From NCBI RefSeq assembly GCF_019649055.1, contig NW_026570448.1:1-64000 (forward strand): a DNA stretch of 64,000 nucleotides, written 5' to 3'. Source of the DNA: Paramacrobiotus metropolitanus (Eukaryota > Tardigrada > Eutardigrada > Parachela > Macrobiotidae). Positions 1-64,000 of this stretch are shown here, piece by piece; the stretch's first letter is position 1; every line of letters starts with the position of its first letter. Below the pieces are notes generated by a model. It was not told the origin of the DNA. It ran no database searches and saw only the letters and a program-made list of their open reading frames with translations. Both the position numbers and the translations under genes were made by a program.

Positions 1-63
1 TTGACTTTGGCGACTCGTACCTTCCATGTGTTGAAATGCTCCGACTTCTGTTGGTCGGTCAAG

Positions 64-1573
64 TTAGCCAAGGTCGGTTGTTCGGTTGACAATTGCTGAA
101 TGACGATTGTTGGAGGTCGGAATCGTCTTGTTCCGGTTTACCTCCTCCGAATTCCACAAAGCCTTAAGTTGGTCGAGTTCCTCCTGTTGTTCGGAGTCGA
201 CCGGCTTGGGCTGTTCAGTTTGTTTCGGTTGCTCGTCTATAAATTCTGTGTGAACTATAGACCGCAATGCTGTAGTTAGCCGGACATCGAAGGTCGGTTC
301 TTCGTCCTCCGATGACGAATCATCCGAGTCGTTTATGCTCGGTTTATCCGTCTTACAGTGTCGGACTGCCAGATCGAATTCTTCGTCGTCATCTTCTTCG
401 GATTCTTCCGAAGGTCGGTTATCGGAGTCCGTGTCCGCCGAATCGCTCGTACTTTGTATGTCCGAGTCGTCCGACTGATAATCTTCGAATTCGACTTCCG
501 ATCCGTTTTCGGGGTCGACTTCTGACATGTTTTCGAATCCGACCTTTGTGGTCGGTTCGAGTTGGTCGACTTTATCCGTCGGTTGGGTAGGTCGACTTGC
601 TCCGTCCTGATTCTCAAGGTCGGTTGGCTGTGAGCCTATGTTGCTCAGCCATCGGATGCTCGTCTGTTGGGGCTTCCGAAAGCGATCTACCTTCCGTTCC
701 TGTTGCGGAGGCGACGGTGACGACGGTCTGTCGTCCGACCAAGTTAGGTCGTGATGAGCTTTTATTGCTCGTACTACCTCGTCAATATTGTCTTGACAGA
801 TAGCACACCGATAGGGTTGATCGGTTTCCTCCGGGACTACGTTTCCTTGAGGCTTCGCCGGGCTACTCGCAAACTTCACATTGGTTGGAGTGTGCGCCAT
901 CAGTGGTGGTAACGGTCTAGGAACTTGCCGCGTTATGGCGGTGTCCTCGCCGTACCGTTGCCAAAATGCAGTCGTTGACGATTCTCCGTGCAACCTTACT
1001 CGCTGCATGTAGGCGAAAAGTTGGGAGCCTAGTTCCTGGCACGGCATTTCTAGCGGGGGTGGTATGGGAAGTCCGTATTCCATATACTGTCGATGGATCG
1101 GAATTCGTTCATCTTCCCATTCCCATGCTTCGTCCTCTATGTCGTTCGTGAGGGCGATTACCGGTTCACACGTTTGTTGTGCGTCCAGTATCTGGTCAGG
1201 GGTTACCGCTCCGTTCTGTTGCAGAGTGGTCACTATCTCCGACGTCCGTTGGTCGAGGAAGTGTCGAACTCCCGAGAACCAAGTTCGGTACTTTTGTCGT
1301 ACTTCCTCTCGGTTCATGGCATCCGCGTCAGCGGATGCCTCTGGTATCGGGATAGACTTCAGTACAGTCCTGGCCGGTCGTAATGTACCGTCGCGTATCC
1401 GTCTCTGATAGTGCTCTATCACGTTATGGAGTGCTAGTTCCTCCAGCAGAGTGCGGTTCGTATCCCGGCAATCGCGGCAGATGTTACGTGTGGAGTTCGC
1501 CGGGTGATCAAGCCGACTAATCCGAACTTCGTTTCCTACCGTGTCCGATGCCTCTGGTATCGGGATAGACTAC
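64..1573 (-). CDS. Pol-region ORF with two C-x2-C-x13-H motifs and a long acidic domain
   Basis: The frame is open from about 1573 to the stop at 64 and overlaps the end of the protease ORF; the GTG at 1422 is only a nominal start. Two zinc-finger-like motifs share the spacing C-x2-C-x13-H: CRDC followed by H near 1,430-1,480, and CAIC followed by HH near 755-815. Between and after them the protein is rich in Pro, then strongly acidic (EESEEDDDEEFD). No reverse transcriptase motif is present. The function is unknown. It may be a spacer region between protease and reverse transcriptase, which would lie left of the window. Confidence 0.5.
1334..1571. repeat. 25-bp direct repeat, 213 bp apart, in the same reading frame
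   Basis: The same 25 bases (starting GATGCCTCTGGTATCGGG on the plus strand) occur at 1334-1358 and 1547-1571. The spacing is a multiple of three, so both copies encode SIPIPEAS in the same minus-strand frame. The sequence between them is not itself duplicated, as far as I can see. Confidence 0.8.
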
Positions 1574-2455
1574 TACCTTCGTTCCTTCTGGTTGTTCCGG
1601 AATAGGAATCGGCGTCAGAATGAAGGTGAATTTCGAATGCAGGTAGTCGCATTCGAGTAGCACTGGGATGTCCGCTTCGGTCGGCTGGACGTGAAAAGTG
1701 TGATGGCTGGTAAAGCCCTGCATTGTTACAGGTGCCGTACAGCAATGAGACACTACGAAGGCGACTTGTCCGCCTACACCGAGTATTTTGGTGTAGTGTC
1801 CGAGAGGTTGGATCGTTAAGCCGTTCCTCTCGCAAAACCGTTGTTCGATGAGCGAGGTTTCCGCTCCGGTATCCAACATCGCCAGTGTGGGCGTGGATCC
1901 GACTTGGATTTCGTGTGTCCAAGCTCGAACTGTCTTCGGTTTCTTGTGTGTTCCCTTCTCAAAGGTAACTTCCCGCACCGTTGGTTTGATGGGGATTAAC
2001 GACACCGGTCCGTGGTCGGCTGACTGTTGAGTTGAACCTTGTGTAGATTCGACTCCGACTTCAACCACTTCTTGTACCTCAGGTCGGTTAGCTACTCCGT
2101 CCTCCGGTATTTCGGCGGTTCCGAACCGTTGTGCCTGTGACAATATCCGTTCCTCCATTGAGACTTCTGTTGGCCTCAATGTCGACCACATGTAGTCGAG
2201 GTTGAGGAATGTTCGAGAACCAGCTACCGTTCTGGTCGGCTGCTCTCTTTGCTGAAAGAGGTCCGCTTCTCCCGGCCGAGTAAACGGGTACCTGTGCTTC
2301 CAATGGGACTGTTTCCCATTGCTCGAATCCTTCCGGTTCTTCGGTAAGGTCGATTGCTGCCATTGTTGCAGCGTATCTATCCGTTGCGCGTCCGGATGAT
2401 ACATTGGGGAAGTTTCTGTTGCCCCGGTGCGTGGATCGGCGTCCCGGTCCTCCAC
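1517..2455 (-). CDS. Retropepsin-like aspartic protease ORF
   Basis: A 312-codon frame. Around residues 193-203 it contains MLDTGAETSLIE, the D-T/S-G-A active-site loop of retroviral/retrotransposon aspartic proteases. Hydrophobic beta-strand-like segments follow (LGVGGQVAFVV, ending in ADIPVLLECDYLHSKFTFIL) as expected for a retropepsin fold, which is active as a homodimer and cleaves the polyprotein. The N-terminal 130 residues have no recognisable domain and overlap the preceding ORF. The track start at 2455 may not be a true initiation codon; entry by frameshift near 2,280-2,455 is possible. Confidence 0.7.
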   Translation of the reverse strand: MEDRDADPRTGATETSPMYHPDAQRIDTLQQWQQSTLPKNRKDSSNGKQSHWKHRYPFTRPGEADLFQQREQPTRTVAGSRTFLNLDYMWSTLRPTEVSMEERILSQAQRFGTAEIPEDGVANRPEVQEVVEVGVESTQGSTQQSADHGPVSLIPIKPTVREVTFEKGTHKKPKTVRAWTHEIQVGSTPTLAMLDTGAETSLIEQRFCERNGLTIQPLGHYTKILGVGGQVAFVVSHCCTAPVTMQGFTSHHTFHVQPTEADIPVLLECDYLHSKFTFILTPIPIPEQPEGTKVVVYPDTRGIGHGRKRSSD

Positions 2456-2963
2456 GTCTTGGGCCTCGTCTGGGCTGCTCGGTTGAGTTTGTCCTCACCG
2501 GCAATCCGGTCCAACTTCCGTGGCCGGGCCGTACTACGTCACTTTGTGTGACGGACGGCGCAGTCGCATTGGTTGCGCTGCTTGGGTCGGGCAATTCCTG
2601 CGTTCCGACCTCCGACGTTCCAGCGCCAAGTTGATGCGCTGGGTCGGTTGCCTCGAGTGCCTGTTGCATCCCGGGCCAAGCTTCGACGGTGCCATTGTTG
2701 GCGTACACGCCGAGCTGAGCGGCTAACTTCCGAGCCGTTTCCGCCTCCTTTGTGGAGGTCGATATCGCTTTTGCGAAATCCTCCTCGGAACTGTTTTCGT
2801 TCAGTCCGAGTAGTTGGAGGATGGTTGCTACCTGTTGATAGCCTTCCTCGATCGTCGTAGGAAAGTTCAATTCGTTCCGGTAATTTAGCGATTGGTTAGT
2901 CGCATTATCCTTGTCCGGTGGTTCGGTCGGATGTTGGAGGTCGAATGAGTCACCGGAGCTCAT
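2088..2963 (-). CDS. Linker ORF downstream of gag, coupled by ATGA overlap
   Basis: This 291-codon frame begins with an ATG that shares three bases with the gag stop codon (ATGA at 2960-2963), a -1 register. It is acidic at its N-terminus, Gly/Arg-rich in the middle (RRGPRRGGPGRRS) and Thr/Gly-rich later. No enzymatic motif is visible. The last about 120 codons overlap the protease ORF in another frame. Expression by termination-reinitiation or -1 frameshifting is inferred from the arrangement alone. Its register to the protease frame requires a further +1 shift, so either this copy is broken or the element uses several recoding events. Confidence 0.5.
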   Translation of the reverse strand: MSSGDSFDLQHPTEPPDKDNATNQSLNYRNELNFPTTIEEGYQQVATILQLLGLNENSSEEDFAKAISTSTKEAETARKLAAQLGVYANNGTVEAWPGMQQALEATDPAHQLGAGTSEVGTQELPDPSSATNATAPSVTQSDVVRPGHGSWTGLPVRTNSTEQPRRGPRRGGPGRRSTHRGNRNFPNVSSGRATDRYAATMAAIDLTEEPEGFEQWETVPLEAQVPVYSAGRSGPLSAKRAADQNGSWFSNIPQPRLHVVDIEANRSLNGGTDIVTGTTVRNRRNTGGRSS

Positions 2964-4813
2964 CGACCTTGGGCGTTTCCCGGGGAGTTACTCCGAGCTG
3001 GCCCGTTGTTGGGCGACGCCAAGCCGAAAGGCTGATGTGGCGGTAACTGTTGCCGCCGTTCCGGAGATCCTTGTTGACCTCCACCGCTATTCCTGCGGTT
3101 GCCACCCGACCCATTTCCTGGGCCGGTCTGCCGGTTTCCGTTACCGGCGCCGCCCGAGCCTCCACCTTGTTGGCGTTGGCGCGGGGGCGGCACGACCAGT
3201 GCATAGTTCGGGTTGGCCGATCCCAACGGTCCTCCCGTCTGGTATCGCGTATGCCAATCCTCGAACCAACGGCGATTCGGGTTGTCCTGTACCCGAGTGC
3301 CGATGAACGCACATCGTGCTTGGTCGTGATTGCTGAACTTGCAGAAGTTGCAAGTAAAGCTGTCCGCTAACGACCATTGGAGGAACAGTTGTTCCATCCG
3401 ATCCACGTAGGTCGTGTATTGCCGAGCACTTTGTTGTGCCTGGGGAGGTCGGTTCCCTTGTTGGTTGCCGCCTCCGCCGCGGTTAGGAAAGTTGCCGCGA
3501 CCGCGTTTCCCGCCGCCACGTCCTTTTCCGCGACCAAAACCTCCGCCGCCATATCCCTGTGTGGGAGGTGGGCCGTATGCGGAGTATCCCTGGTTCGGGT
3601 TCTGTCCGTAACCAAAACCTGTGTTGTTTTGGTTACCGCCCGAGCCATAACCTGGGCCTCCGTAGTTGTTAACGGGGTTTCCAATTCCAGGTGCCGGGGG
3701 ATTCAGGTTTGCTGCCGCCGCGCTCGCCCAAGTCTGTTGCTGGACTGGTGCTTGTTGCACCGGTGGCGTCGGCGCCGGACTCCGTTGTCCGTACTGTGCC
3801 GTTGGAGTTTGGTATCCCGGCATCATATGCGGCTGATATCCAGTCTGTTGTGGTATCGCCGGAGGTGGAGTCGGGACAGGTGCAGGTGTTGCTGCCCGGA
3901 CTCTGGCGTAGTCGCCATCGCGTTGTCTGCGCACCTCGTACATTTCCTTGCCATTGACGAAGCTCCGTAAGTAGTCGCGGAACTCGATTGGTGTCGCTGG
4001 CATCCTGATTTCCAGGGCTTCCCGTAGTTTGGGTTCGTGGATATTCTCCTTGAGATGGTACATTATTATTTGATCGGTAATCGTGGGGACTTGGGACTTC
4101 ATGAACATCATTGCGTCGTAGTACTGTTCCGGCGTTTCTTCGCCGAAACGAAATATCCGTTTGTTAATTCGGGATATCATGTTCACTTCTTTGTTCTTGT
4201 CCGCAAATCGTTGCTCGAATTTGGTCAGCCATACGTTGACTGGCCATCCACCGAGTGGTTCTCCGGCGGCTTCGAGGGTGTGCCATTCTTCCGCTTGGCC
4301 TTCTAGTCGGGCTACCAAGTCGGACATGAAAGTCTGATCGTCTTCATACCATTGTTGGGCTTGACGATACAGGCTTCGGATCTGTTTAAGCCACCCGTGA
4401 AGTTTGGTGTGGTCTCCGTCGAACGGCGGTAAGGGTTGCCGACGTCCGTGAGACATTGCTCGTACCAAGGCAATGTGTGCCGGGTCCTGTGCCGGGGGAA
4501 TCGGGTATGCCACCGGCGCAGCTTGTTGTGCAGCCGGGGCGGGTGGCGGGTTGGCATATGGTACGTGACCTTGTTGGTCTTCGTATGCCCCCTGTTGATA
4601 GGCTTCTTCGTCGTAGCTGTCGTATTCGTCCTGTTGCGGATACCGAGCCTGGGCCTGGTCTTCGTGACGAGGCCGTTGTGGCTGTCCTCCATGCTGTTGT
4701 GGAGGGGGCGCTCGATTTTGTCTCGGCGCCTGCGGATAGAATCCACTCGGTTGGTTCGTAGAGTCTTCCGTACCGGTTGGGCTGTGTCCCCTGAACCGGC
4801 ATCCGACCTTGTA
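2960..4813 (-). CDS. Gag core with CCHC zinc knuckle
   Basis: This frame is in register with the coiled-coil ORF upstream and is separated from it only by TAA 4814-4816. The open stretch starts right after that stop; the first track start is a GTG at 4513. The segment from about residue 35 of the GTG form (PPFDGDHTKLHGWLKQI and onward, with the W-L-x-x-F-E-x-R-F core and the EEWHTLEA region) resembles the retrotransposon Gag capsid domain. A Gly/Asn/Gln/Pro-rich linker follows, then a perfect C-x2-C-x4-H-x4-C knuckle (CNFCKFSNHDQARC, near 3,310-3,350). Role: capsid assembly and RNA binding. The tail is Gly/Pro-rich. The stop TGA overlaps the next ORF's ATG as ATGA. Confidence 0.75.
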   Translation of the reverse strand, partial: YKVGCRFRGHSPTGTEDSTNQPSGFYPQAPRQNRAPPPQQHGGQPQRPRHEDQAQARYPQQDEYDSYDEEAYQQGAYEDQQGHVPYANPPPAPAAQQAAPVAYPIPPAQDPAHIALVRAMSHGRRQPLPPFDGDHTKLHGWLKQIRSLYRQAQQWYEDDQTFMSDLVARLEGQAEEWHTLEAAGEPLGGWPVNVWLTKFEQRFADKNKEVNMISRINKRIFRFGEETPEQYYDAMMFMKSQVPTITDQIIMYHLKENIHEPKLREALEIRMPATPIEFRDYLRSFVNGKEMYEVRRQRDGDYARVRAATPAPVPTPPPAIPQQTGYQPHMMPGYQTPTAQYGQRSPAPTPPVQQAPVQQQTWASAAAANLNPPAPGIGNPVNNYGGPGYGSGGNQNNTGFGYGQNPNQGYSAYGPPPTQGYGGGGFGRGKGRGGGKRGRGNFPNRGGGGNQQGNRPPQAQQSARQYTTYVDRMEQLFLQWSLADSFTCNFCKFSNHDQARCAFIGTRVQDNPNRRWFEDWHTRYQTGGPLGSANPNYALVVPPPRQRQQGGGSGGAGNGNRQTGPGNGSGGNRRNSGGGQQGSPERRQQLPPHQPFGLASPNNGPARSNSPGNAQGR

Positions 4814-7595
4814 TTAGTCGGTGTGGGGGCACCCGACCTTGTTGGTCGGAGCTGTCCTCTCCGTTCTGTCCGTCCTGCCGCTGGTCGGTCGTGTTGAATG
4901 ACCGAGCCCTTGCTCGTTCAAAGTCGAACGGCGGGTTCTGGCGGAGGAAGTTCGGATTGAGTTCGTCCTTGGTGGGCGATATGCTTCTATACCCGGTCTC
5001 AGTGACGGGACTGGGAGACGTTCGGCATCTGTTGTCCGATCTCCTCTCGCGTTAGGTACCGGCGCGTACGAGGTGCTGGTATATGCACCGGCAGACGTCG
5101 TTGTCGCCACGTTCGACGTTGGCACCCGCGGTGCCGCGGTCGACGTATTGTGTTCCGGTTCCGGAGCAGCCGGAACTGTTGGTGGTTGTGGGATTGTTCC
5201 CACGCTTGGGTCGGTCGTTACGACTCCGACGAAGTAGGAGGTGTTGTTCTCCTTCCTCGCCATCTCCTGGGTCGGACTAATTCCCCACAGGATGTCACTG
5301 ATTGTTCGTGACGGCTGTTGATCCTGTGCCATGGACGTTCGATATGAGGGAGGTTCAACCCGGCTTTGTTCCCGGTATGGGGGAAGTTCGACCTGGCTTT
5401 GTTCCAGGTGTTTCTTCTCCTCCCTCAGACACCGTGTTTCCGTGTCCATCTCGTCCATTTGCCGCATCATCTCTGTGAGATTGCGGGCGGCTTGTTCGCC
5501 GAAGTCGTATAGTTCGACTTCACGAGCTTCCAGGTAAACGATGCGGCTGTGTTGCGCCTCGTTTACCTTTCGAGCTTCGTTCAGGTTGTACTCCAGTTGA
5601 GCTCGGATTTTCTGTTCCTCCTTGAGGACTTGGTTCAGTCCGTGAACCTGGTCGGCTAGCTGAGCGTTTGCTTCCACCAGGTCGACATCGGCTGTCCTTT
5701 GGTTAGGAAAGCCCATGTCCCGAGCGTTCGCATCGATGAATCGACGTCCCGTTCTAACAAGGAGAAGTTCCATTTCCGACTCGAGTTCGTCGGTTCGTTG
5801 CGTTAGACGGTCGATCTCGTTATCGGCCTTCTTGAGTTCCACCACATACCTATCGACTTCGTTTCGATAGACTTCGGCCTCTTCGTTGGCCTGGTTGAGT
5901 TGCTGGTGAAACGCTCCTGCTGCCTGTTCCGACTCGACCAGTGCGGTCTGAACATCGGCCAGGTCTTTTTGTGCTTCTTCGAGCGCTTTGTGCGCCTCGT
6001 CAAGCTCCTTTTTGATTTCGAAGACGGCTGCGGTTGAGCGTTCCAACATGCCAGTAAGTATGGCGATTTGGTCGTCTTCGTATCGACACGGTAAATCAGC
6101 TCGCTTCAATATGGCGTTGAGCCGGTCGATTTCCCGTTGTTGGGTGGCGATGCCCTTGTTGGCATCGGCCATGTCTCGTTCCCATTTCCTCCGTTCGAGC
6201 TTATGGGTGTCCTCCGAGTTTCGGAGGGATCCTTCCGCCGAGTCGACGATTTTGTCCGCCAAAACGATCTGTGTGATCAGTTTGTGGCATCTCGCTCGGA
6301 GTAGGTCGAGATCGTTGATCTTTTCGGGCGGTGTTGCCGCGATCCACTTCTTAGCCGTGTATTCGAGTGCACTGGCTTGGTATCCAAGGTTCTCCTTATC
6401 GGACTTGGGTGGTGTGGTAAAGAATCCATCCGCACTACTCGGTCTTGATGCGTTTGTTGCATCAAAGACTTCGTTTGTCGGTGACGGAGTACTCCCAAGT
6501 TCGCCAGTTCCGAACATTGGTGGTGACACCCTTAGATTCAGGTCGACAGGTCGACTTTGTGTCGCCTTAGTCGACTTCACCGTTTGTTGAGCTTCAATCG
6601 CTCGAGTCGACTCGCGTCCGGTTGGCGAAGGTCGGCTCAGCGGTGAAATTACCCGTTTGTTGGGTGCCGGCATGTTAGTCGATGATCCGGCTGGGTGAGG
6701 GCCGCTTCGTGGCGGTACCTCGGAATCTTTCGTTCCGGCCGGTAGTTTGGTCGGCTGGACGGCCGCATCCGACTTTGTGTCGGCTGGTTGCCGTTCCAGG
6801 CTAGTCGGTTGCTTGTTACCGACTTCCTTTTCTCCGACCTCTGTGGTCGGCATCTGTTGTCCGACCTTTGAGTTTGGCGAAATCCTTCCGACCTGTGTGG
6901 TCGGTTGGACGTTGCCGACTTCTGTTGTCGGTTTCTCCGTTCCGTTCGATGTCGGTTGTCCGACCTCTTTCGTTAATGGTAGGTCGACCTTCGGTTGGTC
7001 GACTTCCTTTACTGAGGGCTGGTCGACCATTTGTTGGTCGGTTTCCCTAGTCGGTGATTGGTCCCTGACTTCTTTGGTCGGAGATTTTCGCTCGACCTGT
7101 GTGGTCGGCGATTTCCGTCCGACTTGGTTAGTCGGTATGTCCATGTTGGACGAGGTCGGCTTCGGCACTTCCGTCCTGTTGGGTGATTGCCGTCCTAGCT
7201 CGGTGGCCTTTGTGACCGTTACCGAGTCTTGAGCTCTGTGTGAGCTCGACTCCAGGTCGGCATGAGACAATGTGGTCCCTGCCTGCAGCTGTTCCACATC
7301 CCCCCCCGGTCGGGTGGGACGGGGCTGCTACGTCAGCTGGGGCTTCCAGGAATGTTTTATCCCTGGCGTCCTCGAAACTGTCATCCGAAGTCGGATTCGA
7401 GTCGGCAAGGAGGATCCGTTCGTTGCGTCTCTCCTTCGCTTCGGCCGACTTAGTCGAGTCGGTTGAGGACGGCTGACTTTTATCCTGACCGGCGTACCGG
7501 AGTGAGTACTTTCCGGTCATATTCGCACGCCGAGAATAGTCAGTGTTGAACTTTCTCGCGTACTCATTTTCTCTCTGGTTCGACATTGTGGTCAA
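4814..7595 (-). CDS. Gag-extension polyprotein: VG/SPT repeats and long coiled coil (frame shift at a G8 run)
   Basis: The ATG at 7595 opens a 155-codon frame rich in charged residues. At a run of eight G (minus strand; 7,300-7,307 on the plus strand) the reading must change frame to enter the 827-codon frame ending at TAA 4814. That second frame has no ATG at its track start (7297 is GTG), so it is most simply the continuation of the first. Its residues about 30-170 carry degenerate PTxxVGxxSPT repeats. Residues about 340-640 form a long heptad-like, Glu/Lys/Gln-rich coiled coil. The C-terminal 200 residues are Pro/Ser/Thr-rich. I infer a structural role in particle assembly. It matches no family I can name. 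The homopolymer could be a mutation, a sequencing error or a programmed slip site. Confidence 0.6.
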
Positions 7596-7738
7596 ATCAG
7601 GTCGGCTCTGGTGGAGCCTTAAAAGGTTTTATCGGTTAGAAAGAGGAAGTCGAACAATCTTCTGTGTGAAGATGTTCGGCAAAGTCAGGAACGTCTTTTA
7701 GTTCAGGAACTTCCGAGGGTCAGGAACGTCCGGTGAGA

Positions 7739-7860
7739 TGTTGTTGTTGTTGTTGATGTGTCTGTTGGTGACTCAGTACACAGGGTTAATATACAGTACT
7801 ATGGTACAGTACAGTACGTTATAGTAGTACGGTGTAGTACGTCCTATACTACTGTGCTGA
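7739..7860. repeat. (TTG)n run and AGTAC-rich simple sequence
   Basis: A short TTG microsatellite at 7,740-7,755 is followed by many overlapping AGTAC/GTACT units up to about 7,860. It lies in the non-coding leader of the retroelement. TGTTG is a common LTR start, so 7,739 is one possible LTR edge, but nothing confirms it. Confidence 0.4.
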
Positions 7861-8040
7861 CCAGTATGACGTAACAGGTTAAGTGGTCTTGCACTTCTGC
7901 CTACGTCACAGAATGCGAGCCGCGTGCAAAATTTACAAAAAACGATGAATCACGCCTATGTTAGGCTATGGGAACTTTCCCCTGCACTCTGATTGGCTGC
8001 TTCTTAAGTACTGATAAGCGGTCGTTATGACGTCACAAGG
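7860..8040 (-). promoter_or_regulatory. Candidate retroelement promoter: CRE palindrome, two half-CREs and a CCAAT box
   Basis: TGACGTCA lies at 8028-8035. Two TGACGTA/TACGTCA half-sites lie near 7,867 and 7,901. A CCAAT box (minus orientation) lies at about 7,992. All are upstream of the first ATG of the leftward element. Such a cluster is what a Pol II promoter in an LTR U3 region can look like. No clear TATA box was seen. This is inference from motif content only. Confidence 0.3.
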
Positions 8041-8860
8041 AAGTTCGAGAATTTTCGCGCTATTTCCCGCGAGAAAAACAAATTATTTTTGCTCGGCTAG
8101 AAAGTTTATCTAGTCGGATTTTTGAGTTTTTAACCGTTAGAAATTAGTTTTATGAATTAAGAAAATTTTCTGATGGTCGAAGGACCGTTAGAAATCGAAA
8201 ATAAGAGAATTTCCGACCTGTTGCCGGTTAGCCTTTGTCTAACTGTCTAGACAGGTTCGTTGACCTAGCAGGTCGGTTCTCGACCAAAAGCAAAATTCCG
8301 AGTCGGTTTCTCCGTCGAAAATTACTTTTTAACCGTTAAAAAGTTAAATTTTACGGATAGAAATCGTTTTCTACCGTTAGAAAATGAAATGCCGACCTAG
8401 TTTCGGCTAAAATCGACCTAGAACCGTTACTTTACCCGTGTCGGTGTCGGTGTCGGTTCCGCTCGATTTCCTCCGTCCGAGGTCGGAAATCCGTCGTTTC
8501 CGAGTGAAAATCCGCCGTTAAAGTTGCGGGTCGGTGTTCAAACCGATGGTCCCCGTATTATAGGATTAATCCGTTCGCGCTGCAGACTCTCGTTCGAGTC
8601 TGATCCGTCAGTTGGGAGAAGAAAATGTCCGTGCTGTTGGGAATGTGCTCTTCAGTGTGGAAGAGACAGAGAAACTGTGCTCACCAGCTGGGTGAGAATC
8701 ACTTCAGTGATCCTCGTTTTCCTCAGCTGTAAGACGGCAAGATCAGTCCGATCAAAGTCAGGGCAGAGATTACTTCAGTAATCGATCTGACAGTGACTTT
8801 CAGGTTCCTCACGAGTTCTCCGTAAATGAAGCCTTCACCGTCTCCTCAAAGGTTCCGTAG

Positions 8861-9925
8861 GAAGGAAAACCAGAAAAGATGCTGCTACCATGTAACAGAT
8901 GAGCACGAGGAGATCACGAGTGATGCTTTATTGACAAATAAAGGGGGAACAATGCTGCGTAATAGCAGGAAAGCAAGAACATAGCAGTGATGGCTAAATA
9001 GCAAGTGTGTGCTAGGAAGGTTCTTGAGCGTCTTCAAGGCGTGTAAAGAAGCAACTGGCGGCAACACGTGCTGTGTGCCATCAGCTGTGTGATGATGCGC
9101 AGACTGGACTCTATCCAACGCGAGCGTATGAACGCTGAGTCATACTGCGAGAGAGGAACGAGAGAGCAAGTGTGGCTCAGTGTATGCGCTGCGTATATCC
9201 GCTTCAGCGGATGAGTGCAGTGCAGCAGCACACGTACGTACAGCGAGAGAGGTGGTAACGGCAAGCAATGGTGCAAGTACGTCCTGTGTGGACCGTACGC
9301 ACCAGGCGCAGTCGTACGCCTCTGACAATATTAATCGGAGCATAAATGGGAAATTGGTCATTCTTTTAAAAAAAGGCTATTGACGGAAAGCATGGGAAAA
9401 TCAAAGAGATATTGCTTAATTAAATTACATCTCGATTTACGTAATAACTGCTGCAGCTGTTCTTAAATCAGATTATGTTGTCCAATTAAAAAGGTTAAAT
9501 GTTTGTAACGTACTTATTTACTTACTTACTTCTTTACTTACCTTCCCAATTAACGTACATATCGAATTATTTTATTCAGTGCCCGGCAGAATCTGGATCG
9601 CCCTACAATGGTTTACGACAACACCATGGTTTACGAGCATGTCTTGAATTTCTAGAACAAGTTTTGTTGTTTTTAGTAGCCAGTAAAATTATCTATCAAC
9701 TGCATCTTAGTCTTTCAGTGGTAGTCGGTGCGACGAGTGGATCACGAGGAACAAGCAAAAAGCCGGGAAAGCTGTCCTGCTCTGCCACCCGGTACAATTA
9801 TTAACAAACCCGCCTATTTTCCGGAGGGATTTCAGGGATCCCGCTTATTGAATTAAAAAAAAAAACATCAAGTACTCGTCGACCGCACGAAACGAGCATA
9901 TTCAAATACCCGTGGTTTCGAGATC
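8861..9925. other. No gene recognised between retroelement and next ORF
   Basis: The region has mixed composition. A minus-strand AATAAA-type hexamer occurs near 8,930. Positions 9,180-9,320 are GC-richer without a convincing ORF. The rest is AT-rich spacer, including a TTACTTACTTAC simple stretch near 9,510. Confidence 0.4.
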
Positions 9926-10270
9926 ATGAGACGTTTTCTGGAGACTTGTGGCGGCGAAGGGCTTTGGCAATCTGGCACTACAGGGCATAACAGCGTATCA
10001 TCGGTCGGTTTCGGTAAAAGTGCGAGTTCTTCAAGCCAAAGCATAACCGAATTCTACATAATTAACGGTAAGCGGAATTTCCGTTCGTGCACTAAGTGCG
10101 TGAAAAGTGAAAACGACGGTGAAATCTCGGACTGCTGCTTCACAATGCCGAACACCGGAGGATTTCCCCAATGTAAAGACAGGAAAATCCTAAGGTATAC
10201 AGATCATCTAAATACTGCCGACATAATGAACAACATGCGCCCCGGGAGTTTTTACTTAAGCTGCGTATGA
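9926..10270 (+). CDS. Unrecognised 114-codon ORF
   Basis: An ATG-started frame with a polar Ser/Gly-rich N-terminus and six cysteines (for example CTKC and DCC). No signal peptide, membrane segment or family signature was seen. It sits about 300 bases upstream of the sugar transporter on the same strand. It could be a small gene, a fragment of one, or chance. Confidence 0.2.
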   Translation: MRRFLETCGGEGLWQSGTTGHNSVSSVGFGKSASSSSQSITEFYIINGKRNFRSCTKCVKSENDGEISDCCFTMPNTGGFPQCKDRKILRYTDHLNTADIMNNMRPGSFYLSCV

Positions 10271-10578
10271 TATACCAAAACCTGATTCTGCACCAATAAT
10301 CACTGTTTTGCTGGAAAATTTATTAGACGCTTACGGTGTGAAGTGCAGACATTTATTGTTTGCGTTAGCAACACGCCTGTCACCAGAAGCGATTTACGAT
10401 GGGAGCTGTTTGATCGTAGCACACAATCTTTGTCATAAAATCTTCAATTGTCTGTCGTTAGCATCTTCCTGTTTTTTCATTAACAGAACTGCCTTTGGCC
10501 TTATAGTCTGTCCATTGCTGTAAAAAAAAAAGCTGACTGGAGTATTTTTGCTGCTTTGAAGAGGGCTATTGTGGAAAA

Positions 10579-13036
10579 ATGGAATCGATACCGATATATG
10601 GTTGGCTAGTCGCACTAGCAGCCGCCATGGGTGGATTTCTCTTCGGCTATGAAATGGGCGACATTGGGTAAACACCTTACCTTTAATGTGAATAACTACC
10701 CTACTCGTATGGTCGTTTAAGTGAAACACTATGGTATGTGAATGAACGATGGTCGTTTAGGTGTACTTAGTAACACCCGGATTATCAAGTTTCAAAAACC
10801 GATTTCCTTCCGGTGTTTTTCTTTAAGCGATTAAGCTGAATGTGCCCTTAACAAAGTACTTGAAATTTTTCAAAAACTTGAACCGCTTTGTTGCAACTGC
10901 GTCGGTAAAAAAACGTGACGACACGTTAAAGCCACGCCATGCGAGCCACACGGCCCACACCACTACGCCAGATAACTCAAGTAGCTGCTAAACATGCGCG
11001 GCTGCGCTGTCGTTTTTATGTGACAACTGTTTACCATGATATTGGATAAACTTACCGACCCATGTTAAGAATTATATACACCACAAGAATATACATATTA
11101 GTGAGTAATATAATCGTCCGGATAAAGAGAATAAAATTTAAATAGTCATAAATGATTAATTAATTTTTTTGCGAATGTCTATTTACTATTTACCCACCGG
11201 GATTATATCCTAATTGGATATATCATATATCCTGGCGTTTACTCTGGTTGTAATTGTACATTATGATCTGCAGGCAAGTAATGGGCATGAACAGCTTCGG
11301 TGTGGAATTTGGCATCCGAGAAGACGAAATGCTTAATGTTACCCTAGACGACGGCACACTCCTCAATGGCACCGACGACCGTCCCGCGATGCAGTACGAA
11401 AACGGTACACTCTGGGTGGACTTGGATGGTTCCTACCTGGAACTGACCAACATTACCCTGCCGCGGCTGCCGGAGACCCAGGACGCCCCGGACATCATGG
11501 GATCCATCCCGTTTACCTTCCTGGTCGGCTGCATCGCGGGCGCCGCCTGCGCCTCCATTCTGGCTGACTTCCTCGGCCGGCGCTATTCCATCTTCACCGG
11601 TTCCGTGTTTTATATGGTAGGTGGGACCATGCAGACCGGCTGCAGTCATCTGGTTACATTGTACATCGGCCGGGTGGTCTCCGGTATTGGTGTGGGACTG
11701 ATGAGCGCCGTAGTGCCGTTGTACATCTCCGAGACATCTAAGACATCCATCCGTGGACGGTTAATCACCACCTTCCAACTGATGACGGCTTTCGGGGTGC
11801 TGGTGGCCTGCTCCGTCAACGCGGCGATTCTGATGGTGCTCCGCGGGGATTTGCAGTGGCGGCTAGCGCTGGGAATGCAGCTGATTCCGGCGGCGGTTCT
11901 GTGGCTGCTGATTATCCTCTTACCCTTTTCTCCACGCTGGCTAATTGATCGTAACCGCGATGACGAAGCGCTTAAGACACTGGCTAAACTGCGCAACCTG
12001 CGGCCGGATAATGAGAAGCTCTTGGCCGAATTCGCTACCATCAAAGAGAATGTAAACTATGAGAAGACAGTGGGTAACGCCACGTGGCTGGAACTGCTAC
12101 AGCCCGGCATCCGCAATCGCGTGGCCCTGGGGATAACCCTGCAGTTTTTCCAGCAATGGACCGGTTGCAACGTAATGCTGTATTATGGCGGGAAAGTGTT
12201 CAGTGCCATTGGGATGCCGGTTATTCATGCCTTTGTCACGCTGATAATTCTCAATGCTGGAGTTAATTTCCTCTCAACATTTTTTGCCATGTGGTTAGTG
12301 GAACGGATCGGGAGAAAACTGCTGCTGGTTATTGGTGGTTTTCTAATGTGTCTGTGCCATGCCCTTATCGCAACGTGAGTCCGGAGAGAATCCCGAGTGT
12401 AGCGAAAATTGATTTGTACGCGGTGTTCTTTGTAGATTTCTCGGGTTGTCGGTAAACGTACAAGAGGATCTGGTATACGGCGCATTAGTGTTCATATACT
12501 TGTTCACCATGGTCTTTGCTGCCACCTGGGGTCCCGTGGTGTGGGTGTACCAGTCGGAGATCTTTCCCATGCGGGTGCGCGGCAAAGCCACGGCACTGTG
12601 CACAATGTCCAACTGGACGTGGAACGCTATCGTTTCCAAATTGACACCCATTATGCTGGAAGATATAGCGTATTATACCAACGTGGTAAGCCGCTTGATA
12701 TGGCTTCTACTTTCAACTGTCAAATGCTGTTACAGTATCACGATGCAAAGTTTGCATTATAACGTTAGGCACACTGAACAACGCCGTCTTGGATTGCAGG
12801 TATTTTCCTCTTTCTGCTTAGTAATGGCCATTTTCGTATTGATTTTTGTGCCGGAGACTAAGGGAAAGAATCTTGAGCGCATGGATGAAATCTTCGGATC
12901 CATCCCGGAAGCAGAAGCTCACCTGGACATTAATCGCAACAAAAAGATTCGCAACATCATGGCACAGGAAGCCGACAAACTGGACGGCGAGCAGCTATAT
13001 GAGCTGCAACCAGCCGCTCAAAAAGTCGTAGTGTGA
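10579..13036 (+). CDS. MFS sugar transporter (sugar porter family), 4 exons, 558 aa
   Basis: Exons are 10579-10667, 11274-12374, 12436-12685 and 12800-13036. Splice sites are consensus and phases match throughout. The protein starts directly with TM1 (GGFLFGYEMGDIG). It has an approximately 60-residue first external loop with four N-x-S/T sites (NVT, NGT, NGT, NIT), then the signature motifs LGRRYS, SIRGRL, SPRWL, FFQQWTGCNVMLYY and the C-terminal PETKGK. These are sugar-porter motifs (TC 2.A.1.1): a 12-helix plasma-membrane carrier that moves hexoses by facilitated diffusion or H+ symport. The 558-residue length is normal. The PETKGKNLERMDEIF ending reads closer to the wider eukaryotic sugar-porter type than to animal GLUT1-4. 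Substrate is not predictable. Intron 1 is 606 bases, the others 61 and 114. Confidence 0.9.
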
Positions 13037-16000
13037 GGTAGCATTTGCTGGTGCACAAGCTGAATTTGTTGCTGATCTCAAAAATAATGATACCTAGGCC
13101 TTTTGCTTGCTCTGTAAGGAAATATTGGACGTGCCTGAATTAAGCAAAGTTTCGTCGTTCAGTCATTTAAAGAGCGTTGTACTGCCTGTGTTGATTCACA
13201 GCACATACTCAATCCTGTAGGGAAGTGACATAATTATACAGATCTGTAGAATGTACTATATACATGTACCGGTACATAACTATAATAATTATTATTGAAC
13301 CAGTGAGATTTGTACTGGAAGGATAGTGATAGTTGTTAGCGCTAACAACACGCATGCAGCTGAAAAAGCGTGAATGCTTCATGTAATCAACCGGAGCGCA
13401 GCGAAGGTTTTCTAATTAGCCGTACCACTTGATAAACGCCGTACGATGGGTTAAACGCCTCCCGTGGTGGCTGCCCATGACACAGAGCCTCCGTAGAGAT
13501 TTAACATTGTGCTATGCAGAGTTGCGCTGCAGTCTGCAATGGTTTCTCTGCTAGTAACACTGCAGTTCTTTACTCTTTTGTGTTCAATTTTAAATTATTG
13601 AAATTGATTTCAATTACATTAAAATAAATTTTTACTAAGCACGATGGAGAATTGTGTGTTCGATATAAGGATAATCCTTCTTTGTTGCGTTTGTAAAGCT
13701 GTACAATACAGTACTGTAGCGTGTAGCCTCTACGGTCTATCCATGGCGAACTTGTGAGCAGATTTTGCTGACTTTACTTACTGTCTTTACATTCGGAACC
13801 CGGAATGCCAAATCATCCAGCAAAAGAACAGCAGATCATCCAGGAACAGTACACCAAGCTATCAAGAGAGGGAACTTCTGGAGTTGGGCAAAATAAAGTA
13901 CTTATATAAAAGTGAGGAAGTACGCGATGGAACATTATACATCCATTATCTCTACCGTACAATACTTTGAAAATTACAAAGGGAAACCATTTTACTCCAC
14001 CGTTTCCTTGTATCACTGCCGTCACTCGGTTGCAGTGTGACCTTAGTCCTGTACGACAGTACATTTGGTAAAATATGTAAGCGTCATGCTCAGCCACAAG
14101 TGACCCACAACGTCACCCTCATCGAGTGTCGACGGAAGTCTACGGAAAGGGATGAGTAGAATGGTTGTCGCCTTGTATTAGTCATTATAAAAAAAGCTTA
14201 CATGCACAGGTATATATCAACTAAACAGAAATGTGCTTCGAATTTCACGCAAGCAGGAGTTCCTGTTTATGCAAAGTTGTAAACGAACTCGGCACCATGT
14301 ACAGTACTAGGTCACATTTGCTCTCCGAGTCCGCTCTGAGTATTGAGAGTTACTTGCACGCGCAACTGATACAGCGATAGCCCTGCGAAAGTTTCTCGGA
14401 CAAATTCACTAAAACGTTCGAACGGCGCGTCCTAAACGAATCTAGTTGACAAGTTACTGTCAAGAAACACCACGTAAATTACTTCGCCGATTCTTTGGTA
14501 TTCTGGGGCTTTTTTGTCGCCCTTCGATAAACACACTTCCGCAGTTTCGCGACCGGACCAAGTATCGTCACATGACCTTCGTAAACGTCATTGCAGCTGG
14601 ATAAAGTGTTTCATGTGAGGGTACCAATTATTAATGTTGACCAGGATATAGTCATGCAGCTCTCCATTTTTCAGAAGATGGCGAGTTATGTAGTTCGCTT
14701 CCACATGGGCTTGAGCCTTGAAAGAATTCGCTTATATACAATTGTCAAAAAAGCGTGGAAACACGTGAATTAAACGGCAGGATGCTAATACAACCCGAGA
14801 GAAGCTTCAGAGTCCTACTCGTACCTGAGAATCGTTGCTTAAGAATTATTATAATTATAATAAATGTCAAAAATCTACCACCCGGCAGCGGTAGTTATCA
14901 TGGTCTATCGTAATTGTGCTGAAACTTTGCTCGTGTTCTACAAAAGAAAACGTCGACAACTGGTGAAATAACGGCAAAATCGGAAACATATGCAATCACA
15001 GAAAAGATGTTGCACAGCTTTGCTGACTGCTGTGCTATGTTATTAAAGTTTCGTTTTGAAATGTCTGTTAAACAATGCATATGAAAATGTTTTTAAAAAT
15101 TACTAAGTAACCAAAAAATAATAGAGTAGTTATCAAAACTTCCTAAACTCGGAAAATATGCTCTGCCAAGCGCTGCGCTCCGGTCTTACAGCGAACCCAT
15201 CGGTGCATTTCCTAGTTTATGATAAATTTTATTCCGTGCCTGACTACGGAACCAGCGCTTAACTTGTACCTGCAAAGTGTGAATTTGAAAGAAATATAGC
15301 TGCATAAATGCAATATTATCAATAATATCAGAGTTGTACTTTGTACAATGTACTGTGATTCGGCCGCATGTTTCCGCTGGTTGTTAAATTTATAATGTAA
15401 TGTCTTTTGTAGTTGTTTAATTGTTTCTGTATTCGCACGTTTAACGAATAAAAAAATGTGCTCGGTACGTATTTGTACAGTCTATGCACAGTAACGCACT
15501 TCGGTAACTTTGCGGGAATACTTTTATGCGGCACATTACATTGATTACAACACAACTTACTCCACGCCAAATACTTTTATGACGCTAATAAAATCATAAG
15601 GAAGTCATACGTTAATAAAAATATGTGTCATATTCACCACGTATATTACGGATGTAATGACAAAGAAAAACATTTAATCGATCACCATGTGCAATTTTCT
15701 GGCGCTTCCCGCCCCTGGAGTTGGCGTTACCGAGATCACCGACACAGTTGCAACCACATTCGTAAACTGCGTCCGTATGTGATTATGTGACGCTTTGTGT
15801 AATTCTATAAGACGGCGGAGACAAGCAGTTAATATTTATAATATATCAACTGGATCACAATTTGAATTAGTGTTTTATCGCTGAAGTCTACGGGTATATC
15901 GATCTTGCAACAGACTGCATTGATTAATTTACTCCGCTTTACCATAGTTCTATCTGACTTTGCATAAGAGGATTAGGAGCACTTTATGCTGGACACTGAA

Positions 16001-16682
16001 GGAAGAAGCTGGACATCGACGTACGGGGTACATGCATACGTACGTTGCGCATGCAGGACGTATGAGATATCTGTATGACTTGCAATATGTCCGACGCTGG
16101 CGAAACCTTTCTTTTCTTATGAAAGCATATTTATGCTGCTTTCGTGCCAGCAAGTGTGTCTTTTGAGATGTCAGTTGACAGGTTTACCATACGTGTGCAC
16201 GTTTTATAAGTTGTAAATTCGATTCGAAGCTACCACCTCATAAATTTTTCAAACAGAAATCTTCTGCACAATATATTACCAGGAAATGGCAATAATTATT
16301 TGAGGTGAGTAGGCACCGAATATATTTCCTTCACGCATTTGCAAGATACGTATGCGCTATTTCCATATAATACTTTACGGTAAGTATAGACATTGAAGAC
16401 TGGATCTTCGTATTAATATTATGGAACCATATATCCGAAGTTTAGGAATACGAGAAGCGTAAAATGTTTCGAATTCCAAAATCCGTAAAACGGTATTTGT
16501 TATTCCTGGTTCAACCTTAACAAGATGGGGACACTGGTGACTGTGATTCAGTAACCCACGGCGACTGTACCGACCTATTGACGTTTAATAACACTTAACG
16601 CACGCTGGTGCGCTGGCAGAAGTCATTGCTGGCAGACGGTTTTCGCCTTGTCCCTGTTATATCAAGGTCACCGTTCTCCATA
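13037..16682. other. Spacer between transporter and sulfotransferase genes
   Basis: AT-rich with no ORF of protein-like character. AATAAA at about 13,623 could end the transporter transcript. The stretch around 15,480-15,660 is copied in diverged form at about 27,290-27,420, upstream of the pseudogene copy of the next gene. Confidence 0.5.
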
Positions 16683-19600
16683 ATGGCCGTTATTATCAGT
16701 ATTGCCATTTCTGCAACAAAAGGCATCCGCAGCGTAATCGTCGTGGGTTTATTATTCCTGTTGATGCTGCTTACCTTATCCCTGGCCAGGTATCGTGCAT
16801 TTAGCTATCGAGAAATATTCCCGACATCGGAAACTCTCAGGTAAATGCACTACGCTACACTGCAATGTGACTGCATAGCATCGCATAGTTAGCTTATGAA
16901 ATACCAATAGCTGGAAAAAGGTATCGAGGACGCGGGATAGAGTGCAGTGCGCTAAACTGCTATGGAATGCGAAACTGCTATAGAGTGCTAAATTGCTATA
17001 TGATTTTTTTATTATCAACTTGTACAAGCCAATGCCATTTACGTTAAAACTTTAAATACCCAATAATCAGAACAAGAAAAATAACTCTTCTAACTCTCGA
17101 GAACACTCGACCGTCCCCAGGACAGAAGCCGCGTTTCCGCGCTGAATTTCCACACTTATACGTTGCCACAAATACTGAACAGCGCGCGCTTCTCCCGTTT
17201 GTTCTTTGATACGCCGGCCGACTTCATTGATGAACTGGTGGGTACTTTCGCTACAACTTCCCATAGTTTCGAGTGCCACTGGCTGGAAAAAATGCCGATC
17301 AGTGAGTTCGGAATATAGGTTCCGCTTCCGCACTTCCGCGTCTTCAGCAGCCGATCCCGCTGCTTCTGAACAGCCAGCTATATACGAAGTAGCGAATGTG
17401 TCACAAACTGTTACATCCCATATCAGAGGGAGGCCATTTCTCCATGGGAAGAGTGATAAGCCGTCTGGCCGCTTCCCGTCCAGTCTGCACAGTCCGGGAG
17501 GCTCCAAGATTGACGGCACCTTTGCTGATCCCAGGCTACGCTGAATCACGCTATTCAGACTCGCATGCCTCCTGAACCTTCCTTGGCTTTTGACGCACGA
17601 CAATCCATGTAAGCCGCATGTATCAACCATTTCACCACACCGACATTTATGCTCTTTACAAATAGGCGCCCCCATCCGCAAAGCAACAGCGATCCGCAGA
17701 CCGGCATCGTCCAGCAGTGTGCCAAGGCTGGCGACCGGCAATGCAAACAACCAGGCACTGGCATCCTTAGCAGAGGCAGCCAACAGACGAGCAGAGGCAA
17801 TAACGTCGGCGCTCTCTTTTAAGGCTTCCAGTTTCCCGGCAGTCAGCATATCCGACCACAAGCGTTGGTTGCTCCGGTCTTCCATCGCAGGTGCACTCTT
17901 TCCTGTACGTTCTTCCCAGCACAGCTCAACGTCAGACCGCTCGTCGGGGCAATCTTCGGGCACAATAGTGCGTACTAGCTCGTCGGTAAAATAAAGCGAG
18001 GAGAGATAGGCCGGCGTAGCGATTTCTTCGGCTTTAGGCAAACCCAGGCCACCTGATTTTACCGGCAGAGAAGCTTGCACGTAAGTACAGTCGTCCATCA
18101 CAACATTCGTAATCTCCTCAGCTTTTGACCTAATCACTTCGTCAAACTCCCTGAGCTTCTCTGGATATTTGTAGCAAGCGGCCGCTCTTAGAGTGTACAT
18201 GAGTCGCGGTAATGACAGACTGTTTCTTAGGAGAAATAACGCTTGCTGCGCCGGCAAAACGCTTAATATAAAAATTCAGTTCTGTTGGTTTATCGCAAGT
18301 CAGTCTTACCGAAAGCCAAGCTGCTGTGAGTAACAGTAAATGATGCGTAAAAAATGCCCCAATAATGTGATACCATACCAACTGTCACTGCCACGATAAG
18401 TGAATGACCTGACTTATAATAAGTCAGACTGTTGATAAACAACCGAGTACGTGTATGCATTCTCACATCGCACATGCAAGAAAAGCGCGCGAAAAATCAA
18501 AAATGCATAATTTGTTTGTCAAAAATATATCACTTCAGCAGGCGACTGTTACAGCTTCACTTGAATTTTGAAAATGCCGCGCAAAAGTAAGCGCAAATTA
18601 GCAATAGACCTGATAGAAAGGTTAATTTTGCAAACTGCCGCATACAGCAGAACAAGTTCTTTACTTCAACCGGATGATGACACTTCGCTATCTATTTTTT
18701 CCCGCGCCAGGGACGATGATGAATTACGCTATTAATTATTCGGTTTTATCTCGAGCACACCCGCTATCCCGATCCCCGATTAACAGTGCCAAAAAGTGCT
18801 CATTTTACTTTCCTTGCGCGGATTGTAGGCAAAGCAGTTCGAACTGGTGTCGACATTTAACTTACATGTGTTAGCAGTAATCCGATAAAATACCAATAAT
18901 CGCAAATAATAACGAATAAAAAAAAACAGCAATCAGCTTACTCTAAATATTTAAACTGCACAGTTTTTGTGTAAAGCATTGAACGAAATTGTTGGCAATT
19001 TTGTTTACACTGGTGTTGGTAATAATGCCACAAATTTCCATACGTACAAAACAACTTGGCAATGCTAGACTGAATTGGATAAGTCAACGATGCCATACGG
19101 TAAATCTACTCTAGACTAGATTATCTTTTGGCATGTTTGCCTTAAAGGGGGCATGTGTTGCCGATATGTATCATATTTTGATATCCAATCTGTGGTCTTC
19201 TTCTTATCTCATGGTGATTCACATTTCATAACTCATATCTGCCCAAGCGTTGGGCACACTGGCCACATCAGAACTGAAGGACCTAAATGAGTCTGTCAGT
19301 TTTTTGATTTGGCCAATTTTACCGTCCAAGCAGTGGCCGATGGACGAGTCCGTAAGGGGAGCACCGAGCAGTTCCAACGTCTCTGGGGTTATCCTCTTAA
19401 TACCAGGTGCGACTGCGGCAAACCGGTCGTATATGTCTTGTTGTTCCGCTTCAGACCCGCCATAAACATACAGCTCGCACTTTGCGAAGTTGAGTTCTAG
19501 ACCGATTGTTGGCGCATCATTACAAACTCTGATAAAGACTTCCAAAACCACTTCTGGGTCTCCTCCTGCTGTCCCATCGTCGAGAAACCAGGCACTGAGA

Positions 19601-22600
19601 TCGGACTAGAGACTTTTTGCCAGCTTGTACGAGGCAAGGCAAAACAGCAACGGGCCAAGTGGGTCACCTTGCTGCACCCCATGGGCGGATGGCATCGTAG
19701 TTTCGCCGCAGAACAAGGTAGAGGAATTCCTATAACACTGGGAAATGAAATGGAAGTATTGCGGTAATTTGTCAGCAGCTTCTTTCAGAACGACATCGCG
19801 ACGAATGGTGTTGAACGCGTTACGAAAATCAAGCTTCAACAACACGGAAGGGCTGGCTGGGTGGGCTCGAAGAAATTTCCGGGTGGCATGAACAGCTGCT
19901 TCTGCTCCTCCCGGTGTTCCGTAGCCAAACTGCACTGGGCGAGAAAAGCCGCCCAGTTCCGACTGTACACGTCAGCTAATCAATTTACCACACAGGCGTC
20001 TTATAGTGCAGCCAATCGCTATGGGCCGTATCCCGCCCGCTTTCTTGTTGAAAGGTATCAACGTGGCGCCAAAAAGCACTGTGCGGACGCTATCGGGAAT
20101 CGGGTTGAAAACTACGTGATTCACTAACTTTGTAAGCGCCGCTAAAAACACTTCTCCGCATTCGCCAGGTACTTTAACTAACTCTTTTAAGTGCTGTGCT
20201 CGCAGTCCGTCAGGGCCAGCTGAAGAACCAGCAGGGAAAGATTTCAACGCGGCTAAAACTTCTTCTGCCGTGAAATCTTGGGGAGAGCCAGCTGGAGGTG
20301 CAATGGGAAAATCCAGATCTGCAGGGGGACCTGGGTGTTTTTCCTTAAGAGAATTAAAAACTTCATCTGTCACCGCTGCCACACAGTCGTCTGACGTTAA
20401 TAGTTTCACAGCGCCACTAATATCGCCATCTTGTAGCTTTGCGTTGACGGCCCTTCTCAGTGCTTCATCGTTAGACCGCTTCTTTTTTGATTTCTTTGGC
20501 TTGCTACTCAGACTGGTGCCTTGTAAATTTGCTTTCACGGATGCTGCTAACGTAGGGCCTCGACCAGAGTGCGACGGGGGAGCGTGTAGGTTCTCTAGGG
20601 CAAAAAGCAGCAGTTTTGCCCACGCGTCGTCATCGTTCTTTTCGACGCAGTCGACGAAAATCTTGCGTAAGGCTTCCGCACAGGCGCGTCTAGCTCCCGC
20701 AGGCACATGGCGGAGGACGGCATGGATTTTTCGTAACTCAATAATTCGATCCTGGAGACTGGAACTGACTGCTGGTTGTGCGAGGTTAGGTTCTGCTGCG
20801 GGTCCCTGACGGAGAGCTTTAACGCGGGCCTTCTTGCACACCAGTGAATCACGGTGCATGGACAGTCCATGAGCGGTTTTCACGACTTTTCCGCACAGAT
20901 CGCATTTAAACTCCATGGTGCGTGTTAATTCCTAAAAACAACTGCCAAAGCCAGAAAAGGAACCAACAAAACCGAGTGAGAACGCATAAGCAGGGAACGA
21001 CATACCCAGTTTACCGAGAGCCATCGCGATGGACTCAACGGTAATAGATAGCAAAAGCACGCGTTCTCCTCAGGGATAAGTACAAGAGGTTTTCGTTTGG
21101 AAGACACATGGGGGTTGGGATCATTTTAAAACAAAACAATCCATTCCCGTTGATGAACAAAACAATCCACAAACGAATATTATTTTTTTCAAATCATACC
21201 AGTATCATGTTGATTCTCTGCAGGCGCAACGATTAACAAAGATGAGATTTAGTGGCCTGTTATTTTGTAGTCATTAATTTCCTTCTTTATCGAAAATTAA
21301 TTTAAAGTAAATGCTATATTGCTATGGAGTGCTAAATTGCTGTATTAAAGTAAGGATTTTAAGGAGAAGACCCGGTATATGCCTTTCCTGGGTCTTTTCC
21401 TTTAAATTCCTGCTACATTGGTATTTTATAGTACCCAGTATCATTTGGTACTACGCACAAGGCACACAGCTTTCGTTTTCACACTTTGTATACGAATTTT
21501 GCATATATCCTGGGTCTTCTTCCCTTAAAATATGTAATCCTGCCACCGGTGACTGGCGGGGAGTGTAGGACTTCGTTCTCGAAATGTGCAGTACTTGTGC
21601 TCGAGTATCACGCATACCTAGCGCTTTAAAAATCACTGCTATGTACGGTTTATACAGGGACATCCGGAAAGACAGTATTAATTTTGCTGCGGGCAGGATT
21701 TTTCACGGCTCACAATGCCAACCAACTCACCACATTATGTTTGTCAAAACCCACAAGTGCGGCAGCTCCAGTATCCAGAACATCCTGATGCGTTACGGGA
21801 ACCGCTATAACTTGACCTTCGTTATCCCCTGGTTCTCCAACAATCTCGGGAACTTTGCGAACTTGGAGCGATTCCGTTCCGACATGGCACTGCCGGTTCC
21901 GCGACAATCTTATCCACACTATGACATTTTCGCGCATCATGCACGCTACAATAAAGACGTGATACCGTCACTCATGCCTAAAAATACCGTTTACATTGCC
22001 ATCGTCCGCGAACCGACAGCCATGTACCAATCAGCGTGGACATATTTTTCTCTTAACCAACGATTCGGTGTTTCTCTGAACGATTTCGCAGCCGATCCAC
22101 ACCGGTTCTATTTCAACAGCACTGATAATCGTTCGCTACAGTTTGCCAGGAATCCAATGTTGTCGGATTTCGGGCTGGAGAAAGAAGATTTCGATAACAT
22201 GACGGTATTGCAAGAAACCATTGATTATATCGACAAACGGTTTGCGCTGGTGATGATCAGTGATTATATGGATGAGTCGTTGGTATTACTGCGGCAGTTG
22301 CTGTGCTGGGAATGGGATGATGTTGTAGAGTTCCATTTAAACCGGCAAAATAACCATCCAACAAAGCTGACCAAAAAGGTTACGGACAATATTTTGGCTT
22401 GGAATAGTGGTGATAATATGCTGTACCGGCATTTTTTGATGCGCTTTCGGGAGAAATGGGCAATGTATGGCGATAAAAAAATGACCGAAGATGTGAAAAA
22501 ATTGCGGTTATTACGGAAAGATTGGAAAGAGAAGTGTAGACGCGCTAGCGGATTGCATAACGCGGTGGGGGAAAAAGAGAGGGAGAACTGCTGGTTTCTA

Positions 22601-22741
22601 TGCATGCACGAATTGGAATTTACGGACAGAATCCGTGTAAAATTGTGGCCGAATTATGGATTTGAAATTCAGTACGAGAATAAAAAATCTGATGGCAAAT
22701 ACTGTTACAAAAATTTCCGTGTGGCAGAGGCGGTGAGGTGA
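16683..22741 (+). CDS. Galactose-3-O-sulfotransferase-like protein, 2 exons, 413 aa
   Basis: Exon 1 is 16683-16840 and exon 2 is 21658-22741; donor AG|gtaaat and acceptor ttatacag|G agree in phase. Exon 1 encodes a short cytoplasmic tail and one membrane anchor (VIVVGLLFLLMLLTLSLA), typical of a type II Golgi enzyme. Exon 2 carries the 5'-phosphosulfate-binding loop (KTHKCGSSS, residues 83-91) and the 3'-phosphate motif (IVREPTAMYQSAW, about 166-179). These are hallmarks of PAPS-dependent sulfotransferases, and the NILMRYGNR/FVIPWF context is Gal3ST-like. The role would be sulfation of terminal galactose on glycans or glycolipids in the Golgi. The acceptor is unknown. The 4.8-kb intron contains an antisense R2-type retrotransposon. 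The ATG at 16683 is the only in-frame ATG of exon 1. A decayed duplicate lies at 27.55 kb. Confidence 0.85.
16957..17001 (+). repeat. 18-bp minisatellite, left of the retrotransposon
   Basis: Units CTGCTATGGAATGCGAAA (16957-16974) and CTGCTATAGAGTGCTAAA (16975-16992) are followed by a partial third. The same unit resumes on the far side of the retrotransposon. Confidence 0.75.
17067..18257 (-). pseudogene. R2-type retrotransposon ORF, C-terminal thumb and restriction-like endonuclease
   Basis: A 396-codon open frame, in a different register from the RT part because of the inserted block. PAQQALFLLRNSL is the RT thumb region. Farther on is a Cys/His cluster (CRCGEMVDTCGLHGLSC), then EPPGLCRLDGKRPDG and LPLIWDVTVCDT, matching the P-D...D-V-T pattern of restriction-like (PD-(D/E)xK) endonucleases that nick the insertion site. 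The frame is open to its TAA at 17067, so this half looks less damaged than the RT half. Confidence 0.75.
18258..19218. other. About 960-bp AT-rich block interrupting the retrotransposon
   Basis: The RT frame ends at NAWADMSYEM and the thumb resumes at LPAQQALF near 18,260. Homologous proteins would run continuously there. The block has no ORF of note and no clear terminal inverted repeats. It is either an insertion of another non-coding element or highly decayed sequence. Confidence 0.5.
19219..20916 (-). pseudogene. R2-type retrotransposon ORF, N-terminal zinc finger and reverse transcriptase, with nonsense codons
   Basis: A single register runs 566 codons and is interrupted by TGA (19972-19974) and TAG (19606-19608). 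Near the start is CDLC-x12-H-x5-C, a zinc finger for target DNA. RT landmarks in order: SAGPDGLRAQHLK, KKAGGIRPIAIG (template-contacting motif), LDFRNAFN (motif A aspartate), GVQQGDPLGPLLF (motif B), WFLDDGT (motif C, the catalytic Asp pair) and GLELNFAKC (motif D). All catalytic aspartates are present. The TAA at 19219 lies where the frame runs into the inserted block. The element is no longer able to make a full protein. Confidence 0.8.
21312..21350 (+). repeat. 18-bp minisatellite, right of the retrotransposon
   Basis: A partial unit (TGCTATAT), then TTGCTATGGAGTGCTAAA at 21319-21336 and a diverged partial unit. It matches the left array, so the retrotransposon has split one array. Confidence 0.7.
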
Positions 22742-24139
22742 CACGACGAGTATGCACCAAACTGTCAGAGACAATAACCTGTCGTATCGTTCCATGATCC
22801 GCATCCAGGGAACCAGCAACACTATATGGCCGATTTAGCGTCGAGTTCTCGAGCTGGTGATCTTCGATAATTACCAATAATACTCGTACATTCGAAAACA
22901 GCTTATAATTACATTGGTTACTAGCTGATTACCACCGGCTGCGTTTAACCGCGAAGCTAACATGTACAAAGGTGTGCCAGATATGCACTCAAGGTGTCGG
23001 CATCGCTATCACCTTAACGGTAGAATAATTATGCTACTTACAGTAATTGTAATTTCGTACGGACTGACCTTTCTGTGCTGTTGTGCTTGTTGGACTCCTA
23101 CTTCCGACGAAGCAACAAGTAATTGTAATTATCTCTAGTATCTCTCTATGCTTATGTCATTTTTCTATTTTGTTTTGCTTATCTCATTCGGAATCGCATT
23201 CGGAATCGCATCATTATGCGTAGTTTCAGAACGTGACGTGACACTACCGAAACATTTGAGTAGTCATTCGTTAACCGTGGCAGCATAGTGCGACATTCCG
23301 TACTCCTACAGGAACGGCAGTGAGGATACAGTACATAACTGTACAATACGGTACATAACTGTACAGTATGTCTACTAAAGTCTCCATGCATTGTGCAGCA
23401 TATGGCACACTGTAGGTAAGAGAGTAGGGACTGTAAGAGTATATTTCCGGCCCTTTATATTATGGGCCCAATCCTGTACCCTATGAGTAGTTAACTTCAA
23501 AGACACTGCACGTCCAGCAAACGCTTATCGGCGATCAATATCAACAAAATTAAACAGGCCTGCATTCTTGCCTCCTCCCACTGCGCCCTGGTGTGCTATG
23601 CCGGTCTTGGAATAAAACGAATTATTATTGATTGACATTTGTGCATGGCACGCATGCCATGCACACGCATCAATACTTCTATCACAGTACCATTACTTTG
23701 TATGCCAGCTGTTTATATATCCCGTCCAGCACTGGTGGTAACGTTATAAACAACGGCTTCGCACAGCTACTAACATACCAGCTAGGACTTGGAACCCGTG
23801 CTGCATTAGTGGCGTGCAACTTGTAACAACTCCTCTCCTTGTTTAAAGCGGGGACATATTCTGCTGGTTAACTGTCACTGTCACTTTTTCCATTGACTTT
23901 TGTTCACGTGCTTGTCTGGAGATCTCGGGTTGAAGATGGACTGGAATGGTGCATCTATTGCCGTGCAAAGCGCTTTATTATTTTCGCATACAAATCGCTG
24001 TGATGGACTCCGGCGAAACACATCACATAATATTATATAGATATGATATATCGTACCTCAAGTTAAGCACCGATACACCCGAATACAGATCAGCAATTAT
24101 TTGCGCTGGTCGGACGGGTTGCAGCGCTAGCGCGGGATC
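22742..24139. other. Spacer, no gene recognised
   Basis: AT-rich intergenic sequence with only short, unlikely ORFs. Short tandem motifs occur (GGAATCGCATT at about 23,190; repeated GTACATAACTGTACA at about 23,330-23,365). Confidence 0.4.
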
Positions 24140-26294
24140 ATGGAGCTGGACTTGGAATTCCAACTGGAAGTGGGCTTTGAACCATGGCCGTACCGGCGCT
24201 TCGGCCGCAGTGTCAGCAGCGGCAACACCGTCATGGTGCTGCTAAACAACGCCTGGTACCTGGGCTTCATCGAGGACATTTCCGACGACCAGCAGCAAAT
24301 ATTTGTCAACTTTCGTTGCAGCGAATTACCGGCCGCTTGGTTGCCCGCCCACCGTGTCTTCCCCCACGCCCTCTTCACGGAAGCGGGCGGCAGCTTCTAC
24401 ACGGTGCTGGCGGCACTGCGCAGAGAGCCCAGCGCACCGCTGATCTTCCGGCCGGCCGCCGTTGTTGGCTTCTGCCTCAGCGGCCCCGGGTTAATGTGCT
24501 GCGTGCAGACAAGGACTGATGCCGGTGCTCAGCGCCATCTCCTGCATCCACTGCAGATTGCCGCCGAGCGGCCGCCCCGTCGACCGCTGCTACTGCTCCC
24601 ACCATCGCCGCGCGAGTGCGTCTACGCCGCCTACACGACGGACACGGTGGACGTGGCGCACATCAACAGTATCGATGAGAACCGGCTGCAGTTTGAGATG
24701 CGGCGTGCGGTGTACGCTGCGCAGTGCCGTGCACTTAATGGCCGGCCACGGCAGACATACGGCGGGGTCCAGGACATACGGTATTACATGCGTCTAAGCA
24801 AGGATTCCGTCAAGTTTCTCATCTGGCAGCGTCAGGAAAGCGATTATCCGTGGAATCCTGAGATGCTCTCGGAATGCGTCCGTCGCTGCTTGGACAGTGG
24901 TATATTGGCCAACAAAAATATCAACGCTGCAGCTTTTACAAGGCTTGGCTGCAGTGCAATTTCGCATGAAGCCGACGACTGCGGGCGGTTGACTAGTCTA
25001 CCGTTGGAAATCGTCGAGTGTCTGTTTGACATGATGGATATTGTCACTCGCACCACAATACAACGGTAAAAAATTTATGTGTTTTATAAGTTGTTAGCCA
25101 CATCATTGCGCGAGGGCGAGTCGATCTATTGAAATTGTGGAACTGGAAAGTGTTACGTGACGCTCTTCATGGCATTAAGCAAATTTTATGCTCTTGATGA
25201 AGGCTTTAATTACAGCTTTTTGCTGCGCTTGTAGGGTTAGTCCAATCTGGAACGGCGTGGCCAAGCGCTGCTGCTTACTACAGCGGCATTGCGTCATCGA
25301 TTTGGGCCTGCGCGTACGCAGCGCTAACATGTACGACGAAATGTACCGTCTCGGCCAGCAGCTGTACTACGGCCTGGGCAGTGCGGTGCAGACCCTGGTG
25401 CTGACGCGGTGGCGGCCCGGCGAGCACTGGCTGGCTGAGCGAAGTCACTACATTGGCAACAGCGACGTGACCGTCATTCGGCAGATCGTCAGAATCCTCC
25501 GACCTGTCCCGGCCGCCATAGCCCCAACGACACGGCCAGTGCAGCGTATCGTCTGCCACCGCTGTGTCGTCAGCGGCGATCTGCCCACAGACTGGTCGAT
25601 GGTCGGTGACTGGCCGGCCAGCGCCGATACGCCGCTCTACTTTCCCCTCTACCACTTGTCGCCGCTCATGGACGTGTGCTGCGGCCAGCTGATCCTGCTG
25701 GATTACGTCCAGAACGACGCCCTGCAGCACTTTCATCATCTGCGGCCCTTCTGGCACCCTGCCGACTGGACCCCCTTGACTGATGAGCCCTATCAGAGTC
25801 GCGACCCGGCGCCGCCGCTGCGGGTGGCCGTGCCCTTCCTGCGTCTAGACTGCACCGACCAGGATGCTGTCGGGCTCTTATCCACCATGCGGGCGGCCAT
25901 GGAGGCCGCCCTCTCGGAACCGTCCCCGGAGATGCGGCGGATGGCCACGGACATGTACGAGTTCTGGCGCACCCGGGACACCTACTGGCCCTTCCTTCGC
26001 CATCTCTTCACAGCGTAAGTATGAAAACATCCCGCGTCTGAAACGTTCATGTCTAATTTGTGAATCGGACCCGGCGTCCTGGAGTAAAAAGGAACGTCAC
26101 CGTGTAAAGTACATGGCACTATATGCACGTAATCGCGTGCGTTGTTTTGCAGCACCGAGCCGGGCGGGCCGACATGGCAGCACGCCGACTTCCCCAGCAC
26201 GCCACTGCCGCAGTTGAGCCGCTTAACCGTCTTCGCTCTGGACTCTATGTGGTACGCGTGCAACAGTGCCGCTGGCGACACGGAACCGCAATAA
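24140..26294 (+). CDS. Tudor-like plus F-box-like protein, 3 exons, 615 aa
   Basis: Exons are 24140-25065, 25235-26014 and 26153-26294; all phases agree (CG|G, GC|C) and the last exon ends at TAA. The N-terminus (VMVLLNNAWYLGFIEDI ... IFVNF ... LPAHRVFP) has the pattern of a small SH3/Tudor-type beta barrel. Around residues 285-318, LTSLPLEIVECLFDMMD followed by IQRVSPIWNGVA matches the F-box shape (L-P-x-E-[IV]-[LV] ... R-V-x-x-x-W), which in other proteins binds Skp1 in SCF ubiquitin ligases. The rest is rich in Arg/Pro and hydrophobic stretches without known repeats. Substrate recognition is unknown. The coding region is markedly GC-rich. Confidence 0.7.
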
Positions 26295-27552
26295 TAATCT
26301 TCCAGTGATCCAATATTTTTGACCAATCGAGAACAATTAATTACAGAGGTACAAGCATATATTCCCCAGTTACACTATCAGTTTTATACTGTCCATCTTT
26401 TCGTTCTGCATGTTCGTTCGTATGTGCAAATTGTATATCAGTATATGTAGTCAGCATTTATAATAATGTACCTAGATACTCGTAGATGTTACCTCGTAGA
26501 TCGGAAATACAATAACTATACGTCCACAATAATGCTAAAAACTCGTCATATACGAACTTACTGTACCGCATGGGATAGATTACACCTTAGCTCGAAATTT
26601 GTGGAATAGAGGCGCCGGCAGAATCATTTCCTAATCAGCATACTCTGTATATTATCACAAAGAACCTGTTTAGTAATTATTCCATTTAATGAAAAGCCCG
26701 TCGATTTAAGCTTAAAATTGTTATTTTGCTACAAATTTGTTGTAAGAAAAAAATTAGTAACAGTTGAATTCAACGAAAGCAGCTATAACTTGAAGGAGGC
26801 AGCCGGCGTAATTACTTAATGTTCAGCAGGTCGTAGCGCTTGCCGCTTCATAGTTCTTGGCGCCTCGGATTTTGACGCTGCCACTGCACTACCATATTTC
26901 ACATTTTTACTTGGTGCAATTGGAGCCAGCGTAGTAGTTACAGATTAAAAAATTTATAACACGACTGCTTGTTGATGACTTCCTTCAATGTCGGTTTCAA
27001 AATTTCTTTCGTAGTAAGTCAGCAATGAATTAGACTTTACTTTATACCTACGGTGGCCCGTCTGTACTGCCGACGCAACTGATTAGCTTTGCTGAGTAGC
27101 TCTCCGGATTTTAACCTTTAGCTGTCCTGTTTTACGTAAATTAGCAAATAATTTTGCGAACAAAAAAATAATGAAGAAAAATATTGAACAAAAATAATTT
27201 AAGTTTTTCCCAAACCCCGTTTTCTAATATTATGCAGTACCGTAGTTAATCGATCAATAGAACTGTAGTTAAGTATCTGTTGGCTACTCTGCGGTACGGC
27301 ATGCATACGCACTTCGTTAACTTTATACAACAAAATATAAGGCTAATAAAGACTTAGTCATAAGGAAGTAATACGTTAATACGAGTAAGAATAATATGTG
27401 TCACATATATCGCCATGAACATTATTTTACTGATAGTACACTCTCTACGGCACTCTCTATAGTACACTCTCTACGGCTATTCCAGTATACTGCGCCTGGA
27501 GAACTCATTGCTTGCCGACTTTCCGATGCCAAAAAGGACAGCATTGGTCAAT
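26295..27552. other. Spacer, partly a diverged copy of sulfotransferase upstream DNA
   Basis: AT-rich. Positions about 27,290-27,420 resemble 15,480-15,660 (shared CATAAGGAAGT, ATACGTTAATA and ATATGTGTCA words in the same order). A tandem TAGTACACTCTCTACGG repeat lies at about 27,433-27,480. Confidence 0.5.
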
Positions 27553-29880
27553 ATGACCGTAGCTGATTTATCTGGCGACCTCTGCAAAACGCCCTTGCAG
27601 TGCAGTTCTCCTGGGATTATCGCTGCCTTTAATACTCGTCACAGTATCCCTTGCCCGGGATTATGCATACGACTATCGAAAATTATTTCAGCCGCCGGAA
27701 GCGGTAAGGTACGTTTGTACGCTGTTAGAATGTCGCGCGAATTTTTTTAAATTAATGTATCCGGCAGTCACAATTCCCTTAATGTGCAAAGGCACGCTTA
27801 AGTACCGTTGCAAATTGTACCAGCGCCTACGTGGCTTTGTGTACTTCTTAAAACGATGCTCTTAACACTCGCACAATTTCTACTAAAGGCGCAATAAATG
27901 CTAACAAATTTGAGAAGAAATTCAGTAGCTGTGTCATGTTCCGCAGCCTTACATGTATTCCTAGAAAATTCCATGATCTACAAAACTGACTAAAACTTCA
28001 TGAAAATATGCCTACCGTGGCAATGTTAGTAAACAAAAACGGGAGAACTTCCCAACCGGAAGTGATATGCCTTTTTCGTCTCAACAAGAATTGCTCATAC
28101 AGCGCTTCCCGGGAGCATTCGGCTGTTCAGGTTTGGAAAGAATGCGAGGTCACGAAGCAGGTATGTTTACGATTACCAGGATCGAGAAAAACCAGTTTAC
28201 TCTGCGGCCAGAACGCAGGCGAAACGACGTCCCGTAAGAACAGAGGAAGAAACGAAACTAAAATAGGTTCAGAAATAGAATGGGCAGCTTCCGATAATGC
28301 GTCTAGTCATGCTACGCTCAAGCGCTACGCTCAAGCTGGTCAGAACAGACAGTCACAACATGGTGAACCGCTTAGATAACACTCATCCGCTTTAATATTT
28401 GGTTGCGAATTTTGGGATCGCTATGACTGCGAAAAAAAAAGGCGGAAATCGGCGACAGCCAGCATTCTGCTACAGCTTGTATATAAAGCACAATAAAATA
28501 TGTTCGGGCTTGGTGTTAATGGGTACTGGGTATTATTATTAAAATAGACAGATTGTCGATTTTAAAATAGACAAGTTTCAGTCGACTGGGTTCTTCTTTG
28601 TCTGCCACTGGACTACGATCATACTTCATACATAGTACTTTTCACTCACAGTAACAGAACGGTCAAGAAATTAGAGCACTGGACGCTGTGGGCAAGATGT
28701 GAGTGAGGAAGCGGAAGAGACAACAGGACCATTAATAAACCCCGCTACTACTTTGTCCGTCTCAACTTCATACTATTTTGAAAGTATTATCGAATGAACA
28801 TGATTACTGCTTATTAAACAACCCGAATTTTGCGAAAAACAAACTGAAAATGTGGCTCTCATTCCTTGACCTTTAAGTTTTCGCATAGAAACACAATTAC
28901 GAAAGGTGCTGAGATCAGGATCTCTCACGCGAAAATAGAAGGACTATGATGAAAGCGGGGGAATTTTCGTTACTGCCCCACTTCGCTGCCCTGGGTTGTA
29001 GTAGAATTACGTTATGTCATCCACCTTCCCAATCGGAGGTTGCGCAAATCCCTTTTACTCTAATCTACATGTACATTTGTGCCTGCAAAATGACAGAAAA
29101 CAGCTTTGGGTGCGCGACAGTTGCCCGTGCATGTACATGAAGGTGGTACCAATATGTCCCTTAACCGTTTGGTAATCGAAATAGGTCACGATAACACTGC
29201 ACCGAAATACCGCAACGTTAGCAATCGAGACTACAAAACCTCACACGGAAAACTGACAGCGTGACACACACCCCGCTGTCCGGGTACGGTTTATGTGACT
29301 GTCCGGTGGCGGTGCCCTACAAAACACGTTAATTTCTACTATGCATTTTTTTATAGGAATATCCGGAGCTACAGCATCAGTTTCGGTACGAGCAGAATGT
29401 CTTCCGGTTCACACTGCCAACCAACGCGTCACATTATGTTCGTCAAGAAGCACAAATGCGGCAGCTCCATCATCCAGAACATCCTGATGCGCTACGGAAA
29501 TCGTCACGACCTGACCTTTGTCATCCCCTGGTTCTCCAACAACCTCGGATCATTTGCAAACTTTGAGCGATTCCGTCCCGACATGGCACTGCCGGTTCCG
29601 CAACAATCTAGTCCACACTATGACATTTTTTCTCACCACGCACGATACAATAAAGACGTCATACCGGCACTCATGCCTAAAGACACCGTTTACATCGGTA
29701 TCGTTCGCGAACCTGCATCCATGTTCCAATCAACGTGGACCTGATTTATACTAAGGTCCAGAGTTACTATTAGCGATTTCAGCGCCAAGCACTTTTTTGC
29801 ACTGTCTCTAGATAATTCCGGTACAAAACCATTCACATTGCAAGCATTGGGTCGCGTAACCGGTATTCTTTGCAGCTGTA
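27553..29880 (+). pseudogene. Decayed duplicate of the Gal3ST-like sulfotransferase gene
   Basis: Exon 1 remnant, 27553-27703: an ATG is followed after three codons by a one-base frame break, then the anchor resembles the intact gene (SLARDYAYDYRKLF against SLARYRAFSYREIF) before a GTAAGG donor. Exon 2 starts at 29357 after a tttatag acceptor and keeps the 5'-PSB loop (KKHKCGSSI) and IVREPASMFQSTW. It then hits an in-frame TGA (29742-29744) at the codon that is Tyr in the intact copy. Weak similarity continues about 45 codons further and is then lost, so the C-terminal half is missing. The intron is 1.65 kb and lacks the retrotransposon. Confidence 0.85.
28008..28379 (+). other. 123-codon ORF inside the pseudogene intron, probably chance
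   Basis: ATG-started, polar, Ser/Arg/Gln-rich, without recognisable domain. It lies between the two pseudogene exons. It is recorded for completeness; I see no support for expression. Confidence 0.12.
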
Positions 29881-30959
29881 AACAACGTAATACAAAACAC
29901 ATACTGACAGCAATTGCAGAGTAGTGACTGAGAGTACAGCAATTACCGTAGTGCAGTGGTACTGTTTTCATCCATATGTACTCCAACCGTTGTGCTAGTG
30001 AGTAGTAAACACAGGTTGTGGTCGGCCATTAATAAAATCAGACCGATTTCTACGTGTTTTTTTGCTTTTTCTATTACTCGCACATGAACAGAGCACACTG
30101 TATTAATTAAGGCTTTTTTGCAAGTTTCTAAAATTCGAAATTTTAATCGTGCAGTATGAGTCACAGCTGGCGAATTGATACGTTGATACTAATAGTTGAT
30201 AATCGATACATAGTATTTCAAAATAAAATAAAACATGCCATAAATGTGAAAATGGAGAAATCTGCGCGAATTTACATGTCGACAAATAAGAAATCTGAAC
30301 AAAAGCATTTGACCGGGAGAGAAAACAGAAAACAACCATAGAAAAACGTAGTTACAAAAGCCGGATAAAATATACCACATTTCTTTCATAGAAATAGAAA
30401 CCTCAAACTGGCGCTGAAACGCGATAAATAGTCAAAGAATTTCTGGAAACGGACGCAGCGGGAAAATACGAGAAAATAATATGTAACCAAGAAATAAGAA
30501 AATAATTATAAAACATTAATATATATGCAGCGTGAAAACATGTAATACGAGAAAATACTAATGCGGAAAATATGTATTATCGTATTATTGGTTAGCCAGC
30601 GCATCGCGGTGATCCATGATTACGAAGAAAACACAAATTGTTTTTAATTTCTTTCTGAGAAAATTTCCCTGCTCAGTTGTAAACCTGCCACAATGCGTCT
30701 GTACAGTAAACAGTTAAAAGAACGTACAAAAAGTTCAAACCGATAAAAAAACGCGGTAAAACATGGAGAAACCGAGTAGCCCCGCCCCTGGGAAAAAATG
30801 TCCAAAAACAACAACCAGCCACGATCACAAAACTTTGCTGCAAACCTGAATGAGCAAAACGCCCCGCGACACCCATTGAAACAATAAAAACAACTAACAA
30901 ACATTTTTTTAAACAATAAAACAATGAATAAATAAATTATTGCAGCTGCGGAAGACCAC
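29881..30959. other. Spacer between convergent gene ends
   Basis: AT-rich. It contains one copy of the A-box-like motif (29,947-29,960) and short shadow ORFs only. Confidence 0.4.
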
Positions 30960-31897
30960 TCAGCACAGTCCGTCGTTCTCCTCGCATCTGAAATCCTTGA
31001 AGCAGTATTCGCGCAGTGCCCGCGTGATCCCGTCGAAAAAGGTGGTTTTGTCGTACGTTAACGGCTCATCTTTACCGATCCACTCGGCGGCGAAGAACGC
31101 CACCTGCGGCAGAAACGAAATATACTTAAAAAAAGCGATATTAAATTTTTAAAAAAATTTCCAATGGTATGTCTTAATCAAATTTTTCGGTTTGAGGAGC
31201 TGAAAAAAACTTACAATGAATAATTTCTCGTTCAGTTTCCTTTAGTTTCTAAATATATGTTGAATATTATAGAATATGATTTTATTTATGTATGTCATAA
31301 AATAACGGGATTTGTCAGCTTATAATTTAAATTAAACAATTTTGCTTCTGATTTGATATTTTATTTTATTTCAATTTACAAATCATCAATAAATTATTTC
31401 ATATTATACAATTTATACTGACCTATCAAAATGAAGTACTGTATGTCACAAAATATTAATTTCTTAATACGGTAACATAGCACGGCTTATAATTGTGAAT
31501 TAAGCAGTTCCTCTATAATTGTTGTGCATTTTACTTATTATTTCCATTTGATCCTTATTGATTGATCGATCCGTTCAGATAATTTCCGACAATTAATTTC
31601 GTAAGGAATTTTACTGTGTGAAGTGAGAAACGAGGAAATGAGTTGCCGTCAAAGGTCACCTGCGGGGGTTTGCGGCAGTCGAACTCCTTGACGACGCGGA
31701 TGGTGAGGTTGGGGCGTTGGCTGTCGGCGAAGAAGCGGGAGGCGTTGGCGCGCCGCGAAATGTCCACGAGGAGGCCGCGCGAGAACAGCATGTAGCGGTG
31801 CGCCTTGTCCTTCTTCACGAAGCGCGCGTGCACCAGCTCCCCGCCCAGGAAGCTGACGAAGGCGCCGCGCTCCAACTCCACCTTCGATTTGGCCAGC
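30960..31897 (-). other. SET and post-SET exons with missing catalytic residues
   Basis: The two exons are 31660-31897 and 30960-31103. Where SUV39-type SET domains have GWG (S-adenosylmethionine site), this protein has GLW. The NHxCxPN box reads ADSQRPN. The EELxFDYG box reads DEPLTYDK. The post-SET CxCxxxxC knot is altered (YCFKDFRCEENDGLC). VAFFA, next to these, is conserved, so the alignment is secure. I infer a pseudo-enzyme or a strongly changed one. Confidence 0.65.
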
Positions 31898-34800
31898 CTA
31901 ACCGACAAACGCGCACCATTGGACTATAAACTGCGATGAGATAAGGGCGCAAAAAAGGAAATCAACTGCCTAATAAAAAATAATTTATACAAAAATAATA
32001 AGACAAAAAATTGAAAGAATATTACAGAAATAATAATACCGGTAGAATGAATCACTAATCATACAGCTGAACGGAAAACCGTTATTTTGGCATCTTGACC
32101 GCTGGTCCAACAACTGCTCGCAACATACCATTGAACAGCAACAATATGTGATGGGGTACAAAATTGTAGTGTAATGGCACGAAATTTCGATCGTAACGAT
32201 CATGGTTGTGCGTAAAAGAAATCAAAAACTGCGTTGCAAATTAAAATTATTTCCTTTTTGAACTTTTTGCAGTTAAACTGGACAACTGCTCAGGCAAAGC
32301 GAGTAATCCAACAAAACTGCTATAAAAACTTTCTTTTTTATAATAACCTTTCTTTCAAATGGCACGCCGGTGTTTAGTCATTCTGTACCGAACAACATGG
32401 TACCGTACAGCAACAATCAACACCAGGGCGAATATTGTAGTACAGAGGCTCACAATTTGGCCAGAACTCATTCTCCTCGCGCGTACACAATACATACCGA
32501 GCAAAATACCAATATTTATTTAGCTTAGTTTTTACAAAAAAAATTATAAAGTACCCGTGCTGCGTGCAAAACATAACACTCATTTTTAATTATAATGGTA
32601 CCCTTTAAAACAATCATTAAAAAAATAATTTTGTTGTAAAGAAAGAACTGCAAGTCAACAAGTCAACAATTTCACTTCTCTCATGGTCAGTCCACACTCC
32701 ATAAGCATCATAATGATACGAAATTAAGTCTAATCACAATAACCGCCCATCAAAGCATAACAAAATACGATTTTAATATAGAAAATTTAGTACACCATAC
32801 AGAAAATTCACACACCCTCTTTCAAAATTACTACGCCATATATTTATGCGAGTAACGAGATTACCAACAATAATAATAACTTTATCGTAGCACATCTCCA
32901 TGGGCGGGGCCAAAATACATTTTTATGTTAATTTTTATATTTGCCTATTTTAATGTACGTAATTTAATTTATACATAATTTAACTCTAATTAATAGTTAA
33001 ATAATTTAAAATTATTAAACAAATTCGCGCTAAAGCACGGCCTTACCAGAGCCCCTTGACCTTATCGAAATAAATCTCCATGGGCGGGGCCAAAATACAT
33101 TTTTATGTTAATTTTCATATTTGCTTATTTTGTTGTACGAAATTTAACTTATACGTAATTTAATTCTAATTATTAGTTGAATATTTTGCAGATATTATAC
33201 ATATAAATTCGCACAAAACCCCGGCCTTACCAGAGCCCCTTGACCTTATCGTAATAAATCTCCATGGGCGGGGCCACGGCGTCGTGGAGCGTCTTTAGCG
33301 GACACTCCGCCCCGCAACGGCACATGGCCGGGCACTGGAGGATGGGCCGGCCCTCGGGGTGGCTGGCCAGCAGCCGGCCCCGGGCGTCGAACACCGCTGA
33401 GCCGCGGTTGGCGATCTTGATGCAGACGCAGGTGCGCACGTTGCAGACGCCGCCGGCGCACTTGCAGTACAGCACCGGCCACTTGTCCTGCCGCGCCGGC
33501 GCCAGCTCGATGAAGGGCTCGCTGTCGGCGTGGATGGACAGGCCGAACTGGTAGTCGAAGGACGGACGCCGCTCCACGTCCGTGATGTTCAGCTGGATGG
33601 TGCCCTGCACGAGCCGAAATATCCCTGGATTAATCTGGCAAATTTTATACCGCAACGTATCATTATTATTTTATAAATGCATTACTTTCTCAGTAAAAAT
33701 CCTTGTTTTATCAATTTTTATTTTTAAATTATTCTCTTATTTAATTCTTTTTGTTTTATTTATTATTTACTATTCATTGCTTCTTACCAGTTTAACTAGC
33801 TGAAATTATCATGCAGTATCTTCTGTTAATAATTATTATTTTAACTTTATTTTTTCTTTTTTCAGAATGATTTTATTTCAGAAAACTCTCGTATGTTTTC
33901 AAACATTTTTATGCTGTTATAATTACACCACCGAGCTGTTTATGAGAAAAATGTATACAATCGAAAGATCCTTATTTTGTCATTTTTACATTAAAATGTT
34001 GTTGTACATTAATGCTTATTGATTTATTTATTCACTGATTCGTTTATTCTCTTATTACTATTTTACTTTACTAAGCATTATTTTAAATTTAATCTTTCCT
34101 TTTTTAAAATTATTCTGTTGTAGAAAAGTTTCTTCTATTTTTTGACATCGCTATTTTTTTAGAGGAGTTTCTGAAAAAAATTAGAGAAAAAATGTTGAGA
34201 GCTATCTGCAACCTCAACAGAGCAATATTGTAACAGAATGCGATGTCTTCAAATTTTGGTGTGTACAGCGCCATTTCTCTACGATTTTCTCTGGATATTT
34301 TGACTCCCTCTGGTAATACATATATAGCGCATTTTGTCACCCCGTCGACCGAGCGCTATCTTTCTCCTACCTGCGAAGTGCGCTGTTTGGCGGTGCCGAA
34401 GGTGAGGTTGGGGTGGACGGGCATGAGGGTGACGGTGGTGGTCTTCTTGACGGGGGAGGGCAGTTTGTAGGGCAGCGGGATGCTGGCCGCCAGGTCGCTG
34501 GGCGCGTCCTTCTTGGTGTTCAGCGGGGTGGCCGGTGTGCCCGCCTCCAGCAGATCCAGCGCCATCTCCTCGTCAAACCCCCCGCGCACCAACCTACCCA
34601 TGCAGTCGAATTAATCCGCTATACCCAAATGCTCAAAATTAAAAGATAATAAAAATTATTAAATAAAGAAGTTATTAAAAAATTAAAGATAAATCATTAA
34701 CAAATTATTAACAAATAAATTAAATTACAAACAACTGTATAAATTATTAAATTGTTTGATTTTAAATTATTAACAAAAGTTAATCATTAAACAATTATTA

Positions 34801-37800
34801 ATGTGGCTGTATTATTCATTAAAAATTGTTTTAATAAGTAAAAAAAGTAACAACAAAATTAAAACTGGAAGAATATGAAAAATATTAATAAGGTACGTCT
34901 ACAGAATAATCCAATGCACAGGCTGTCCCAGTACCGACTGCGACCGCATGACATTTTGCGTTAATCGTCGATTTCGACGTCGCCGGCTACCGTGACATTC
35001 GATAGCGACGAAGCCATTGCAAAGTCAGATTTAATAAAACCGCTCGCATAAATTGAATGAAAAAATTTTAAAAAATTATTAATTTAATTTAGTCAAACAA
35101 CGTATTGCGTTTACAACACTGCAACAACACTTTCTACAGGACTGCGCACATTACGCCAAACAAATGTTTTGGCCGTAGTGGATTGATTGACTGTTATGTC
35201 GCTGGGTAAACAAAATAAATATCTCGTTATATTAATGTTCATCATATTGCTAGCCCATTTGTTACATTGTCTGCCAAAATTCTCGGATACTTATAATGCT
35301 TTTATTCTTTAACGTACTGGTGGACAGTATGTATGAAAGAACATGCAAATAAAAATTAGAAAATAAAACAGATTACTTCACATAGAAATGGGAGTAATAA
35401 ACATTGCAAAACTATAATCACAGGAAAATTAATAATGTTTTGGGTCTGGATTACTCCAAAGAAATAATCTGCGCGCCGGCCCCTATTTACTGCGAACTTT
35501 CCTTCGCGGTTCTGAAAGTGCACTTGAGTAAAATGTCGAAATTGCACGATAATTGACGGGCAAAATAGATTATCTCATTTTGTTATTACTATTAAAATTA
35601 ATTCAACTTACCATTCAAAAAAATATTCACGATTAAAAAAAAACAACAGTAATGCTCACGGGAACTGCTTAAATTAGACTGGCAGTTGCCTTGATTTTTT
35701 TTGCGGAAGGACAAAAGTAAAGACCATGCAGATTCTGAATGTTATCACACTGCTGCCTGGACGATAATGTTGCCGGAAGTGCTGCAATCTAAAATGAATT
35801 CCGGCTGTTCGAAATTAAAGAAAACGGCCATTTGAATTCCGAGTAATCGGAATTATAATTGCCTTTTTCCAATTGCGAGTACTCGGAATTCAGATGGTAC
35901 CGGTTTAATTTACGATTACTTGAAATTCAAATTACGGTATTTAAATTCCGAGTATTTGGAATTCAAATACAGACCATTTAAATTTCAAATACTCGGAATT
36001 CAGAGTAACTTGGTTCAGATTCCGAATACAGGCATTGCACATTTTTAGAGACTTTAATTAAGCATTATTTCTGGTTTTCATGCCTGGAATGTAAGTACGC
36101 GACGTTGTGTTCTTTTCCCACTTCTCCACTCTGTAATTTGCTACTGCGCGACTTTATGAAATGGTGCCATTCGTTTAATTAAAAGTTATACTGAAACTCG
36201 CTTGGTGCAGATGCTCGTTTTTGTGTTTTGTCGACCGGACAGTGATGTATCCTGACGTTGCGTATGTCCAATCTGAACGGGATGTCTGTTCTTGTGAAAT
36301 ATTGAAAACAATAATAATAACAATGATCCTGCATTAGTGCAAATATTTTCAAGATCATTTTAGTCGGAAAAATACAATTTATCGCACAAATATCTGCGGT
36401 AGTGCGCTGATGAACACATAAGAAATAACTGTACTTCTAACGACTGACCAAGTGCAGACATTTATTTTTTTCATATTCAGTAAAATATGGTTGTCATGTG
36501 ATTAATTTGTTCACTGGACTTCTTATAAGTGTCTCCACCCACAGCTGATAGCGCTATGCGTATAGACTGGTATGCGTAAACATTATTTTGAGTCCAGTAC
36601 GCACAGTTGTGTACGCGCGGGAACTCAGTACTCCGTTGTCGGCTCATTTGAGCACGTTTACTGATAAGAAATACACGAATCAGAGAATCGCGCTGAATCA
36701 TAGATCCACGTGCTCGGACAAAGCAAAGCCGACCACATGCAATTATGCACATGAGCTGCACACGCTGGTGTAAGTCGGGTGTCACTTTCATTGACATCGG
36801 TCCAGTTGTGTGAGGTTCTTAATGAAAGTGTAGGAAATTAACGCATTCGCAAATTTTACAATGCCGTACGCGTGGAGTGCATTTTTTTTCTAAATTTCTA
36901 CTGATTGTACACAATGGCATCTGAATCTCAAGAGAGCGCAGGCGGCAGTGAGGTTTTGCGCGGCAGAAAGCAAATCTGGCAACAAACTGGGAGATTTGAG
37001 AACGCATATGGTCGCGGAACGGTCAAGGTCAACGTTGGAAAACGAAATTGGGCGGTACAAAGCCGCCAGTTACCCGGAATTTACTGAACAGAGCGATGCT
37101 GTACGTTTTTGGAAGTCATCACATGGCAAGGGCTTTGAAAAGCTGTCGAAAATTGCTGCTGCCGTTTTAGGTGGGTAAAATATATAACACTCTGAAGCAA
37201 ATAGTAATGTCATACAAGAAAACAAATCAAGCAATTAAGCAGTAAGAAATCTTAGCTGCCTAAGTACATTCTATGTTTATTCGTTACAAATTTACGTAAT
37301 ATTTCTGCAAGAGATAAACACAACAGGTGACAACACCATTGAAAACTTTCATTCAGTTCACTACCCTTTCACCCGTTCACAATTTCATTTTTACGTTTGA
37401 AACTGAGCAGAAGTGAGACAGAAAGTATTAGCCATTTATTTTCCACACCAGCCTTGCGAAGCTGAAAAATATTACCTAATAAAATTGCGTACCATTATAC
37501 ATACCGTAATTATCGAATTTGTGGCCCTGGGGTACAAATAGTTCAAAGGTCATGGTCGCGGGGGTTATTTCGGGGCGGGTGGCATTAATTCTCATACGGC
37601 ATGTTTATGAAGGAAATATTATATGTGTTTCAAATAGCTGCGCGTCGTTTCCAAATGAAACTGAACATAAAGCTCACGGTATAAGCAACTAGTGCAACTA
37701 CACAACTTTGGGGGCATCATTTGGTAGCTTATTTCTACCTATACTAGTGTTTGCTAACAAACACCACATAACGTTTATGTTCGCACAGAATTACCCTTAA

Positions 37801-40800
37801 GTTATACCAACTGTATGAAAACAAAAATTGAGGTATACCTATCTTTTTGCAGCACTTGAGATTTATTAACCCCCCCAGAAGCGCATTTTCAAGGGTGTTC
37901 TGATTTATTAAACACAACCGAGCAGCGGCGCTTTTTGTTCGAGAGGGACTGTTTATTACGAACGAAGCCGAATTACTTTACATATTGAGTTCATGGTTTC
38001 GGTGTCCATAACCTGATTGTAAAAACAACAGAAATGGCAGTTTTCGTACTATCTTTAAGGTAGCGGCGTCATTTTGTAACATGTTCACAGAAAGTGAATC
38101 GAAAACGTTTTAACACACAGCTGTGGCGTAAATTGAGTAACCAGTTGACGTAAATCGCTTAGTACTTGCCAAACAAACAATTAACGTGAGGATAAGTGAG
38201 GAAAAGATTGTACACGGAACGAAAGATACTGTCGAAAGTACTTGGTGCAAGGTGCTGTGAGAGGTTGTGAAGCGAGTGTAAGATTGTGAAAGGCGTAAAC
38301 GGAGTGTCAACAAAAAATTATAGAGGTACCGTATGCTTGTGTACAAGTGCAAACACGTAACTGTAGTAAACCAAAAAGACTAAGTTATTATAAATTTAAA
38401 TTGGTGAGGCCATTTTCACAAAGATTTTAAAATGCAGGTGGAGTTGCTACCAGCACATCAACTGAACAGCTGTTCTCGGTTTCCGGTTTCCAGACTGTTG
38501 GACGGAGAAATAGACTTGGCGGGCACCGATTGGAAGTAGAAACGCTACTGAACAAGAACTTGTCTTTCACGAAGATTCTGTGTGAAATTTCAGTTTTAGA
38601 TTAACACCATTAAGGCGTCAACTAGATTCACCCGGCAGCCTAAGTAGCTCACGGCAGCCTAAGTAGCTCAGCCTAAGTAGCTCAGTATGAAAATGCCTGT
38701 ACTTGTTCTTAAGTTTTTTGCACATTTATTTAGCGTTGAGTTTTACTGATAAAAGTCGGCAGAATTCGCAGCGGCTCTCGTGCTAAGTTACAGCCCTAAG
38801 AAAGAATCTTATAAAATCTCACAGTCCAAATTGACAATAAAAGCGATCGTAACTGCCGTGCATTTGCTAATAATATAGACTACAAGTACAGACTACATTG
38901 TTTCAACTACAGACTACAGTAAAAGGCTACTGTTATAATAATTTTAGGCTTTAATTTGCGTCTTAAGTATTAATTTGGTGCCGCAGAAACGTATAGTCGT
39001 CGTACAGGTCGTCGTGAATTATCTTAATAAATGGTATTTTAATAAAAGGCAAGCTTAAATTGCGAGCACTTGCGTTCGTAAATACCGCAATTTAATTTCG
39101 AATAATTGGAGTTCGAATTTGAGGCATTTTGAATTCCGAGTAATCGAAATTCAAATTTACATATTATAAATTTCGAATACTGTAATTGGAAATCAAAGAA
39201 ATTTTTATTAGATTACTCGGAATTGGAAATACCCGAATTTGAATTCCGATTACTCGGAATTGATATCGAAATTCTTTCGCGTGCAATTTCGAGCACTTCC
39301 GGCAACACTACTGGACGACATTAAACATCTCTCGGCGCCACCACTCTACGATTCTCACAATATTCGACAAGCGGTATGAGATAGACAGACTTGTACGAAA
39401 ATTTAACGAACGGCTATTTATACGAAAAGTTAAAAACAAACGAGCAACCATTTTGGAAAAAAAGGCGGTGTGGAAAGCAAATATCCTGAAGAACAGCAAA
39501 GATTTTTCGAAGCTGCCAAAACACTAAATTATCTTTTCGTTTCTATTTCAAAGACTCGTAGTAGGCTTTCCTGAAAAGCATCATAAAAACATTTCTAAGG
39601 AAAAATCCGTATAATAAATTATATAAAAAACATTTTAAGATAAAAAAAAATTCTTCAAACATTAAATCGTCCATAAATGACTATCAGTTGTACTAAAAAC
39701 GAAGGATAAATTAGAAAGAAGCCAATCTACGCAAGGCTAACCTTAAGCCGAATATTCAACATTTCACCCCAAAAGAATCATACTTGTGCAGGACGGTCTC
39801 GTTCATCTGGTCGCGCGCAGAGGGATTGGCGCCGTACTCCAGCAGCAGCCGCAGCGTCTCCCGCGACAACTTCTCCGCGGACTCCATCAACGGTGTGCGC
39901 ATATTCTGGTCCAGGGGGTCCACGTGCACCCGCGGGTATTTTTCTAAGAGGAGACTCAACGCCCGCAGATCGCCGCCGCGCGCCGCCACGTGCAGAGCGG
40001 TCTTCATGTCCGCGTCGCGATTCAGCGGCTCCGCGCCGTGTTCCATCAGCAGCTCCATGCTGGCGTAGTCACGGGCCCGCACCGCGTTCAATAAGGGGGT
40101 ATCGCGGGTGGGCTCCGTCAGGCCGGTGTTGGCCCGGCAGAGGCGCAACAGGCACACCAGCAGGACGAATTTCTTTCCTGCAGATTTAAAAATAAATCAA
40201 ATTAAAAACCTTGGACATGAATATCATTCTTGAAATAACAATAATATTTTTTTATTTATTTTTTATTCTCAGGGTTGTTTCTGATATCTGATGTAGTATC
40301 CGGACGAATTTCTTTCCTCGCAGCTTCACGGCGCAATACAGTCAGGCATCGACAGAAATAATCAGCAATTTCAGTGTTCCAATACTGCATGGTGTCGCCG
40401 CTATTTAATTTAAAATTTGCGCTACATCAGGCATATTTCTTTAGGCATAAATATGTTTACGTAAGTATGTTTACAAATTAAAAGCAGCCAAATACGAGTA
40501 TGTACTGTATATTAATTTTACGTGAATATATACAACTAGCACTAGTACATCAACCGAACTACGCGGCAACCAAATGTAAGTTATGTAACACCGTGGACTG
40601 TGGTGACATCGTAGTGTGGTGGCACAATAGTGATTCGTATTACTCACACGTGTGCAGCGTTCTATGGTCGAAACATTACTCTAGAAAACTAAAACAGGAA
40701 AAACAATGAATTTTAAAAAAAAAGATTTCGTTAAATTAAAAATCCATTTGCAAGCTTCAAAATTTAAAATGTACTTCTATGGAATCGGCATACTCTGGCT

Positions 40801-43094
40801 TCCCTGTTCGTGTCCAAAACAGTAACAGAGTTACGAAACTGCGAAAATATAAATTTAAAAAAAATAAACAGATAAAAATTATAAAATGCAAAACAATTTA
40901 CGCCGGCTGATCCTGGTATTCCTGTGTGGTGTTCAATAAAAGCAATAAAATTATGAAATTCAAAAAATAATAATTCAAAAAAAGATAAAAGACAAATAAA
41001 TGAATAAAAATATAAAATACAAAAACATACGCCGGCTCACCGTGATCTTCGTGCTCTGTCTCCAGAAAAGTAATAAAAAATATAAAATTAAAAAATAAAA
41101 ATTCAAAAAGTGTGAAAGATATGTATTTAAATAAAAAAACTGCAAAATATAAAAATTATACGCCGGTTCACCCTGATCTTCCTGCTTGGTGTCCATAAAA
41201 GTACTAAAATAATAAAATAAAAAAAATATAAATTCAAAAAACATACAAGATGAATAAATAAAAAAATTATAAAATAAAAAAAATATACGCCGGCTCACCC
41301 TGGTCCTCCTGCTCGGTGTACACCCGTCCAGCCCAATCCCACAACGTGGCCGTCAGCTGCGGCACCGGCAACCCCACGGTGGCCCGCGCATCGATCACCA
41401 TCTTCAGAATCCGGCTCATCTCCCCGGCCTCCTCCCCGTCCCCCTCCTTATGGACCCGTGGTCGTTTCCCATTGACCAGCCGTCCTCCCATCCCCTCGCT
41501 GCTCTTCCACTCCCCCCGCCGCATCAGCTCCTCCACCCCGCCCAGGAAGCCCTCCATCCAGGCCACCGGCATGGCCTCGGGGGCGAAGACGTTGAAGTAG
41601 GCGCGCGCCTCGTCGGGGGTGCGGAAGGGCTGCACCTTGAGCGCCACCACCCGCTTGTCCACGGGCGGGGCGTGGTCAGGCGGGTCGTGGGCGGCGCGCG
41701 GGCGGAAGGTGATGCGGTCGTCGCGGTCGGCGCAGATGGTGAAGCGCTGCAGGAACTCGATGATCCACCATTCCACGTCGGCGAAGCAGGACAACGGGGT
41801 GTCGGGCGGGATGATGTACTCGCCGGTGGACGGCGCGAAGACTACGGGGATGATTAACCTATAAAGAATTCTTTTTTGGTAAAGAATTACAGCAGTTATT
41901 TATAAATTAGTATAATTTGAATATTTTTTTGAGCCGGTTATAATTCGGCGGGCCTAATGATCTGAATTTGCGCTGTTTAATTTTCAAACAAAAAATCGTT
42001 TGATCTCGGTTTCTTTTAAATTCCATTGATTCTCGGTTTATTTTAGTTTTAGAAACTGCTTAAAAATTTGGTTTCTCAGTTTAAGCACAAATTCTCTTGA
42101 TTTTCAGGTTTTTTATTCAAATCGATTTTAAATATTTTACATTAATTTCTAACATTTTTTAATCAATTTCAGCCTTCAACTAGTGAAAAAAATTAGAAAA
42201 TCCGAAAAAGCAGGCCAAAAAGAATCCGAAACAAGAAAGAATAAAACAACATACCGTGATAATAGAATCGGGAAAAGGTATACATATTATAGCGTAAGCA
42301 ATCATAGAAATGTCGACAGTCGACTCGCACCAGACAACATACATCCCCTTGCTTGGCACTGAGCCACTACACTACGTGTCGCACGCACAGCAGTGCGTCG
42401 TGGTGCAACGAAGCTTGACAAACTCAAATATTTAATTTAAGTACTAAAATTAACTGAATAATTAATTCATTACAATTTATTACCATTTTTATTAGCATAA
42501 ATACGTAATTCTTCCATTACCAGCAGAAAACCGTATTTACACCCGACCGAGCATGACTACTGCAGATGCTGAAGGAAATTAAAAAAATCTTAAAAATATT
42601 GAAGCAGGCTTGAACCTCTTAATGGAATTATACTGCGTTTTTCGCCTTGCTAAACCAACGACACATTCGACCTGTTTTTAACCGTCGAGCACGGATAAAT
42701 AAAAGCGTTACGTATCTTACCTGAAGACCCCATCGACCTTCTTCCCCCCGATAGTGGGGAACTTGGGACCCCCGCGTTTATGGAAACCGTTCTTCCCGGG
42801 GGGATGATTCGGGGGCGGCCCCCCGCCCTGGAGGAGCCCCTGGAGGATCCCCGGGAGGGGCAGATTCTCCGTGTCCCCGCAGGGACGACGTGTGCCATAG
42901 CGTCGGGTAACGCGCGGACGGTGGAGGCGCGGGGGGAGGGGGGTGGAGGGGGTGACGTCGCAGCGCTGGTTCAACGGCACCCAGATCCAGTAGCGCCCCG
43001 GGGGCCGCCCGGGGGCGCGCTCCATGCGCATGGCGTCGTAGTACACCGAGAAGACGGGCTCGTAGTCCGCCTCCGCGGAGGATGCATCCGACAT
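30960..43094 (-). CDS. Ankyrin / pre-SET / SET protein of the SUV39-EHMT type with degenerate active site, 7 exons, 768 aa
   Basis: Exons (minus): 42721-43094, 41299-41858, 39784-40177, 34371-34593, 33231-33604, 31660-31897 and 30960-31103. Phases agree at all six joins; an in-frame TAG precedes the ATG at 43094. Residues 1-311 match no domain I know. About residues 330-445 form ankyrin repeats (TPLLNAVRARDYASMELLMEHGA, TALHVAARGGDLRALSLLLE, TPLMESAE...LRLLLEYGANP). Residues 564-618 contain exactly nine cysteines in the CxC..C..CxC..C..CxC..C order of the Zn3Cys9 pre-SET. The SET part (GAFVSFLGGELV, YMLF, LLVDISRRANASRF) is recognisable but lacks key residues. Ankyrin plus pre-SET/SET is the EHMT (G9a/GLP) layout of histone H3K9 mono/dimethyltransferases in the nucleus. 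Methylation activity is doubtful here. Confidence 0.8.
32881..33275. repeat. Tandem duplication (about 182-bp period) copying the pre-SET exon end and donor
   Basis: The last about 45 bases of the pre-SET exon and its GTAAGGCC donor (33,227-33,275) recur nearly unchanged at 33,041-33,092 and partly at 32,881-32,911. CTCCATGGGCGGGGCC starts at 33,260, 33,076 and 32,895. The second copy has one codon change (TAC to TTC) and an intact donor. Confidence 0.85.
33231..33604 (-). other. Pre-SET exon: intact Zn3Cys9 cluster
   Basis: Cysteines at residues 564, 566, 571, 576, 578, 608, 612, 614 and 618 reproduce the nine zinc ligands of the SUV39 pre-SET domain. The AVFDARGRLLAS segment between the two halves fits the usual D-x-x-G-R-L connector. 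The exon ends TG|gtaagg. Confidence 0.8.
35800..36010. repeat. Left subterminal palindrome cluster of the hAT element
   Basis: At least five copies or half copies of CCGAGTAnTCGG / GAATTCCGAGTA in both orientations just inside the left end. Likely transposase-binding sites. Confidence 0.7.
36948..38604 (+). pseudogene. hAT transposase, C-terminal dimerisation domain only, 2 exons
   Basis: Exon A, about 36948-37170, ends ...FWKSSHGKGFEKLSKIAAAVLG with donor G|gtgggt. Exon B, 38438-38604, starts after aatgcag and reads ATSTSTEQLFSVSG ... RRNRL ... LLNKNLS to TAA. Joined in phase they give the hAT dimerisation signature (W-W-like K.., L-A-x-x-x-L, S-T-E-x-x-F-S-x-x-G, N-R-L). The N-terminal zinc finger and the catalytic DDE region are absent, so this copy cannot be autonomous. 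The 1,267-base gap may be a true intron or inserted DNA. Confidence 0.7.
38636..38686 (+). repeat. Tandem GCCTAAGTAGCTCA repeat
   Basis: Three adjacent copies of GCCTAAGTAGCTCA with short spacers, just downstream of the transposase stop codon inside the hAT element. Confidence 0.7.
39080..39290. repeat. Right subterminal palindrome cluster of the hAT element
   Basis: The same GAATTCCGAGTAATCG-type words in both orientations just inside the right end, mirroring the left cluster. Confidence 0.7.
40783..41320. repeat. Five tandem units of about 118-131 bp copying an exon end and its splice donor
   Basis: The word CGCCGGCTCACC (minus strand: end of exon 2 plus GTGAGCCGGCG donor) and the about 20 coding bases beside it recur at about 40,783 (degenerate), 40,901, 41,030, 41,161 and 41,288. 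Units are separated by A/T-only stretches. Only the 41,288 copy is the functional exon end in my gene model; the others lie downstream in intron 2. Confidence 0.85.
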
Positions 43095-45695
43095 GATTGG
43101 CAATCGCGCTGCGCACTCAGGATGCGACTATCAACAGCGTCCATGTAACATCGTCGTAAAATTTGAATACTTAGTACAGCACAGTTCCTGGTCCCGCGGG
43201 AGATACATCGGGGAATGGCGATTGGTGTGGTTGCAGTTTTATACAATATTTACAGATGCAGACTAGCATATGCAAAATTTAACAAAATATTAAGTAGTCA
43301 TTGGATAGTTTTGATTAGTGGCTACATGAAACTGAATGAAATAATATTTCGTACAACCTCTTATTTAGAAATGCTGTATGCAAAAATTCAAATGCAAATA
43401 TCCATTCCGTGTGAAATAGGTAACTGCCGCCCGTCGGCAGCGGCTCTGTGTGACATACACTGGCATTGAGCGGGAACGCTATTTAAATGGGGTTAAAGTT
43501 ATACTGTTAAATAAGTGTAATTTAACGCCGATTTTATCGACGCTCGTCCTTAATTGTATGGACAGTCTACAAAGTTTGTACTTTGTACTATGTACCATAC
43601 TATGTACGGACTTGTACAAGTACTTCCTATGTAGGTACTCATAGCAGCGCTTTTCCTAATATGTGACTATACATGAATTATAATAATAATTTGTTATCGA
43701 TATTATGCAAAATGACAAATAACAAATACTACATATCTGTGCTCACTTTGTCCCGGAAACTGAAAATCTCTGATTATCTGATTCTATTACAATATCATAA
43801 AATCATCAGAGATTTTTTGTTTCCGGGACACGTTATATTGTTTCCGGGACACGTTATATTGTTTCCGGGATTTTTTGTTTCCGGGACACGTTTTACTTCT
43901 CTACGTTATATCATATTATCGTTTTTTATAGGATTTGATTTTAACAATCCTGAGGTCGTAATTAATAAATGAGAGTGTAAAACTAGATTATATCGCATAA
44001 AGCTATATCACAGTGTAATTAATTATACCGTAAAAAGCTATACTTCTATGTTCTATCAGAATGTCTGTCTTTTTTACCATTTATCACTTACCCAGTACAG
44101 TTATGATCACTGGTGGAAAAATGCCACAAGAAAACGTGGAACTTCGGCGGAAGCACGTTTTCGCACATCAAACAAGTGGTTTCTTCAACTAACCGCCAAC
44201 ATCCATAAAAGCTGCTGCATTTCTGAAACTTCAACTGTACTGATCTTTTATTACAACCGCATCTCTTGAAAGATCGTTTGGAATCAAATCTTGACCAGAG
44301 CCATAATAAAATTCCACCGAGCCCACGCGCACATGCAGGTCGAGTTTCAAAATCTAAAATTGCCCCGAAGCGCCCCAAATGAGAACTGCTCAACAATAAA
44401 AGCCGGTTTGACCGTGACATTTTCGTAGCGTGTACGTACACTTGTACATGCGTACCCACGTACGATATGCATGCTGCACAGTGCATGTTCTATTGGCTTT
44501 TAAATTGAATTGATTTATTTTGAATTTTCTGTTTACCTTGACCGGATAACGTACAAAATGTACAAAATGACCCTACGTTCAAAATGTACACTTGTATCTT
44601 CGATTGCTATCTTTGTAGTGTTGTGCTCTTCGGATTCGTTGCTATTGCGATCTACATATACATACAAAAATTATATTGTTTTTTTTCCTTCCTTTTCATT
44701 AAATAATTTTCATACAACAACTTGCAAAATATACTCGTAATATATGTCGCATCGACTAAGCATCTAAAAATAAATACGGTACGTACCCATTCTAAATGAA
44801 GAGTACACCTGTTTAAGCGACAAAAATTATATAGTCTATATGCTAGCGCTACAGCCATTCTACGGCATATGTTTTCGCCACATCGTAGTTCAAAGTCTTC
44901 ACGAAATCTTATCAGTCTGTATGTCTGTGTGGCCATTGCACTACGATAGCTAGCTGAAAGCCTTAAAAAGAAACTGTTCTACCGTTTGTTTACTGTGCGT
45001 TTCGGCTATGCATTCTCTGTGTCCTTTTAAAAGTACTATTTATGTTTAATTTTATACAGTATATAATTTTATGTACAGTTAATTTAATTGATTTTTAACA
45101 GTATATACTTAATTTTTAATGATTAGCTGCAATTAAAGGACAAGCGTGCCGGGAAAAAACTTAGTACTTAAAGTTTATATCGGTGTGTACTGTACACACG
45201 GTTGTCTAAGGTTATGTCTCTATTTGGACAAGCAATTTACATTTTGGCTTGTACAGTATTTGGAGAAGCTTGTACATTTGGCTTCATAACGTCAAAAGTC
45301 TGTTTAGATATCATAGATATTCGCAATTAGAGTAGACTTGTAAAATGTTTAGATTGTAAAATGTTTAGATATCATAGATATGCGCAATTAGAGTATTTTA
45401 CAAACATTTTAATACTGTTTTTTTTGCTTATTCGTATTTATTAGGAATTTCATAACTTGGTAAAACTGTAAGTAAGCATACATTTCTGACCATACCATAC
45501 ATACGGTATGCATACCTATTTCATCGGACAAATTTTCTACGTTACTGGTTTAAGCAATCTGGTTAATGTTTCTTTCAGGTTTTATTGTTTTATTATTTTT
45601 CATTTTAAGTGAAATTATCTTTATTTTAGTGGTTTTCTTCGTCAAGAGTGTTTTTATTGTGAGTTGAGTTTTCGCTATTTTGTATTATCAGTGGA
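43095..45695. other. Spacer between SET gene start and UBASH3-like gene end
   Basis: AT-rich intergenic sequence that should contain the SET gene promoter near 43.1-43.3 kb; no clear TATA box was recognised. It holds the TTTCCGGGAC repeat/hairpin at 43,750-43,900 and an A-box-like motif at 44,931-44,946. Confidence 0.4.
43750..43900. repeat. Inverted plus tandem repeat built on TTTCCGGGACACG
   Basis: GTCCCGGAAACTGAAAATCT at about 43,751 is inverted at about 43,805-43,831 (AGATTTTTTGTTTCCGGGAC), giving an about 28-bp stem. Three more TTTCCGGGA copies follow in tandem. It looks like a small foldback element with reiterated ends. Confidence 0.65.
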
Positions 45696-46088
45696 ATGGC
45701 TTTTCCCATAAAACAGCAAAACAATCTTCCTTTGGAAGTGTCCGCCGAGATACTGGAAATTCAGCCAACGGCATCATTACAGCAACGTCTCATCCAAATT
45801 TGCGAATTTATTATCGGCAAAGTTTTATTAGATAAAATTTCATTCCAGCACCGGCCTTCACCGGAACAATTTTTCCAATTAAACCACATTAAAACTCTAT
45901 CCACCAGTAAAAAAACAAATCAACAAATTCCGCACTTTTCCACAACAGGCGTCTATCACAGTTTAAAGCACACACATTGGCCAGAAAAATGGAGAAATGC
46001 AAATTCCCGCACACCGATCATCCGGGGAATTATTTTCCATTTATTTTCCCATCCACATTTGAATCAGGAAGTATTCCCATTTATGTAG
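45696..46088 (+). CDS. Unrecognised 130-codon ORF facing the UBASH3-like gene
   Basis: The ATG has a fair context. The first 65 residues look protein-like (NNLPLEVSAEILEIQPTASLQ ...). The end runs into a tandem repeat shared with the 3' end of the UBASH3-like gene. No domain is recognised beyond a faint F-box-like LPLEV. It could be a short gene, an exon, or chance. Confidence 0.2.
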   Translation: MAFPIKQQNNLPLEVSAEILEIQPTASLQQRLIQICEFIIGKVLLDKISFQHRPSPEQFFQLNHIKTLSTSKKTNQQIPHFSTTGVYHSLKHTHWPEKWRNANSRTPIIRGIIFHLFSHPHLNQEVFPFM

Positions 46089-46175
46089 GAATTTATTCCG
46101 GAATTATTTCCCATTTATTTCGGAAATATTTTCCATTTATTTTCCATCCACATTTGAATCAGGAATTATTGATAT
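46031..46175. repeat. 95-bp tandem duplication over the UBASH3-like stop codon and 3' UTR
   Basis: CATTTGAATCAGGAA starts at 46,056 and 46,151. The unit includes the minus-strand last codons, the TGA stop and a GAAAATAAATGG that supplies AATAAA, so candidate poly(A) signals are duplicated. Confidence 0.75.
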
Positions 46176-49100
46176 TCAGCCGGTCGACGGGGCCGGTGAA
46201 GGTCTGTACGGCGTTGAAGCGGATGTTTCCGCCGTGGGTGAGCGAGGGGAACGGGGGATTTTTCAGCAACCAGTTGACGCCGTGATTCCCGTGACTGCCG
46301 CTGTTAGTGACCGCCTCCTGCACGCAGGTGACCACGGCGCAGTACGGCACGCGCTGCGTCACCTTGTTCATGTCGAATTGGTTGCGCGGCGCCCCGCCCA
46401 CCAGCTGCCGGGTACATGTATCCAGGCTGGACGCATGCGCCACAAACAAGAGATTCCCGCCTACAAACACCACCAAATATTTCCAATTTAAAACATTTTA
46501 TTATACGGTTTTAACATGCAGTTATTACTTCATTAAATTTTACTATACATTTCTTAGGTCAATGTTTTAAAATACAATTAAAAAATTTAAACAAATATGC
46601 CGATATGGTAGTATGTTCAGAGATGGTAGTATAGTGGCTCTAGCAAGCGAAAGTATCGCACAAGCGCTGTTCAGCGTAACACCCTACTACTTGAATGATC
46701 ATAGCTGACATGGCTCATCACATATAAATTGTTTATCATCTTTTTTTTATTTTTTATTTATTATTATTAATAAATTAAGTTTTTTTAATTTTTAATCAAT
46801 GTTGCTACATTATTCCATAATAAATCGGCAATAAAGGCAGCTTCCATTAAAATCTATGCAAACATATAGAAAAACACCATCCAGTACATGAAATACGGAA
46901 TTTTATCCACAGTCACCAGGTAAGAGCGGATAAATTAATTTTTCCCGGAAATCCTTGACAAAAATCCCGGTATAATTTCTCACAAATTTATTTCCGGCCC
47001 CAGCGTCACTCACCTTCATGCCCACAGGCTTCCAGGGCCCGTTTCACCACGAGGCCGTTGCGCATGTAATATTCTTCCGTGGTCTCCTCGTAGTTGAGCT
47101 GTTTGACCTCGAAGACCGGCCGGTAGTCGAGGTCCACCGGGATGCCGAAGGCGTGCAGTTCCGCCGCCGTCAGCCACTCCGGATGACCTTCCTTCACCCA
47201 ACCCAACCATTCGTACAGTCCCGGTTCGACACATAATTTAATGGGCCGCCGTTCCGGACAGGAGACCGCTGTCAACCGGATACACGTGACATATTATCCT
47301 TTAATTTCTGACTAATTTCTTACGTTAATAATTGTAGAAATGCCGGTAAAAGTGATAGGGAGTTTGCGTCGTAAAATATCCTTTAATTTTCCTGATTTCT
47401 TAACAATCTAGCGGTTATATAAATTATAAATGCCGGTAAAAAATAAAATTACAAATGCATGGAATCATTTTTCGTACAATAATTTAATGGTCTTTAACAA
47501 TCATATTACTAGATAATTCCTTATAACTAACAATTCAGCGAATATAACTGCCGAGAAAATTTACAGCAGCGTTAGTAAGAAGACAAATTAGACGATTTCT
47601 TCTATAATTCCGAATAAATACAATAACTGGTGGTGCAGAGTAGCAAAAAGTTCAATCCATAACTTATTTACACGAGTTTTTTATGCATTTCGTCACCGTT
47701 TGTCAGTGGCACATCTAGACGGCAACCGCTGCACTACGAAAGCTGATTGTGACAATAAGTATTGCAGGTAATCACGTACAAACATGAGGTACGACCAAAC
47801 AAATCAAATGAAATTAAACTAAACATCTTTATTCAAACGGTTAACATGTATTACTACACAAGTTTTATTTCCGTTTAGTTGTTTCATTTTTTAATTTTAT
47901 TTTAAAAATTTTAAAACTATAATTTGATATTTAATTACAAATGAGGTGGTAAAAGCAGTTCACAATCCAAACGAACTCGATAACACAGCGCAGTCATACA
48001 GATATAATACGTTACCCACAATGTACTTAATTTAATATTGGAAGAAGAAATGTATTTCAATGATATTAAATTCACCATCTGCAAAGAACCGGCGCATGAA
48101 TGACTTACACTCCAGCACGGCGGTGGCGGTCTGGACGGAGCGGAGGGCGGGGGAGACGAAGATGCGGCCGAAGCTGATGCCGGCGTCCTTCATGGCCTTG
48201 CCGGTGATCTGCGCCTGCAGCAGTCCGATGGCCGTCAGTGGCGGATCGCGGATGTACGCCTGACTGCCGGTGCGCCGCTTCGGCACCGCTTTCGGCATGT
48301 TGAGGTCCACCCGCGAGAAATTCCCTACAGCATTCGCATAATCGTGATCAGTCTAACGAATTCGTTTAAGCAAACCATCTGAGCGCTGTCTATGATAAAC
48401 TTATAAGGTCATATTTCGAGCGCCTGCCCATAACCGTAATTTGGAAATCAAAGCCAAGGGAAAACAAATTACTGATTCACATTTACAAGTATGTTTCTTG
48501 CGGTGAAATGCGTAAATAATTTTGTCGCCAGAGCCTACGGCCCTACTGCACAGGTTGAGACGCAGCTAGCGTAGTGCAGTGGCACGGTAACGAGCTTTGC
48601 GCAAACCGAAAAACGGCCGTTAGTAAACTGTAAAGCAATACGAGTCAAATCATAAACTTCAAAAACTATTTCAAAAATTTACTTTTCCTCTACGATTTAA
48701 AAAAATATATTCATCATCGTGTACAAAAAATTTTTATGCTGCATTTATTTTCCATTTTATTTTGCCGAATTTATTTAGAAGTATATTCAAAACCGATTAC
48801 TGATGCTACACACGCAGTGACGCACAGGATTAATAGTAACAAGTACTTACTATAGTGTGAGAAGGACTGGTAACCAACCGTTTGACGTCATCACTCTCGC
48901 ATACACGGGAGGGCGGCTGCCATGGTGACAGATGCGCGTTTTTCACAGTTTTCTCAGCAGATTTCTCTTCTCTTCTATTTCTACCCCCCGAAACTGGGAT
49001 TTCTATATTCACTATGATCTGTTAAAATCTTAGAAAGCTTTTTATGAGAACGACATGTCAGAATATCTCTTAAAAGGTACAACAAAGTCTCTGGGACTAT

Positions 49101-52100
49101 GGAAAGCATTAACACAGCACTGCTTTCTGTATGCGAAGTGATGACGTAGTCGACCGTTGCGCAGTCCGTTCCCAGTTCTTCTAACTATAGTAAGTTCTTG
49201 ATAGTAACTAACGTAGTGCACCGGCAATGGCACGAAAACGCCAAATCCTGATTAGTGCATAATATCAAACACAACCGCCTTCAGTGGTAAAAATTATTTC
49301 CCAAATATTTTTTCCCCGGCTATTTAATCAGGTTATATCTGTATCATGGCATAAATAAACGAGTTATTATTGTATTTATTTTTAATTTTATAAAGTTTCT
49401 TAAATACACATTATTTTATTACAATATTTTATATATTGCCAACATAGTATTCCCCAATTTGACCGCAACCTGTCCCTGTTCTTCCCCGAATCCACCGACT
49501 TCCGGTGGACGCATCAACAACGCACCGCATCGCCGAACAGTCACATCAATAACTCTGCACAGTCAGCGTAAAACGGGATCAAGAGCAACGATTTATGCCC
49601 CCAACCAGAACCGCAACGCAGCCCACCGCAACCGGGGTTGATCGTGGACTTGATGAGGTGCTAATCTCCCTCTCTCTCTACCGTTATATTCGCCGGCGCT
49701 GATCAATAATCCAACGCCGGCCACAATCACATTTTTCCCCCGCACATACAGGAAAATATGCCGGGGAAAATATGGCAATTCAATGGCCGCGCGGTTTTTA
49801 ATATGCTGGCCCGAGTGTTTTTATGTCCTTTTGAAAACCGGCTTCCGCTGGGACACTGGCTGTCCGTGCCGCGTGCTGTGCTGCGGCCCCCGCATGACAA
49901 AAGCGACGCGCTGCGTTAATCAATAATATTTTCCTTTCCTTCGTCCGCTTCAGGAAATTTTTTCATTATTACGTCGATTCAATGGCGCCAAAGGTGCGTT
50001 TTTAATCCCGTTAACAAGGTGAAAATAAAATTTTACTGATATTATTCAGTATTTCTTCGTCGCGTTGGTCTGGTTATCACGTATTTATTTTTTTCTGGCA
50101 TAATTTTTCCAGTGATCCAGTTCGCAAAGCAAATAAATTCCAATTTTTCCAGGAAAATCATAAAAATGAAAAGAAATGTTTTTCTTATTTTTTTCAGAAT
50201 GTCATACACCATACGAGGGGGACAATTTTTGGAGCATTTTTAAAAAGTTTCAATTAAGTGAAATAACTAATTTTAATTAAATTAAAATTTTAGAAAATCT
50301 TCAAAAAATGATCCTCGCGGCAGTTACTAAAATCGAAAATCTGGCTGTCACTTATGACTTATATTACTACTGTAACGTCCGCTGGCATTTCAATTTTTAA
50401 CCCGTAGATCGTCTGCGCCACTGTACTACGATAAACACTGTAATGTTCACAGTTCGTGCAGCATGCGATGCTCCTAGTAATCTTTGCCGGCGCTTTTACT
50501 CCGTTTTTTTTCTACGCGGAATATTCAGTTTTTATTAAATCTTAAACAAATCGCAACGACAAATTTTCACTGCAGACTCTACACTATAAAATTATACAGT
50601 ATGCAGCTACTGGTACAAAAATTCAAATCATGGGATCAAAAATTGTAGAAATAACTGTGAGAAAATTTTTCGCCGTACCGTCGGTATCGAAGCACTTTTT
50701 GATCCAGTCCCAGCCGAAGACAAAATCCATCCGCTCCCCGTGGCGCATGACGTACACCGTGCAGTGACTGTCCGCGTTGCTGCGCCGGCGTCGCGGAGTC
50801 GCTGTTTCCATCGTCAGCCGGCTCAAAGAGGTCCCCACACCCCGCACGCCGCCTCCGCCGCTGCTGCTGCCGTTCGCCACGGATAACCAGCGTTTCCGCT
50901 GCGCAGGAGGGTAATGCATCATCTACCACACAACACACAAGCATACCTATTCATACCACGATATTAATCACGAAGAAAATTTAATAAATAATTCAAACAA
51001 AAATCAACACAGCGCTGTGCATTTTTGATACCAGAATCGCATAAAACGGAAAATTTTGACGGTTTAACAATACGACGAGTACCGTCAAGAAAAAACGGCA
51101 GAGCCACATTGATGCACGTAATATTACTGGCATCAGCTAACGTAGTGCAGTGTCACATTTACATCGAAAACCATGATCGCATGCGATAGTGTTGGACATA
51201 TGGAAAGTAGATAGATCTCGAAAATAAGATTTCAACATTTTTTTCCTTTTCGTGTATTTTTCTTTACTCATGTATGCATAATTTTATATATATAATATAT
51301 ACGAAAACTGAAATACGAATAACCAGAATTTAATGAAAATTACCAGAATAATACAGAAATCATCAACAATAAACAATAAACACCAAAAATTTATACACAG
51401 AAAAACTATATAAAATAGAAGAAATACATACCCCATCGAACCAGCAGAAAATCATGAATAAATATACAAATAAATAAGCACATATATTTTTTTGCATTTT
51501 GACAAACATACCTTTTTCAGTTATTCTTTCGGTTAAAATCTTTTCTTTTTTCTCCGAACTGACGATTTATATTTAAAACATAAATCGCCACTTTGGAGAA
51601 AAAAAAACGATTTTAATCGAAAGAAAAAGCTGAAAAAGGCAGTAGAAAAGGGATTTTTACACCTCAATTGTGCGTAACAAAAGTTCGCTAACAGAAATTA
51701 CAAAATTCAAAACCAAAAACCTCTGTAAATCGCAAAATACTACAAATTTAGCGGTTACATTAACAGAAAAACACATGGTCGTCATCGAAAATATCAGCTG
51801 TATAAACGTCTAGCATAAATTACGCACACAGCACCTGTCCGTTGAACAAAAAATGCGGTCGCCAAAATCGCCAAAAAATGCGGACGGAAAATATGAAAAA
51901 ATCATGGCGATTCGTACCTCAATATTGCTGACCATGTCCTCCTCGTCCAGTTGTCCGCGTGTATTGTAGGGGATACTCCCGTGCAGAATCCACACGTCGG
52001 AGTCGAAGCACTTGTGCAGATGCGACAGCGGCGCCCGCCCCGAGAGCCCGCTGGCCCAGCTGTGACCGTACACGTAACCGGTCGGGGAGCCGTGCGTTTC

Positions 52101-55100
52101 GTTCTCCTTGGGCGAGACGTACAGGTAATCGCCGCTGGCAAAGTGCAGTAGATCGTCCACTTCGGGATTATTGTGCCATTCACCGGCCATCTCGTACACC
52201 TACCCCGACATCACGCTGTACTCATCGTAGATTTTGTTCTTATTTATTTTTTTATTTATCCATCTATTTCTTTACCGATATGCGTTACTGTGGTGTCTGT
52301 GCAGATTCGACAGCCGCGCGGGTATAAAATAATGCAGCGCCTTTTTCAAACAACCCATGACCCATGTAAAATAACAGAGACTTCCAGGAATTTCCCACTG
52401 TTCCACGTTATACACTATAATTTTACAAAAATATATTATTTTGAAAGTTTTATTTACACATCCGTGTGAAACGTCTCAATGCAGCAGCTTACGTCACCAA
52501 CTCACTGGGAATGCCAGCCATGACTCTACGAACTCATATTTCACATAAAGACTGATAGACTACAACGTCAGATCCACACGACTTACCAGACAGCGAAATT
52601 CAATTTATTTATCAATTAAAACTATTTTCATCTGGTAAGGATGAACATACGCTCAGAAAACCAATGTCGTGAATTTTGTACAAAAATGCTCGGTGCAAAA
52701 ATCCATCGGCGTAAACTGTGCCTAGAACTATAAAAAATTAAAATGGTTTCCGTGGAAATTTCCCGCAAAATTCTCAATATCAGTGAAACAAAATAATTCT
52801 CTACTAAATTAAAAATACAACGAAAAATTCAAGCAACCGGAAGCCAGTTTTTGGTGTAGATTTAAATCCCGCCACATGCCGCGCATGGAATTTCTTCCCA
52901 CAGTAAATCCGGGGATGCGGCGTCTTCCCCGCAAACGACCCGGCAATTAAACGGGATTACACGGAGCGGGAGAGAGAGAGGAGGACAGCCGGTTTGCTAA
53001 TTTGCAATGCGTTTTAAAACAGCCATTTCCATTTGAAAAATGGACGGGCGCGCGATTGTATCGCTCTGTTTCACCGCGCGACAGGGAAGATGCCGGGCAT
53101 TTTACGGCTACAAATGGGATACTTTGTAGCCAACTGTATCCCGGGAATCATACACAGAGCCTACTCTTCGCAGCGGTATCGATTAATCGATGCCGGGATG
53201 CAGCGGACAGGCCAACCAAAGAACAACGGAAACAGTCAGAAACAAATCGGAATTAATGCTATGCTAAACACCATCACAGTTCAATGCCCATCACACCCCA
53301 ACGAGCAAACGCAATACAAACAAGAACCGCTGGAAAAAAATACGTCTTCAACTACTCATCATGCACTTCGAAAACTTCACTCTCAAAATTTACTACCGAG
53401 TTATAGCCGTAAAAATTATCCAACTGAAAAATGCAAAGATAATTTTTTTACAAAAAAAATAATAATCTAAATTCGTTATAATAATACCCATATTACACTA
53501 ATAATAGAATAATAATAATATTAAAATAATTTGAAAATAATACGAGGTAAAATAATTCAAGCGGCTACAATTGCAAATTAGCATAAAATAAAATGTATAG
53601 AAGTCGCTAAAAATAGGTACTTAACTTCTGATGACGCACGTCGAACATGTAATGCCAAAATTAACACCAGATTACGAACGAAAGGCTTGGTGTTCAGCTT
53701 TGTGTGTGGCTGTAGTGGATGAGCTTTCGTAGTACAAGGGCTGACCATGGCTCAGGACGTGGATCCTAATTTGTCTCGGCTGACGCTCGAATACGCTGTA
53801 ATGTTAATTCTCAGTGTCTCACTGCGTAATTTAAAATCTCTTCGAGAAATTAGCCAAAGTTTTGTTCGCTAATGAGTTGAATATTTTTCGAAAAAATTTA
53901 CAGGTTGGAAACAAATCAAAATTCTGTTATATCTCTATCTTTACGAAGCTACAACTACGCAATAAGGCGCAATTACTCTAATAAAAATCATAAATAAAAA
54001 AAATTAAAAATAATAAATCAAAAGTTATGATAAACAAAAATTCACAAAACACTAATAAGACGAATAAAATTACAAATAAGATTATTTTCGATTTTCTTGT
54101 GAATAAATCCTTTAAGCAAACAGAACTGCATCGCAAAAAAATATATCCATCAGCCGAAAAAAGCTGTTACGAAATGTATTACGCGATAACGAATCTCCCG
54201 GTAATTTCAAAAGGCATTAAAATATTCACAAAACGCAAACGCTGCAATTCGCTCGCTCATAATTTATTTCCATTTTCCGCCAACACAACCACATCATCGG
54301 CACACACCCCCGCGCCCTCATCGGCCGGCCGCACACACACCATCCATTGACATTTCTAATTAACCTGCGCGTGTATCGCTGCAGTCAGCGCATGGACTGT
54401 ACTGCATATCGCATGAGGATGATACCTATGTGTACCTCGTGCGTATTGAAGCGGGGATCGCGGGAGTAGAGACGGAAGTGCCAGTGGCAGGGCGCCTTGA
54501 GATCAATGCGCTTGGCCAGGTTCAGCACGGCATCGTAGTCCCCCGGCGCGAACTGGTAGGCCAGGGTCAGGTGGAAGGCCTTCTTGCTCGTCTGCCCGAT
54601 ATCCTGATCTATCAGCCCAAAATGTATCACTTAGTCGCGGGGATTTTTAACCAGTGCAATAGCTTATTGATCATACTGCGGTTTATTGAGCGCGTGTGCG
54701 GAAATAAATACTATCCAAAGCAAATAAAAATTCAACACTGTTTTCCATTACATAAAAACGCAATTAAACATTTTAAAAAGATTTTGTTGTTGGAACTAGC
54801 TCTGTTTTCTTACAAAATTCGCTCAATGTGACTGGCTTCAAGTGGATTGTGCTAATAAAGAGAGAGATTAAATATTACGCAGACCATAAATGAAACAAAA
54901 CTGTTCGGTACATAAATAAAAATACAGTTTAGTAAAACAAAACTCAGCAAATGCAAAGTAAAATTCTGTGCGGCAGATTAATAGTTAGGTAAAGAAAAAA
55001 TTAATAATATCTAGGAAATAAATACAAAAGATAAATACTGCTCTCTCAGTGCTTAAATAAAAAAAACTGATACTGCTGGATAAATAAACAAAATACTAAG

Positions 55101-58100
55101 CAGTGCAAAAAATAAAAACTGAATACTGCCCAGTCAGGAAAAAATTACCAAGATTCTACAGTGCCGGAGGAACTACCAGTAATTTGATTTACGAAAATTT
55201 CATTACGACTTGGCTTTTATTCAATTACTATATTGATTTTCTGGGGTTAAGTACGGTTATTAATTGAAGCACATGGAAACCTTTTTTTTGCCCAGGTAAC
55301 ATAGAATAATTGCACCAGTTTCTTTAAAAATTTAATTTTTAATTAATGGGATCGGAAAATTACACTCAGAGATACAATTACAAATTAATCTGCCATAAAA
55401 TGAATACTCGTAAAAGCGAAGCTTCCAAAAAGCATTTCGCAAACAGGCTTTTCCAGAAAAAAGCAAAGAAAAATCAGTAAAACAAATATAACAAAAATTC
55501 TAAATAAAATTCTTATTAAAACGATAAAAAAATATAAAAAAAAATTAACTGTCTTAAATTACTGTATGTAAAACCATTTAAGAAATATCACAAAATGCCG
55601 GTTTTCTAATTTGTATCACTAATCGCCATTATGACGTCTTTGTGTTGGCATGATAAAGGTCAAAAATCACGATTTGCGTATTTACCATTTTCCAATTTTC
55701 CGCCTCTGTAATTTTTCACGCCATTATATCAGAAACACGCATTATCAGAGAAAATAACCGTTTTTAAATCGCTAATGAATATTTATCGTAAACACATAGG
55801 GCAATACCGATGCGCGTCACGCCATGGTAATTAATATTTACCGCTGGTGCTCTGTAATTCCTGAATGAGACACTGCGAGTATTCCTTGAGAATCCGCTCC
55901 GACTGATTATCCAGGAATAATCCGATGAAGTTCTCCGATGCGTATCGATCCAGAATTAATTTATCCGGTAATCGATCGGCGATGCGCTGGTAGGCGCTGC
56001 GCATGTGCTTGAGAATCACGGGGATCTGGCTGTCATCGGCCTGTGTGGAATGTGTAATGTGTAATCAGCAATAACAGCACAACTGTCAGCAAATCACCAC
56101 TTATTATGCTCCAACAAATTGGCCCATCCCCCACCAGACAAATACACACGGATTTACGCAACTAATAAAATAAAACATTATCACTGTTCAATATTATTAT
56201 GAAAAGATTTCGCCGGAATAAAATTACTGCACAATATTTCCGAATAAACTTTCATTCTCGCCTAACTCACCAGAGAAAATAAAAACCTTGAAATTTCCTT
56301 AAATAAATTAAAGTGATCGACATAATAAACCCGAAATAAATTTTCCATATTCCATATATTTTAAAACATTCAAAAAGTTGTGAATTTAAGTAATCGCTGC
56401 GAACGAGAAGAATGAAAATTGTCTATTAATTTTAGCCAACTTAAAGAGATTCTCCGAATGCAGTGAAAATGTAGTGCAGTGACATGTGCTTTCATAGTCT
56501 GGACGGAAAATACACGTGTAATACTCGTATCCAACAAAACTAAATGCATCATTTCGCAATATTCGAACTTACTTTTGTTAATTCTATCAATTTTTGCGTT
56601 CCTCTAAACTATTAAATTTGTACTATACTGCATGTACGAGTATCACTTATATTTATCGTTATCAAAACTTATTTTAAAACTTAACGCGCACATTTTTTGC
56701 TCTACTTCAAGGGAAAATGTGTAACGCCGTATTTTTTAAAGGAATTTGTTTATTTTGCGTATTTGTTGCACATTTGCGCGTGAAGCACAGCATAAAATGA
56801 GCGCGTTACGGTTAATTTTTAAAATGACATCTTTAAATAAAAAAAATAAATTCCTTATTTTTTAAAGGAATTTTTGGTTTATTTTGCTTATTTATTGTTT
56901 CATGCGTTATCCGTGAGATAAGCCAAAAATTAAAATTAAAGAAAAACCAAAGAAAAATATCAGCACATAAATACGGCATTCTAACAGTATTTTCGGAAGT
57001 TCTTAATTATTTTCAATTTCGCCGCACCTTAAAACCGTGGCACATGGTGATGTGGCTCAAATGCAAATGAGCCCCGTTGAGTCCGCACTGCTGTGCCGTC
57101 CGCTCCAGGAAGGTGTGGATGTGCTCGAGAAGTGGTCCGGATGGGCATAAATACACAAGATACTCGCGCTGCTCTTTCTTATTCAAATACGGATTGTCTT
57201 TATGCGCCAGAATCCAGTTAACCGCCGCCGCCACTCCGATATCACCGGTCCACGCGATGGCTTTCTCCCTGTTTTAACACCACCACGACACTGACGAGCA
57301 GGAAAGAGAGATGAGCAAAAAAATGTGTACAATCAGCAACCTCAAATATTCCGCCTATGTCTGTGTCAACAATAAACCGATACCTGAAACTTCAATGAGG
57401 AAAAAAATAAATACTGACACACACCAGAAAATAAAAAAAAAGCCCTGCGGAAAAAATCGCCGAGTTCTCTTGCAGTGCGATGCAAGTACTCGGAATACCA
57501 AATATTTTAAAAACCAAAAAAATAAATATAAATATTTATTATATTATACAGAACAGGGATTTCCGCTTTTCGCCACAGTGAAGTTCCAAACATATTCCGA
57601 TTTGCTAATTCAGTTTCTATTTATTAAGGAGAAAATCTGCTTTGCCTCATTTTACATCTATTATGATTCATTTTTTTCGGTTTCCACAAATTTAGCAAAA
57701 TTAATTTTATAAATCAATTTCAGTATCACGCACGAAAATTATTATCAGCGAACCTGGCTGCAAGATTTTATTTTAGTTTTAATTTACTTAAACAATTTAG
57801 AATTTAATCTGATTTTAAATAAAATTAACTTTTTTTCCAAACTGCGATTAATCAGAAAGCAGCGCGCTACTTCGGAATACGAAATTAAATTCTGAAAAAA
57901 ATAAATAAAAATTTCAGGAAATTCTCAAAAACCTGCCACACAGTATCCCGCTCGCAAATTTTGGTGGAAAAAACGTCATACAAATTCAGCACAATTTACG
58001 CTACAGAAAACAAGCAGAAAAAACGGCACATACGCTCGGTCTTTGGGGAATCCCATGCGGACGAGCGCCTCGAGATCCCGTGAGGCCTGCGTACTGTGGG

Positions 58101-58320
58101 AGAAGAGGGAGGTGCTGGTGGAGGATGTGGAGGTGGCGTCGTGCTCATTATTGCTGACATTGGCATTAACCGCGTGATTAGCATTGTGCACGGACGACCG
58201 CTGCGGATGCGGATGATGCGTCGACGAAGCGGCCGCATAGTGTGCACCGCTCGGCGGATGTTTACCCGATTTTCCCTTGTTGGCCGAGGCACTCGGGCTG
58301 GAGTGGAAGTGGTTGTTCAT
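46159..58320 (-). CDS. UBASH3-like: UBASH3/Sts-like protein (UBA, 2H phosphoesterase, SH3, histidine phosphatase), 9 exons, 732 aa
   Basis: Exons (minus): 58034-58320, 57028-57268, 55842-56040, 54436-54608, 51918-52199, 50679-50922, 48109-48324, 47014-47268 and 46159-46460. Every phase agrees. A TGA lies in frame upstream of the ATG at 58320. Domains in order: Ser/His-rich N-terminus; UBA (about 78-120, LEALVRMGFPKDRAEKAIAW); 2H phosphoesterase with both HxT motifs (HIT 168-170, HLT 255-257); SH3 (about 300-360); histidine phosphatase with RHGER (454-458) and the second catalytic-region His (VAHASS, His641). All catalytic histidines are kept. Relatives bind ubiquitylated proteins and dephosphorylate tyrosine kinases of the Syk/ZAP-70 type in the cytoplasm; the invertebrate substrate is unknown. 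Introns carry many A-box-like repeats. Confidence 0.92.
51511..51639. repeat. About 58-bp imperfect inverted repeat (long hairpin) in UBASH3-like intron 5
   Basis: CCTTTTTCAGTTATTCTTTC at 51,511 is mirrored by GAAAGAAAAAGCTGAAAAAGG ending at 51,639. Pairing continues through TTAAAATC, TTTTCTCC and GATTTAT arms to a tiny loop near 51,575. It resembles a foldback MITE; a small-RNA precursor hairpin is possible. Confidence 0.7.
52986..53470 (+). other. Intronic ORF (145 codons), probably chance
   Basis: An open frame at 53033-53470 in intron 4 of the UBASH3-like gene, opposite strand. Lys/Asn/Gln-rich, with no domain or signal. Retained only as a note. Confidence 0.12.
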
Positions 58321-59285
58321 TGGATCACACACAGGCAGAAATCACCAGAATAAATCCGCAGATTCAATTACTAATTAGGGGCATCTTCACGGCTTCAGGT
58401 TGATCAGATACGGAGGCATGATTACGTGATGACAAGGCAGGCAGTATGTATATATTCGTGTTGTAACGTGCATGGCAGCATGCTTGGTGCGTCAACAGTC
58501 TTCAATGAAAAGCGGATTATGATCTATCTATCCATTTCGCGGTTACTCGCTCTCTCTCGCTTTGTCTGTCTGCCTGCGCGGTTTAAAGACGGACTGGCAT
58601 TAAAAATGCACAATCTGTGAAACGCACACACTTTACGGCGTTTACGCCAACTCGGCATTTGGGCCGGCTTTATCGAACGGCAGCGGCACTGAACGGCTTC
58701 GCATCGTCGGCAGAGACGCTGGCCAGGCAGACTCGTGCCGGGCCCGGTGGCGATGAATGGGCCGTTGAGAGTGCAGGCCGGATGTAATCAACTGTGGTGA
58801 GCAGGTGGAATCAACTCGGTGGCACAATAAAGCACGACGTAACCCGCGTCTTGGGGGTTGAGCGTAATCCACCGATTTCATACCGCCACTACCGTCTTGA
58901 AGCATTGCGGGAAATACTGTAATAATTGCGTAGCGTCCTACCGCCTATGCGGTCGTCTGCGTTTGCTGGTTTTCGTCAGTAATTCAACTCAAAATCAGCT
59001 GCACAAAAAGCATGTTTGATCCCATGCAAAGTGCAAACTCAAGCAGACAGCGAGAACGTTTTACTGTTAATTACTACTGTATAGTTCCACTTACAAAAAA
59101 AGATACTGCAGTTACATATGTATCTATCTGTACAGTCTGTACCATGTACGCCTTTAGTTCACCGTTTTCTCGTTCAGCGTTTCGTATGTTTTTTAACAAC
59201 GAGCAGATCGTGCAGCTATATCATACAAATAATTCTCGGCTGCAGACGAGAGACAGGAGCATGAAAACGTTGGGCGAACAGACGG
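58321..59285. other. Upstream region of the UBASH3-like gene
   Basis: Should contain its promoter and 5' UTR. A minus-strand 87-codon ORF at 58642-58905 is GC-rich and could be a leader exon or chance. No TATA box was recognised. Confidence 0.3.
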
Positions 59286-60159
59286 TTATCCGGACCGAGT
59301 GCGGCACCAGCGGGTAACGTCCTGTCCGTTAAGATACCACCATCTGCCGCAGTTATCACAGTCGACCACGCACTGTGCACCCGGCACGTTCGGACAGCGA
59401 TCAAAGCGCGGATCACACCACGCTCGTATTGGGAAGCATCCCGGCTCGCTGTTTGGGGGACAAGACGGGGGTGCATCTATCAAAAAACCCAAGATACTAA
59501 TTAACGGGAATCACGAATTAAAAACCACCCATCCAACATGCACCACCCAGGAGTCCAGGACCTACCGGATGTTTGGTTGCCAAATTGTGTAGTACTAGCA
59601 ACCGTTGTGGTACTGGTTGACTCGGGAAGTGGATGATGCATTGGCCCATCGTACACCGTATCCCCGTAAAGTGATCCGTACAGCGGCTGTTGCAGACTGA
59701 TTCCGCCCGTTGCACGATATCCTAACACTGGTAGGTGTCCTTGCCCAGGACGGCCAGCTCTGTACATGCTTTTACGAGTGTAATATTCAGGATAACCGAC
59801 TCCTGGGAATTTCTGGCCAATATTCGCCAGTGGGAAGCGATAGATGGAGGACCGGCTGGGATCTCCTCGCCGCACTGACTCGACCTCATAATGCAGTCGC
59901 CGATCCGGCCGAACCGCATAGTACGGGCCGTTCTGTCGCATGTAGATGAAAAGGTCATGGTTTTGGCTCTTTTCCATACCCGTCGTCGCAACCTGAGAAA
60001 AACCACCCTGTAAACTACAAGGCGATTGAAACTTAATAGATTACATTCAGTTTTTAGTCTTACAGCGTAATCACCGGTAAAAACAACTGCTATTAAAATA
60101 TTCGATAGTGTTTGAAAATAACCGATTTTTAAAGTGAATCTTCGCGTTACCGGAAGCAT
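59286..60159 (-). CDS. Putative secreted Tyr/Pro-rich protein with C-terminal cysteine-rich domain, 3 exons, 237 aa
   Basis: Exons (minus): 60064-60159, 59566-59992 and 59286-59476, phases consistent. Exon 1 codes a basic then hydrophobic N-terminus (MLPVTRRFTLKIG... ILIAVVFTG) that can serve as a signal peptide. Exon 2 is Tyr/Gly/Pro/Arg-rich and ends Ser/Thr-rich. Exon 3 is the cysteine-rich module CPPNSEPGCF...WCDPRFDRCPNVPGAQCVVDCDNCG..WYLNGQD. The module is shared with the next two loci. No known family recognised; a structural or extracellular role is a guess. The exon 1/2 join has an alternative (donor gtgatt with acceptor 12 bases upstream). It ends earlier than the 62-kb copy. Confidence 0.55.
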
Positions 60160-60769
60160 AAACCACTGGAAGAGGAAATACACGAGAGAGCAGCCAACTT
60201 GCATTATGTTAAGGATTTTTAAAGGAGAGCTGTATCCGTCCGAATCAGGCCGATATAAAAAAATGTACTCTAAAGACTAAAGCATGTGCTTTCGAAAATG
60301 TTCAGAAAGTGCATTACAGGCATGTGATATTATTTACGACCACAGACGGCGTTAATTAAATTTATCAAGATATTAAACCGAGCTTGGTAAATCAAGATAT
60401 ACCGATCCACTTTTACCGGTATTTGCATAACCAGTACAGCTTTTTGCTGCTACCAGAGGAAAGTGCATTTCGGCGATAAGAAAACGTATCGCGCACGATC
60501 TGATTATTGCATAATATCACGCACCTAGAGAGTTACAAAATTCAGGTGAATTTAATACATGACTGGGTGCGGCACAATCCTAAGACGGACAATTCACAGT
60601 TAAAGCCAAAAAAATTGCGTTTTTACTGTTGGAAAATTGATTTGCCAAAAGCACCATACAATTTTTAATAAAGTAGTGTATAGTTACGTGCCATATATAA
60701 AATTTTCTCGTTACAAAGGCTGCCGTTACCGTCAGTAGTTATCAAGTTGCAGTAACATTCTTGCCGGTA

Positions 60770-61077
60770 TCATCTTAAAGAGTTCTTTGCACACGTCTTC
60801 CCGCGGCACGGCTCTACAGAGCACTGGAGCGGTACATTTGTGGGACAACTATTATCCGGTGGGCAGATGGTTGGGGTGCGGACGGTTGTTTTCGACGGAT
60901 AGCGTAGTGAGGAAAGATCCTGCCCATTCAGGTACCATTTCATACCGCAGAGATCGCAGTTAACGACACACTGCGCCGTTGGGACACCGGGACAGTGGTC
61001 GAAGCTTGGATGACACCAGGCGCGGATGGCAACATAGGCGGGTGTGAATTCCGACGGCGGGCAAGTTGGGATGGAAC
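60770..61077 (-). pseudogene. Cysteine-rich module, second tandem copy, 3' end frameshifted
   Basis: The exon starts after an aacatag acceptor and encodes IPTCPPSE...AIRAWCHPSFDHCPGVPTAQCVVNCDLCG..WYLNGQDL and then EPCRGKTCAKNS. Compared with the 62-kb copy, about 45 bases are missing after KNS. The frame shifts to an early TGA, while the matching end (DDTGKNVTAT) survives in another frame. No good exon 1 was found: upstream at about 61,760 a stretch resembles the start of the 59-kb gene but has TTA where the ATG should be. It is probably a pseudogene, though a short product is possible. Confidence 0.55.
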
Positions 61078-61195
61078 CTATGTTAAGGGAACCAGCTTTA
61101 CAAACTTTTGCCAAATGACTTCGCAACGCAATACATCCCAGTATTCATAGGGTGCTCATAGTATTCATATTCCTTAAGCGCGCTTTTTCACAGCA

Positions 61196-61417
61196 TTAAG
61201 CCCAATCTTCGTTAAAAAACTGGTAAAGGTAATTACATGGTTGATTCGGTAAACCGTTGTCTGCAAGAAAGAAACTTACGAGAAAACAGCAGACCTTATA
61301 CAGTACTCGTTTGATCATATAGATATGGCGTCGACTGGCACTAATTTTGGAATAAAATACTAGAGTAGTATGTACAGTGGACTTCATAAATGTGGTTACA
61401 CTTAGCCACCCGTACAC
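61196..61417 (-). CDS. Possible signal-peptide exon or micro-ORF
   Basis: From an internal ATG near 61,316 it reads MIKRVLYKVCCFLVSFFLAD, a convincing signal peptide, then 20 polar residues to TAA. It lies just upstream of the second cysteine-rich copy on the same strand, so it may be its leader exon. No strong donor site is visible before the stop. Confidence 0.25.
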   Translation of the reverse strand: MYGWLSVTTFMKSTVHTTLVFYSKISASRRHIYMIKRVLYKVCCFLVSFFLADNGLPNQPCNYLYQFFNEDWA

Positions 61418-61465
61418 ATAGCGCTATCGCCTTTAAGTGTAACCACATTTATTAAGTCCATTGTA
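61373..61465. mobile_element. About 90-bp foldback MITE with Tc1/mariner-like ends
   Basis: TACAGTGGACTTCATAAATG at 61,373 is inverted as CATTTATTAAGTCCATTGTA ending at 61,465. The arms pair over about 34 bases (GTGGTTACACTT is shared) around a roughly 25-base centre. The outermost TA on each side fits a TA target duplication, and CAGTGG is a common Tc1/mariner start. Confidence 0.65.
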
Positions 61466-62164
61466 GTACGCAAACACAGAATTAAACCACAATAAATTTC
61501 GTTTCAGTACGATTATTCCAAGTACAGTAGTAATAGAATAACTATAGAAGTAACCGTTGTGTAAAAGAAGGAAACCGTTGTGTTGCTGCGCAGTGTTGTT
61601 GTGTACTACTTAGTTATGGAAGTAAACCGGGTATTGTCGACTTGTGGTAGCGTTTGGCGTCGCAGTGTAACAAATCAATCAACGTTAACAGTTAAAGCAG
61701 TTAAACAAATTACACAGGAATTCATTCATTGCATATACCGGAAGTAAGAACCACTGGAAGACGAGAGACGTAACTGAGTGACCAAAATCCATTAGGCCAC
61801 GGTTTATAAAGAAGCAAGAAGTGTTCGGCAGCGAGCGGTTTTTTACGTAGCGTACAAAGCGTAAGCCGGCGTTTTTGTTTATCAAAGTAGATTAAAATGA
61901 TATGTAGGCATATGGTAAAATTTGAAGTAATATAAATTAGGAATAAAGACGGCGTACACAAAAATAATCGCATTTGACGAAACTCGATGCGGCGAGGCAT
62001 TTTGCACAACTAGCCACCAACGTCGCGTTTTATTACCTGAAAATTAATTTGTCCAAAAAGGACATACAGTTTCAAATCATAATGTAAGTCTTTGCCGTTA
62101 TGAAAGCATCAAATATGCACGAAGGCAACACTTTACACGTAGGCAATGTGAAATGCACCGGTAC

Positions 62165-62547
62165 TTAACATGAAGCAGTAACATTCCTTCCGGTATTATC
62201 ATAAAAGTACGCATTACAGCCTCCGCAGTAGTTATTACAGCACGTCGCGTAGGAGTTATTGGCGCACGTCTTCCCACGGCACGGCTCTTCGAAACACTGG
62301 ACAACCGGCGTCCCAGCAGGGCAACTATTCCCCGGTGGGCAAACTGTAGTGGGAATCGCGGTACTGGTGACGGTGGCATTAACCCAGCACTGCGAGGAGA
62401 CATCCTGTCCGTGCAGGTAAAATTTAAAACCGCAGCAATCGCAGTCAGCAACACACTCCGCCGTTGGCACACCGGGACACTGGACGTGCGAACCACACAA
62501 GGGTCCAAATTGCACGCAGAGGGGTCCGGGATCCGGAGGGCAGTTGC
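62165..62547 (-). CDS. Cysteine-rich secreted-type module, third tandem copy (fullest), exon only
   Basis: The exon begins after an acgtactag acceptor (phase 1) and is open to TAA. It encodes CPPDPGPLC...CGSHVQCPGVPTAECVADCDCCGFKFYLHGQDVSSQC, a Thr-rich linker, then CPPGNSCPAG...CFEEPCRGKTC...CCNNYCGGCNAYFYDNTG. It has 20 or more cysteines, many paired, as in disulfide-rich secreted proteins. I could not find its first exon upstream (62,548-62,760). It is the most complete version of the module shared with 59.3 and 60.8 kb. Confidence 0.5.
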
Positions 62548-63242
62548 CTAGTACGTTAAGGGACCGTGGGCTTAATAATTAGTTTTAGCGCAACGTGATG
62601 CAAGTACAGTATACATAGGGTACACACAAAGGCTCGTCTACTGATCACAAGCTGTATGCTGTATTAATTATTCCGAAAACAAGACAACTAAACGCTATCT
62701 GCAGAATTACCTAGTTGTACGAGAGCTTGACATTGCACCATTAAGATCACCCAGTGCAAATCTGTAACCCGAACAGGGGTTGTTTGGGCCTGTCAAACTC
62801 CCCTGTTCGGGACCAGAAACCAAGTCCGAGGTGCCATTGTGCGGGCCAGAGAGCTCAGGCCTACCGGCAAACGGGCGGAAGGCCTATTTGTAGACCCACT
62901 CTGAGCAAGTTCTGGTTCCGCCTGGGCCTATCCAAACACGATATGTAACAGCATTCAGGCCCAGTCCAGACATTAATTGACTTTGATTTACAGTAGCTTT
63001 TTTATTTTATATTTACTTAAACCAACGCCTTAACACGACTTAGAAGCTTTATTATTAAGTGATATACAATTAGCAGGCTTTATTAATATTTATATAACAT
63101 AATGAGCATGTAGCGCATCACATGCAGTGATCACAAAGCTGCTTTAATCACGTCATAAACATGTAAAAACAAGATGCACAGCGTATATGTATGTGTACAA
63201 TCATTTCTCAGTATTTCGGCTCAATAATTTCGTAATTAGCAT
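62548..63242. other. Spacer with a short inverted repeat
   Basis: CCCGAACAGGGG (about 62,768) and CCCCTGTTCGGG (about 62,802) form a 12-bp perfect stem. GGGCCTG words recur nearby (62,790; about 62,928 as GGGCCTA). No gene recognised. Confidence 0.5.
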
Positions 63243-63418
63243 TCACATCAGCTCTGTTCGAAGGCGCCTCCGACAGTCCGACCCGATGGCATACAGCTTC
63301 TCTCGCAACTTCTTGTTGGAAATATTCGGCAGCTTCAGTGGGTTCATGCGCGTGCTGGCTGTGGGCAGGCGTTCTTGAATAATGTTCATCGGGAAATGGG
63401 GAATTTCTGCGAAAAATC
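63243..63418 (-). pseudogene. Last exon of a HECT-type E3 ubiquitin ligase, catalytic Cys replaced by Arg
   Basis: After a taattgcag acceptor the exon reads GFFAEIPHFPMNIIQERLPT-AST-R-MNPLKLPN...LREKLYAI, the end of the HECT C-lobe (UBE3B/UBE3C-like). HECT enzymes carry their ubiquitin-accepting cysteine in LPTAxTC; here the codon is CGC (Arg), one transition from TGC. After YAI the expected terminus is found only in the next frame (GGAFEQS then stop at 63,248), implying a one-base shift; the current frame stops at 63,243. Upstream exons lie beyond 63.45 kb or outside the window. It is either a pseudogene or a non-catalytic paralogue. Confidence 0.65.
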
Positions 63419-64000
63419 CTGCAATTAAATATTTTACTTGTTAATCCACTCATTAGTCAATAAAAATAATAATTTTAACACTTTAAATCAATAATTTATT
63501 GCAGTTTGAAAATAACAAAAATGGACTACAAACAATCAGGTTTTTTTCCACAAACTGCAATTCACACACACGCGAAGTAAATTATCTACAATAAGGTGCG
63601 ACAATAATAAATTATTTAAAAAATAGAACAACAGTAGTATGTAGTTTAATACGCGTTGTAGTTGCGTGTCCCATCAGAATAAATTTAGTGTAAATAGTTC
63701 CCATCAGTATTTAGTATAAACAGTTACGTGTCTCATCAGTATAAATAGTTTCCCAGTGCAAATAAACTATACGAGTATTTCTGCTTGTTTGCATATACTG
63801 ATAATATTACTGTATTCAAATTACTTTTAACGCTACGCACGCACCTGCACGGGATCATCCTGTTTTCAAATTTCTATCAATTTCCACATCTTTCGGAACA
63901 TTTTTGCTTGATCCTGAGCCGTGGAAGGTTTCGACAAGGCGGTTTCTCAGTGGAAAAAAGGGTTTTGACGATCAGACAACTGACGCAAGTCGAGAGCTGG
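63419..64000. other. AT-rich sequence at window edge
   Basis: Presumed intron of the HECT-type gene. A CCCATCAGTATAAATAGTT-like word recurs about three times between 63,670 and 63,745. No convincing further HECT exon was recognised. Confidence 0.35.

Follow-up and report, generated by a model that had tools for sequence, protein, structure and literature searches.

The human IFI6 gene (6-16) contains a splice-donor minisatellite (Turri et al. 1995, as cited in PMC4526556); according to the citing paper, downstream units of this repeat reportedly serve as donors, giving rise to three mRNA species (PMC4526556). In the potato RdRp gene an intron was gained by tandem duplication over an exon-intron border (PMC4974935). 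A search of the literature for tardigrade introns or border-spanning tandem repeats found nothing on point.

The locus described here belongs to the tardigrade Paramacrobiotus metropolitanus, whose published assembly was obtained from nanopore reads with Illumina polishing (PMC8277472), and lies in a window of 64,000 nucleotides, i.e., the whole stretch of DNA analysed, with a GC content of 43.6%. The 3' end of a coding exon, its splice donor and the beginning of the following intron are repeated in tandem, and the array is very probably the product of a neutral tandem duplication across this border, which is tolerated by the gene and whose copies are decaying.

The gene and its intron

The array is found in an intron of a minus-strand gene, flanked by two coding exons:

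41299..41854, minus: coding exon, start approximate, ending with ...GAG GAC CAG G/GTGAGC, phase 1
40178..41298, minus: intron containing the array, 1121 bp, phase 1
39777..40177, minus: next exon, ankyrin repeats (Pfam Ank_2, E 5e-16, and codon-model segment)

The first exon is contained in an open frame (41267-41899, minus), with a codon-model segment at 41288-41854, and frame analysis reveals a phase-1 join, via the first donor, to the ankyrin exon at 40177; the donor at 41298 is probably the one in use. Downstream of the ankyrin exon, a PreSET exon is present (Pfam E 2e-7); among solved proteins it is closest to H3K9-specific methyltransferases and Clr4 (E 1e-6). The ankyrin and PreSET exons appear to form one gene throughout, which, judging from its domains, looks like an ankyrin-plus-SET (EHMT/G9a-like) methyltransferase. 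At the expected position of the SET domain, an open frame (31555-31923, minus) reads ANASRFFADSQRPNL, which is reminiscent of a SET motif but lacks the customary NHSC residues. Neither a Pfam SET match, even at E 10, nor any solved relative was obtained for this frame, which may be a degenerate SET domain, or else not a SET exon.

Other features of the window include a region of almost 7.5 kb and high GC (115-7598, minus), marked as coding with short breaks by the codon model, which could represent either a mobile element or a long, intron-poor gene. A pair of coding stretches, similar to each other and rich in cysteine, lies at 60735-61001 and 62161-62486; they share about 70-80% DNA identity at a distance of about 1.45 kb and are probably tandem gene or exon duplicates. 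The motif TTTGAATTCCGAGTAATCGGAATT, repeated at about 110-bp spacing in 35830-36004 and 39128-39261, looks like a dispersed repeat.

Structure and decay of the array

TRF detects a repeat at 40874-41319 with period 131, 3.5 copies and a score of 457. The unit, of about 130 bp, starts on the minus strand ~24 bases before the exon end and continues through the donor into ~100 bp of A/T-rich intron; unit starts are at 41322, 41195, 41064, 40935 and 40816, spaced by 127, 131, 129 and 119 bp. Units were delimited by cutting at the start of the 38-nt core on the minus strand. In the list below, core identity refers to the exon copy (unit 1), z is given in SD with respect to dinucleotide shuffles, and donor scores, in brackets, derive from a position matrix built from 119 donors of this genome (training median 6.7).

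Unit 1, 41196..41322, minus: 127 bp; exon end, true donor (first intron base 41298; 6.9), A/T-rich intron start
Unit 2, 41065..41195, minus: 131 bp; core 87% identical, z 9.4; donor weakened to GTGAAC (5.3)
Unit 3, 40936..41064, minus: 129 bp; core 82% identical, z 7.2; donor GTGAGC intact (8.6)
Unit 4, 40817..40935, minus: 119 bp; core 76% identical, z 8.1; donor GT lost (ATCAGC; -3.1)
Unit 5, 40784..40816, minus: partial, degenerate; core about 77% identical with six gap positions, z 3.0; GTATGC at donor position (0.5)

The array thus delimited consists of four repeat copies and a degenerate fifth partial copy, arranged head to tail, and the greatest divergence is found in its outer copies. 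From these alignments four copies are beyond doubt, while the fifth is a weak candidate; accordingly, of the fivefold array proposed in a preliminary description of this DNA, the tandem arrangement, position and spacing are confirmed by TRF and by unit alignment, but the last copy is partial and uncertain. The same description had placed the copies in nearly pure A/T. The spacers, which have 8-20% GC, are not mere filler: they are themselves homologous, most pairs scoring 4 to 6 SD above shuffles (6.0 for units 1 and 2, 6.1 for 1 and 3, 5.0 for 2 and 3, 4.4 for 3 and 4, 3.6 for 1 and 4 and 0.9 for 2 and 4), and hence the repeat unit is the entire segment of about 130 bp. The duplicated material makes up nearly half of the 1121-bp intron, and its GC-rich cores are conspicuous only through the contrast between GC-rich DNA of exon origin and an A/T-rich intron.

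The donor had been said to recur five times. A donor position exists in all units, but the exact sequence GTGAGCCGGCG is present only in copies 1 and 3; copy 2 has GTGAACCGGCG (GTGAACC), copy 4 has ATCAGCCGGCG, with no GT, and copy 5 has GTATGCCGATT (GTATG). Along the array the motif is therefore intact, weakened, intact, lost and altered, and a GT of usable strength is retained only in units 1-3, being lost in unit 4 and weak in unit 5. Selective keeping of the donor cores can be rejected, since cores and spacers diverge to a similar degree: differences in core and spacer are 5/38 and 16/88 between units 1 and 2 (Fisher P 0.61), 7/38 and 16/88 between 1 and 3 (P 1.0), 6/38 and 17/88 between 2 and 3 (P 0.80), and 10/37 and 16/79 between 3 and 4 (P 0.48).

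Other exon-edge copies in the same gene

Self-comparison of the window revealed another array that spans a donor of this gene, and the start of one exon is present in an additional single copy:

32879..33276, minus: second array, PreSET exon end, donor and intron start; first intron base 33230; units of 184 and 180 bp and a 34-bp partial unit
40300..40326, minus: single copy of the ankyrin exon start; true copy at 40161-40186; 139 bp upstream; 92% identity over 25 bp

The second array, 86% identical over 218 bp, has the truncated third copy expected at the end of a tandem array, and is younger than the one following exon 41299..41854. Its copies are identical at 46/47 positions in the exon part and at 113/133 in the intron part. 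The exon part is thus better kept (differences 1/47 and 20/133, P 0.016), which, unlike the similar divergence of cores and spacers in the first array, counts against neutrality; part of this difference is however to be expected, as coding constraint acts on one member of the pair, the exon copy, and this alone halves the expected difference. The copied ankyrin exon start has no acceptor that scores with the splice matrix. Both features support the duplication process that had been suggested from the first array.

Origin of the array

The structure of the locus is best accounted for by neutral tandem duplication. A segment of about 130 bp over the exon 3' end and the intron start would have been duplicated in tandem, presumably through unequal exchange or slippage, with later amplification giving about five copies. 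The upstream copy, at the outer end of the array, would continue to supply the coding sequence and the donor, while the downstream copies would sit inside the intron, leave with it at splicing and decay, presumably neutrally. The gene can tolerate such a duplication, since exon and splice site remain intact in the upstream copy and splicing removes the others. This reading is based on the homology of the spacers and their core-like divergence, on the decay of the donors and the stronger divergence of the outer copies, on the in-phase join of exon 41299..41854 to the ankyrin exon through the first donor, on the same anatomy at 32879-33276, together with a possible further case elsewhere in the genome, and on a frequency of edge crossing that is not significantly above random placement. 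The donor of unit 3, which outscores the real one (8.6 versus 6.9), counts against it.

The preliminary description also proposed that the repeated donors produce alternative exon ends or decoy splicing. Copies 2 and 3 do retain intact donors (5.3 and 8.6), but their use in place of the first one is predicted to lead to a stop about 10 codons beyond the normal exon end. Two internal exons can be considered:

41172..41203, minus: candidate 32-nt microexon, weak acceptor (6.3), frame-shifting
41041..41139, minus: candidate cryptic cassette exon, 99 nt, phase 1-1, no stop; acceptor 12.0, unit 3 donor 8.6

The 32-nt microexon had been put forward in the same description, and an acceptor-like site is indeed present; however, at 6.3 bits it is weak (median 7.3; true acceptor 10.6), and the exon would cause a frameshift leading to a stop about 30 codons further on, so that, if used, it would serve as a poison exon. 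Stronger acceptor-like sites occur in the array at 41139 (12.0) and 40838 (10.0). Among the splicing options considered, only the 99-nt cassette keeps the frame and, if used, it would insert a Phe-rich stretch ahead of the ankyrin repeats. An acceptor/donor pair as strong as that of the cassette is found in 2.7% of shuffles, a figure that is not a strict P value, the thresholds having been picked after looking. A role of the copied donors in splicing, whether as decoys or by defining a cryptic exon, with the cassette as best candidate, is nevertheless improbable: acceptor-like sites in the array are not commoner, and if anything rarer, than in shuffles (3 versus 5.8 expected at threshold 6), pairs at looser thresholds occur only in the number expected by chance, the cores are kept no better than the spacers, and the splice model is rough, its 119 and 133 training sites having been self-selected at the ends of coding segments. 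A splicing function of the copies is accordingly considered unlikely on sequence grounds. There is a small chance that a cassette exon is being born here: a copied real donor and a chance acceptor in a T-rich spacer would give an alternative exon of 99 nt (41139-41041) that keeps the frame and precedes the ankyrin repeats, in an H3K9-methyltransferase-like gene in which tandem duplications have crossed splice sites at least twice.

A mutational process specific to exon-intron borders, favoured for instance by the step from GC-rich to A/T-rich sequence or by R-loops, could instead copy exon edges into introns, and a preference for exon borders had been suggested from the first array. In line with it, a single gene has two arrays across donors and one copy from the acceptor side: three edge-copying events in a gene of ~10 kb, where about 265 kb of other sequence gave one at most, are a notable clustering, which is without explanation and counts against simple neutral duplication. 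However, 5 of the 13 local duplications in the window cross the edge of a coding segment, versus 2.6 expected from random placement (P=0.09), the segments being those of a simple codon model and not true gene models; about three of the five resemble real exon borders, whereas one of the breaks falls within an extended coding stretch and a further one is questionable. A scan of 30 protein-kinase loci, 115 kb in all, gave no exon-edge array; in 150 kb of sampled genome, taken as 15 stretches of 10 kb at arbitrary positions, there was no comparable array and one possible exon-to-intron copy. In this single case (locus L040), positions 6524-6566, inside a coding exon, match 6993-7036 in the apparent following intron, 469 bp downstream, so that a further donor-spanning duplication in another gene is possible from the match. 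Three other candidates were discarded, as the one in L020 is a chance match, and neither the open coding-like stretch at 6071-6198 of L044 nor the A/T-rich sequence at 7436-7580 of L047 resembles an exon edge. The preference for borders is therefore not borne out, and a dedicated process of this kind appears very improbable. Even less credit can be given to an assembly artefact: repeats can misassemble in an assembly built from nanopore reads, but the published one was polished with Illumina data (PMC8277472), and the divergence of 13-30% between copies, each with its own changes, makes a simple misassembly unlikely; this origin is extremely improbable. A dispersed mobile element or introner also appears unlikely, since both arrays matched only their own locus in a DNA search of the whole genome (169.8 Mb, 533 contigs), which skips simple and very common words.

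Comparison with described systems

This locus provides a clear worked example of how introns can lengthen and spare splice donors accumulate through tandem duplication across an exon border; the exon-derived units are conspicuous in the A/T-rich intron and could be dated. The array by itself demonstrates no new mechanism and is of a kind already known. Like an ordinary intronic minisatellite or short tandem duplication, it has head-to-tail copies, a truncated last copy and outer copies that are the most diverged; unlike these, its unit extends from within a coding exon across the donor. The repeat unit of IFI6 is about 12 bp, much shorter than the ~130-bp unit found here. Both arrays are tandem repeats at an exon-intron border; each IFI6 unit carries a donor, and here every unit has the donor position, with a GT of usable strength only in units 1-3. 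They differ in that most copies are decayed in the tardigrade gene, where use of copy 2 or 3 as donor would give early stops. As in potato RdRp, splice signals are carried along by a tandem duplication that spans an exon-intron border (PMC4974935). In potato, however, the acceptor side was crossed and a new spliced intron was created, as shown by RNA-seq reads and by relatives (PMC4974935), whereas here the donor side was crossed and an existing intron was apparently only lengthened. With respect to both IFI6 and potato, this locus is set apart by the length of its unit, its A/T-rich surroundings and the fact that most donors have decayed.
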